DNA of 38,733 nt from Georgenia satyanarayanai. Lineage in GTDB: Bacteria > Actinomycetota > Actinomycetes > Actinomycetales > Actinomycetaceae. A program made the translations under genes and the position numbers. The stretch lies in contig NZ_VUKC01000023.1 of the NCBI RefSeq assembly GCF_009193135.1, positions 1 through 38,733 on the forward strand, in the 5' to 3' direction. Under the pieces are notes generated by a model. It saw only the letters and a program-made list of their open reading frames with translations. It did not search any database and was not told where the DNA came from. Positions 1 to 38,733 of this stretch are shown piece after piece; position 1 is the stretch's first letter, and the number at the start of each line of letters is the position of its first letter.

Positions 1-129
1 GTGAAGAACTCCCTGGCCGGTGGCGACGCGGACTTCTCGGTGCGCTTCGGCCGGGAGGGCGACGAGGTGCTCGTCGGCGACTGGAACGGCGACGGCCGCG
101 ACACCCTCGGCGTGCGCCGCACCCCGTAG
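1..129 (+). CDS. C-terminal end of a VCBS/FG-GAP-like repeat protein (partial)
   Basis: The window opens inside a gene read in frame 1, which ends at a TAG at 127-129. The 42 visible residues include GDWNGDGRDTLGVRR, the hallmark of the Asp/Gly/Asn-rich repeats at the C-terminus of many secreted actinobacterial hydrolases and VCBS/FG-GAP-like proteins. This repeat type is usually extracellular, and the DWNGDG loop resembles a calcium-binding loop. The catalytic or N-terminal part lies outside the window, so the function of the whole protein cannot be given. The gene is followed after about 20 bases by a strong hairpin and converges on the flavin monooxygenase operon. Confidence 0.6.
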   Translation: MKNSLAGGDADFSVRFGREGDEVLVGDWNGDGRDTLGVRRTP

Positions 130-148
130 GGAGTCAGCTCCTCCGACG

Positions 149-180
149 CGCAGGACCCCGGCGAGCGCCGGGGTCCTGCG
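149..180. terminator. Bidirectional hairpin terminator
   Basis: A perfect 14-base stem (149-162 pairs with 167-180) with a GAGC loop lies between two convergent genes. There is no T-run, as is usual for GC-rich actinobacteria. It probably ends both the repeat-protein gene from the left and the seven-gene operon from the right. Confidence 0.8.
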
Positions 181-186
181 TGCGTC

Positions 187-1212
187 TCAGACCGTGGCCA
201 GGGCCGCCGAGGCCGCCGGGACCCACCCCAGCGCCGGCGCGACCTCCGCTGCGAGGAGCTCCACCGACCGGAGGACCTCCGGGTGCGGCGGGTCGACGGA
301 GTGGACCTGGAAGGACAGGTGGGTCGCCCGCGCGACCACCGGGTCGGCGAGCAGGCCGGCCAGCACGGTGGCCGGGGTCCCGACGTGCGAGTCGGTCGCC
401 GCGACGAGCTCGGCGGTGGACAGGCCCGCGGCGGAGCGCCCCGTCATCCGCTCGACGAGCGGCGCGACCCGCCGTAGCCCCGACTCGGCGAGCTCGGCGG
501 CCCTCCCCTCGTCCTCGGTGACGACGACGGTGCGGGCCACGCTGATCCGGGGAGCGGCCCCGGCGGGCAGGTGCTCGAGGTAGGCGTCGACGAGCCGCTC
601 CTGCAGGGAGCCCAGGGGGAGGCCGGGCTCGTCGCCGGGACGCGGCTGGGTCCGCGAGAGCATGAGCCCGTGGCCGCGCCGTCCGGCCTCCACCGCCCAG
701 GGCTCGGAGAAGGTACCGATCCACAGCCTGCCGGCGAGCGTCCCGGCCGGCGGGTACAGCGCCCGGCCGCCCGCGACCGGCTCACCCCGCAGGGCTGCCT
801 CGAGCCGGTCGAGCTTGGCGGTGAACACCGCGTGCCGGTCGGCGAAGTCGAGGCCCGCGGCCGCGAACGCGCCCGGTGAGCCGCCCGAGGCGAGACCGAG
901 CTCCACCCGCCCCCCGCTGAGGTGGTCGAGCACGGCGGCGTCCTCCGCCACGCGCAGCGGGTCCTCGAGGGCGAGGGTGATGACGCCGGTGGTGAGCCGG
1001 ACCCGGGAGGTCACCGCTGCCGCGTGGGCGAGCAGGACGAGCGGCGAGGGCAGCCCGCCCTCGCTCCCGTCGTAGTGGTGCTGGGCGACGGCGACGGCGT
1101 CGAAGCCGGCCGCCTCGGCGGCGCGGAGCTGCTCCAGCGCGAGCCGGTAGCGCCCCGCCGGTGGGGCGTCGTCGAGCACCCGGGTGAAGAACCCGAGCTG
1201 GGGGGCGCTCAC
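187..1212 (-). CDS. Luciferase-like FMN-dependent monooxygenase (KPN_01858-type)
   Basis: This 341-residue protein has the TIM-barrel layout of the bacterial luciferase-like monooxygenase family. It shows an N-terminal LGFFTRV strand, AQHHYDGSEGG after the second helix, TTGVITLALEDPLRVAED, and the phosphate-binding-like GLASGGSPGAFAAAGLD segment. Family members use reduced FMN and O2 to oxidise a small organic substrate, and need a separate flavin reductase. None is encoded nearby. The GTG start at 1212 overlaps the stop of the upstream AhpD-like gene by 4 bases, so it is the last gene of a translationally coupled operon. Placement next to a Dpp-type transporter and two CMD-fold proteins matches what I recall as the KPN_01858 family. 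The substrate is unknown. Confidence 0.85.
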   Translation of the reverse strand: MSAPQLGFFTRVLDDAPPAGRYRLALEQLRAAEAAGFDAVAVAQHHYDGSEGGLPSPLVLLAHAAAVTSRVRLTTGVITLALEDPLRVAEDAAVLDHLSGGRVELGLASGGSPGAFAAAGLDFADRHAVFTAKLDRLEAALRGEPVAGGRALYPPAGTLAGRLWIGTFSEPWAVEAGRRGHGLMLSRTQPRPGDEPGLPLGSLQERLVDAYLEHLPAGAAPRISVARTVVVTEDEGRAAELAESGLRRVAPLVERMTGRSAAGLSTAELVAATDSHVGTPATVLAGLLADPVVARATHLSFQVHSVDPPHPEVLRSVELLAAEVAPALGWVPAASAALATV

Positions 1213-1814
1213 GAGCGCCGCCTCGCGGGAACCTCGGGCTCGCCGAGGGAGAGCATGAGCCGGTTCGCCCAGTTGAAGAAGGCGGCACCCCCGATGACGT
1301 CGAGGATCTCGTCGTCACCCAGGCCCGCCGCTCGCAGCCGCTCGACGTGCCCGGGGCCGAAGCGGACCGGCGTCGCCGTCAGCGCCTCGGCGGCGGCGAC
1401 GATCGCCTCCCACCGCTCGCCGAGCTCCGCGCCCGTGCCCTCGTCGAGCAGCCGGTCGACGTCCGCGGGACGTCCGGAGAGCTGGGCCGCCGCCCGGGCG
1501 TGCACGGACGCGCAGAACACGCAGCCGTTGACACGGGAGGCCGCCGCGGCCGCGAGCTCGCGCTCGGCGCGCGGCAGACCGCCGTCCTCGGTGTAGAAGA
1601 TGTCGTTGTCCAGGCGGGTGCGCGCCCCGAGCAGCTCGGGGTCCCGGGCGAGGAGCCGGAAGTAGGCGAAGTCCGCCCGGGTGCGCTCGACGAGGCCGGC
1701 GTAGTGGCGGTCGGTCAGCTCCTCCTTGGCGAGCGGCTCGAGCCAGGGCACCCAGCCGAGGGGCTCGCGGGTGAAGGCCTCGGGGCGGTCGAGGTCGGGG
1801 TGGTGGTGGATCAT
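1209..1814 (-). CDS. AhpD-like alkylhydroperoxidase/CMD-domain protein (Avi_7169-type)
   Basis: This 201-residue protein has the CMD/AhpD fold. The redox motif is intact: Cys98, Cys101 and His105 in NGCVFCASVH, with a Glu-rich helix (RAERELAAAA, residues 83-92) just before it, as in AhpD-type peroxidases. AhpD proteins reduce peroxides or act as thiol-disulphide partners, with the Cys pair as the active site. The ATG at 1814 overlaps the stop of the preceding gene by 4 bases, and its own stop overlaps the monooxygenase start. It sits between a second, Cys-less CMD protein and the flavin monooxygenase. It may therefore handle peroxide or a reactive product from the flavin reaction, which is inference. 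I recall this as the Avi_7169 family. Confidence 0.8.
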   Translation of the reverse strand: MIHHHPDLDRPEAFTREPLGWVPWLEPLAKEELTDRHYAGLVERTRADFAYFRLLARDPELLGARTRLDNDIFYTEDGGLPRAERELAAAAASRVNGCVFCASVHARAAAQLSGRPADVDRLLDEGTGAELGERWEAIVAAAEALTATPVRFGPGHVERLRAAGLGDDEILDVIGGAAFFNWANRLMLSLGEPEVPARRRS

Positions 1815-2446
1815 CGCGGGGCTCCCGGAGTGGCGTGGAGGACGGACAGGCCGGCGGCGGCGCGCAGCTGGTAGGCGAGGAACGCGACGAGCTGGGAGAG
1901 GGTGACGGTCGCGTCGGCCGTCCAGCCGGCACCGACGAGACGCGCGAGCGCGTCCGCTCGTGCGTCACGCGGGTGCAGGACGAGGAGCCTGGCGTGCTCG
2001 AGGGCGACGGACAGCCGCTCCCCCAGCACCTCCCGCGCGACGACCCGGTAGCCCGCGGCGGGCACGGACTCCGCGACGAGCCCCGGCTCCCGGTACGTCC
2101 CGGCCGGGCCTGGGACGGCCGCGGTCCCCGCCTCGGCCGTGAGCGTGGCCGCGAGCGCGTCCGACCCACCGGCGGCGAGCAACGCTCGTCGGTAGTGGGA
2201 CACGGAGCGCTCGTCACGGTGCAGAGCGGCGACGAACACGGCGACGGCGAGCCGGTCGAGGACGGGCAGCTCGCCGTCGTCGTCGGGGGCGAAGAGCAGC
2301 CGGTAGGCGAGCTGGGCGTTCTCCCGCGCGGAGGGCCGCAGGTCACGCAGCGTGTCGACGGCGCCGCCCGCCGGGATCCCGGCGAGCTCGCGCAGGACGT
2401 CGGCGGCGCCGGCGGGCGCTCGGTTGTGGTCGAGGACGTGGGTCAT
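1811..2446 (-). CDS. CMD-domain protein without redox cysteines (Avi_7170-type)
   Basis: This 211-residue protein pairs with the AhpD-like gene downstream. It shows a CMD-like helical pattern (LPVLDRLAVAVFVAALHRD), where the usual CxxCxxxH position reads VFVAALH, so the histidine is kept but both cysteines are gone. It contains no cysteine at all, so it cannot be an AhpD-type peroxidase on its own. It may be a structural partner of the Cys-containing protein or an enzyme of the decarboxylase/isomerase type; both are inference. Its start overlaps the ATPase stop by 4 bases (2443-2446) and its end overlaps the next start. The operon position matches the Avi_7170 CMD family as I recall it. Confidence 0.7.
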   Translation of the reverse strand: MTHVLDHNRAPAGAADVLRELAGIPAGGAVDTLRDLRPSARENAQLAYRLLFAPDDDGELPVLDRLAVAVFVAALHRDERSVSHYRRALLAAGGSDALAATLTAEAGTAAVPGPAGTYREPGLVAESVPAAGYRVVAREVLGERLSVALEHARLLVLHPRDARADALARLVGAGWTADATVTLSQLVAFLAYQLRAAAGLSVLHATPGAPR

Positions 2447-4056
2447 GACTCTCTCCTGGTGGCGTGGGCCGCGGGGACCGCGTCGAGCAGCTCGCGGGTG
2501 TACTCGTGCGAGGGGGCGTGGAAGATCTCGGCGGTGGTGCCGCTCTCCACCACCCGGCCGCGCTGCATGACGGTGACGGTGTCGGAGACCTGGCGGACGA
2601 CGCCGAGGTCGTGGGAGATGAACAGGTAGGTGAGGCCGCGCTCCCCTTGGAGCTCGGCGAGCAGGTCGAGGATCTGGGCCTGCACGCTGACGTCGAGCGC
2701 CGAGACCGGCTCGTCGAGGACGACGACGCCGGGGTCGAGGACCAGCGCCCGGGCGATCGCCACCCGCTGACGCTGCCCGCCGCTGAGCTCCCGCGGCCGC
2801 CGCCCGTGCAGCTGCGGGCCGAGGGCGACCCGCTCGAGCAGCGCTCCCGCCCTCGCCCGCCGTTCACGCCGGTCACCGAGGCGGAAGTTGCGCAGCGGCT
2901 CGGTGACGATGTCGAGGACGCTCATGCGGGGGTCGAGGGACCCGAAGGGGTTCTGGTAGACGAGCTGGACCTGCCGGCGCCACTGGCGGCGCGCCTCGCC
3001 GCGCAGCGAGGCGACGTCGGTGCCGTGGACGAGCGCCGTCCCCGTCGTCGCCGTCTCCAGGCCGAGCAGGATGCGCGCCGTCGTCGACTTGCCCGAGCCG
3101 GACTCCCCGACGACGGCGTGCGTCGTCCCGGCGGGCACGGTGAGGCTCACGTCGTCCACGGCACGCACGTGCTGCCCGCCGCGGCCGGTGAAGTCCTTGC
3201 TCACGGTGCGCAGCTCGATCGCCGGGACGGCGCCCGCTGCGGGGACCGGCGGGAGGGGCCGCAGCGGGGCCGGGTTGAGCGCCGGGGCGTCACGCACGAG
3301 CCGCCGGGTGTAGTCGCTGCGCGGCGCACCGACCACCTCGCTCGCGGCCCCCGCGTCGACCACCCGTCCGCCCTGCATGACGAGGATCCGGTCGGCACGT
3401 TCGGCGGCCGCGGCGAGGTCGTGGGTGACGAGGAGGATCCCGGTGCCGTCCTGTGCGCGCAGCTCGTCGAGCAGGTCGAGGATGCGTCGCTGGACGGTGA
3501 CGTCCAGGGCGCTCGTCGGCTCGTCGGCGATGAGGAGGTCGGGCTGCAGCGCCAGCGCCGCCGCGATGAGCACCCGCTGGCGCATGCCGCCGGAGAGCTC
3601 GTGCGGGTAGGCGCCGGCCACCCGGGCGCCGGGCAGGCCCACGCGCTCGAGCAGCTCGGCCACCCGGGCGCGGACCCCCTTCTCGTCCCTCTCCCCGTGC
3701 ACCCGCAGGGTCTCGGCGACCTGCCAGCCCACGGTCCGCAGCGGGTCGAGAGAGCTGCCCGGGTCCTGCGGGACGAGGCCGATGCGCCGTCCCCGCACCT
3801 CCTGCAGCCGCCTGTCCGACCAGCCCCGGATGTCGGTGCCGTGCAGGAGGATCTGCCCGGAGGTGACGGTCGCGGCCGGCGCGAGGAGCCCGAGCACGGC
3901 GTGGGCGGTCGTCGTCTTGCCCGAGCCGGTCTCCCCCACCACCGCGACCACCTCGCCCGGCGCGACGGTGAGGCTCACGCCGTCGACGGCGGTGTGGTGC
4001 CCGCCGCGGCGGGTGCGGTAGGTGACCGACAGGTCGCGCACGTCGAGGAGGCTCAT
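2443..4056 (-). CDS. Dipeptide/nickel-type ABC transporter, double ATP-binding subunit
   Basis: This 537-residue protein carries two full nucleotide-binding domains in one chain, like fused DppD-DppF. The first has Walker A GETGSGKTTT, signature LSGGMRQRV and Walker B LLIADEPTSALD. The second has GESGSGKSTT, LSGGQRQRV and VVVLDEPVSALD. Each domain ends with an Opp/Dpp-type tail (DYTRRLV, EYTRELL). The reading frame is open further upstream, but the ATG at 4056 gives the canonical MSLLDVRDLSVTYRT start and the same 4-base overlap (4053-4056) with the permease as at every other junction, so I chose it. It should power import of the solute captured by the lipoprotein encoded at the operon's start. 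Confidence 0.92.
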   Translation of the reverse strand: MSLLDVRDLSVTYRTRRGGHHTAVDGVSLTVAPGEVVAVVGETGSGKTTTAHAVLGLLAPAATVTSGQILLHGTDIRGWSDRRLQEVRGRRIGLVPQDPGSSLDPLRTVGWQVAETLRVHGERDEKGVRARVAELLERVGLPGARVAGAYPHELSGGMRQRVLIAAALALQPDLLIADEPTSALDVTVQRRILDLLDELRAQDGTGILLVTHDLAAAAERADRILVMQGGRVVDAGAASEVVGAPRSDYTRRLVRDAPALNPAPLRPLPPVPAAGAVPAIELRTVSKDFTGRGGQHVRAVDDVSLTVPAGTTHAVVGESGSGKSTTARILLGLETATTGTALVHGTDVASLRGEARRQWRRQVQLVYQNPFGSLDPRMSVLDIVTEPLRNFRLGDRRERRARAGALLERVALGPQLHGRRPRELSGGQRQRVAIARALVLDPGVVVLDEPVSALDVSVQAQILDLLAELQGERGLTYLFISHDLGVVRQVSDTVTVMQRGRVVESGTTAEIFHAPSHEYTRELLDAVPAAHATRRES

Positions 4057-4928
4057 CGCTCGCTCCCCAGGGAGCGGCTGACCCGGTTGGCCGAGAGGAC
4101 GACGGCGACGATGACGAGACCGGGCAGGGTGGTGACCCACCAGGCGGCGGCGAGCAGGTCGCGGCCCTGGGCGATGATCATGCCCCACTCCGGGTCCGGC
4201 GGCGTCACGCCGTAGCCGAGGAAGCCGAGGGTGGACAGCGCGAGGATCGCGGTGCCCAGCTGCATCGCCGCGAGCGCGACGACCGGCCGCAGGGAGTTGC
4301 GCAGCACGTGCCGCCACAGCACCGACAGGACGCGCCCGCCGCTGCCGTAGGCGGCCTCGACGTACTCGGTGGCCCGCACCTGGACCACCTCGGCCCGCAC
4401 GAGCCGCGCGAAGCCCGCCACCGCGCCGACGCCCACGGCGAGCGCCGCGTTGACGGTCCCCGGCCCGAGGAGGACGACGACGGTGAGCGCGAGCAGGAGC
4501 CCCGGGATGGCGAGCAGGACGTCGACGACCCGCATGAGGACCTCCTCGACCGCCCCGCCGACGGTGCCGGCCACGACCCCGAGCACCGTGCCGACGGTGA
4601 GCCCGACGCTCACGGCGACGAGGGCGCCGGCGAGGGACTCCGAGGCGCCGTGGACCACACGGGAGAAGAGGTCACGCCCGTTGGCGTCCGTCCCGAAGAG
4701 GTGCTCCCCGCCCGGCGCCTGCAGCCCGGGCCCGACGCTCGAGTAGGCGTCGAAGGGCGCGAGGACCCCGGGCAGGACCGCCCAGAGCAGCACGGTGGCG
4801 ATGACGGCCCAGGCGAGCACGAGGCCGACGGGGACCGTGCGACGCCGGCGTCCCGCGGGGACTGGTGCGGTGGTGACCGTGACGGGGGCCACGGGCGTGA
4901 CCGGCTCTCGCGTGGTCGTCGCGGTCAT
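4053..4928 (-). CDS. Dpp/Opp-type ABC transporter permease (DppC-like)
   Basis: This 291-residue membrane protein has the DppC pattern. A cytoplasmic N-terminus of about 35 residues leads into a first membrane helix, then HLFGTDANGRDLFSRVVHG, the signature of the family. Several hydrophobic segments follow, with an EAA-loop (YVEAAYGSGGRVLSVLWRH) that contacts the ATPase. It forms the inner-membrane channel together with the DppB-like partner encoded just upstream. The ATG at 4928 overlaps the stop of that partner by 4 bases. A much longer open frame continues upstream but runs antisense-like through the neighbouring genes and is not used. Confidence 0.92.
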   Translation of the reverse strand: MTATTTREPVTPVAPVTVTTAPVPAGRRRRTVPVGLVLAWAVIATVLLWAVLPGVLAPFDAYSSVGPGLQAPGGEHLFGTDANGRDLFSRVVHGASESLAGALVAVSVGLTVGTVLGVVAGTVGGAVEEVLMRVVDVLLAIPGLLLALTVVVLLGPGTVNAALAVGVGAVAGFARLVRAEVVQVRATEYVEAAYGSGGRVLSVLWRHVLRNSLRPVVALAAMQLGTAILALSTLGFLGYGVTPPDPEWGMIIAQGRDLLAAAWWVTTLPGLVIVAVVLSANRVSRSLGSER

Positions 4929-5932
4929 GGCCGGGCTCCTTCCAGCGGGCGCGCCACGACGGGCTCGACGACGACGGCGGATGGTGGCGCCGTCGTCGTC
5001 CGTGCCCGGCGCAGGCGCGGGTCGAGGACGGGGTAGAGGAGGTCGACGACGAGGTTGACCGTGACGAAGGCGAGGGCCGCCACGAGGACGATCGCCTGGA
5101 TCACCGGCAGGTCCTGCGCCGCCACCGCGAGGTTGGTGAGGCGGCCCAGCCCGTCGCGGCCGAAGACGGACTCGGTGACGACCGAGCCGGCGATGAGCTC
5201 GGCGACGAGGAGACCGCTGATCGTCAGCACCGGCAGCAGGGCGTTGCGGGCGGTGTGCCGGCTCAGCGTCCACCAGCGCGAGGCCCCCTTCGCCTCGACG
5301 ACGTGGACGAAGGGCCGGGTGGCGACGTCGTCGAGGGTGCGCAGGACGATCTGGGCGAGCGGCGCGCTCACCGGGACGGCGAGGGTGAGGACGGGCAGCA
5401 CGAGCTCCTGCCAGCCCTCGGCCCCGATGACCGGCACCCAGCCGAGCCGGAAGGAGAAGACCTGGAGCAGGACGATGCCGAGCCAGAACGCCGGGACGGA
5501 CACGAACAGCGAGGGGATCGCGGTGATCGCGTTGTGCAGCCACGGGCTGCGGGCGTAGCTCGCCGCGAGCGCGAGCACGACGGCGAGAGCAGCGGCCACG
5601 ACGAAGGCGAGCGAGGCGAGCTGGAGCGTGGCCGGCAGGGCGGCCGAGATGCGGTCGAGGACGGGGGTCGCCGTCTCGACCGAGTAGCCCAGGTCCCCCT
5701 GCAGCGTCCCCGCCAGGGCGTGGACGTACTGGAGGACGAGCGGGTCGTCGACCCGGTAGTACTCGCGGATGGCGGCGATCTGGTCCGCGCTCAGGCCGAG
5801 CTCGGGGTTCTCGAACTTGATGAGGATCCCGTCCCCGGGCAGCGCACCGAGGAGGAGGAAGGACAGGGTGTAGGCGGCCCACAGGACGACGAGGGCCTGG
5901 CCCACCCGCCCCGCGACGTAGCGGGCGCTCAC
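4925..5932 (-). CDS. Dpp/Opp-type ABC transporter permease (DppB-like)
   Basis: This 335-residue protein matches DppB/OppB. It has an N-terminal membrane helix (ALVVLWAAYTLSFLLLGALPGD), then the periplasmic/extracellular segment with RVDDPLVLQYVHALAGTLQGDLG, then five more hydrophobic helices. The EAA-loop VVEAKGASRWWTLSRHTARN is followed by TESVFGRDGLGRL near the C-terminus, both typical of the family. The start is GTG at 5932, giving MSARYVAGRVGQAL and a 4-base overlap with the solute-binding protein stop. It should form the translocation pore with the DppC-like permease encoded next. Confidence 0.92.
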   Translation of the reverse strand: MSARYVAGRVGQALVVLWAAYTLSFLLLGALPGDGILIKFENPELGLSADQIAAIREYYRVDDPLVLQYVHALAGTLQGDLGYSVETATPVLDRISAALPATLQLASLAFVVAAALAVVLALAASYARSPWLHNAITAIPSLFVSVPAFWLGIVLLQVFSFRLGWVPVIGAEGWQELVLPVLTLAVPVSAPLAQIVLRTLDDVATRPFVHVVEAKGASRWWTLSRHTARNALLPVLTISGLLVAELIAGSVVTESVFGRDGLGRLTNLAVAAQDLPVIQAIVLVAALAFVTVNLVVDLLYPVLDPRLRRARTTTAPPSAVVVEPVVARPLEGARP

Positions 5933-7560
5933 CGCTCCTCCAGCCACGTGTCGTACAGGCGCAGACGCCCGACCGGCTCCCAGCCCAGGCCGTGGACGTG
6001 CGGGCCGGCGGCGTAGGTCTGGGGCATGTCGTACAGCGGGATGGTGAGCGCGTTGTCGACGAGGTACTCCTGGACCTCGGCGGCCTTGGCGTAGCGCTCC
6101 TCCGTGCCGGGCAGGGAGGTGATCTCCTCGAGGAGGCCGTCGAGGGCGTCGTCGGTGGAGACGAGGTAGTCCCGCTGGCTGCTGTGGAAGGCGCTGTACA
6201 GGACGTCGGGGTCCACACGACCGACGTGGCTGATGAGGACGCCGATGTCGGCCGGGTCCTGCTGGCGCTGGACCGCTGTCGCGGGGTCCGGCAGCTCGAT
6301 GTGGAGCTTCGCGCCGACCGCCTCCCACTGCTGGGCCACGAGCTCTGCCGTCTCCTGGCCGAGGGGGAAGACGGCGGGGACGATCGTCGTGAGCTCCAGC
6401 CGCTGGCCGTCCTTGGTGCGGATGCCGTCCGGGCCGCGCTCCCAGCCGGCCTCGTCGAGCAGCCGGTTGGCCTCCTCGGGGTCCGCCGCGAGCCTGTCGG
6501 ACAGGTCGGTGTATCCGGTGGCACCGGAGCTGAGCGGTGAGGTGGCCACCGGGTAGTTGTCGGTGAAGAGGGTGTCGACGATCGCACCGGTGTCGGTGGC
6601 CTTGAGCAGCGCCTGCCGCACGGGCAGCTCGGTGAGGACCGGGTTGCCGGGGCGCAGCGCGATCTGGGGGCTGACGCCGTTGGTCTGCGGGGCGTACAGC
6701 TGGTAGCCGGCCGCCTCGATCGTCGGCTCGTCGTAGGCCTGCACCGAGCGCACGGCGTCGGCCTGGCCGGAGGTCAGGGCGCCGATGCGCACGGAGTCCT
6801 CGGGGGTGACGACGATGTGGATCTCGTCGAGGTAGGCGCGCCCCTGGTGCTCCAGGTGCGGGGGCGCCCAGTCGTAGTCCTCCCGTGCGGTGAGCGTGTA
6901 CTCCTGCTCAGGGACGACCTCGGTGACGGTGAACGGCCCGGTCGCGACGACGTTCTCGAGCTGGCACTGCTCCTCGTAGGGCAGCTCGTAGGTCGAGGGG
7001 CCGACGACCGCGGCGCCGACGACGGAGGTCGCCTGGAGGAAGCCGGGGACGGGTGCGTCGAACTGGAAGGCCACGGTGTGGTCGTCGCGGACCTCGGAGC
7101 CGGCGTAGTTCGAGACGAACTCCTGGCTCGCCAGCCCGAGCTCCTCGTCGCCAAGACCCAGGTGGTCGAAGTTCGCGGCCACGTGCTCGGCGGTCAGCGG
7201 TGTGCCGTCCGAGAAGGTGACGTCCTCACGCAGGTGGAAGACGTACTCGGTGGCGTCGTCGGACACCTCCCAGGACTCGGCGAGCCACGGGTGGATCTCG
7301 CGGGTCTCGGGGTCCTGGAAGGTGAGCTTGTCGGCGATCTGGTTGAGGACGGTGGCGACCGGGTAGTAGCCGGAGCCGCCCGCGTAGAAGCACGTGGGGA
7401 ACTGGTACTCGAGGAAGGTGAGGGTCCCGCCCTGGCGGGGGGCGCCGTCGTCGGCGGCTGCCTCGTTCGTCGGCCCGGGGGTGCCGCTACAGGCGGCGAG
7501 GACCAGGGTCGCGGCGGCAGCGGTGGCTGCGGCGAGCGTGCGGCGATGGGAGATGCTCAT
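5929..7560 (-). CDS. ABC transporter substrate-binding lipoprotein (KPN_01854-type, SBP family 5)
   Basis: This 543-residue protein begins with a lipoprotein signal peptide. A basic n-region and an Ala-rich h-region are followed by the lipobox LAAC with Cys24 as the lipidation site. The rest follows the peptide/nickel/opine solute-binding family 5: GGTLTFLEYQF at the mature N-terminus, LAESWEVSDDATEYVFHLRE, VTFSDGTPLTAEHV, and a C-terminal region rich in aromatic residues. It should be anchored outside the membrane and deliver substrate to the two permeases. It is the first gene of the seven-gene operon, with a GAGAGGA ribosome-binding site. The context with an FMN monooxygenase and two CMD proteins fits what I recall as the KPN_01854 family. 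The ligand is unknown. Confidence 0.9.
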   Translation of the reverse strand: MSISHRRTLAAATAAAATLVLAACSGTPGPTNEAAADDGAPRQGGTLTFLEYQFPTCFYAGGSGYYPVATVLNQIADKLTFQDPETREIHPWLAESWEVSDDATEYVFHLREDVTFSDGTPLTAEHVAANFDHLGLGDEELGLASQEFVSNYAGSEVRDDHTVAFQFDAPVPGFLQATSVVGAAVVGPSTYELPYEEQCQLENVVATGPFTVTEVVPEQEYTLTAREDYDWAPPHLEHQGRAYLDEIHIVVTPEDSVRIGALTSGQADAVRSVQAYDEPTIEAAGYQLYAPQTNGVSPQIALRPGNPVLTELPVRQALLKATDTGAIVDTLFTDNYPVATSPLSSGATGYTDLSDRLAADPEEANRLLDEAGWERGPDGIRTKDGQRLELTTIVPAVFPLGQETAELVAQQWEAVGAKLHIELPDPATAVQRQQDPADIGVLISHVGRVDPDVLYSAFHSSQRDYLVSTDDALDGLLEEITSLPGTEERYAKAAEVQEYLVDNALTIPLYDMPQTYAAGPHVHGLGWEPVGRLRLYDTWLEER

Positions 7561-7580
7561 CGGGGCGGTCCTCTCGGGCG

Positions 7581-7612
7581 ATGGTCGAGCGTTCGGTTGA
7601 ACGCTTGACCAT
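7581..7612. promoter_or_regulatory. 32-base palindromic operator upstream of the transporter-monooxygenase operon
   Basis: The left arm ATGGTCgAGCGTTC and right arm GAACGCTtGACCAT are reverse complements except for one base, separated by four central bases (13 of 16 positions pair). It lies 20 bases upstream of the ATG of the substrate-binding protein. This size and symmetry suit a dimeric TetR-, GntR- or LacI-type repressor. No such regulator is encoded in the window. Confidence 0.65.
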
Positions 7613-7687
7613 CAGCGTGGAGGGGGACCGCCGCCGTGTAACCGGGTGGTCGGGCGAAATCTCAGCGCGTGAGAAGCGCGGGACTCG

Positions 7688-7703
7688 TCACCGTTCGCGG
7701 TGA
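7688..7703 (-). terminator. Short hairpin after the CAP-domain gene
   Basis: A perfect 6-base stem (7688-7693 with 7698-7703) and a 4-base loop begin 12 bases after the stop codon of the leftward CAP-domain gene. It is short for a terminator, but it is well placed to separate that gene from the transporter operon. Confidence 0.35.
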
Positions 7704-7715
7704 GACGGCGTGGGC

Positions 7716-8615
7716 TCAGCGGCCGCCGAACAGGAGGACGGCGTAGGGGCCGCCCGAGCCCATCGCGTAGCCGACGCCCACGTGGGTGTACTTGCTGTTC
7801 AGCATGTTGGCGCGGTGGGCGCTGGAGTTCTTCCACCAGTCGACCATCCAGCTCGTGATCGCGCTGGAGGACATCGAGGCACCACCGGTGTTCCGGACGA
7901 TGTTCTCCCCGGACGCCGACCAGCCGCCGCCGATCTGCGAGCGGTAGTTCGGGTTGTGCTGGAGGGTCTGGTTGCTGGCCATCCACTCGGCCCAGCCCTG
8001 GGCGACCTGGTCGAGGGTGCCGTCACGGCCGAGGGTGTGCATGCCGTTCTGGGCACGGAAGTCGTTGAGCATGGCGCCGATCGCGCCGCGCTCGCCGCCC
8101 TGTCCGACGGAGACGGCGGCCGCGGGGGCGTCCTCCTCCGGCTCCTCGCCCGAGTCCCCACCGGACTCGGCGGCCGGTGCCTCGGCGCGGCTCGCGGACC
8201 GGCTCGCGGCCGCGGCGGCCTCCTCGCGGGCGGCGGCGGCCTGGCGTGCGGCCTCCTCCTCGGCCTCGATGGCGGCGACGACGTCGGGGATGTCCTGGAT
8301 GTCGCCCTTGCTCAGCTCGACGTCGACGTCCATCGGGGCGAGCTCGAGGTCCGCGGAGCCGGGCACGGAGATGCCGGGGGCGACACCGCCGCCGGTCTCG
8401 AGTCCTAGGGCGGCGAGGTCGGCGCGGGCGGAGGCGGCGTCGTCGTCCACGACGGCGGCGGCACTGACCCCGGCGACGAGGACGAGCGCGAGTGCGCCAC
8501 CCAGGCCTGCCCGGTAGCGGCGCTTGAGGGGCGCGGCGACCTGCTCACGCGGCGGGAGCAGCCGCTCGAGGCGCTCGGCCCGGGTCGAGGTGCGGTTGGA
8601 GGACGGTGCGGCCAC
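7716..8615 (-). CDS. Membrane-anchored or secreted CAP-domain (SCP/PR-1) protein
   Basis: I read 299 residues from the GTG at 8615, which has a GGAGAGAGAAGGG ribosome-binding site. An in-frame TTG at 8669 is possible but has no good site. The layout is a basic cytoplasmic N-terminus, one membrane helix (GLGGALALVLVAGVSAAAV), a long Ala/Glu-rich linker that may be coiled or disordered, and a C-terminal CAP domain. Conserved CAP positions are visible: the His in LQHNPNY, Glu in SGENIV, His in SAHRANMLNS, and THVGVGYA before the end. Bacterial CAP proteins are extracytoplasmic and poorly understood. Many sit with cell-wall enzymes. The gene stands alone, with its own promoter and a leader of about 130 bases. 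Confidence 0.85.
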   Translation of the reverse strand: MAAPSSNRTSTRAERLERLLPPREQVAAPLKRRYRAGLGGALALVLVAGVSAAAVVDDDAASARADLAALGLETGGGVAPGISVPGSADLELAPMDVDVELSKGDIQDIPDVVAAIEAEEEAARQAAAAREEAAAAASRSASRAEAPAAESGGDSGEEPEEDAPAAAVSVGQGGERGAIGAMLNDFRAQNGMHTLGRDGTLDQVAQGWAEWMASNQTLQHNPNYRSQIGGGWSASGENIVRNTGGASMSSSAITSWMVDWWKNSSAHRANMLNSKYTHVGVGYAMGSGGPYAVLLFGGR

Positions 8616-8753
8616 GACTGGCCCTTCTCTCTCCCCGGCGCTCGCCGGCACGGGACCGGAGGGCACCAACCGCCGCTCGATCGTCGTCCTCGGGCGGCGG
8701 CGGAAGGGAGAACCGGCCGAGGTTCCCGCGCGGAGGGTCGCGGGACACCGGCG

Positions 8754-8783
8754 ACACTAACCCCGCGCGCGGGCGAATGTCAC
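8754..8783 (-). promoter_or_regulatory. Housekeeping-type promoter of the CAP-domain gene
   Basis: On the minus strand, a -35 box GTGACA (8778-8783) and a -10 box TAGTGT (8754-8759) are separated by 18 bases. Transcription would start near 8747 and give a leader of about 130 bases before the GTG at 8615. Confidence 0.6.
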
Positions 8784-8794
8784 GCTTTGGTCAC
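8779..8794. promoter_or_regulatory. GTCAC direct repeat overlapping the -35 box (MtrA-box-like)
   Basis: Two GTCAC pentamers start at 8779 and 8790, exactly 11 bases (one helical turn) apart. Direct repeats of this kind are the usual target of OmpR-type response regulators. GTCAC-like repeats are what I recall for MtrA, which controls cell-wall genes in actinobacteria. The assignment to MtrA is inference. Confidence 0.4.
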
Positions 8795-8836
8795 GGCCGC
8801 GTGGCGAACGCCTCACCTGTCGACGTCGCGACGTAG

Positions 8837-9115
8837 CAGACCGGCACGCTCCGCTCGAACCGCCCAGATGCTCAGCGGCAGCGACCAGACCCACTCGTCA
8901 CCGAGGGGCGGGAGCACTCCGCCAACGGGTCCGTAGCGATCGACCTCGACTGGTCCGACACCTTCCTCAACGACATCAACCCGGGGAACACCGTCGAGGG
9001 AATCGTCGTCTTCGACATCCCCGCCGACGCCCAGCCGGCTGCCATCGAGCTGCGCCGCGCCGTGCACTACGCCGAGACCGCGCGCTCCACCAGCTCGAGC
9101 AGCGCCGCGGCGTAG
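8837..9115 (+). pseudogene. Decayed fragment of a DUF4352-type lipoprotein gene
   Basis: Between two leftward genes, one rightward frame is open from 8837 to a TAG at 9113-9115 but has no start codon or ribosome-binding site. Translated from about 8905, it reads like the C-terminal strands of DUF4352 (telokin-like) lipoproteins: LVTEGREHSANGSVAI, then FLNDINPGNTVEGIVVFDIP and AAIELRRAVHY. The PGNxVxGxxVFDxP core is the family's most recognisable stretch. The N-terminal signal peptide and first half are missing, and the last part runs into the neighbouring antisense gene. I read it as a remnant left by deletion, not as a working gene. Confidence 0.55.
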
Positions 9116-9480
9116 GCGTCCTCGACGTCGGCGGCTCGGTAGCTGCTCGTGCCGCCATCGGCGCCGGCGGTCGTGACGACGTACTCCCCGTCCACCCGCT
9201 CCAACCCCCGGAACGTCCCGCCGAGGTACTCGCGCAGCTGGTCCTCGCGGGGCAGCCACAGGGCGTCGTCCTGGTCGACGTTGTCCAGCGCCCACTCGGT
9301 GGTCCCGTTGAAGTTCAGGACCGTGCCCGTGTCGTAGGTGCGGGCCTCGATGACCATGTGGGAGAGGATGAAGACGTCCTCGGAGAGCTCCTCCGCCTTG
9401 ATGCGGAACCGGTCGCCCGGCGCAGGGTCCCAGCGCAGGCCGGCGGCTTCGAGCTCACGGGCGAGACGGTCGCTGATCAT
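9067..9480 (-). CDS. Conserved actinobacterial protein of unknown function
   Basis: This 137-residue protein has no signal peptide or membrane segment. It has an N-terminal MISDRLARELEAAGLRW, a DRFRIKAEELSEDVFILSHM segment, and NFNGTTEWALDNVDQDDALWLPREDQ in the middle. Similar small proteins are common in actinobacteria and are sometimes labelled as CpaE-like pilus assembly proteins, but there is no P-loop here, so that label is not supported. The start overlaps the stop of the upstream DUF72 gene by 4 bases, so the two are probably co-translated. The function is unknown. Its 3' end overlaps the decayed DUF4352 fragment on the other strand. Confidence 0.75.
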   Translation of the reverse strand: MISDRLARELEAAGLRWDPAPGDRFRIKAEELSEDVFILSHMVIEARTYDTGTVLNFNGTTEWALDNVDQDDALWLPREDQLREYLGGTFRGLERVDGEYVVTTAGADGGTSSYRAADVEDAYAAALLELVERAVSA

Positions 9481-10334
9481 CGTCCCAGTGTGCCGACCGC
9501 GGCGGCGGGACGCTCAGCGATGTCCGCGAGCATCTCGGTGAGCGCCCTCGCATCGAAGGGTGCGCGCACCTTCGCGTCGTTGTCGAAGTAGACGACGACG
9601 TCGTGCCCCGCCTCTTGCCACGCCCTCACCTTCGCGGCCCAGGACCGGAGCGCCGGCTCGTCGTAGCCGCTCACGTACAGCTCCGTCGCACCGTGGAGGC
9701 GCACGTAGACGAGCCGGGCTGTCACGTCCTCGAACACGGGCCAGCTCTCGCCGCCGTCGGAGACAACGAGGCCGACGTCGTGCTCGGCGAGCAGCCGCAG
9801 GAACGCCGGGTCCGCGTAGCTCTCGTGGCGCACCTCCAGCGCGTGGCGCAGGGGCCGGTCAGCGTCCGTCGTCGTCCAGGCACGGCCGTCGAGGCGCTCG
9901 TCGTGCCGTTCCGCGAGGAGCGCGGCCTGCGCGGTGCTCGTGGGAAGGGCGTCGAGGAAGGCGGCGACCCGGTCGAGGTCGAGCTGCTGCCGAGCCGGCA
10001 GCTGCCAGAGGAAGGGGCCGAGGCGGTCCTCGAGCGCGAGCACCCCGGAGGCGAAGAAGTTGGCCAGCGGGATGTCGATGTCGCGCAGCGCCTTGAAGTG
10101 GGTGATGAAGCGTCCGCCCTTGACCGCGAAGGTGAAGCCCGGCGGTGTGCTCTCTCTCCAGCGCGCGTAGGACTCGGGCCGCTGGAGGGAGTAGAAGGAG
10201 CCGTTGAGCTCGACCGTCGGGAAGGTCTGGCCGATGTACTCGAGCTCGCGACGTTGGGTCAGCCCCGGCGGGTAGAAGTTCCCGCGCCACGGGGCGTAAC
10301 GCCACCCGGACACGCCGATCCGCACCTCGGCCAA
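9477..10334 (-). CDS. DUF72 (YecE-like) family protein
   Basis: This 285-residue protein shows the DUF72 pattern: RIGVSGWRYAPWRGNFYPPG at the N-terminus, then TVELNGSFYSLQRPESYARW, FTFAVKGGRFITHFKAL, and VYVRLHGATELYVSGYDEPAL with YFDNDAKVRAPFDA near the end. The fold is a TIM barrel. Its biochemical role is not established. Two starts are possible: a TTG at 10334, preceded six bases upstream by TAGACT (a leaderless-type -10), or a GTG at 10325 that would begin exactly at RIGVSGW, like most relatives. The stop overlaps the next gene's ATG by 4 bases, so these two form a small operon. Confidence 0.85.
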   Translation of the reverse strand: MAEVRIGVSGWRYAPWRGNFYPPGLTQRRELEYIGQTFPTVELNGSFYSLQRPESYARWRESTPPGFTFAVKGGRFITHFKALRDIDIPLANFFASGVLALEDRLGPFLWQLPARQQLDLDRVAAFLDALPTSTAQAALLAERHDERLDGRAWTTTDADRPLRHALEVRHESYADPAFLRLLAEHDVGLVVSDGGESWPVFEDVTARLVYVRLHGATELYVSGYDEPALRSWAAKVRAWQEAGHDVVVYFDNDAKVRAPFDARALTEMLADIAERPAAAVGTLGR

Positions 10335-10401
10335 GGCGAGAGTCTAGGGAGGGCCGTGACGCTGCGCCTTTCCTCGCCTCACCGTCCACCGTCCACACCC
10401 G

Positions 10402-10430
10402 TTGCCGCTCGAACATCTGTTCGATATCAT
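10402..10430 (+). promoter_or_regulatory. Promoter with a LexA (SOS) box filling the spacer
   Basis: A -35 box TTGCCG (10402-10407) and a -10 box TATCAT (10425-10430) are 17 bases apart. The spacer contains the perfect palindrome TCGAAC-ATCT-GTTCGA (10409-10424), which matches the mycobacterial-type SOS box TCGAAC-N4-GTTCGA. LexA bound here would block RNA polymerase. The DUF222/HNH gene starts at 10454. Confidence 0.85.
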
Positions 10431-10453
10431 GGTGGTACGAGGAGGTGCCGCCG

Positions 10454-12604
10454 ATGGACCGCGACGACCAGACGTCCGACACCGCGGCCGGCCACGCGCC
10501 CACCGACTCGGCCGAGGACACCTCGGCCGGCCTGGTCGTCCCCTACCTCGAGAGCCTCACGCTCGACCTCCCCGCCGCGGACCGGCCGGTCCGGCTCGAC
10601 ATCTCCCACCCCACCGGCCCGCAGCAGTCCCCGCCCCTGGAGTGGGTGCAGTTCGGCCTGCCGAAGTACCAGGACGGCGAACCGGTGAGCTGGCCGCGCA
10701 GTGTGCTGGCCGAGCTGATTCCCCAGGCGGGCGCACTGGGCGACTTCCTCGAGCACCTCCCGCCGGGGCTGCGGCTGGCCCGGGTGCTGCATGAGATCGA
10801 CCCCCAGGACGTGGACGACTTCTCCCTCGTCGAGGTCGTCGCCGCACACAAACGCATGGAAGCCTGGTCCGCCGCCAAGGCCGCCCGCGCCGCCGCCGTG
10901 CTCGCTGGACGCGACTCGCTCAACCCCTCCTGGCCCGGGGACGTCCCCGGCCGTACCCGCGGGGAGTGCGTCATCGGCCAGGAGCTGTCCATGCGCCTGC
11001 GCATCACCAAGCAGGCCGCCGTCAAGATGGCCGCCTGCGGGCGCGCGTTCGCCGGGATGTTCCACCCCACCGGGGACATGCTCGAACGAGGGCTCATCGA
11101 CTGGGCCCGCGCCCAGGCCATCGTCACCACCCTCCTCGACCTGCCCGCCGAGGTCGCCCTCGCCGCTCAGTGGGACGTCCTGGACAAGGCACCGGGGCGC
11201 ACCCTGCGGCAGGTCCACGACGACCTCGCCACGGCCGTCATCGCCGTGGACCCCGACTCCGCCGACGACCGCCACAAGGCTGCCCGACAGAGGCGCTGCG
11301 TCTACCACCCCCGCCCCCTGCCCGACGGCATGGCCATGCTCTCCGCTCGCCTACCCGCCGCCGACGCCATCGCCATGGACCTCGCCCTGGACGCCTCCGC
11401 CCGCGCCGCCAAGAACACCGGCGACACCCGCACCCTGGACCAGCTGCGGGCCGACAGCCTCGCCCTCATGGCCCACACCGCCCTCACCCTCGGCCACATC
11501 GGCCCCCACGCCCACCGCCCCTGCCCCTGCGGCTGCCAGGGCCCGACCCAGAACCCCGACGCACCACCAGGCCCGGCCGTCCAGCAGGACGCCGTAGAGG
11601 CGCCGGTGGAAGTCGGCACACCGCCGTTCGATGCCGAGCCACCGAGCATCGTGGGCGCCCCGCCGCCGGACGCCGAGTCATCAGGCGTCTCCGGCACCCA
11701 TCCAGCAGTCGAGCCACCACCGCCACCCGGCACGGCACCGCCGCCCAGCGAGCGGCCGGCCCCGCGGCCCACCGCCCCACCACGACGGCCGCGCCTCGCA
11801 GACGGGCCACCCCTGCCCGGCCACCGGCTCCCCGGGGGCGCTCTGCCCACCATCCGGGTCGGCATGATCGGCGGCGGACGAGCCGACATCAACGTCCTCA
11901 TCCCCATCAACGTCCTCCAGCCCGAACCCCGCGACCCGAGCACCACCGCCCTGGACCGTGAGCCCGAGCCCGTCGCCGAGCTCGACGGCTACGGACCCAT
12001 CCCGCCGATCGTCGCCCGCGCCCTGGCCACCGGCGGCACCTGGCGCCGCCTGCTCACCGACCCCGTCACCGAACGGATCCTGGACGTCGGGCGCACCCGC
12101 TACGAGCCACCCGCGAACATCGCCGACCTCGTCCGCCACCGCGACCGCACCTGCATCCTCCCCAGCTGCACCCACCCCGCCCGCACCGCCCAGCTCGACC
12201 ACATCCACGAATGGAAGGACGGCGGCACCACCTCCGCCGACAACCTCGGACCCCAGTGCACCAGCGACCACCGCGCCAAGACCATCGGCGCCTACACCGT
12301 CGCCTACGCCACCGACCGCACCTACGCCTGGACCACCCCCACCGGCCACGGCTACCTCCGCCGCCCCGACGCCACCACCATCACCCTCCCCCGCCACACC
12401 GCCCAACACCTCCGCACACTCGTCAAGGACACCACCCGCAGCGGCCGGCCCGTCGACCCCCTGCTCATCGACGCCGCCCTCGCCGCTGCCTCCACCGGCA
12501 CGGACACACCCGAGCACTGGGCACTTCCCCGGGACCACCGCTCCGCGCCGCTACCCGCACCTGGTCACGATCACAGCTGGGCCGGGGACGAACCGCCGTT
12601 CTAG
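10454..12604 (+). CDS. DUF222 and HNH endonuclease domain protein (13E12 family)
   Basis: I chose the ATG at 10454 (716 residues), 7 bases after GAGGAGGT. A GTG at 10445 would lie inside that site. The N-terminal half is the helical DUF222 domain, with AAHKRMEAWSAAKAARAAAVL, ECVIGQELSMRLRITKQAA and ERGLIDWARAQAI. A low-complexity, Pro-rich stretch follows (about residues 360-460). The C-terminus has the HNH nuclease: RDRTCILPSCTHPARTAQLDH, then EWKDGGTTSADNLGPQC and DHRAKT, giving the His-Asn-His and Cys metal-site residues. Actinobacterial genomes often carry several such genes, known as the 13E12 repeat family in mycobacteria, where many are LexA-regulated. The SOS box here fits that. The DNA target and biological role remain unknown. 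Confidence 0.9.
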   Translation: MDRDDQTSDTAAGHAPTDSAEDTSAGLVVPYLESLTLDLPAADRPVRLDISHPTGPQQSPPLEWVQFGLPKYQDGEPVSWPRSVLAELIPQAGALGDFLEHLPPGLRLARVLHEIDPQDVDDFSLVEVVAAHKRMEAWSAAKAARAAAVLAGRDSLNPSWPGDVPGRTRGECVIGQELSMRLRITKQAAVKMAACGRAFAGMFHPTGDMLERGLIDWARAQAIVTTLLDLPAEVALAAQWDVLDKAPGRTLRQVHDDLATAVIAVDPDSADDRHKAARQRRCVYHPRPLPDGMAMLSARLPAADAIAMDLALDASARAAKNTGDTRTLDQLRADSLALMAHTALTLGHIGPHAHRPCPCGCQGPTQNPDAPPGPAVQQDAVEAPVEVGTPPFDAEPPSIVGAPPPDAESSGVSGTHPAVEPPPPPGTAPPPSERPAPRPTAPPRRPRLADGPPLPGHRLPGGALPTIRVGMIGGGRADINVLIPINVLQPEPRDPSTTALDREPEPVAELDGYGPIPPIVARALATGGTWRRLLTDPVTERILDVGRTRYEPPANIADLVRHRDRTCILPSCTHPARTAQLDHIHEWKDGGTTSADNLGPQCTSDHRAKTIGAYTVAYATDRTYAWTTPTGHGYLRRPDATTITLPRHTAQHLRTLVKDTTRSGRPVDPLLIDAALAAASTGTDTPEHWALPRDHRSAPLPAPGHDHSWAGDEPPF

Positions 12605-12740
12605 GAGCGGCTCGTGTGCACCAGCATCCGCGCCACGCGTGCGGCCGTCAGCGCGGCGATGAGTTCTGGTGCGAAGGCGTGTCGGTAGGAGACAGGGCGC
12701 TGCCAGCGCCATCATCGCCGAACCGACAGGAGCACCCACG

Positions 12741-13616
12741 ATGACCACGACGACCGTCGAGACCCGCACGCTCGACGTGCCCGGCGCCACGCTCACCTAC
12801 GACGTGCGAGGCCCGCTGCCGACCGCCGACGGCTCGCCCCCGCTCGTCCTCATCGGCCAGCCCATGGACGCCGTCGGCTTCACCACGCTCACCTCGTTCT
12901 TCACCGACCGGACCGTCGTCACCTACGACCCCCGCGGCCTGGGACGCAGCACCCGCAGCGACGGCAGCCTGGTGCAGACCCCCGAGCAGCAGGCCGACGA
13001 CGTCCACCGGCTCGTCACGGAGCTGGGAGCGGGGCCGGTCGACCTCCTCGGCAGCAGCGGCGGCGCCGTGACCGCCCTGTGCCTCGCGGCGACCGCCCCC
13101 GACGACGTGCGCACCGTCGTCGCCCACGAACCACCGGCCCTCCCTCTCCTCCCGGACGCCGACCGCGCCTTCGGTGCCTGGGGACGGGTGCAGGCGACCT
13201 ACACCGAGCGTGGCTGGGGCTGGGGCATGGCCGCCTTCATCGCCATGACCTCCTGGCAGGGTGAGTTCCCGGAGGGCTTCGGCACCGAGACCCCCGACCC
13301 AGCCATGTTCGGCATGCCCACCGAGGACGACGGCTCGCGGGACGATCCGCTGCTGTCCGACGTCGCGTCGGCGATCGTCCGCTACCGGCCCGACATCGCG
13401 GCGCTGAAGGCCTCCTCTGTGCGGGTCGTGCCCGCCGCCGGGATCGAGAGCAAGGGGACGCTGACGTGGCGCACGAGCGAGTCGCTGGCCGTCCAGCTCG
13501 GCGTCGAGCTCGCCGTCTTCCCCAGCGGCCACAGCGGCTTCATGGGCGGGGAGTACGGCCAGACCGGCGAGCCGGAGGCCTTCGCGGCCAAGCTGCGCGA
13601 GGTGCTCGCCGACTGA
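12741..13616 (+). CDS. Alpha/beta-hydrolase fold protein
   Basis: This 291-residue protein starts at the ATG at 12741, preceded by ACAGGAG. The frame is open upstream but lacks another good start. Hydrolase features are clear: PLVLIGQPMD for the oxyanion region, VVTYDPRGLGRS, the nucleophile elbow GSSGG with Ser106, and a C-terminal SGHSGF with the likely catalytic His264. The acidic member is probably in the VRVVPAAGIES strand. This pattern occurs in many actinobacterial esterase- or peroxidase-like hydrolases. The substrate cannot be inferred. It converges on the acetyltransferase gene with only 13 bases between the stops. Confidence 0.85.
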   Translation: MTTTTVETRTLDVPGATLTYDVRGPLPTADGSPPLVLIGQPMDAVGFTTLTSFFTDRTVVTYDPRGLGRSTRSDGSLVQTPEQQADDVHRLVTELGAGPVDLLGSSGGAVTALCLAATAPDDVRTVVAHEPPALPLLPDADRAFGAWGRVQATYTERGWGWGMAAFIAMTSWQGEFPEGFGTETPDPAMFGMPTEDDGSRDDPLLSDVASAIVRYRPDIAALKASSVRVVPAAGIESKGTLTWRTSESLAVQLGVELAVFPSGHSGFMGGEYGQTGEPEAFAAKLREVLAD

Positions 13617-13629
13617 GGCGGCAGGGAGG

Positions 13630-14124
13630 TCAGAGCACGCGGTACATGATGTGCAGCCCCACGAGCCCGTGGCGAGGGTGGTCGAAAGCCTCGGGCACCG
13701 TGGCGAGGACGGCGAAACCCAACGACGTCCACAGCCGTACGGCGCGCTCGTTCGTCTCGACGACGGCGTTGAACTGCATGGCGCGGTAGCCGTCCCCGCG
13801 GGCGGCACCGAGGACGGCGTGAGCGAGCGTGCGTCCGACGCCGCGCCCGCCGGCCTCCGGGTCGACGACGAAGCTCGCGTTGGCGACGTGGGCACCCGCG
13901 CCGGGGTGGTTGGGCAGGTACTTCGCCGTACCACGAACGGCACCGTCGGTGTCGACGGCGACAAGCACGCTGGCCCCGGCCGTCCACACCTCGCGGGCGT
14001 CGCTCTCGCTGATTTCCCGCGGATAGGTGTACGTCTCGCCCGCACGCAGAACGGGCTCGAGAACTCCCCAGATGGCAGGCCAGTCCTCGGCGGTCGCCGC
14101 GCGGACGAGCATCGCGTCGTTCAT
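13630..14124 (-). CDS. GNAT-family N-acetyltransferase
   Basis: This 164-residue protein has the GNAT fold. It has an N-terminal VRAATAEDWPAIWGVLEPVL, the central beta strand SFVVDPEAGG followed by the acetyl-CoA pyrophosphate loop GGRGVGRTLAH, and the late motif NERAVRLWTSLGF that covers the acceptor site. Such enzymes move an acetyl group from acetyl-CoA to an amine. The acceptor is unknown. The ATG at 14124 is preceded exactly six bases upstream by TACGCT, so the mRNA is probably leaderless. No Shine-Dalgarno sequence is present. Confidence 0.88.
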   Translation of the reverse strand: MNDAMLVRAATAEDWPAIWGVLEPVLRAGETYTYPREISESDAREVWTAGASVLVAVDTDGAVRGTAKYLPNHPGAGAHVANASFVVDPEAGGRGVGRTLAHAVLGAARGDGYRAMQFNAVVETNERAVRLWTSLGFAVLATVPEAFDHPRHGLVGLHIMYRVL

Positions 14125-14130
14125 GGGGCG

Positions 14131-14136
14131 AGCGTA
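14131..14136 (-). promoter_or_regulatory. Leaderless-type -10 box of the acetyltransferase gene
   Basis: TACGCT on the minus strand, then six bases, then the ATG at 14124. This is the TAnnnT-N6-ATG arrangement of leaderless actinobacterial transcripts. Confidence 0.55.
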
Positions 14137-14265
14137 AGCGCCCGCGCCCGGCGCTCACCGGGCGAGCCCCCCGGTTCTCCTCGGCCACGGCCGGGCGGAG
14201 GGGGAAGGCCGGAGGACAACCGGGGAGCCGGGCGGCACCGCGGCGGCCGCGGCCCGGACATGCCG

Positions 14266-14291
14266 AAGGCCGCCTCCGTGGAGGCGGCCTT
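14266..14291 (-). terminator. Terminator of the tmRNA gene
   Basis: A perfect 12-base inverted repeat, AAGGCCGCCTCC (14266-14277) and its complement (14280-14291), begins 12 bases beyond the encoded CCA end of tmRNA. Confidence 0.8.
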
Positions 14292-14303
14292 GGGGCACAG
14301 GGA

Positions 14304-14671
14304 TGGTGGAGATGGCGGGAATCGAACCCGCGTCCGACGGCGTGGAACCAGAGCTTCTCCGGGTGCAGTCTGCTTCGATTTTCTCGGCCCCAGCTGTCAC
14401 GCAGACAAGCAGCTGACGGGCTCAGTCACCTGGAAGTCCCCGTAGCCCCGGTGACGAGGACTACGAGCAGTGGCTCTCTAGCTGACGCCAGGAACCGGGA
14501 CGAGAGCTAGCCCGGGCTGACGGACTTACGCGGCTCGCTCAGGCGGCGAGGGCGAAGTCGGTGCGCTTGGAATCGGCACCTATTGGTTTGCAGAGGGCGT
14601 TATCGAGATAACTCTGCATCCTCGACCCGCTTCCTCTGGCACGACGACCGTCGTCGAAACCGATCATCCCC
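14304..14671 (-). ncRNA. ssrA: Transfer-messenger RNA (tmRNA)
   Basis: This is a 368-base one-piece tmRNA. Its 5' end GGGGATGATCGGTTTCGAC and 3' end with T-arm GGTTCGATTCCCGCC and encoded CCA form the tRNA-like half: GGGGATG pairs with CATCTCC. The tag reading frame lies at 14577 down to 14539 and encodes ADSKRTDFALAA followed by TGA, a typical actinobacterial proteolysis tag ending in ALAA. With SmpB, tmRNA rescues ribosomes stalled on broken mRNAs and marks the product for degradation. The smpB gene is 2.4 kb to the right on the same strand. A sigma-R-type promoter lies upstream. Confidence 0.98.
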
Positions 14672-14709
14672 TGTGGAGTTGTCAATCACCGACCGGAGCC
14701 GGCTGACCC

Positions 14710-14738
14710 ATCATACGTCCCAACCGGCCCCGCGTCAG
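14710..14738 (-). promoter_or_regulatory. Overlapping housekeeping promoter upstream of ssrA
   Basis: On the minus strand -35 CTGACG (14733-14738), a 17-base spacer, and -10 TATGAT (14710-14715). It is interleaved with the sigma-R promoter, which would give basal expression plus stress induction. Confidence 0.6.
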
Positions 14739-14747
14739 ATCTATTCC
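14722..14747 (-). promoter_or_regulatory. Sigma-R-type promoter upstream of ssrA
   Basis: On the minus strand GGAAT (14743-14747), exactly 18 bases, then GTT (14722-14724). This is a perfect match to the sigma-R/SigH consensus. Transcription would start near 14714, about 43 bases before the mature tmRNA end, so the leader would be removed by RNase P. Confidence 0.75.
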
Positions 14748-14761
14748 GGCCGGGCCCGCCG

Positions 14762-15181
14762 CTACTTCTTCCGCGAGGTCAGCGCGTCGACGACGAGCCC
14801 GAGACCGATGCCGAGCAGCCACACGTCCTTGGCGATCCCCGTACCGTCGCTCGTCGGACGGATGCCGTCCTCCTGCGTCATGCCCGGGGTGCTGAGGTAC
14901 ATCTTGACCAGGCCCGCGGAGAACGCCGTGAGCCCCAGGCCCGCCAGCGCGCTCGGCACGACGGGCAGCAGCAGGGCGGCGCCCAGCGCGATCTCCCCGG
15001 TGCTCACCAGCTTGCCGAAGTCCTTCGGGGACATGTCCTTGAGCTGGGGGATGCCGTTCGCCGCCATGGCCTGCAGACCGGCGGCCGACTCGTCGTCGAG
15101 GCCTCGCTTGCTCAGGCCGGAGTTGAGGATGAAGGCCCCCGCGGCCAGGCGCGGCGGGACGTGACGGAGCTTGATCGACAT
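14762..15181 (-). CDS. DoxX-like small membrane protein
   Basis: This 139-residue protein starts after a strong AAGGGGAA site. An amphipathic N-terminal half (GLSKRGLDDESAAGLQAMAANG, residues about 22-43) resembles the variable region of DoxX-type proteins. It is followed by one long hydrophobic stretch (about residues 62-93, probably two short helices) and a final helix (about 115-132) with a basic tail SRKK. DoxX proteins are four-helix membrane proteins linked in some species to thiol or quinone redox. This one is short and its match is weak. A second DoxX-like gene lies at 20676. The function is unknown. Confidence 0.6.
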   Translation of the reverse strand: MSIKLRHVPPRLAAGAFILNSGLSKRGLDDESAAGLQAMAANGIPQLKDMSPKDFGKLVSTGEIALGAALLLPVVPSALAGLGLTAFSAGLVKMYLSTPGMTQEDGIRPTSDGTGIAKDVWLLGIGLGLVVDALTSRKK

Positions 15182-15250
15182 GGCAGTTCCCCTTGCTCGG
15201 CGGTGGTGTGCGTGAGTCCTCGAGTATCCGCCACCTCCCCGGGAACCGCC

Positions 15251-17116
15251 CTACCAGCTGCCGCCGCCCATCCCGCCGGCGCCACCGCCCACCGAGCCCG
15301 AGAAACCGGAGCTGCTGCTGGAGCCGCCCGCGGTGACCGCGGAGGACGCCGCCTCCGCGAAGGCGCCGACCGAGGTGGCGAAGGCGGCAGGCTGCGTCCA
15401 CCAGACGGCTCCCGCGGTCACGGGCACGTACCAGTCAGGCTCCTCGACGTGCCTCCCCTGGGCCGCGGCGGCGGCGAGGATCTGCGCCCACCGGTCGGTG
15501 AGCCCGAAGACGATCGCGTAGGGCAGGTAGCGGGAGAAGACGTCCTGCCCCTCCTCGAAGCGGATCTGCTCCGCCTCGGCCGTCGCGAGGTACTGGCGGA
15601 ACCCGAGCGTCTGCGCGAGCACCGCCGTACCGGCGGCCGTGCGCGCCGGAACGGCGGAGGAGGCGAAGGCGACGACCACGCCGACGACGAACAGCGGGAC
15701 ACCGAGCACCGCGGGCCAGCGCAGGAGGACGAGCGCCGCCGTGACGAGGATCCCCAGACCGGCGAGCGCGAGCCCGCCGACCAGCCACCGGTTGCGCACT
15801 GCCCGCGGCGACCCGCGGAACCAACCGTGCTCGGTGACGGTGCGGTACAGCGCCTCCTGCGTCTTCGCGACGGCGGTGGCGTACTCCGCGCCCACCTCCG
15901 AGAGCGCCACGGGCTCACGGTCCGGCATGAGCCGGTCGAGGACCTCACGCTCGTAGCGCTCGAGCCCGCCCGACCAGTCACGTAGCGGGACGAGCCGCCA
16001 GTCGCTCACGTCGTCGTCCGCCTTCTCCGGCGCGACCTCCTCGATGCGGAGGTAGCCGCGCACGGCGAGGTCGACGAGCGTGGCGGAGACGTCGCGGAAG
16101 TCGGCCACCTCGTCGTGCAGCGTGCCGATCTCACCGGGCCGGACGTCGTCGGGCGGGGTGAAGCGCACGGCGACGGGCCGACGGCGGCGCGCCGGCCCGA
16201 TCCTGCCCGCTCCCCCGTCCGCCGGCACGAGCCCGGGCGTGAGGTCGAGGTAGGCCTCGTCGCGTCCGCGCCGGGAGGCGACGACGGCGGCGGCACCCGC
16301 TCCCAGCACCGTCACGACTCCCGCCAGCCCTCCGGTGAGCGGACCGAGCTGGAGCGTGTTGGCCCAGGTGCGCCGCGGCTCGTGGACGGGCTCGGCGTCG
16401 ACGAGCGTGCCTGCCGGCCAGCCCACCGCCACGCTGAGCCCCTCCCCCTCGTCGAGACGCCCGTGGAAGAAGTCGACGCGCTCGCCGCGGCTCTCACCGG
16501 CGCCGTCGCAGGTGGCGTCCGAACCGGTGCGCCCGACGTAGCAGGCGCTCGCCTCGGGCGGCACCGGACCGGTGACGGCGACGGTCACGTCCTCGATCGG
16601 GACGTCGAAGCCGCCGGGTGCCACGACGTTCCAGTACAGCTCGTCCCGGACGGTGCCCTCGGGGCCGGCGACCTGCGGGTCGGGCAGCCCGTCGACGGTG
16701 TAAGTGACGCGGTAGTCGTGGGCCCCGGTGACCTCCTCGTCCTCGTCACCGATGTAGAGCTGGACGGCGCCGCCGTCGTGCTCGACCCTGAGGTCGGCGG
16801 GCGCACCGGTGGGAGACTCCGCGGTGATGTCACTGACCGTGAGGCGGCGGTAACGGTCGGGGTCGTCGGCGATCTCCTGGAGCTCCGCGAGCACGAGGAA
16901 GGGACCGTGCGCCTCCTCGTCACCGAAGTCGTAGGTGAGATCGACCTCGACGCGGACGGTGCCGCCGTCGGCCTCGACGACGGCGCCGACGTCGAGGCGA
17001 GAGATGTGCCCCACCGAGTCGTCCGCGCGGGCGGGCGGCGCGGCGAGGAGCGTGAGGGCGGCGACGCAGAGCAGCCCGAGAACGAGCAGGAAGGCGGTGC
17101 GCCGCGCCGCGCTCAT
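15251..17116 (-). CDS. DUF2207-domain membrane protein
   Basis: This 621-residue protein has a cleavable-looking signal ([22 protein letters not shown]). An extracytoplasmic beta-rich DUF2207 region of about 210 residues follows, with the typical [12 protein letters not shown] and [20 protein letters not shown] membrane helix (about residues 260-280) leads to a cytoplasmic domain ([24 protein letters not shown]). Two adjacent helices (about 425-470) come next, and the tail ends in a Ser/Gly-rich low-complexity stretch ([17 protein letters not shown]). DUF2207 proteins are common in actinobacteria and firmicutes and have no defined role. The ATG overlaps the smpB stop by 4 bases, so it is translated with smpB, an unusual partner. 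Confidence 0.85.
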
Positions 17117-17628
17117 CGGTTGGCGCGCAGGCTCATCGCCCGCTGGGCCTCGCGCTTGTCCTGCTGCTCACGCAGCGCGTGGCGCTTGTCGTACTCCTTC
17201 TTGCCTCGGGCGAGGGCGACGAGCACCTTGGCGCGGCCGCGGATGAAGTAGAGCTCCAGCGGGACGACGGTGTGGCCCTTGTCCTTGCTCTTGCCGACGA
17301 GCCGGTCGAGCTCGGCGCGGTGCAGCAGCAGCTTGCGCTTGCGCCGCACGGTGTGGTTCGTCCAGGTGCCCTGGCTGTACTCGGGGATGTGCACGCCCTG
17401 CAGCCACGCCTCGCCCCGGTCGAACTCCACCCAGCCGTCCACCAGGGAGGCACGGCCCATGCGCAGCGACTTCACCTCGGTGCCGGTGAGGACGAGGCCC
17501 GCCTCGAAGGTCTCGTCGATGTGGTAGTCGTGCCGGGCCTTCTTGTTGCGGGCCACCACGGTGCGCTTGTCCGCCTCAGCCTTGGCCTTCTCAGCCGCAG
17601 TGGGCTTGCGTGGCTTGGTCGGGGACAC
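17113..17628 (-). CDS. smpB: SsrA-binding protein SmpB
   Basis: SmpB binds the tRNA-like part of tmRNA and places it in the ribosomal A site. I read 171 residues from the GTG at 17628, which has an AAGGAG site 7-8 bases upstream. Family landmarks: [21 protein letters not shown] near the N-terminus, [47 protein letters not shown], and the basic tail [23 protein letters not shown] that enters the mRNA channel. The N-terminus carries an extra Lys/Ala-rich stretch of about 20 residues. In many actinobacteria smpB follows ftsEX. Here it is the first gene of a transcript and diverges from a TorD-like gene. Its RNA partner ssrA is in the same window. Confidence 0.97.
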
Positions 17629-17719
17629 CGGTGGACTCCTTCTTCTCAGGGGCGCGCGCGGCCGGAGCCGCGGCGTTCCAGGGTAGTCCAGCATCTCGCC
17701 GCCGTCGTCGCCTTTTCGC

Positions 17720-17725
17720 TACATT
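17720..17725 (+). promoter_or_regulatory. Leaderless-type -10 box before a small ORF
   Basis: TACATT followed by six bases and a GTG at 17732. No clear -35 box is seen 17 bases upstream, so the call rests on the -10 box and its spacing. Confidence 0.4.
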
Positions 17726-17731
17726 CCGCAC

Positions 17732-17830
17732 GTGGAGAACGAGCCGCGCCGCCCGCTGCCAGGGCCGTTCGGCCCAGTCGGACCCCGCCACGGCGCGCGA
17801 GGATGGCTGCCGAGGGGAGGTCGGCGATGA
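17732..17830 (+). CDS. Possible 32-residue leaderless small ORF coupled to the TorD-like gene
   Basis: A GTG at 17732, six bases after TACATT, opens a 32-codon frame. Its TGA (17828-17830) overlaps the ATG of the next gene (17827) in an ATGA arrangement. The peptide begins VENEPRRPLPGPFGPVG and is rich in Arg, Pro and Gly. I do not recognise it. It could be a real small protein, a regulatory leader peptide whose translation re-initiates at the chaperone gene, or chance in GC-rich DNA. The ribosome-binding site GAGGGGAGG of the next gene lies inside it. Confidence 0.3.
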   Translation: MENEPRRPLPGPFGPVGPRHGARGWLPRGGRR

Positions 17831-18366
17831 GCCAGCAGGTGCTCGGCAGTCCCCGCGCGGTCGGTGCGGCCGTGGTGGCCGTCGCCCGCGCGATCGACTC
17901 CCCGGGGCCGCGGGCCTTCGCCCAGCTGCACGCCGTCACCTGGCCGGTGCGGGACCCGGAGTCGTTGCGCGGTGCCGCACTGCTCGCGGAGTCCCGGCTC
18001 TCCGCCGAGCAGCCCGCGCGGCTGCTCGCCGACCACCACCGCCTCTTCGTCGGTGACGCCCGCCGCCCTCCGGTCGCGCCGACCGCGCCGCCCGCCCTCG
18101 CCGAGCCCGCGCTCGCCACCCTGCTGGGACGCGCCGGGGTCCCCGGACCGCCCCGCCTCCCGGCCGCGCTCCGCGCCTACGTCGCCCTGCTCGAGGTCGC
18201 ACCCGGGCAGGAGCTCGTCGCCGCGCGCCGGGAGCTGGCGGACGAGCACCTGCTCACCTGGGTCGCGCGCTGCCTGAGCCGGGCCCAGCTCGGAGCACAG
18301 ACCTTCTGCTACCAGGGGGTGGCGACCCTCGGCCTGGGCCTGGTGCGGCACGCCGCCGGGCGGTAG
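17827..18366 (+). CDS. TorD/DmsD-like molecular chaperone (probable)
   Basis: This 179-residue protein has no membrane segment or signal. Its order of motifs resembles TorD-family redox-enzyme maturation chaperones. Residues about 60-80 read LLADHHRLFVGDARRPP, like the YxxLFVGP core of the family. They are followed by PALATLLGRAGV, by ALRAYVALLEVAPGQE (like the DHLAxELEFLAxL helix), and by LADEHLLTWVARCLSRAQ (like FLxEHLLPWxPRFC). TorD proteins bind the twin-arginine signals and apo-forms of molybdenum enzymes. No such enzyme is encoded in this window, so its client is unknown. It may be co-translated with a small upstream ORF. Similarity is by pattern only. Confidence 0.55.
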   Translation: MSQQVLGSPRAVGAAVVAVARAIDSPGPRAFAQLHAVTWPVRDPESLRGAALLAESRLSAEQPARLLADHHRLFVGDARRPPVAPTAPPALAEPALATLLGRAGVPGPPRLPAALRAYVALLEVAPGQELVAARRELADEHLLTWVARCLSRAQLGAQTFCYQGVATLGLGLVRHAAGR

Positions 18367-18369
18367 GCC

Positions 18370-19341
18370 TCAGGGCAGCTCGAGGACGAGCTTGCCGAAG
18401 ACGTCACCCGCCGCGAGCCGGGCAAAGGCGTCGGTCGCCCGCGCGAGGGGCACGACGGCGTCGACGTGCGGGCGGGCGCCGGTCGCCACGAGCAGCGACA
18501 CGAGCCGGCGCAGCTCCTCCCTCGTCCCCATCGTCGAGCCGACCACACGCAGGCTGCGGAAGAAGACCCGGTTGAGGTCCGCCGACGGCGCCGCTCCCGT
18601 CGTCGCCCCCGCGACGGCGACCGTGCCGCCGGGCCGCAGCACGCGCAGCGAGTGCGCCCACGTCGCCTCCCCGACCGTCTCGACGACGGCGTCGACCAGG
18701 TCGGGCAACCGCGCCCCGCTCGGGAAGACGGCGTGCGCACCGAGCCGGCGGGCCCGCTCGCGGCGACCCTCGTCCCGGGCGCACACCCACACCTCCAGCC
18801 CGGCCGCACGGCCGAGCACGACGGCGGCGGTGGCCACCCCTCCCCCGGCCCCCTGGACGAGCACCCGCTGGCCGGGGCGCAGGTCGGCGGCGGTGAAGAG
18901 CAGCCGGTAGGCGGTGAGGTAGGCGGTGGGCAGGCTCGCGGCCTCGGCCCAGCCCAGCTCCGGCGGCTTCGGCACGAGGTTGCCCGGCGGCACCCACACC
19001 GTCTGCGCGAAGGTGCCCGCGTGCTTCTCCGACAGGAGCGTGCGGGCGGGGTCGAGGGTCTCCTCACCGCGCCACAGCGGGTCACCGACGACGGCGTGGA
19101 CGATGACCTCCCGGCCGTCGGGATCGGTGCCGGCCGCGTCGCAGCCCAGCACCATCGGCAGCCGGTCGGCCGGGAGCCCGACCCCGCGCAGCGACCACAG
19201 GTCGTGATGGTTGAGGGCGGCGGCCCGGACCCGGACCGGCACCCAGTCGGGGTGCGGAGGGCCGGGCTCGGCGATCTCCCCGACGACGAGCCCGCTCAGC
19301 GGGTCATCGGCGTCCTGGCCGGCGGCGTAGGCGGCGAGCAT
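18370..19341 (-). CDS. Zinc-type medium-chain dehydrogenase/quinone oxidoreductase-like protein
   Basis: This 323-residue protein has the MDR fold. The GroES-like N-terminal part includes VRVRAAALNHHDLWSLRGVG and MVLGCDAAGTDPDGREV. The Rossmann part has LVQGAGGGVATAAVVLGRAAG for NAD(P) binding, LGAHAVFPSG, and LRPGGTVAVAGATTG. The structural four-Cys zinc cluster is absent and only the Cys of GCDAAG remains near the catalytic region, which fits quinone-oxidoreductase or enoyl-reductase branches rather than a zinc alcohol dehydrogenase. The start is the ATG at 19341; the frame is open further but without a good site. It ends 3 bases from the stop of the convergent TorD-like gene. The substrate is unknown. 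Confidence 0.85.
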   Translation of the reverse strand: MLAAYAAGQDADDPLSGLVVGEIAEPGPPHPDWVPVRVRAAALNHHDLWSLRGVGLPADRLPMVLGCDAAGTDPDGREVIVHAVVGDPLWRGEETLDPARTLLSEKHAGTFAQTVWVPPGNLVPKPPELGWAEAASLPTAYLTAYRLLFTAADLRPGQRVLVQGAGGGVATAAVVLGRAAGLEVWVCARDEGRRERARRLGAHAVFPSGARLPDLVDAVVETVGEATWAHSLRVLRPGGTVAVAGATTGAAPSADLNRVFFRSLRVVGSTMGTREELRRLVSLLVATGARPHVDAVVPLARATDAFARLAAGDVFGKLVLELP

Positions 19342-19419
19342 GGGCCTACCCTGCCACGCCGTCGTCGTCCGCCGCGGCACACACCCGTGCCGCGGATGTG
19401 GGACGATGGTTCGCTGTAC

Positions 19420-19436
19420 CCACCCGGAGCGGGTGG
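19420..19436 (+). promoter_or_regulatory. Hairpin in the leader of the bL37 gene
   Basis: A perfect 7-base stem CCACCCG / CGGGTGG (19420-19426 with 19430-19436) and a GAG loop lie 24 bases before the bL37 start codon. It could be a leader structure or an operator. The sequence alone does not decide. Confidence 0.35.
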
Positions 19437-19460
19437 CCGATCGTCATCTCGGGAGTAGAC

Positions 19461-19535
19461 ATGAGCAAGCGCGGACGCAAGCGCAAGGCACGCGCCAAGA
19501 GCGGTGCGAACCACGGCAAGCGCCCCAACAGCTGA
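19461..19535 (+). CDS. Large-subunit ribosomal protein bL37 (actinobacterial, 24 residues)
   Basis: A 25-codon gene with GGGAG six bases before its ATG encodes a very basic 24-residue peptide that begins MSKRGRKRK and ends ANHGKRPNS. This matches the tiny actinobacterial ribosomal protein bL37 first seen in mycobacterial ribosome structures, which ends in the same ANHGKRPN motif and resembles the AURKAIP1/COX24 type. It should bind 23S rRNA. The gene stands alone, between the dehydrogenase and the sigma-R operon, and is followed directly by a hairpin terminator. It is easily missed because of its size. Confidence 0.92.
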   Translation: MSKRGRKRKARAKSGANHGKRPNS

Positions 19536-19546
19536 GGCTGGCAGGG

Positions 19547-19577
19547 GAAAGGGTCGGCCCGGGTGGCCGGCCCTTTC
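19547..19577. terminator. Bidirectional terminator between bL37 and rsrA
   Basis: A 13-base stem (19547-19559 with 19565-19577, one G-T wobble) with a 5-base loop lies between two convergent genes. It starts 12 bases after bL37 and ends 22 bases from the rsrA stop. Confidence 0.8.
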
Positions 19578-19598
19578 GCATGCCCGGGGGCCGGCCCC

Positions 19599-19880
19599 TC
19601 AGACGGTCGAGCCGCCCGAGCGCAGCACGCTGATCTGCGTGATGACGCGCAGCCGCAGGGTCGACGGCGCGACCTCCTGGCACGAGCGGCGCAGGAGCAG
19701 CCGCACCCGTGTCTCGGCGTCGGTCGCCTCGCGGCACGTGGGGCACTCGTCGAGGTGCCGACGCAGCCGCTCACGGTCGTGGCCGTCCATCTCGGAGTCG
19801 ACGAACTCGAAGAGGTGCTCGAGGAGCTCCTCGCAGCGGCAGCTCTCGATGTCCTGGAGCGGGTCGGTGTGCTCGGTCAT
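19599..19880 (-). CDS. rsrA: Zinc-binding anti-sigma factor RsrA
   Basis: This 93-residue protein holds sigma-R inactive under reducing conditions and releases it when its cysteines oxidise. The zinc anti-sigma motif HLDECPTC gives His42, Cys46 and Cys49. Cys14 and Cys16 near the N-terminus and Cys67 (RRSCQEV) supply the others. In the Streptomyces protein the sensing disulphide joins an N-terminal Cys to the last Cys of the zinc motif, so Cys14 or Cys16 with Cys49 is the likely trigger. The typical CC pair is a single Cys67 here. The ATG overlaps the sigR stop by 4 bases, which keeps sigma and anti-sigma made in step. Confidence 0.93.
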
Positions 19881-20491
19881 GACGTCGCCTCGGTCTTCAT
19901 TCCCAGCTCCCGGGCGTGGTCGGCCAGCCGCTCGCGCAGCTGGCGGCGTCCTCGGTGGAGTCGCGACATGACGGTCCCGATGGGGGTCGACATGATCTCG
20001 GCGATCTCCTTGTAGGCGAAGCCCTCGACGTCGGCGAGGTAGACGGCGATGCGGAAGTCCTCCGGCAGGTCCATGAGCGCGTCCCTGATCTCGGAGTCCG
20101 GGAGCCGGTCCATCGCCTCCATCTCGGCCGAGCGCAGGCCCTGGGAGGTGTGCGACGCAGCGCGGTGGATCTGCCAGTCCTCGACGCTGTCCGCGTCCGA
20201 CTGCAGGGGCTGGCGCTGCTTCTTGCGGTAGGTGTTGATGAAGGTGTTCGTGAGGATCCGGTACAGCCAGGCCTTGAGGTTGGTCCCCGGCCGGTACTGG
20301 TGGAAGGCGGCGAACGCCTTGGTGAAGGCCTCCTGGACGAGGTCCTCCGCGTCCGCCGGGTTGCGCGTCATGCGCATCGCCGCGCCGTAGAGCTGGTCGA
20401 GGTAGGGCAGCGCCTCCGCCTCGAAGCGCGCCGCACGTTCCGCGTCACTCTCGGTGTCGGGCGCGCGTTCCAGGTCTCGGTCCTCGGTCAT
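19877..20491 (-). CDS. sigR: RNA polymerase sigma factor SigR (ECF, thiol stress)
   Basis: This 204-residue ECF sigma factor has region 2 ([56 protein letters not shown]) and region 4 ([38 protein letters not shown]), the latter typical of the SigR/SigH group. It directs thioredoxin, mycothiol and protein-quality genes from GGAAT-N18-GTT promoters. Such a promoter precedes the gene itself. I take [10 protein letters not shown] at 20491 as the short form. The frame continues upstream to an ATG at 20578 that would add 29 residues and lies at the predicted start of the autoregulated transcript. It is followed by rsrA with a 4-base overlap. Confidence 0.95.
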
Positions 20492-20586
20492 CACCCACGA
20501 GCCTAGTCCGCCGGGCCCGGGGGCGCGGTCCAGGAGTCGCTCCTCGGGCCGGTCGAGGGTGGGGGCAGGGCAGGTCATGCCGGTGC

Positions 20587-20612
20587 AACCGAGGAGTGCC
20601 GCCGGGCATTCC
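20587..20612 (-). promoter_or_regulatory. Autoregulatory sigma-R promoter of sigR
   Basis: On the minus strand GGAAT (20608-20612), exactly 18 bases, then GTT (20587-20589). The predicted transcription start is near 20580, next to an in-frame ATG at 20578. Confidence 0.88.
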
Positions 20613-20675
20613 ACGACCGGTCACGACCGGCCGCACCACTCGCCGCAGCGGGGAGATTGCGGTAGCAATGTGTCC

Positions 20676-21191
20676 ATGAGCATCTCCCGCCGCCTCGCCC
20701 GCCCGCTGCTCGCCTCGTCCTTCGTCGCCACCGGTGTCGACGCCCTCATGCATCCCGACTCCCACGTCGAGCGCTTCCGCAAGGTCGAGCCGGCCCTGGA
20801 GAAGGCCGGCATCCCGCCGTCGATCGCTGCCGACACGCGCCTGCTCGTGCGGGTGACCGGCGGCGTCACCGCGCTGGCCGGCCTCATGCTCGCCACCAAC
20901 CGCCGGCCGCGCACCGCCGCCCTGACCCTGGCCGCGGTCACCGTGCCCGTGACGCTCGTCAACAACCCGGTGTGGACGGCCACCAGCCGCGAGCGCCGCA
21001 AGGACATGCGGCGTGGCCTGCTCACCGGGGCCAGCCTCGTCGGCGGCCTCCTCATCGCGGGCCTCGACCGCGACGGCAAGCCCTCCCTCACCTGGCGCGC
21101 CACCAACACGCGCGGGCACAAGGCGAAGATGCGGGAGGTCCGGGCCGCGGCCAAGGAGACGAAGGCCGACCTCAGGTCCAAGCTGGGCTGA
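20676..21191 (+). CDS. DoxX-family membrane protein
   Basis: This 171-residue protein begins MSISRRLARPLLASSFVATG, the usual DoxX opening with an Arg-rich start and a first helix. The pattern VDALMHPDSHVERFRKVEP follows, then three more hydrophobic segments (about residues 65-80, 85-103, 108-125) and a basic cytoplasmic tail (KAKMREVRAAAKETKADLRS). DoxX proteins are membrane components of uncertain role, tied in some actinobacteria to thiol-oxidative stress defence. It diverges from sigR with about 185 bases between. That context fits a redox role but does not prove it. The ribosome-binding site is weak. Confidence 0.82.
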   Translation: MSISRRLARPLLASSFVATGVDALMHPDSHVERFRKVEPALEKAGIPPSIAADTRLLVRVTGGVTALAGLMLATNRRPRTAALTLAAVTVPVTLVNNPVWTATSRERRKDMRRGLLTGASLVGGLLIAGLDRDGKPSLTWRATNTRGHKAKMREVRAAAKETKADLRSKLG

Positions 21192-21245
21192 CGCCACGCC
21201 AGGTCCCCGGCCGGCCGCGGTGCCGGGGCCGCCGGACGTGCCCGC

Positions 21246-21251
21246 TACCCT
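21246..21251 (+). promoter_or_regulatory. Leaderless-type -10 box of aroA
   Basis: TACCCT followed by seven bases and the ATG at 21259. No clear Shine-Dalgarno site is present. Confidence 0.45.
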
Positions 21252-21258
21252 CGAAGGC

Positions 21259-22596
21259 ATGTCAACCCAGACCACGTCCGAGCTCGCCTGGCCGGCCCCC
21301 GTGGCCGCCGGCCCGCTTGACGCCGTCGTCCCGGTCCCCGGCTCGAAGTCGCTGACCAACCGCTACCTCCTCCTCGCGGCCCTCGCCGCCGAGCCCACCC
21401 AGCTGCGCCGTCCGCTGCACTCGCGTGACTCCGCGCTCATGGTGGACGCGCTGCGCGCGCTGGGGGTGCGGGTGGAGCACGTCGACGCCGACGGGCGTCC
21501 CGACGCCGACGGCGCCGACCTCCTCATCGACCCCGCGCCGCTGCGCGGCCCCGCGCAGGTGGACTGCGGGCTCGCCGGCACCGTCATGCGGTTCGTCCCG
21601 CCTCTCGCGGCCCTCGCCGACGGCACCGTCACCTTCGACGGCGACCCGCGCGCCCGCCAGCGGCCCATGGGCTCGCTCATCGAGGCGCTGCGCGACCTCG
21701 GCGCGCAGGTCGACGACGACGGTCGCGGCGCCCTGCCCTTCACCGTCCACGGCACCGGCGGCCTGCCGGGCGGTGTCGTCGAGGTCGACGCGAGCGCGTC
21801 CAGCCAGTTCGTCTCCGGTCTCCTCCTCATCGCCCCCCACCTCGAGCAGGGCCTGGACCTGCGCCGGGTCGGGCCGATGCCGAGCCAGCCCCACGCCGAG
21901 ATGACCGTCGAGGTGCTGCGCGAGCGCGGCGTCGTCGTCGACGTCTCCCTGGGCGACGACGGCGAGCCGGCACGCTGGCAGGTCCACCCCGGTCCCGTGG
22001 CGGGCGGCCTCGTCCCGGTGGAGCCGGACCTGTCCAACGCCGGGCCCTTCCTCGCCGCCGCGCTCGTCGCGGGCGGCCGGGTCCGCGTGCCCGGCTGGCC
22101 GACCCGCACCTCCCAGGCGGGCGACCGGCTGCGTGACCTGCTCGTGCGGATGGGCGCCTCGGTCGAGCTCGGCCCCGCCGGCCTCACCGTCGCCGGCACC
22201 GGCGCCATCGACCCGCTCGACGTCGACCTCCACGACGCCGGAGAGCTCACCCCGACCATCGCCGCGCTGTGCACGCTCGCCGACGGCCCGAGCCGCCTCC
22301 GCGGCGTCGCGCACCTGCGCGGCCACGAGACGGACCGCCTCGCCGCCCTGGTCACCGAGATCACCCGTCTCGGCGGGCACGCCCGCGAGACGGAGGACGG
22401 CCTGGAGATCGAGCCCGGCCGGCTGCGCGGTGCGCGCCTCGAGACGTACCACGACCACCGGATGGCGACCTTCGCCGCGATCGTCGGGCTGCGCGTGGCG
22501 GGCACGGAGGTCGTGGACGTCGCGACAACCGCCAAGACCCTGCCCGACTTCACCGGCATGTGGACCGACATGGTCGCGACGGGCGGACGCGGCTGA
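21259..22596 (+). CDS. aroA: 3-phosphoshikimate 1-carboxyvinyltransferase (EPSP synthase)
   Basis: AroA joins shikimate-3-phosphate and phosphoenolpyruvate to give EPSP, the sixth shikimate step towards aromatic amino acids. The 445-residue protein has the standard length. Landmarks: PGSKSLTNR with Lys30, Ser31 and Arg35; CGLAGTVMRF; RARQRPMGSLIEALRDLG; EVDASASSQFVSGLLL; DLSNAGPFLAAA; the catalytic Asp in GELTPTIAALCTLADG; LRGHETDRL; and YHDHRMATFAAIVGL near the end. The shikimate and PEP contacts appear intact, and I see no sign of a glyphosate-insensitive class. It is followed 10 bases later by rsgA, an arrangement common in actinobacteria. Confidence 0.97.
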   Translation: MSTQTTSELAWPAPVAAGPLDAVVPVPGSKSLTNRYLLLAALAAEPTQLRRPLHSRDSALMVDALRALGVRVEHVDADGRPDADGADLLIDPAPLRGPAQVDCGLAGTVMRFVPPLAALADGTVTFDGDPRARQRPMGSLIEALRDLGAQVDDDGRGALPFTVHGTGGLPGGVVEVDASASSQFVSGLLLIAPHLEQGLDLRRVGPMPSQPHAEMTVEVLRERGVVVDVSLGDDGEPARWQVHPGPVAGGLVPVEPDLSNAGPFLAAALVAGGRVRVPGWPTRTSQAGDRLRDLLVRMGASVELGPAGLTVAGTGAIDPLDVDLHDAGELTPTIAALCTLADGPSRLRGVAHLRGHETDRLAALVTEITRLGGHARETEDGLEIEPGRLRGARLETYHDHRMATFAAIVGLRVAGTEVVDVATTAKTLPDFTGMWTDMVATGGRG

Positions 22597-22606
22597 GGAG
22601 GGGGCG

Positions 22607-23653
22607 ATGAGCCGACAGCGGGACACCGGCACGGACGACGAGCGCGTCCGCGTCCGCCCGACCAAGCGCGGCTCCCGGCCGCGGACCAAGCAGCGCCCGC
22701 AGCACGAGGACGCCGTCGAGGCCCGGGTCCTCGCCGTCGACCGCGGCCGCTACGCGCTCCTCACCGCGGACGGCGTCCGGCTCGTCGCGATGAAGGCGCG
22801 TGAGCTGGGCCGGGGCGCCCGCAACGCCGTCGTCGTCGGGGACCGCGTGGGCGTGGTCGGCGACACGAGCGGCACCCCCGACACCCTGGCCCGCATCGTG
22901 CGCGTCGAGGAGCGGGCGACCGCGCTGCGCCGCTCGGCGGAGGACAGCGAGGCCGCGGGTGTCGAGCGCGTCATCGTCGCCAACGCCGACCGCCTCCTCA
23001 TCGTCACGGCGCTCGCCGACCCGCCCCCTCGCCCGCGGATGGTCGACCGCTGCCTCGTCGCCGCCTACGACGCTGGCATGCAGCCGGTCCTCGTCCTCAC
23101 CAAGGCCGACCTCGCCGACCCCGCCGCCTTCCTCGCGCAGTACGCCGCCCTCGAGGTCCCCGCCGTCATCACCTCCGTCGTCGACGGGGAGGTCCAGGGG
23201 CTGGCCGCGGTGCAGGAGGTCGTCACCGGCCACGACTCCGTGCTCGTGGGCCACTCCGGCGTCGGCAAGTCCACGCTCATCAACGCGCTCGTGCCCGGGG
23301 CCGATCGGGCGACCGGAGTGGTCAACGAGGTGACCGGCCGCGGGCGCCACACCTCGAGCAGCGCGGTCGCGCTCGAGCTGCCCGGCGGGGGCTGGGCCAT
23401 CGACACCCCCGGCGTGCGCTCCTTCGGGCTCGCGCACGTGGGCCCGGACGACCTCCTGCGCGGCTTCCCGGACCTCGCCGCCGTCACCGCCGAGTGCCCC
23501 CGCGGCTGTGACCACGAGGCCGGTGCGCTCGAGTGCGAGCTCGACGCGTGGGTGGCGCGCGGGGACGCGGGCGCCGCCGGGGAGGCCCGGCTCGACTCCT
23601 TCCGCCGGCTCCTGTCGGCCCGCTCGACCAGCGCGACCGCCGAGGCGCCGTAG
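22607..23653 (+). CDS. rsgA: Small ribosomal subunit biogenesis GTPase RsgA
   Basis: RsgA checks late 30S subunit maturation using GTP. The 348-residue protein shows the family's circular permutation: G4 (TKADLADP) comes before G1 (VGHSGVGKSTLINAL, about residues 214-228) and G3 (DTPGVRSFGL). The N-terminal OB-fold follows a basic tail (RVRPTKRGSRPRTKQRPQ). The C-terminal zinc site is CPRGCDHEAGALEC, in which the first Cys, His and last Cys bind metal. The ATG at 22607 has GAGGAGGGGG just upstream and follows aroA closely, so the two are probably one transcript. Confidence 0.96.
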   Translation: MSRQRDTGTDDERVRVRPTKRGSRPRTKQRPQHEDAVEARVLAVDRGRYALLTADGVRLVAMKARELGRGARNAVVVGDRVGVVGDTSGTPDTLARIVRVEERATALRRSAEDSEAAGVERVIVANADRLLIVTALADPPPRPRMVDRCLVAAYDAGMQPVLVLTKADLADPAAFLAQYAALEVPAVITSVVDGEVQGLAAVQEVVTGHDSVLVGHSGVGKSTLINALVPGADRATGVVNEVTGRGRHTSSSAVALELPGGGWAIDTPGVRSFGLAHVGPDDLLRGFPDLAAVTAECPRGCDHEAGALECELDAWVARGDAGAAGEARLDSFRRLLSARSTSATAEAP

Positions 23654-23707
23654 CCTTCTCGGTGGGCCGACCTAGGCTGGCCCGAACCGACGGAGGGAGG
23701 CTGGGAG

Positions 23708-26700
23708 GTGCTGCACCTGCACCGGTCCGAGCGCGCCGACGCGCTCGTCGCGCCCCTCGCGGCGCTGCTCGCCGACGCCCCCGCGGACCCGTTCACCCCT
23801 GACGTCGTCGCCGTCCCCACCCGCGGGGTGGAGCGCTGGCTCGCCCAGCGGCTGTCCCACCACCTCGGCGCCGGCCCCGACGGTGAACCGGGGATCTGCG
23901 CGAACGTCGACTTCGGCTCCCCCGCCCGTCTCGTCACCGGTGTCCTCGCCGGCCTGCCCGGTGCCCCGGAGGAGGACCCGTGGGCGCCCGAGCTGCTCAC
24001 CTGGCCGCTCCTCGAGGTCATCGACGCAGCGGCCGCCGAGCCGTGGCTCGCGCCCCTGGGCCGCTACCTCGGCGCCGGCGCGGCCGAGGACCACCGCCAC
24101 GGACGCCGCCTCGGCGCGGCCCGTCACCTCGCGCGCCTCTACACCTCCTACGCCGCGCAGCGCCCGGACATGGTGCGTGCCTGGGCGCGGGGACACGACG
24201 ACGACGGCGCGGGCGGCCACGTGCCCGCGGACCTCGCCTGGCAGGTGGAGCTGTGGCGCCGGCTGCGCGCCCGCGTCGGTGAGCCCGGGCCGGCCGAGCG
24301 CCTGGAGGAGGCGCTGGCCGCCGTCGTCGACCGCCCCGGCGCCGTCGACCTGCCCCAGCGACTCAGCGTCTTCGGCCCCACCCGGCTGCCCGAGGACCAG
24401 CTGCGCGTGCTGCGCGCCCTCGCCGCCCACCGCGAGGTCCACGTGTGGCTGCCCCACCCCTCCCCCGCGCTGTGGGCGAGGGTCGCCGGCGCGGGCGAGC
24501 CCGCCTCCCGGCGGCGCCGCGAGCAGCGCGTCCGTGCCCACCACCCGCTGCTCGCCTCCACCGCCCGCGACGCCACCGAGCTGGAGACCCGCCTGCTCGG
24601 GGTCGGCGTCACCGACACCCACCACCCCGCAGCGCGCCCCGGCGGCACGCTCCTCGCCGCCCTCCAGGAGCGCCTCGCCACCGACTCCCCCGACGCGCCA
24701 CCGCACCGGGTCACCGCGGAGGACACCAGCGTCCAGGTGCACGCCTGCCACGGGCTGGCCCGGCAGGTGGAGGTGCTACGGGAGGTGCTCGCCGGGCTCT
24801 TCGCCGCCGACCCGAGCCTCGAGCCGCGCGACGTCATCGTCATGTGCCCCGACGTCGAGGCGGTCGCGCCGCTCGTCACCGCGAGCTTCGGGCTCGCCCC
24901 GGAGGGGGTCACCGACGTCCACCCCGGGCACACGATGCGGGTACGGCTCGCCGACCGCGCGCCCGGGCGCACCAACCCGGTCCTCGGGCTGCTCGCCACG
25001 CTCCTCGGGCTCGCCGACGGCCGGGTCACCGCCTCGGAGGTGCTCGACCTCGCGGCGACCGAGCCGGTGCGCCGCCGCTTCCAGCTCACCGACGACGACC
25101 TCGACCGCGTGCGCGAGTGGTCCGCCACCGCCGGCGTGCGGTGGGGCGAGGACGCCCGGCGGCGCGCCCGCTTCGAGCTGCCCGGCCTGCTCCAGGGCAC
25201 CTGGCACGTCGCCCTGGACCGGCTCCTCCTCGGGGTGGCCATGGCCGAGGAGGACCATCGCTACGTCGGCCACGCGCTACCGCTGGACGACGTCGACAGC
25301 ACCGACATCGACCTCGCCGGACGGCTGGCCGAGCTCGTCGACCGGCTCACCGGTCTCCTCGCCGAGCTCGACGGCACGCGCCCGCTCACCCACTGGATCG
25401 ACACCCTCGACCACGCCGTCACCCTCCTCGCGGACACCGCGCCCACCGACTCGTGGCAGGTGGTCTCCGCCCGGCGCGTGCTCTCCGAGGAACGCGCCCG
25501 GTCCACCGACGCCCCCCTGCGGCTCCCGGACGTGCGGGCCCTGCTCGCCGACCGGCTCGCCGGGCGGCCCACCCGCGCCGGCTTCCGCACCGGAGCCCTC
25601 ACCGTGTGCTCCCTCGAGCCCATGCGCGCCGTGCCCCACCGGGTCGTGTGCCTCCTCGGCGTCGACGACGGCGCCTTCCCCCGCGGGACCCGCCAGGACG
25701 GCGACGACCTCCTCCTGCGCGAGCCCTGCGTCGGAGAGCGCGACCGCCGCAGCGAGGACCGCCAGCTCTTCCTCGACGCCGTCACCGCCGCCCAGGACCA
25801 CCTCGTCCTCCTCTACTCCGGCGCGCACGAGCGCACCGGCGCCGCGCGGCCACCCGCGGTCCCCGTCGGGGAGCTCCTCGACGCCCTCGAGGCCGCCGCC
25901 ACGGCACCCTCCGGCACCGTCCGGGAGCACGTGCTGCGCCACCACCCGCTCCAGGTCGTCGACGAGCGCAACTTCACCCCCGGGGCCCTCGGCCGGCCGG
26001 GCGAGCCGTTCAGCTTCGACGCCGTCGCCCACCGCGCCGCCCTCGCCGGGCGCGGGGAGCGCGTCGCGCGGGTGCCCTTCCTCACCGAGCCGCTGCCGCC
26101 GCTCGAGCCGCCCGCCACGCTCGAGCTCGCCGACCTCGTCTCGATGCTCGAGCACCCGGTCAAGTACTTCCTGCGCCACCGCCTGGGCCTGTCGGTGGCC
26201 GGGGAGAACGCCGAGGTCACCGACCGCCTCCCGCTCACCCTCGCCCCCCTCGACGGGTGGGCCATCGGCGAACGCTTCCTCCAGGCGCGGCTGGCCGGAG
26301 TCCCCGACCAGCAGGTCATGAACGCCGAGTGGCGCCGCGGCGTCACCCCGCCCAGGGAGCTGGGCCGCACCGCCCTGCTCGACGTCGGCAGCCGGGTCGT
26401 GCCCATCGCGAGCGCCGCGGCGGCCGAGCGGGCGCAGCCCGCCGAGACGGTCGACGTCGTCGTGCCCCTCCCCTCCGGCACCACGCTCACCGGCACGGTC
26501 CCCGGCGTCCACGGCGGCACCGTCCTGCGTGCCACGTACTCCCGCCTGGCGCCCAAGCACCGCCTGCGCGCGTGGGTGCAGCTGCTCGCTCTCGTCGCCG
26601 CCCACCCCGAGCGGCCCTGGCGCACCGCCACGGTCGCCCGGCCGGACCACCGCCGGCCGGGTGCCTACGTCGCGCGGCTGCACCCACCCGCCCCGCAGGA

Positions 26701-27049
26701 GGCGGTCACGCTCCTCGACCAGCTCGTCCACCTCCACGCCCTGGCCCTGCGCGAGCCGCTGCCCGTCCCGGTGCCCGTCGCCTGCACCTACGCCACCTCC
26801 CGCGCCGGCGGGGACTCCGCGGACATGGCCCTGGTCAACGCCCGGCGGGCCTGGGACGGTGACGAGTTCCTGCGCGCGGACGAGCACCACGTCATCTGCT
26901 GGGGCACCGGCGCGCGCCTCGAGGACATCCTCGGCACCCCGACCGAGACCGAGCGCGCCTGGTACCCGCAGGACCCGAGCCGCCTCGGCGTGCTCGCCCG
27001 CCGGGTCTGGGAGCCGCTCCTCGCCCACGAGCAGCTGGACAAGCCGTGA
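23708..27049 (+). CDS. recC: Exodeoxyribonuclease V subunit gamma (RecC)
   Basis: RecC holds the RecBCD complex together and reads Chi. The 1113-residue protein begins at GTG 23708 with LHLHRSERADALVAPLAALL and FTPDVVAVPTRGVERWLAQRL, the classic RecC N-terminus, and AQRLSHHLGAG. It lacks a working Walker A motif, as expected for this degenerate helicase. Other landmarks: VFGPTRLPEDQLRVLRALAA, VQVHACHGLARQVEVLREVL, RAVPHRVVCLLGVDDGAFPR and LEHPVKYFLRHRLGL. A GGAGGGAGG site precedes it, and TAGGCT at 23673-23678 is a possible -10 box. It is the first of three overlapping genes. Confidence 0.95.
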   Translation: MLHLHRSERADALVAPLAALLADAPADPFTPDVVAVPTRGVERWLAQRLSHHLGAGPDGEPGICANVDFGSPARLVTGVLAGLPGAPEEDPWAPELLTWPLLEVIDAAAAEPWLAPLGRYLGAGAAEDHRHGRRLGAARHLARLYTSYAAQRPDMVRAWARGHDDDGAGGHVPADLAWQVELWRRLRARVGEPGPAERLEEALAAVVDRPGAVDLPQRLSVFGPTRLPEDQLRVLRALAAHREVHVWLPHPSPALWARVAGAGEPASRRRREQRVRAHHPLLASTARDATELETRLLGVGVTDTHHPAARPGGTLLAALQERLATDSPDAPPHRVTAEDTSVQVHACHGLARQVEVLREVLAGLFAADPSLEPRDVIVMCPDVEAVAPLVTASFGLAPEGVTDVHPGHTMRVRLADRAPGRTNPVLGLLATLLGLADGRVTASEVLDLAATEPVRRRFQLTDDDLDRVREWSATAGVRWGEDARRRARFELPGLLQGTWHVALDRLLLGVAMAEEDHRYVGHALPLDDVDSTDIDLAGRLAELVDRLTGLLAELDGTRPLTHWIDTLDHAVTLLADTAPTDSWQVVSARRVLSEERARSTDAPLRLPDVRALLADRLAGRPTRAGFRTGALTVCSLEPMRAVPHRVVCLLGVDDGAFPRGTRQDGDDLLLREPCVGERDRRSEDRQLFLDAVTAAQDHLVLLYSGAHERTGAARPPAVPVGELLDALEAAATAPSGTVREHVLRHHPLQVVDERNFTPGALGRPGEPFSFDAVAHRAALAGRGERVARVPFLTEPLPPLEPPATLELADLVSMLEHPVKYFLRHRLGLSVAGENAEVTDRLPLTLAPLDGWAIGERFLQARLAGVPDQQVMNAEWRRGVTPPRELGRTALLDVGSRVVPIASAAAAERAQPAETVDVVVPLPSGTTLTGTVPGVHGGTVLRATYSRLAPKHRLRAWVQLLALVAAHPERPWRTATVARPDHRRPGAYVARLHPPAPQEAVTLLDQLVHLHALALREPLPVPVPVACTYATSRAGGDSADMALVNARRAWDGDEFLRADEHHVICWGTGARLEDILGTPTETERAWYPQDPSRLGVLARRVWEPLLAHEQLDKP

Positions 27050-30000
27050 CCACCACCGAGCTGGGGACCGACCTGCCCGTCTTCGACGTGTGCGGCCCGC
27101 TGCCCGCCGGCACCACCGTCCTGGAGGCCAGCGCCGGTACCGGCAAGACCTTCACCATCGCCGCCCTCGCCACCCGCTACGTCGCCGAGCAGGGCGTCGA
27201 GCTGGCCGACCTCCTCCTCGTCACCTTCGGCCGCGCGGCCACCTCCGAGCTGCGGGACCGTGTCCGTGCCCGGCTGCTCGCCACCGAGCGGGCGCTGCGG
27301 GACCCGGAGGCCGCCCGCGCGAGCCGGGACGAGGTCGTGGCGCACCTCGCCGCCGCCGACGACGCCGAGGTCGCCGCCCGGCGTCTGCGGCTCACCCGCG
27401 CCCTGTCCCAGCTCGACGCCGCGACCATCACGACGACGCACGGCTTCTGCCAGCAGATGCTTACCTCGCTCGGGGTGGCCGCCGACGTCGACCCCGACCA
27501 CACCTTCGTCCCCGACGTCGCGGACCTGCGCGAGGAGGTCCTCGACGACGTCTACCTGCGCCACTACGCCGGCTCCCGCGCGCCCGCGCTCACCCCGGAC
27601 GAGGCGCGGACGATCGGCAAGGAGGCGGTGAGCGACCACCAGGCCGCCCTGCGCCCCACCGACGCGCCACCCGACTCCCTGCCCGGGCACCGCCACGCCC
27701 TCGCGCAGGCGGTGCGCGCGGAGGTCCACCACCGCAAGCGCGACCGCCGCCTGCTCGACTACGACGACCTCCTCACCCTCCTGCGGGACGCCCTCACCCA
27801 CCCGGTCCACGGTCCGGCCGCGGCGGCGCGGGTCCGCGAGCGCTACGCCGTCGTCCTCGTCGACGAGTTCCAGGACACCGACCCCGTCCAGTGGGAGGTC
27901 CTGCGCACCGCTTTCCACGGGCACCGCACCCTCGTCCTCATCGGTGACCCGAAGCAGGCGATCTACGCCTTCCGCGGCGGCGACGTCGTCACCTACCTCC
28001 ACGCCCGCGGTCTCGCGACGAGCACGGCCACCCTCGGGCGCAACTGGCGCAGCGACGCCGCACTGCTCACCGGGCTCGAGGCGCTCCTCGGCGGCGCCGC
28101 GCTCGGTGACGAGGCGATCGTCGTGCGTCCCGTCGCCGCGGCGCACACCGGGGAGCGGCGGCTGCGGGGCGGGGCGCCGGTGCGGCTGCGGCAGGTCACC
28201 CGGGAGCCCTTCCGGCTGGCCGGGACGAAGAACCCGCGGGTGGGTGACGTGCGCCGGCTCGTGGCCGACGACGTCGCCGCGGACGTCGTCGCCCAGCTCA
28301 CCGGCACCCGGCTGCGGGAGGGTGAGGCCTGGCGCGAGCTGCACCCCGGCGACGTCGCGGTCCTCGCCCGCCGCAACGCCGACGCCGACGCCGTGCGGGA
28401 CGCGCTCGCCGCCGCCGGTGTGCCCGCCGTCGTCTCCGGGCTCTTCAGCGTCTTCGCCACCGACGCCGCCCGGCACTGGCTCACCCTCCTCACCGCGCTC
28501 GAGCAGCCCGCGCACGGGGGCCGCGCCGCGGCACTGGCCCTCACCCCCTTCCTCGGCTGGGACGCCACCCGCCTCGGCACGGCGGGGGACGCCGCTCGCG
28601 AGGAGCTGTCCGACACCGTCCGCGGCTGGAGCCGGCTCCTCACGGAACGGGGGGTCGCGGCGCTCGTCGAGGCCGTCACCACCGCGGGCGTCGCCGAGCG
28701 GCTCATGGCCACCGCCGACGGCGAGCGTGTCCTCACCGACGTCCGCCACGTCGGGGAGGCCCTGCACCTGGCCGCGGTCGAGGAGGACCTCGGGGTCGCG
28801 GCCCTGACGGACTGGCTGCGCACCCGGATCGCCGAGGCGGACCGCGACTACGCCGAGGAGCGCAGCCGCCGCCTGGAGACCGACGCCGACGCCGTCCAGG
28901 TCGTCACCGTCCACTCCTCCAAGGGCCTGGAGTTCCCGGTCGTCTACGTGCCCTTCGGCTGGGACCGCTACGAGTCGCGCACCCCGCCGGTCCTCCGCTA
29001 CCACGACGACGCCGGCGCCCGGCTGCTCCACGTCGGCGGCCCGGAGGACCCCGGCTACGACGCCGCCCGCGACCGGCACCTCGCCGAGGAGCGCGGCGAG
29101 GACCTGCGCCTGCTCTACGTCGCCCTCACGCGGGCGGCGGCGCAGGTCGTCGTCCACTGGGCGCCGTCGTCCAACTCCCCCGCCGGCCCGCTCACCCGCC
29201 TCCTCCTGGGCGGGCACGCACCGGGCGAGGAGCCGCCGCCGCGCGCGCCCGTGCGGGGCGACGACGCCGTCACCGCGGCGCTGTCCGCCGTCGTCGCCCG
29301 CTCCGGGGGCACGGTGGCCCTCGAGCGCGCCACCACCCGCCCCCAGCCGGTCACCTGGCAGCCACCCGTGCCGCAGCGGCCGGACCTGTCCGTCGCCCGG
29401 CTGGGCCGCGGCCTCGACCACACATGGCGGCGCACCTCCTACACCGGTCTCACCGCCGCGGCGCACCACGAGCCGGTGGGCAGCGAGCCGGAGGCCACGG
29501 GCGTGGAGGACGAGACGGACCTCGTCGTCACGCGCCTCACCGGCGCCGACCCCGCCCGCGCGCTGCCCTCGCCCATGGCGGACCTGCCCGGCGGGACCGG
29601 GTTCGGCACCGTCGTCCACGAGGTCCTCGAGCAGGTCGACACCGCCGCGCCGGACCTGGCGGCCGAGCTGCGCGAGCGCTGCCGGGAGGGGGGCACGGCG
29701 CGGGTGCCGGGGCTCGACCCGGAGGCGCTCGCCGCCGCGCTGGGGAAGGTGGTCGCCACCCCGCTCGGCCCGCTCGCCGGGGGCGCCACCCTGGCCGGCT
29801 TCGCGCCGGCGGACCGGCTCGCCGAGATGGAGTTCGAGCTGCCGCTCGCGGGCGGGGACTCCCCCGCCGCGAGCGCCGCCACGCTCGTCGACCTCGCCCG
29901 CCTCCTGCGCCGCCACCTGCCCGCCGACGACGTCTTCGCGCCCTACGCCGACCAGCTCGCCGCCCTCGGCCCCGAGCGCCTGCACGGCTACCTGACCGGC

Positions 30001-30387
30001 AGCATCGACGCCGTCCTGCGGCACGGGTCCGGGGACGCGACGCGCTATCTCGTCGTCGACTACAAGACGAACCGGCTCGCGCCGCCCGAGGAACCGCTCA
30101 CCCTGTGGCACTACCGCCCCGAGGCCGTCGCCGAGGCGATGATGCGCTCGCACTACCCGCTGCAGCTGCTGCTCTACCTCGCCGCCCTGCACCGCTACCT
30201 GCGCTGGCGCCACCGCGGCTACGACCCCGAGCGGCACCTCGGCGGGGGGCTCTACCTCTTCGTGCGGGGGATGGCCGGTCCCGGCACGCCCGCCGCGGAC
30301 GGCACGCCCCACGGGGTCATGGCCTGGCGGCCACCCGCCGCGCTCGTCGTCGCGCTGTCCGCGCTCCTCGAGGGGAGGACCCCATGA
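27046..30387 (+). CDS. recB: Exodeoxyribonuclease V subunit beta (RecB helicase-nuclease)
   Basis: RecB is the 3'-5' helicase and the only nuclease of RecBCD. This 1113-residue protein starts with GTG overlapping the recC stop by 4 bases. Helicase motifs are complete: EASAGTGKTFTIAALATRYV (about residues 26-45), THGFCQQ, LVDEFQDTDPVQWEVL (motif II), GDPKQAIYAFRGGD, TVHSSKGLEFPVVYVPF and LLYVALTRAA. The C-terminal nuclease has GTVVHEVLEQ (about 858), GSIDAVL (about 985) and VVDYKTN (about 1003), the His-Asp-DxK set of active RecB nucleases. By these motifs the enzyme is fully active. Its length, slightly below 1180, is normal for actinobacteria. Confidence 0.96.
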   Translation: MTTTELGTDLPVFDVCGPLPAGTTVLEASAGTGKTFTIAALATRYVAEQGVELADLLLVTFGRAATSELRDRVRARLLATERALRDPEAARASRDEVVAHLAAADDAEVAARRLRLTRALSQLDAATITTTHGFCQQMLTSLGVAADVDPDHTFVPDVADLREEVLDDVYLRHYAGSRAPALTPDEARTIGKEAVSDHQAALRPTDAPPDSLPGHRHALAQAVRAEVHHRKRDRRLLDYDDLLTLLRDALTHPVHGPAAAARVRERYAVVLVDEFQDTDPVQWEVLRTAFHGHRTLVLIGDPKQAIYAFRGGDVVTYLHARGLATSTATLGRNWRSDAALLTGLEALLGGAALGDEAIVVRPVAAAHTGERRLRGGAPVRLRQVTREPFRLAGTKNPRVGDVRRLVADDVAADVVAQLTGTRLREGEAWRELHPGDVAVLARRNADADAVRDALAAAGVPAVVSGLFSVFATDAARHWLTLLTALEQPAHGGRAAALALTPFLGWDATRLGTAGDAAREELSDTVRGWSRLLTERGVAALVEAVTTAGVAERLMATADGERVLTDVRHVGEALHLAAVEEDLGVAALTDWLRTRIAEADRDYAEERSRRLETDADAVQVVTVHSSKGLEFPVVYVPFGWDRYESRTPPVLRYHDDAGARLLHVGGPEDPGYDAARDRHLAEERGEDLRLLYVALTRAAAQVVVHWAPSSNSPAGPLTRLLLGGHAPGEEPPPRAPVRGDDAVTAALSAVVARSGGTVALERATTRPQPVTWQPPVPQRPDLSVARLGRGLDHTWRRTSYTGLTAAAHHEPVGSEPEATGVEDETDLVVTRLTGADPARALPSPMADLPGGTGFGTVVHEVLEQVDTAAPDLAAELRERCREGGTARVPGLDPEALAAALGKVVATPLGPLAGGATLAGFAPADRLAEMEFELPLAGGDSPAASAATLVDLARLLRRHLPADDVFAPYADQLAALGPERLHGYLTGSIDAVLRHGSGDATRYLVVDYKTNRLAPPEEPLTLWHYRPEAVAEAMMRSHYPLQLLLYLAALHRYLRWRHRGYDPERHLGGGLYLFVRGMAGPGTPAADGTPHGVMAWRPPAALVVALSALLEGRTP

Positions 30388-32204
30388 CCGCCCTCGACGC
30401 CGGTGACGCCCGGCTCGCCGTCCACGCCCCACCCCTGCTCGCCCGTTTCAACGCCGCCGGTGTCGTCGCCGCCGCCGACGTCCAGGTGGCGCGCCGGCTG
30501 GGCTCGCTCGCCGGTGAGCGGGACGAGGACGTGCTCCTCGCCGTCGCGCTCGCCACACGCGCGGTGCGCTCGGGGTCGGTGTGCCTCCACCTCACGGACG
30601 CCGAGTCCTTCGCCGCCGACGCCGAGACCCCGGTCGAGGACCTCCCGTGGCCCGACCCCGCACGGTGGGAGGCTGCGATCGAGCGCAGCCCGCTCGTCGC
30701 CGTCGGGGTCGAAGGGCCCGCCGACCGGCCGGTGCGCTGGGTGGCCGGGCGCCTCTACCTCGACCGCTACTGGCGCGACGAGACGGTCGTGCGCCGCCAG
30801 GCCGACGCGCGCCTCGCCTCGCCCGCCACCGCCGTCGACGACGCCCGGCTCACCGCCGCCCTCGACCGGCTCTTCCCGGCCGCCGGGGACGCGCTGCAGC
30901 GGCAGGCCGCCGCCACCGCCGTCGCCGGCCGCCTCACGGTGCTGACCGGTGGGCCGGGCACCGGCAAGACGACGACGGTCGCCCGCCTCATCGCCGTCCT
31001 CCAGGACGTCGCTGGCCCGCTGCGCATCGCGCTGGCCGCCCCCACCGGCAAGGCCGCGGCCCGGCTGCAGGAGGCGGTCCACGAGGTCGTCGACGAGCTC
31101 GGCGCGGAGGACCGCGAGCGGGTGGGGACGCTCAGCGCCTCCACCCTCCACCGGCTGCTCGGCTGGCTGCCGGGCAGCTCCACCCGCTTCCGGCACGGCC
31201 CGGGCCGTCACCTGCCCCACGACGTCGTCGTCGTCGACGAGACCTCGATGGTGTCCCTGCCGCTCATGGCGCGGCTGCTCGAGGCGCTGCGGCCCGACGC
31301 GCGCCTCGTGCTCGTCGGTGACCCCGACCAGCTCGCCTCCGTCGAGGCCGGGGCGGTCCTCGGCGACCTCGTGGCCCGCACGCCCGGGGCGACCGGGGCG
31401 GGCGGTGCGGGCGGGGCGGGCGGTGTCGTCCGCCTCCTCACCGTCCACCGGCAGGAGGAGGGCAGCGCCATCCTCCCCCTCGCCGCCGCGATCCGGGCCG
31501 GTGACGCCGAGGAGGCTCTGGCGCTGCTGCGCGCCGGGCACCCCTCGGTCGAGCTCGTCGAGCTCGCCGACGACGCTGAGCCGGCCGCGGAGGCGCTCGC
31601 CCCGCTGCGGACGGACGCCGCAGCCGCAGGCCGCAGGCTCGTCCTCGCCGCCCGGGAGGGTGACGCGGCCGCTGCGCTGCGCGCGCTCGGCGCGCACCGG
31701 CTGCTCGTCGCCCACCGGCGTGGACCCGCGGGCGTGGCGCACTGGTCGGCGCTGGTCGAGCAGTGGGTGAGCGAGGCCGTCGGCTCCCACCCGGAGCCGC
31801 ACGATCCCCGCAGCCCCTGGTACCCGGGCCGGCCCATCCTCGTCACGGCCAACGACCGCGAGACGGGCCTGTACAACGGGGACACCGGCGTCGTCGTCGC
31901 CGACGGCGAGGGGCTCGTCGCCGCCCTCGGCGACCCCGGCTCACCGCTGCGCGTGCGCCCCCACCGGCTGCCCGCCGTCGAGACCGTCCACGCCATGACG
32001 GTCCACCGCGGCCAGGGCAGCCAGTTCGCCCGCGTCTCCCTCGTGCTCCCGCCGGCCACCTCCCCGCTCCTCACCCGGGAGCTGCTCTACACCGCGGTCA
32101 CCCGCGCCCGGGAGCACGTGCGTGTCGTGGGCACGGCCGCCGCGGTCCGCCGAGCCGTCCAGACTCCCGTCCGCCGCGCCAGCGGCCTCCGCGCTCCCGT
32201 GTAG
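30384..32204 (+). CDS. recD: Exodeoxyribonuclease V subunit alpha (RecD helicase)
   Basis: RecD is the 5'-3' helicase of the complex. The 606-residue protein starts with ATG overlapping the recB stop by 4 bases. Landmarks: LTGGPGTGKTTTVARLIAVL (Walker A, about residues 187-206), APTGKAAARLQEAV, STLHRLLGW, VVVDETSMVSLPLMARLLEA (motif II), LVGDPDQLASVEAGAVLGDL, LTVHRQEEGS, and the late AMTVHRGQGSQFARV with LYTAVTRAREHV. A Gly/Ala run (about residues 337-347), encoded by three 9-base repeats, is inserted after motif III and is probably a flexible loop. It ends the recCBD operon. Confidence 0.96.
   Translation: MTALDAGDARLAVHAPPLLARFNAAGVVAAADVQVARRLGSLAGERDEDVLLAVALATRAVRSGSVCLHLTDAESFAADAETPVEDLPWPDPARWEAAIERSPLVAVGVEGPADRPVRWVAGRLYLDRYWRDETVVRRQADARLASPATAVDDARLTAALDRLFPAAGDALQRQAAATAVAGRLTVLTGGPGTGKTTTVARLIAVLQDVAGPLRIALAAPTGKAAARLQEAVHEVVDELGAEDRERVGTLSASTLHRLLGWLPGSSTRFRHGPGRHLPHDVVVVDETSMVSLPLMARLLEALRPDARLVLVGDPDQLASVEAGAVLGDLVARTPGATGAGGAGGAGGVVRLLTVHRQEEGSAILPLAAAIRAGDAEEALALLRAGHPSVELVELADDAEPAAEALAPLRTDAAAAGRRLVLAAREGDAAAALRALGAHRLLVAHRRGPAGVAHWSALVEQWVSEAVGSHPEPHDPRSPWYPGRPILVTANDRETGLYNGDTGVVVADGEGLVAALGDPGSPLRVRPHRLPAVETVHAMTVHRGQGSQFARVSLVLPPATSPLLTRELLYTAVTRAREHVRVVGTAAAVRRAVQTPVRRASGLRAPV
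31398..31424 (+). repeat. Three tandem 9-base repeats inside recD
   Basis: GCGGGCGGT, GCGGGCGGG, GCGGGCGGT in tandem encode a repeating Ala-Gly-Gly stretch. In-frame repeats of this kind can vary in copy number by slippage without breaking the gene. Confidence 0.8.
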
Positions 32205-32213
32205 CCCCGTCGA

Positions 32214-32230
32214 CGGCGCGCTCCGCGCCG
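32214..32230 (+). terminator. Hairpin after the recCBD operon
   Basis: A 7-base GC-only stem CGGCGCG / CGCGCCG with a 3-base loop starts 10 bases after the recD stop. It is a plausible but short terminator. Confidence 0.4.
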
Positions 32231-32295
32231 ACAGCCGGCCCCTCCCAGGTGCCCGGGCGCCCGGCGCGCGTCCCCGTGCCACGCGGCGACGCCGC

Positions 32296-32301
32296 TAGCG
32301 T
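32296..32301 (+). promoter_or_regulatory. Leaderless-type -10 box of hisN
   Basis: TAGCGT, then six bases, then the ATG at 32308. No Shine-Dalgarno site is seen, so the mRNA probably starts at the ATG. Confidence 0.55.
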
Positions 32302-32307
32302 GGCCGC

Positions 32308-33111
32308 ATGCCCATCTCGCGCCTCCGGTACGACGACGACCTGCGCCTGGCCCACGTGATCGCCGACCAGGTCGACGCCCAGACGATGGCCCGCTTCCAG
32401 GCCCTGGACCTCGTCGTCGAGACCAAGCCGGACCTCAGCCCCGTGTCCGACGCCGACCGGTCCGCCGAGGAGATCGTCCGTGCCCAGCTCGGCCGCACCC
32501 GGCCGCGTGACTCGGTGCTCGGCGAGGAGTTCGGCACCACCGGCCGGTCCTCGCGGCAGTGGATCGTCGACCCCATCGACGGGACGAAGAACTTCGTCCG
32601 CGGTGTGCCGGTGTGGGCCACGCTCATCGGGCTCGTCGAGGACGACGAGGTCGTGCTCGGTGTCGTCTCCGCCCCGGCGCTGGGCCGCCGCTGGTGGGCC
32701 ACCCTCGGGTCCGGCGCGTGGACCGGGCGCTCGCTGTCCTCCGCGCGGCAGCTCCACGTGTCGAGCGTGTCGCGCATCGAGGACGCCTCGCTCAGCTACT
32801 CCTCCCTGGACGGCTGGGCCGAGGCCGCTCGGCTGCGCGCCTTCCTCAACGTCGCCCAGCGCTGCTGGCGCACCCGGGCCTACGGCGACTTCTGGTCCTA
32901 CATGCTCGTCGCCGAGGGCGCCGTCGACCTCGCGGCCGAGCCCGAGCTCGAGACCTACGACATGGCCGCCCTCGTCCCGATCGTCACCGAGGCCGGCGGC
33001 AGGTTCACCAGCCTCTTCGGCGCACCCGGCCCCTTCGGCGGCAACGCCGTCGCCACCAACGGCTTGCTCCACGACGAGGTCCTCCAGCTGCTCACCGCCC
33101 AGGAGGACTGA
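32308..33111 (+). CDS. hisN: Histidinol-phosphatase, inositol monophosphatase family
   Basis: HisN removes phosphate from L-histidinol phosphate in histidine synthesis. The 267-residue protein has the metal-site motifs of the inositol-phosphatase fold: the KPDLSPVSDADRSAEE segment, GEEFG, DPIDGTKNFVRG, WATLIGLVEDDE, and the late ETYDMAALVPIVTEAGG with its catalytic-site Asp. The actinobacterial HisN group has this exact pattern, in contrast to HAD-type histidinol phosphatases. It could act on inositol phosphates, but its usual neighbours aroA and rsgA in this group favour HisN. It lies 8.6 kb from rsgA here, with recCBD between. Confidence 0.88.
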   Translation: MPISRLRYDDDLRLAHVIADQVDAQTMARFQALDLVVETKPDLSPVSDADRSAEEIVRAQLGRTRPRDSVLGEEFGTTGRSSRQWIVDPIDGTKNFVRGVPVWATLIGLVEDDEVVLGVVSAPALGRRWWATLGSGAWTGRSLSSARQLHVSSVSRIEDASLSYSSLDGWAEAARLRAFLNVAQRCWRTRAYGDFWSYMLVAEGAVDLAAEPELETYDMAALVPIVTEAGGRFTSLFGAPGPFGGNAVATNGLLHDEVLQLLTAQED

Positions 33112-33141
33112 GCCGCTCTTCCGCGGGGCGACTGCCGGCAC

Positions 33142-33147
33142 TACGCT
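33142..33147 (+). promoter_or_regulatory. -10 box of the second alpha/beta hydrolase gene
   Basis: TACGCT lies 27 bases before the ATG at 33175. A GCGGAGAA ribosome-binding site follows, so this transcript has a short leader. Confidence 0.4.
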
Positions 33148-33174
33148 CGGCGCAGTCGTCGAGCGGAGAACGCC

Positions 33175-33888
33175 ATGGCCCACCCCGTCATCCTCGTCCC
33201 CGGGTTCTGGCTGGGTGCGTGGGCGTGGGGGGACGTCCTCGCCGAGCTGCACCGCGCGGGGTGCGAGGCGCAGGCGCTGACCCTGCCCGGCCTCGAGCAC
33301 GCGGACTCCGACCGCTCGGGCATCACCTTCCGGGACCACGTCGACGCCATCTGTGGCGCCGTCGAGGCCACCGGTCGCCCGACCGTCCTCGCCGTGCACA
33401 GCGGCGCCGGTTTCTCCGGGTACGCGGCGAGCGACCGCCTCACCGACCGTCTCGCCGCCATGGTCTACGTCGACACGGCGCCGGGCGTGGGAGCCATGGA
33501 CCCGGGCTTCGACGGCGTGGAGCTGCCGCTGGACTGGGAGTCCCTCGCCGCCGAGGAGAACCTCGACGGCCTCAGCGAGCAGCAGCTGCAGACCTTCCGC
33601 AGCCGGGCCGTCCCCCAGCCCGGGGGCGTGCTGCGCGGCACGGTGGACCTCGTCGACGACGCCCGCCGCGACATCCCCAGCACCTTCGTGTGCACGAGCT
33701 TCACCGCCGACGCCTACCGCACCTACGCCGCCGAGGGCTCGATGCCCTGGCTCGCCGGCATCCCCGAGCTCACCGACACGACGTGGGTGGACCTGCCCAC
33801 GAGCCACTGGCCGATGTGGTCGCGCCCCCGAGAGCTCGCCGCCGTCATCGCCGAGGTCGCCGGGGTGGGCACGGGCGCGCTCGGGTAG
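33175..33888 (+). CDS. Alpha/beta-hydrolase fold protein (salicylate-esterase-like group)
   Basis: This 237-residue protein has the small-hydrolase layout. VILVPGFWLGAWAWGDVLAE supplies the oxyanion segment with the GFWLGAWAW pattern also seen in plant salicylate and methyl-jasmonate esterase-like proteins. VLAVHSGAG is the nucleophile elbow with Ser76, where the first Gly of GxSxG is Val. DLPTSHWPMWSRPRELA near the C-terminus has the catalytic His. The Asp is likely in the strand before FTADAYRTYAA. It follows hisN by 63 bases with its own ribosome-binding site. The substrate is unknown. Confidence 0.83.
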   Translation: MAHPVILVPGFWLGAWAWGDVLAELHRAGCEAQALTLPGLEHADSDRSGITFRDHVDAICGAVEATGRPTVLAVHSGAGFSGYAASDRLTDRLAAMVYVDTAPGVGAMDPGFDGVELPLDWESLAAEENLDGLSEQQLQTFRSRAVPQPGGVLRGTVDLVDDARRDIPSTFVCTSFTADAYRTYAAEGSMPWLAGIPELTDTTWVDLPTSHWPMWSRPRELAAVIAEVAGVGTGALG

Positions 33889-33914
33889 TGGACCCCGCCG
33901 GGGAGGATGGAGGG

Positions 33915-34463
33915 ATGACCGAGCGCCGGCCGCACGACGTCCCCGTCGAGACGTGGGTGGACCGTCTCGTCCGCGACGCGGAGGCACGTGGGGCCTTCAC
34001 CGACCTGCCCGGCGCGGGCAAGCCGCTGCCCGGCATCGACGAGCCGCTGCACGAGGACTGGTGGATCCGCCAGAAGCTGCGCAGCGAGGACCTGCCCGCC
34101 GAAGGTCTCCTGCCGCCCGCGCTGCTCCTGCGCAAGGAGCTCGCGGCCCTGCCCGAGACCGTGCGCCACCTGCACGACGAGGACGCCGTCCGCGACGCGG
34201 TGCGTGCGCTCAACCGGCGGGTGGCGCACTACATCCGCACCCCGACGGGGCCGGTCCTGCCCGTCGCACCCGCGGACCCGGACGCCGTCGTCGCGCAGTG
34301 GCGCGCGGAGCGGGGCGGGGACGCGCGGGCCGGCACGACCCGACCGCCCGGGCGCGCGGCGCCCGCACGTCCCGCCCGGCGGCGCTGGTGGCGGCGGCTA
34401 CGCCGGACGCGCCAGCACCCCGCCGACGTACCCCGCGACGGCGCCCGCCCACACGAGGAGTAG
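33915..34463 (+). CDS. DUF1992 (DnaJ-homologue-28-like) protein
   Basis: This 182-residue protein has the DUF1992 pattern in its first 70 residues: WVDRLVRDAEARGAFTDLPG, GKPLPGIDEPLHEDWWIRQK, LLPPALLLRKEL, followed by VRALNRRVAHYI. The same domain occurs in the human J-domain-type protein DNAJC28, but there is no HPD motif here, so a J-domain function is not supported. The last 50 residues are Arg/Pro-rich and basic (RRRWWRRLRR). The ATG is preceded by GGAGGATGGAGGG. The 3' end overlaps the convergent zinc-ribbon gene by 66 bases. The function is unknown. Confidence 0.82.
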   Translation: MTERRPHDVPVETWVDRLVRDAEARGAFTDLPGAGKPLPGIDEPLHEDWWIRQKLRSEDLPAEGLLPPALLLRKELAALPETVRHLHDEDAVRDAVRALNRRVAHYIRTPTGPVLPVAPADPDAVVAQWRAERGGDARAGTTRPPGRAAPARPARRRWWRRLRRTRQHPADVPRDGARPHEE

Positions 34464-36383
34464 GCCGGGGGCGAGGGTGAGGACGGCTCCGCGGACCACC
34501 ACCGCGGCGATGACGTAGGCGACCGAGAGGACGACGACGAGGAGGGCCGACTTCCGCGTGAGGCTGCCCTTCCCCGTCACGCCGAACGCCATCGCGACGG
34601 CGAGCAGGACGAGCAGCACGCGCGCCGCGGCAGCGACGAGGTGCACCACGGCGTCCTCGGACACGTTCGGGACCTCACCGAGCGCGTCGAGGGGGGCGGT
34701 GCCGACGATGGTGAGCCCGTCGGCGGTGGTGAGGAGGTCCCACGGCAGGAGCGTGCCGAGCAGGACGAGGGCCGCCCCGCCGAGCACGAGGAGCGTGCGC
34801 AGCAGGGGCCGCCGGTCGGAGGCGACCTGGGTGAAGGCGGCCTGGGCGAGGAGCCGCCCCTCGCCGTCGCTGGCGGTGACCTCGAGGTCGCGGGTAACGG
34901 ACTCCCCGCCCGGTGGGGGCGGGGCGTCGACCGACATCCGGGCCTGGCCGACGCCGCCGGGCGGTGCGGTGACCACCGGGGGCGTGAACGTCACGTGCGC
35001 GGTGCCGTGGGAGTCGACGGCGGTGAGCCGGACGGCGAGCGGCTCCTGCCCCGCGGTGTTGTCGACGGCGACGGCGAAGGACCCGCGGCGCGTGTCGGTC
35101 CGGGTGAGGTGTCGCGGGGTGACCTCCAGCCCGGCCGTCGTGATCGGCGACGGCGTCGTCGTCACCTCGAGGGAACCCGGTGCCTCGTGCTCGGTGACAC
35201 CGTCGCCCGCGACGACCGAGAAGGGACGCACGACGGTCCGCCCGCGCGGGACCGCCTCGGTGAGCCGCACGTGCCCGCGGGCGACGGCGACCTCGCCCGG
35301 CGGGACGCGCAGCTGCTGCGGCACGAGGCTGACGACGAGCGCACGGGCGGGGTCCCGCCCACCGAGGGCGAGGTCCACCACCTGCCGCCCGCGGCGGTTG
35401 TCGACATGGACCTCGAACTCCGCGGCGAACGCGTTGGTCACGCGCAGCTCGCGCGGCGCGAGGCTGACGCCGACGGGGACCGCCTCGGGCTCCGGCGAGG
35501 TGTGCTGGACGAGCGTGAGGGTCGCGGTGGCCTCGCCCCCGTCGTTGGTGGCGCTGACCGTCAGCTGCCGGGTCGCGTCCTGCCCGGGCGCCGGGGTGGG
35601 TGCCATGAAGTGGCCACGCACCTCGACGAGCCGGCCGGCGGGCACCTGCACCACCCGCGGGACGAAGCCGAACCGCACGACCCCCTCGGGGTCGGTGCCC
35701 GACAGCTCGAAGCTCTGCGGGTAGTTCGCCCTCCGGTTGTCGATCCGCACGACGAACCGGGCGCGCGCCTCGTCGGTGAGCCGCAGGAGCCGGGGCTGGA
35801 CGTCGAGCGTCGCGGGTGGACCGTGCGGCGCGACGGTGAGGGTGACCGGCACCGGCACGTGCAGGTCCGGCGCGGACTCGGCGCCCACGTGGAGCAGGAC
35901 CGTCAGCCGCTGGGCGGGGACGTGCGCGCCGTCCCGGATCCTGAGGACGACCTCGAGGGTGCCCTCGTCCCCGGGCATGAGCCGCAGCGGGGCGGGGCTC
36001 ACGTCGAGCCAGTCCGGCGGCTCCTCGGCCTCGACGACGACGCCGTCCACCACCGAGGACCTGTTGGACACCCGCGCGGTGACCGTCGCCGCCTGCTCGG
36101 GGACGAGCGTGACGTCCGCGGTCGCGCTGTGGACCTCCGGCGCCCGGGCGTCCGCCGTCGTGGTGCGCACGGCGGTCGTGCCCTCAGCGGGACCGGGTGC
36201 CGGTCCGGGGGCCGTGGTCGCCACCGCCTCGACCGTCTCGGGGACCGTCGCGTCGGCCGGGTGACCGCCGATGGTCGTGGCCCCCGTGTCCCACCCGAGG
36301 TAGGCGTCGCAGGCGCGGCAGAACGCGGTGCCCTGCGGGTTCGCCGCCCCGCAGCTCTCGCACACGTCCTCGACCGTCGCCAT
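34398..36383 (-). CDS. Zinc-ribbon, Ig-like-repeat membrane protein of unknown function
   Basis: This 661-residue protein starts at ATG 36383. The open frame goes on upstream, but the start gives the zinc-ribbon MATVEDVCESCGAANPQG with Cys8, Cys11, Cys22 and Cys25. A disordered Thr/Pro/Ala-rich stretch (about 40-80) leads to four beta-rich modules of about 105-120 residues. Modules two to four share LxPRxLRxT, VDNRR and VPxGxxxxxRGH motifs, as in CARDB/NPCBM-like domains of cell-surface proteins. The C-terminus has four membrane helices (about 528-547, 582-603, 613-632, 634-656). There is no signal peptide, so the modules may lie in the cytoplasm or be exported in an unusual way. It diverges from sbcD. 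I do not recognise a named family. Confidence 0.8.
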   Translation of the reverse strand: MATVEDVCESCGAANPQGTAFCRACDAYLGWDTGATTIGGHPADATVPETVEAVATTAPGPAPGPAEGTTAVRTTTADARAPEVHSATADVTLVPEQAATVTARVSNRSSVVDGVVVEAEEPPDWLDVSPAPLRLMPGDEGTLEVVLRIRDGAHVPAQRLTVLLHVGAESAPDLHVPVPVTLTVAPHGPPATLDVQPRLLRLTDEARARFVVRIDNRRANYPQSFELSGTDPEGVVRFGFVPRVVQVPAGRLVEVRGHFMAPTPAPGQDATRQLTVSATNDGGEATATLTLVQHTSPEPEAVPVGVSLAPRELRVTNAFAAEFEVHVDNRRGRQVVDLALGGRDPARALVVSLVPQQLRVPPGEVAVARGHVRLTEAVPRGRTVVRPFSVVAGDGVTEHEAPGSLEVTTTPSPITTAGLEVTPRHLTRTDTRRGSFAVAVDNTAGQEPLAVRLTAVDSHGTAHVTFTPPVVTAPPGGVGQARMSVDAPPPPGGESVTRDLEVTASDGEGRLLAQAAFTQVASDRRPLLRTLLVLGGAALVLLGTLLPWDLLTTADGLTIVGTAPLDALGEVPNVSEDAVVHLVAAAARVLLVLLAVAMAFGVTGKGSLTRKSALLVVVLSVAYVIAAVVVRGAVLTLAPGLLLVWAGAVAGYVGGVLARPA

Positions 36384-36411
36384 CCCCGTGACCCCTCGTC
36401 GGACCGCCACG

Positions 36412-36417
36412 ATCGTA
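36412..36417 (-). promoter_or_regulatory. -10 box of the zinc-ribbon membrane protein gene
   Basis: TACGAT on the minus strand lies 28 bases before the ATG at 36383, which has GAGGGGT as ribosome-binding site. Confidence 0.45.
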
Positions 36418-36524
36418 CCGCCGCCGGTGGCGGATCCGCCCTGCCCGAAGGGGCAGTGCGCCGTGCCCCGGCGGCGTGTCGGGCGCCCTCCGCGGGGCTC
36501 CCCGGCGATGTCGGTGGCCGCGGT

Positions 36525-36530
36525 TACCGT
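36525..36530 (+). promoter_or_regulatory. Leaderless-type -10 box of sbcD
   Basis: TACCGT, then six bases, then the ATG at 36537. No Shine-Dalgarno site is present. Confidence 0.55.
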
Positions 36531-36536
36531 CGACCC

Positions 36537-37754
36537 ATGCGCATCCTGCACACCTCGGACTGGCACCTGGGGCGCACCCTGCACGGGGTCGACCTCGTCG
36601 CGCACCAGGCTGCCTTCCTCGACCACCTCGTCGAGGTGGTCCGCCAGGAGCGCGTCGACGCCGTCCTCGTCGCCGGTGACGTGTACGACCGCGCGATCCC
36701 GCCCGTCGCCGTCGTCGACCTCCTCACCGACGCCCTGCTGCGGCTCACCGAGCTCACCCGCGTCGTCCTCACCCCCGGGAACCACGACTCCGCCACCCGG
36801 CTCGGCTTCGCCGCCCCGCTCTTCCGCGAGCGGCTCGCGGTGCGGACGCGGGTGGAGGACCTCGCGCGGCCCCTCGAGCTGCCGTCCGCGGACGGGGAGT
36901 CCTCCGCGCTCGTCTACGCCCTGCCCTACCTCGACCCGGACACCACCCGCCACCGCCTCGCCGAGGAGGACGACGACGCCGCCCCGGCCGTCCCCGCACG
37001 GTCGCACGAGGCGGTGGCCGCGGCCGCCATGCGCCGGGTGCGGGCGGACCTCGCCACCCGGCGCGCGGCGGGACCGCGGGTGCCCGCCGTCGTCATGGCC
37101 CACGCCTTCGTCGTCGGCGGGAGGGCCTCGGAGTCCGAGCGGGACATCCGCGTCGGCGGCGTCGACGCCGTGCCGCTCGACGTCCTCACGGGAGGGGAGC
37201 TCGCCCCGGACTACGTCGCGCTCGGTCACCTCCACGGACCGCAGCGCGTGGGGCCGGGGGCCGCGGACGGGGCGCGCGGGCCGCTCGCCCGGTACTCCGG
37301 CTCCCCGCTGGCCTACTCCTTCTCCGAGATGCACCACACGAAGTCGAGCGTGCTCCTCGAGCTCGGCGCCGAGGGGGTGGGGCACGTCGAGCTCCTGCCC
37401 ACGCCCTGCCCGCGGCGCCTGTCGGAGGCGTCCGGCAGCCTCGAGGAGCTGCTCTCCGCCGCCTTCGACGCGCAGGCCCAGGACTGGGTCCGGGTGGCCG
37501 TCACCGACACCGCGCGCCCGCGGGACCTGTACGCCCGGGTCCGGGCACGCTTCCCGCACGCCCTCGTCGTCCAGCACCGGCCCACCGTGCCGTTGACCGG
37601 CGGACCGGCCCGTGCCGTCACCGCCACGCGGGACCCGCTGGAGGTGACGGCCGAGTTCGTCCAGGACGTCACCGGTGAGGCGCCCACGCCGGCCGAGACC
37701 GCGGTGCTGCGTGCCGCCTACGAGGCCGCACTCGCCGCCGAGAGGAGCGCCTGA
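36537..37754 (+). CDS. sbcD: Exonuclease subunit SbcD (Mre11-like)
   Basis: SbcD is the nuclease of SbcCD, which cuts hairpins and blocked DNA ends. The 405-residue protein has every metal-binding motif: SDWHLGR (Asp8, His10), AGDVYDRA (Asp48), PGNHDSATRLG (Asn82, His83, Asp84), AHAFVVGG and YVALGHLHGPQ. These match Mre11/SbcD phosphodiesterase motifs I to V. The C-terminal cap (GHVELLPTPCPRRL and beyond) fits the SbcC-binding region. It is followed by sbcC with one base between stop and start, so the two are co-translated. Its neighbour on the left diverges. Confidence 0.95.
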   Translation: MRILHTSDWHLGRTLHGVDLVAHQAAFLDHLVEVVRQERVDAVLVAGDVYDRAIPPVAVVDLLTDALLRLTELTRVVLTPGNHDSATRLGFAAPLFRERLAVRTRVEDLARPLELPSADGESSALVYALPYLDPDTTRHRLAEEDDDAAPAVPARSHEAVAAAAMRRVRADLATRRAAGPRVPAVVMAHAFVVGGRASESERDIRVGGVDAVPLDVLTGGELAPDYVALGHLHGPQRVGPGAADGARGPLARYSGSPLAYSFSEMHHTKSSVLLELGAEGVGHVELLPTPCPRRLSEASGSLEELLSAAFDAQAQDWVRVAVTDTARPRDLYARVRARFPHALVVQHRPTVPLTGGPARAVTATRDPLEVTAEFVQDVTGEAPTPAETAVLRAAYEAALAAERSA

Positions 37755-37755
37755 C

Positions 37756-38733
37756 ATGCGCGTCCACCACCTCACGCTCGAGGCCGTCGGGCCCTTCGCC
37801 GGGCGTCACGAGGTCGACCTCGACCAGCTCTCCGCCGGCGGCCTCTTCCTCCTCGAGGGCCCCACCGGCTCGGGCAAGTCCACCCTCATCGACGCCATCA
37901 CCTTCGGCCTGTACGGCACGCTCGGCAGTCCCGCCCGCGACGACCGGCTGCCCTCGGCCCACGCCCCCGGGGCCGAGCCGGTCATCGAGGTGGTCCTCTC
38001 CACCGGCGCCGGCATCTACCGGGTCCGCCGCACCCCGGCCTTCCAGCGTCCCAAGCGCCGTGGGGAGGGCACCACGCGGCAGAACGCCACCGCCAGGCTG
38101 TGGCGACTGGAGTCGGTCTCCGACCCCGTCGGGGAGCCGCTCGCGGCCACCACCCAGGAGGTCGGGGCCGAGGTCCGCCGCATCGTGCGGCTGGACCGCA
38201 GCCAGTTCAGCCAGACCGTCGTGCTGCCGCAGGGGCGCTTCTCCACGTTCCTGCGCGCCAAGCCCGACGAGCGGGCCGCCGTCCTCCAGGACGTCTTCGG
38301 CACCGAGGTCTACCAGCGGGTCCAGGACCAGCTCGTCGCGATGGCGCGCCAGGCGAGGGGCGACCTCGAGGCCGCCCGCCGGGAGGTCACCGGCTGCGTC
38401 GGCAACCTCGGCGCCCTGCTCCCCGAGGAGGACGAGTCCGTCGCCGCGCTCGAGCAGGGTGCCGCCGCGCTCGACGCCGCGGCGCTGGAGGAGGTCGCGT
38501 CCGCCGTCGTCGCACGCGCGGAGGGCGAGCACGCCGCCGCGCAGGCGCGGCGGGAGGAGGCCCGTACGGCCGAGCGGGCCGCGCAGCAGGCGCTCGACGC
38601 CGAGCGGGACCTCGCGAGGCGGGTGCGCCGGCGCCGCGACCTGCTCGCCGAGCAGGAGCTCCTCGCCGCCCGCGAGGAGGCCGTCGCTGCCCGCGGCGCG
38701 GAGCTCGCGGCCGCGCGACGAGCCGCGGTGGCC
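37756..38733 (+). CDS. sbcC: Exonuclease subunit SbcC (Rad50-like), N-terminal part
   Basis: SbcC is the SMC-type ATPase of the SbcCD complex. The frame is open from ATG 37756 to the window end (326 codons, no stop). Residues 1-54 hold MRVHHLTLEAVGPFAGRHEV and Walker A GPTGSGKST (35-43), followed by DAITFGLYGTL. The conserved Q-loop reads LDRSQFSQTVVLPQGRFSTF, followed by LRAKPDERAAVLQDVFGTE, the standard SbcC signature. From about residue 185 the sequence is Ala/Arg/Glu-rich with many heptad-like leucines, the start of the coiled-coil arm. The zinc hook and the C-terminal ATPase half lie beyond the window. Confidence 0.95.
   Translation, partial: MRVHHLTLEAVGPFAGRHEVDLDQLSAGGLFLLEGPTGSGKSTLIDAITFGLYGTLGSPARDDRLPSAHAPGAEPVIEVVLSTGAGIYRVRRTPAFQRPKRRGEGTTRQNATARLWRLESVSDPVGEPLAATTQEVGAEVRRIVRLDRSQFSQTVVLPQGRFSTFLRAKPDERAAVLQDVFGTEVYQRVQDQLVAMARQARGDLEAARREVTGCVGNLGALLPEEDESVAALEQGAAALDAAALEEVASAVVARAEGEHAAAQARREEARTAERAAQQALDAERDLARRVRRRRDLLAEQELLAAREEAVAARGAELAAARRAAVA

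Follow-up and report, generated by a model that had tools for sequence, protein, structure and literature searches.

A cysteine- and methionine-poor importer and monooxygenase operon in Georgenia satyanarayanai as a probable sulfur-starvation cassette

A seven-gene operon of Georgenia satyanarayanai, which joins a complete Dpp-type importer to a luciferase-like flavin monooxygenase (LLM) and two AhpD-like proteins (CMD1 and CMD2), is probably a sulfur-starvation cassette for organosulfur import and C-S bond cleavage by the LLM with support from the CMD proteins. This assignment is based on the depletion of cysteine and methionine in the encoded proteins together with the sulfur genes that neighbor the cassette in some genomes. 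A preliminary description of the window (the whole stretch of 38,733 nucleotides analyzed here) had proposed that an organic molecule is taken up and oxidized in one pathway, and this remains the best fit; the families were named correctly there, and the genes co-occur in many genomes. Sulfur as the substrate class was absent from that description; residue composition and some of the neighbors point to it, and we infer import of an organosulfur compound followed by FMNH2-dependent desulfurization.

Operon layout and protein families

The seven genes occupy positions 187-7560 on the minus strand of the window, followed here in gene order by the repeat upstream of the operon:

5929..7560, minus strand: SBP, substrate-binding lipoprotein, solute-binding family 5 (ATG start, 543 aa; TIGR04028, PF00496)
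4925..5932, minus strand: PermB, DppB/NikB-type permease (GTG start, 335 aa; PF00528 and PF19300)
4053..4928, minus strand: PermC, DppC/NikC-type permease (ATG start, 291 aa; PF00528)
2443..4056, minus strand: fused double ATPase of the Dpp/Opp class (ATG start, 537 aa; two ABC_tran stretches and oligo_HPY)
1811..2446, minus strand: CMD1, AhpD-like helical protein (ATG start, 211 aa; TIGR04029)
1209..1814, minus strand: CMD2, AhpD-type protein (ATG start, 201 aa; TIGR04030)
187..1212, minus strand: LLM, luciferase-like flavin monooxygenase (GTG start, 341 aa; TIGR04027)
7583..7610, no strand: imperfect 28-base palindrome preceding the operon, with a perfect 7+4+7 repeat as its core (7588-7605)

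Translation of the open reading frames bore out the gene content claimed earlier (importer, two CMD/AhpD-fold genes, LLM) as well as the 4-base overlaps at six of six junctions, where start and previous stop share, in gene order, GTGA, ATGA, ATGA, ATGA, ATGA and GTGA. The six-for-six overlaps are not a family-wide trait, because SBP and PermB lie 52-65 bases apart in five annotated plasmids (rhizobial and other). No FMN reductase gene is present within the window cassette.

The family names KPN_01854, KPN_01858, Avi_7169 and Avi_7170, given in the preliminary description, are correct, with all four proteins above the curated NCBIfam cut-offs: SBP scores 591 bits (TIGR04028, cut-off 468.5), CMD1 166.2 (TIGR04029, 100.75), CMD2 276.9 (TIGR04030, 233.15) and LLM 429 (TIGR04027, 412.9), the last being the narrowest margin of the four. 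Pfam matches comprise SBP_bac_5, BPD_transp_1 in both permeases, two ABC_tran stretches, Bac_luciferase, and CMD, which is matched by CMD2 only; for CMD1, Pfam gives no match at E 0.001. The predicted structure of the SBP has a mean pLDDT of 84.6. The nikD and nikE models score above cut-off on the fused ATPase, and since the scores of its two domains probably add up, these matches were not counted toward a nickel role.

CMD2 carries E86-x11-C98-x2-C101-x3-H105, the E-x11-C-x2-C-x3-H catalytic motif of AhpD, with both cysteines kept in 81 of 82 aligned members and E86 and H105 in at least 95%. CMD1 has no cysteine at all, hence the motif is missing, and among 61 family members no alignment column holds Cys in more than 30%. 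Its AlphaFold2 model (mean pLDDT 89.2) finds the AhpD-like folds 3c1l, 2oyo and 6k40 as the nearest solved structures (probability 1.00, Foldseek E ~0.01), with no Foldseek match at E 0.001 or below. CMD1 and CMD2 are fused in all four proteins tested, three from Enterobacterales and one from Ruania.

The four families had been described as known only by name, which is out of date: the LLM matches PDB 8K74 (E 7.7e-99), a structure for which poly(acrylic acid) activity is claimed, and KPN_01858 appears in an iron-limitation proteome. According to the available part of PMC11354265, 8K74 is the crystal structure of PCX02514 from Klebsiella sp. PCX, described there as a monooxygenase acting on poly(acrylic acid), with reported polymer cleavage and ITC binding, using NADPH and not FMNH2; sulfur and operon context do not appear in that part of the paper. 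Poly(acrylic acid) oxidation is the only published activity in the LLM family, and the operon might accordingly be read as serving to break down a sulfur-free acid polymer or oligomer for its carbon. We consider this very improbable: four of the five proposed 8K74 residues are identical in the window (R11, R126, S186 and R187, counted on the alignment), yet His253 falls on Glu254, poly(acrylic acid) is synthetic, the reported flavin independence is odd for an LLM fold, and the Cys/Met depletion described below would be left unexplained.

The upstream palindrome is identical over its 28 bases in the window and three congeners, and as judged from the sequence it is probably an operator. A palindrome regulon was rejected on genome-wide counts: the genome contains the exact core once, along with two sites that differ from it by 2 mismatches, and a reversed-pattern control gave one site. 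In other genera no similar perfect repeat was seen among the repeats listed upstream of SBP (at most two per locus), and no Rfam RNA reached the gathering score in seven cassette loci. Searches of the open-access literature listed no paper that connects these families with sulfur; the accessible portions of PMC4501297 and PMC12581299 hold nothing on the cassette, that of PMC6687942 has no occurrence of it, and that of PMC8195247 (Klebsiella, chromate RNA-seq) does not name it.

Distribution and gene order

The cassette recurs in Actinomycetota and in Alpha-, Beta- and Gammaproteobacteria, carried by soil, plant-associated and enterobacterial genomes. Co-occurrence in other genomes, on which the preliminary description depended, was found in many of them, with 69 of 86 loci complete; a limit to the best 80 matches in the search favors close relatives of the window LLM. 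That the seven-gene set is not due to chance follows from three congeners, which carry all seven genes arranged as in the window, their proteins being 84-96% identical.

The argument that a strict order marks a real unit is not supported as it was put. The order ATPase-CMD1-CMD2-LLM was seen only in the window and the three congeners and is the exception: all 83 further loci where both LLM and CMD2 occur have LLM ahead of the CMD genes, as do four other members of its family. The usual order, ATPase-LLM-CMD1-CMD2, is a family habit and no definition, and the window departs from it.

Some genomes carry the LLM/CMD trio without a Dpp-type importer: at 12 of the 86 loci the CMD genes accompany LLM with neither SBP nor permease of that importer found, and two or more of these 12 lie at contig ends. 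Ten neighboring proteins sampled from six such loci included MetQ-like, LivF-like and MATE-like genes, and no importer common to them.

Residue composition and sulfur-gene neighborhood

The cassette proteins are unusually low in Cys+Met, as sulfur-sparing proteins are. Low Cys/Met content as a mark of sulfur-starvation proteins has precedent in PMC7661421 and PMC8557817. Median Cys+Met contents, with each protein obtained from 43 to 49 of 49 genomes, are 0.37% for SBP, 0.95% for PermB, 0.83% for PermC, 0.55% for the ATPase, 0.00% for CMD1, 1.61% for CMD2 and 0.61% for LLM, against 2.68% for the background (403 ORFs, each 250 aa or longer, taken from 40 stretches in 30 of the carrier genomes). 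Among the 20 residues, depletion is strongest for Cys (log2 -3.0), followed by Met (log2 -1.65), and in 27 of 28 genomes PermB is poorer in Cys+Met than a DppB-type paralogue that the genome also encodes (Wilcoxon 7e-9; 30 paralogues fetched, 28 paired).

The window itself gives 0.74% for SBP, 0.00% for PermB, 1.03% for PermC and 0.75% for the ATPase, PermB being free of Cys and of Met beyond the first residue and LLM having no Cys and two Met beyond the first. Pooled, its cassette holds 16 Cys+Met in 2452 residues (0.65%) vs 2.09% for 82 other ORFs of the same genome, a background made up of the window and of stretches surrounding paralogues of the monooxygenase and Dpp types, with stretch L183 (ORFs at 0.61-2.66%) left out. 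Likewise below 0.76% are 8.5% of these 82 ORFs, and another Dpp-type system of this genome stands at 0.7-1.0%. Among E. coli proteins, TauA, TauD, SsuE, SsuA and SsuD range from 0 to 1.05%; the permeases and ATPases of the sulfonate systems (TauB, TauC, SsuB and SsuC) are just slightly depleted, at 1.9-2.4%, and 16 Dpp/Opp/Nik/Gsi proteins range from 2.0 to 7.7%. Rhodaneses adjoining the cassette are also depleted.

Depletion could in principle reflect resistance to oxidants from the flavin enzyme, with sulfur limitation not the cause, in a cassette that would make a flavin hydroperoxide and has AhpD-type proteins. This is extremely unlikely, as depletion reaches the extracytoplasmic SBP, the membrane permeases and the adjoining rhodaneses, and TauA, TauD, SsuE, SsuA and SsuD are depleted too.

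Sulfur genes were found near the cassette in 12 of 92 loci; with the markers used, no sulfur-specific marker was found at the other 80, and the window and congeners have none among the scanned neighbors. In the following counts, expectations are Poisson values, calculated from rounded genome sizes and with every genome treated as independent of its relatives, and observed numbers include self-matches of several probes derived from cassette loci themselves. Four of the 49 genomes have a rhodanese within 10 kb (expectation 0.32 hits; the rhodanese probe matched 4 of 80 flanks); these loci are all in Micrococcales, so that they may represent one event. Monooxygenases of TIGR03860 (the NtaA/DmoA family) adjoin the cassette in Micrococcales. 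Overall, five lie within 10 kb (0.52 expected) and eight within 15 kb (0.79 expected) among the matches listed, which are the best 150, weaker ones being absent from observed and expected alike; a search of the window genome for TIGR03860 at E 1e-20 gave no match. The enrichment of SsuA is weak (two within 10 kb, 0.24 expected; two within 15 kb, 0.37 expected). Relatives of two other monooxygenase probes and of TauD were as numerous in control stretches (3 and 1 in 800 kb) as in the cassette flanks (3 and 1 in 970 kb). At individual loci SsuA, TauA, SsuD-like, SfnB-like and CysB-type genes stand beside the cassette, MsuE-like FMN reductases occur at two Microvirga loci with scores just below cut-off, and rhodanese or Glyoxalase_3 genes adjoin it in some lineages.

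Genes read as rut genes adjoin the cassette in eight Rahnella loci; this is a neighborhood shared within one genus, and they were set aside.

The genes near the cassette also bear on a quite unlikely alternative, uptake of a metal chelate or metallophore with oxidative breakdown in the style of NTA/EDTA monooxygenases, where the LLM would cleave a C-N bond of the imported chelator. It is favored by the SBP, which has NikA, CntA and AgaA among its nearest models and structures, by the NtaA/DmoA-family monooxygenases nearby, and by KPN_01858 being named as higher in iron-limited K. pneumoniae; however, TauC is likewise named as higher in the same proteome list, the SBP is below the curated cut-offs for NikA (143.5 vs 393) and CntA (102.6 vs 800), E. 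coli Nik proteins are not poor in Cys+Met (2.1-6.3%), and the rhodanese, SsuA/TauA and CysB-type neighbors are sulfur genes.

Proposed role and comparison with known systems

For the sulfur-starvation cassette we suggest the following course. The lipoprotein and Dpp-type importer would bring in a peptide- or amino-acid-like organosulfur compound, candidate types being a thioether, a sulfoxide/sulfone or a sulfonate. The LLM, receiving FMNH2 from a reductase encoded elsewhere in the genome, would add oxygen next to the sulfur; as with SsuD, MsuD and SfnG, this would cleave the C-S bond and free sulfur in a form the cell can use. CMD2, as a dithiol protein, could remove peroxide or reduce an oxidized (peroxo or sulfenate) intermediate, the cysteine-free paralogue CMD1 may be its structural partner in a mixed CMD1/CMD2 assembly, and a regulator on the upstream palindrome probably switches the cassette.

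Sulfur scavenging could also proceed with an LLM that only activates the substrate through N- or C-oxidation, leaving the CMD pair or a downstream sulfurtransferase or lyase to free the sulfur. The full dithiol motif of CMD2, the retention of the CMD genes with LLM at the importer-less loci and the rhodanese or Glyoxalase_3 neighbors agree with this, whereas SsuD, MsuD and SfnG, LLM enzymes with known sulfur roles, cleave C-S bonds themselves and the rhodanese probe matched 4 of 80 flanks; we regard it as unlikely. More tentatively, and as a possibility only, the cassette may represent another general means by which bacteria obtain organic sulfur, made of a Dpp-class importer for peptide- or opine-like organosulfur and an oxidative desulfurase of three proteins, with the CMD1/CMD2 pair taking part in the reaction; the pair would then reduce a peroxo/sulfenate intermediate or take the sulfur on its dithiol, and be more than a peroxide scavenger.

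A sulfur-starvation role would give four families carried by NCBI as "hypothetical equivalogs" a simply testable physiological function, and it reopens the question of how the 8K74 structure, presented in print as that of a poly(acrylic acid) oxidase, should be read. Given its presence in soil, plant-associated and enterobacterial genomes, the substrate may be a common soil or plant organosulfur compound, one that may be missing from the list of known bacterial sulfur sources. Residue composition could offer a practical route to the function of orphan operons.

Among known systems, the SsuEADCB and TauABCD systems of E. coli, made under sulfate starvation, resemble the window in combining an importer with an oxygenase and in their Cys/Met-poor binding proteins and oxygenases. 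Their importers, SsuABC and TauABC, are of an ABC class other than the Dpp type, and the window cassette differs further in lacking an FMN reductase, in its two added AhpD-fold proteins and in its LLM, which scores 22.9 against the SfnG cut-off of 382.95; the SsuD model TIGR03565 (cut-off 518.2) is absent from the best 25 of 27 families for this LLM, the weakest shown having 22.9 bits. LLMs of the NtaA/DmoA/DszA type share the pairing of an FMN monooxygenase with uptake genes, as in EDTA/NTA operons, and TIGR03860 enzymes stand beside the cassette in Micrococcales, whereas the window LLM is below that family's cut-off (26.2 vs 279.7). PCX02514/8K74 belongs to the same LLM family and differs by its published poly(acrylic acid) substrate. 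Finally, CMD2 is like the AhpD/peroxidase-related proteins 6k40, 3c1l and 2oyo in sequence and in its E-x11-CxxC-x3-H motif, and CMD1 in predicted fold, while CMD1 is distinguished by its freedom from cysteine, and the pair by its fusion in some genomes and its tie to the LLM.

Operon layout and conservation

The seven cassette genes of the window encode a binding lipoprotein (SBP, TIGR04028), two Dpp-type permeases (PermB, PermC), a fused ATPase, a cysteine-free AhpD-like protein (CMD1, TIGR04029), an AhpD-type dithiol protein (CMD2, TIGR04030) and a luciferase-like flavin monooxygenase (LLM, TIGR04027).

Features of the window
187-7560, minus strand: the seven cassette genes (ORF translation)
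7583-7610: 28-base imperfect palindrome
23708-30387, plus strand: two long adjacent ORFs of 1113 residues each, the first RecC-like

ORF translation bore out the 4-base overlaps between all seven genes (six of six junctions) described in the preliminary description, and the four NCBI families named there were all matched above their curated cut-offs. A Pfam search found the expected domains in every cassette protein except CMD1, which gave no match. The palindrome is unchanged in three congeners and its exact core occurs at one place in the window genome, making it a likely operator. Ten proteins scanned to the right of the operon, including a CAP-domain and a DUF72 protein, have no apparent link to the cassette; the window is the entire contig C15 of the 3.44 Mb genome, so gene content left of LLM lies beyond view here.

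LLM scores over its cut-off in 7 genomes out of 296 drawn from the class of the window genome and in 10 out of 151 from its family (window genome counted in both), and species genomes at large hold at least 588 places encoding a relative. The best 80 of these, together with six plasmid records, gave a set of 86 loci, 69 of which contain SBP, both permeases, the ATPase, LLM, CMD1 (separate or fused) and CMD2. Of the 17 incomplete loci, twelve have LLM and CMD2 with no cassette-type SBP or permease within reach (two or more of these twelve lie at the end of a contig); each of the other five misses at least one part, in most cases because the contig ends. LLM precedes the CMD genes in all 83 loci of the set with LLM and CMD2, and comes first in the four that were read of five other family members with LLM. 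The LLM-last order of the window is common to the three congeners with a fully read locus (protein identity 84-96%); a fourth was read only partly, and one congener has no match. The operon is thus real, as had been argued from its strict order, and kept across genomes, but the window's order is the exception, a rearrangement at genus level.

Cysteine and methionine content

Sulfur-starvation proteins tend toward low Cys/Met content, which served as a test in Gordonia (PMC7661421) and in Rhodococcus (PMC8557817). In the window cassette, Cys and Met make up 16 of 2452 residues (0.65%), against a pooled 2.09% in 82 other ORFs of its genome, 8.5% of which fall below 0.76%; its PermB and CMD1 have none except the first residue. 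Over 49 genomes, each protein being obtained from 43 to 49, medians range from 0.00% (CMD1) to 1.61% (CMD2, which needs two cysteines), against a background of 2.68% (403 ORFs from 40 stretches in 30 of the 49 genomes). Pooled per locus for the 44 loci that have five or more cassette proteins, values span 0.38-1.87% with a median of 0.65%. No other residue among the 20 is as strongly depleted as Cys and Met, with Tyr following at a clear distance. With one DppB-type paralogue taken per genome, and 2 of 30 paralogues lacking a cassette partner, PermB is the lower in 27 of 28 genomes, the sole exception being Mycetocola (G323).

Among E. coli proteins, TauA, TauD, SsuE, SsuA and SsuD have 0-1.05% Cys+Met and TauB, TauC, SsuB and SsuC 1.9-2.4%, so that depletion is only slight in the permeases and ATPases of known sulfonate systems. 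The range for sixteen Dpp/Opp/Nik/Gsi proteins is 2.0-7.7%. Two of the window genome's three other Dpp-type systems are richer than the cassette. Since the third (L183, C2:70000-83000) is also low, at 0.7-1.0%, depletion alone is no proof of a sulfur role.

Sulfur genes near the cassette

In Paenarthrobacter (L051), a TIGR03860 monooxygenase gene overlaps by 4 bases with the gene for a rhodanese of two domains, and the pair ends 59 bases ahead of the SBP ORF. Such a pair is also close to the cassette in L033, L061 and L068, and a TIGR03860-type monooxygenase without rhodanese in L056, L078, L087 and L089. These neighbouring enzymes are Cys/Met-poor (0.2-1.3%). All eight loci are from Micrococcales, where the cassette with this monooxygenase, in four loci also with rhodanese, is an extended form; a search of the window genome gave no TIGR03860 match at E 1e-20.

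Across the 49 genomes, NF008557-type rhodaneses lie within 10 kb of the cassette in four (0.32 expected), two SsuA genes lie at the same distance or closer (0.24 expected), and TIGR03860 enzymes occur within 15 kb eight times among the matches listed, in seven genomes (0.79 expected). The 970 kb of cassette flanks hold four relatives of this rhodanese and eight of this monooxygenase subfamily, probe loci included, whereas forty control stretches (800 kb) hold none of either. For two other monooxygenase probes (three relatives) and for TauD (one relative), controls and flanks gave equal numbers.

Features near the cassette in other genomes
L023 4218-5846 (Allorhizobium ampelinum): second family-5 binding protein, 0-0.2% Cys+Met
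L114 18942-20531 (Rhizobium tumorigenes): second family-5 binding protein, 0-0.2% Cys+Met
L026 20346-22598 (Variovorax paradoxus CP063167): four-rhodanese protein, 750 residues
L038 7568-8452, L073 12266-13126, L114 14366-15115, L116 14262-15233: VOC protein gene after the cassette

The cassette stands amid TauA, SfnB-like and SsuD-like genes in A. ampelinum S4 (origin of the Avi names), amid SsuA, TauA and an LLM in R. tumorigenes, near SsuA in Aureimonas, and near SsuD-like and SsuA-like genes in Rhizobium sp. RU36D. Two Microvirga have MsuE-like FMN reductases nearby, with scores just under cut-off, and one of these loci has SsuA at 4 kb. A CysB-type regulator adjoins the cassette in Variovorax; the four-rhodanese gene, a few kb further, precedes ABC permease genes and may be another sulfur-scavenging unit, and its product has one Cys and, besides the first residue, one Met. 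The second family-5 binding proteins are possibly more organosulfur importers. The VOC proteins, from rhizobia and Enterobacterales, are Cys/Met-poor; the three scanned (L038, L073, L114) are Glyoxalase_3 (PF13468), and a possible eighth cassette member is seen in them. Twelve of the 92 loci that were read show sulfur-specific markers (L023, L026, L033, L043, L045, L051, L061, L068, L076, L088, L091, L114), leaving out a weak TauD relative (27%) in L099; the other 80 have no sulfur-specific neighbour with the markers used.

Enzymes and role of the cassette

TauC is a protein of sulfur starvation. KPN_01858 and TauC are named among proteins raised in K. pneumoniae under iron limitation, in a proteome study that classes TauC as metal transport (PMC7194016). 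Given TauC, we consider that this joint rise fits sulfur stress equally with iron stress.

The only crystal structure of the LLM family found in this analysis is PDB 8K74, a Klebsiella protein reported to carry out oxidation of poly(acrylic acid) with NADPH, a reaction not supported by FMN or FMNH2 (PMC11354265). By our count, four of the five residues proposed for it align to identical residues of the window LLM, His253 being the exception. Poly(acrylic acid) is unlikely as natural substrate.

The AhpD motif is present in CMD2 as E86-x11-C98-x2-C101-x3-H105, and 81 of 82 aligned members have both cysteines. CMD1 of the window has zero cysteines, and across 61 aligned members the share of Cys exceeds 30% in no alignment column. 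The AlphaFold2 prediction for CMD1 (mean pLDDT 89.2) comes closest to AhpD-like structures (probability 1.00, with a weak Foldseek E near 0.01). In Ruania and in the three Enterobacterales that were examined, CMD1 and CMD2 are fused into a single protein, which suggests that they work as one assembly. There is perhaps an even chance that CMD2 is the reductase of a peroxide or intermediate and CMD1 its partner.

We think it highly probable that the cassette serves sulfur scavenging, and more likely than not that the importer carries an organosulfur compound and that LLM is the C-S cleaving enzyme. The open-access literature yielded no paper tying TIGR04027, TIGR04028, TIGR04029 or TIGR04030 to sulfur. 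Systems that obtain sulfur by combining an importer with an FMNH2 monooxygenase are already known (Ssu; MsuD); the cassette is a distinct variant of them by virtue of its importer class, its monooxygenase family and its AhpD pair.
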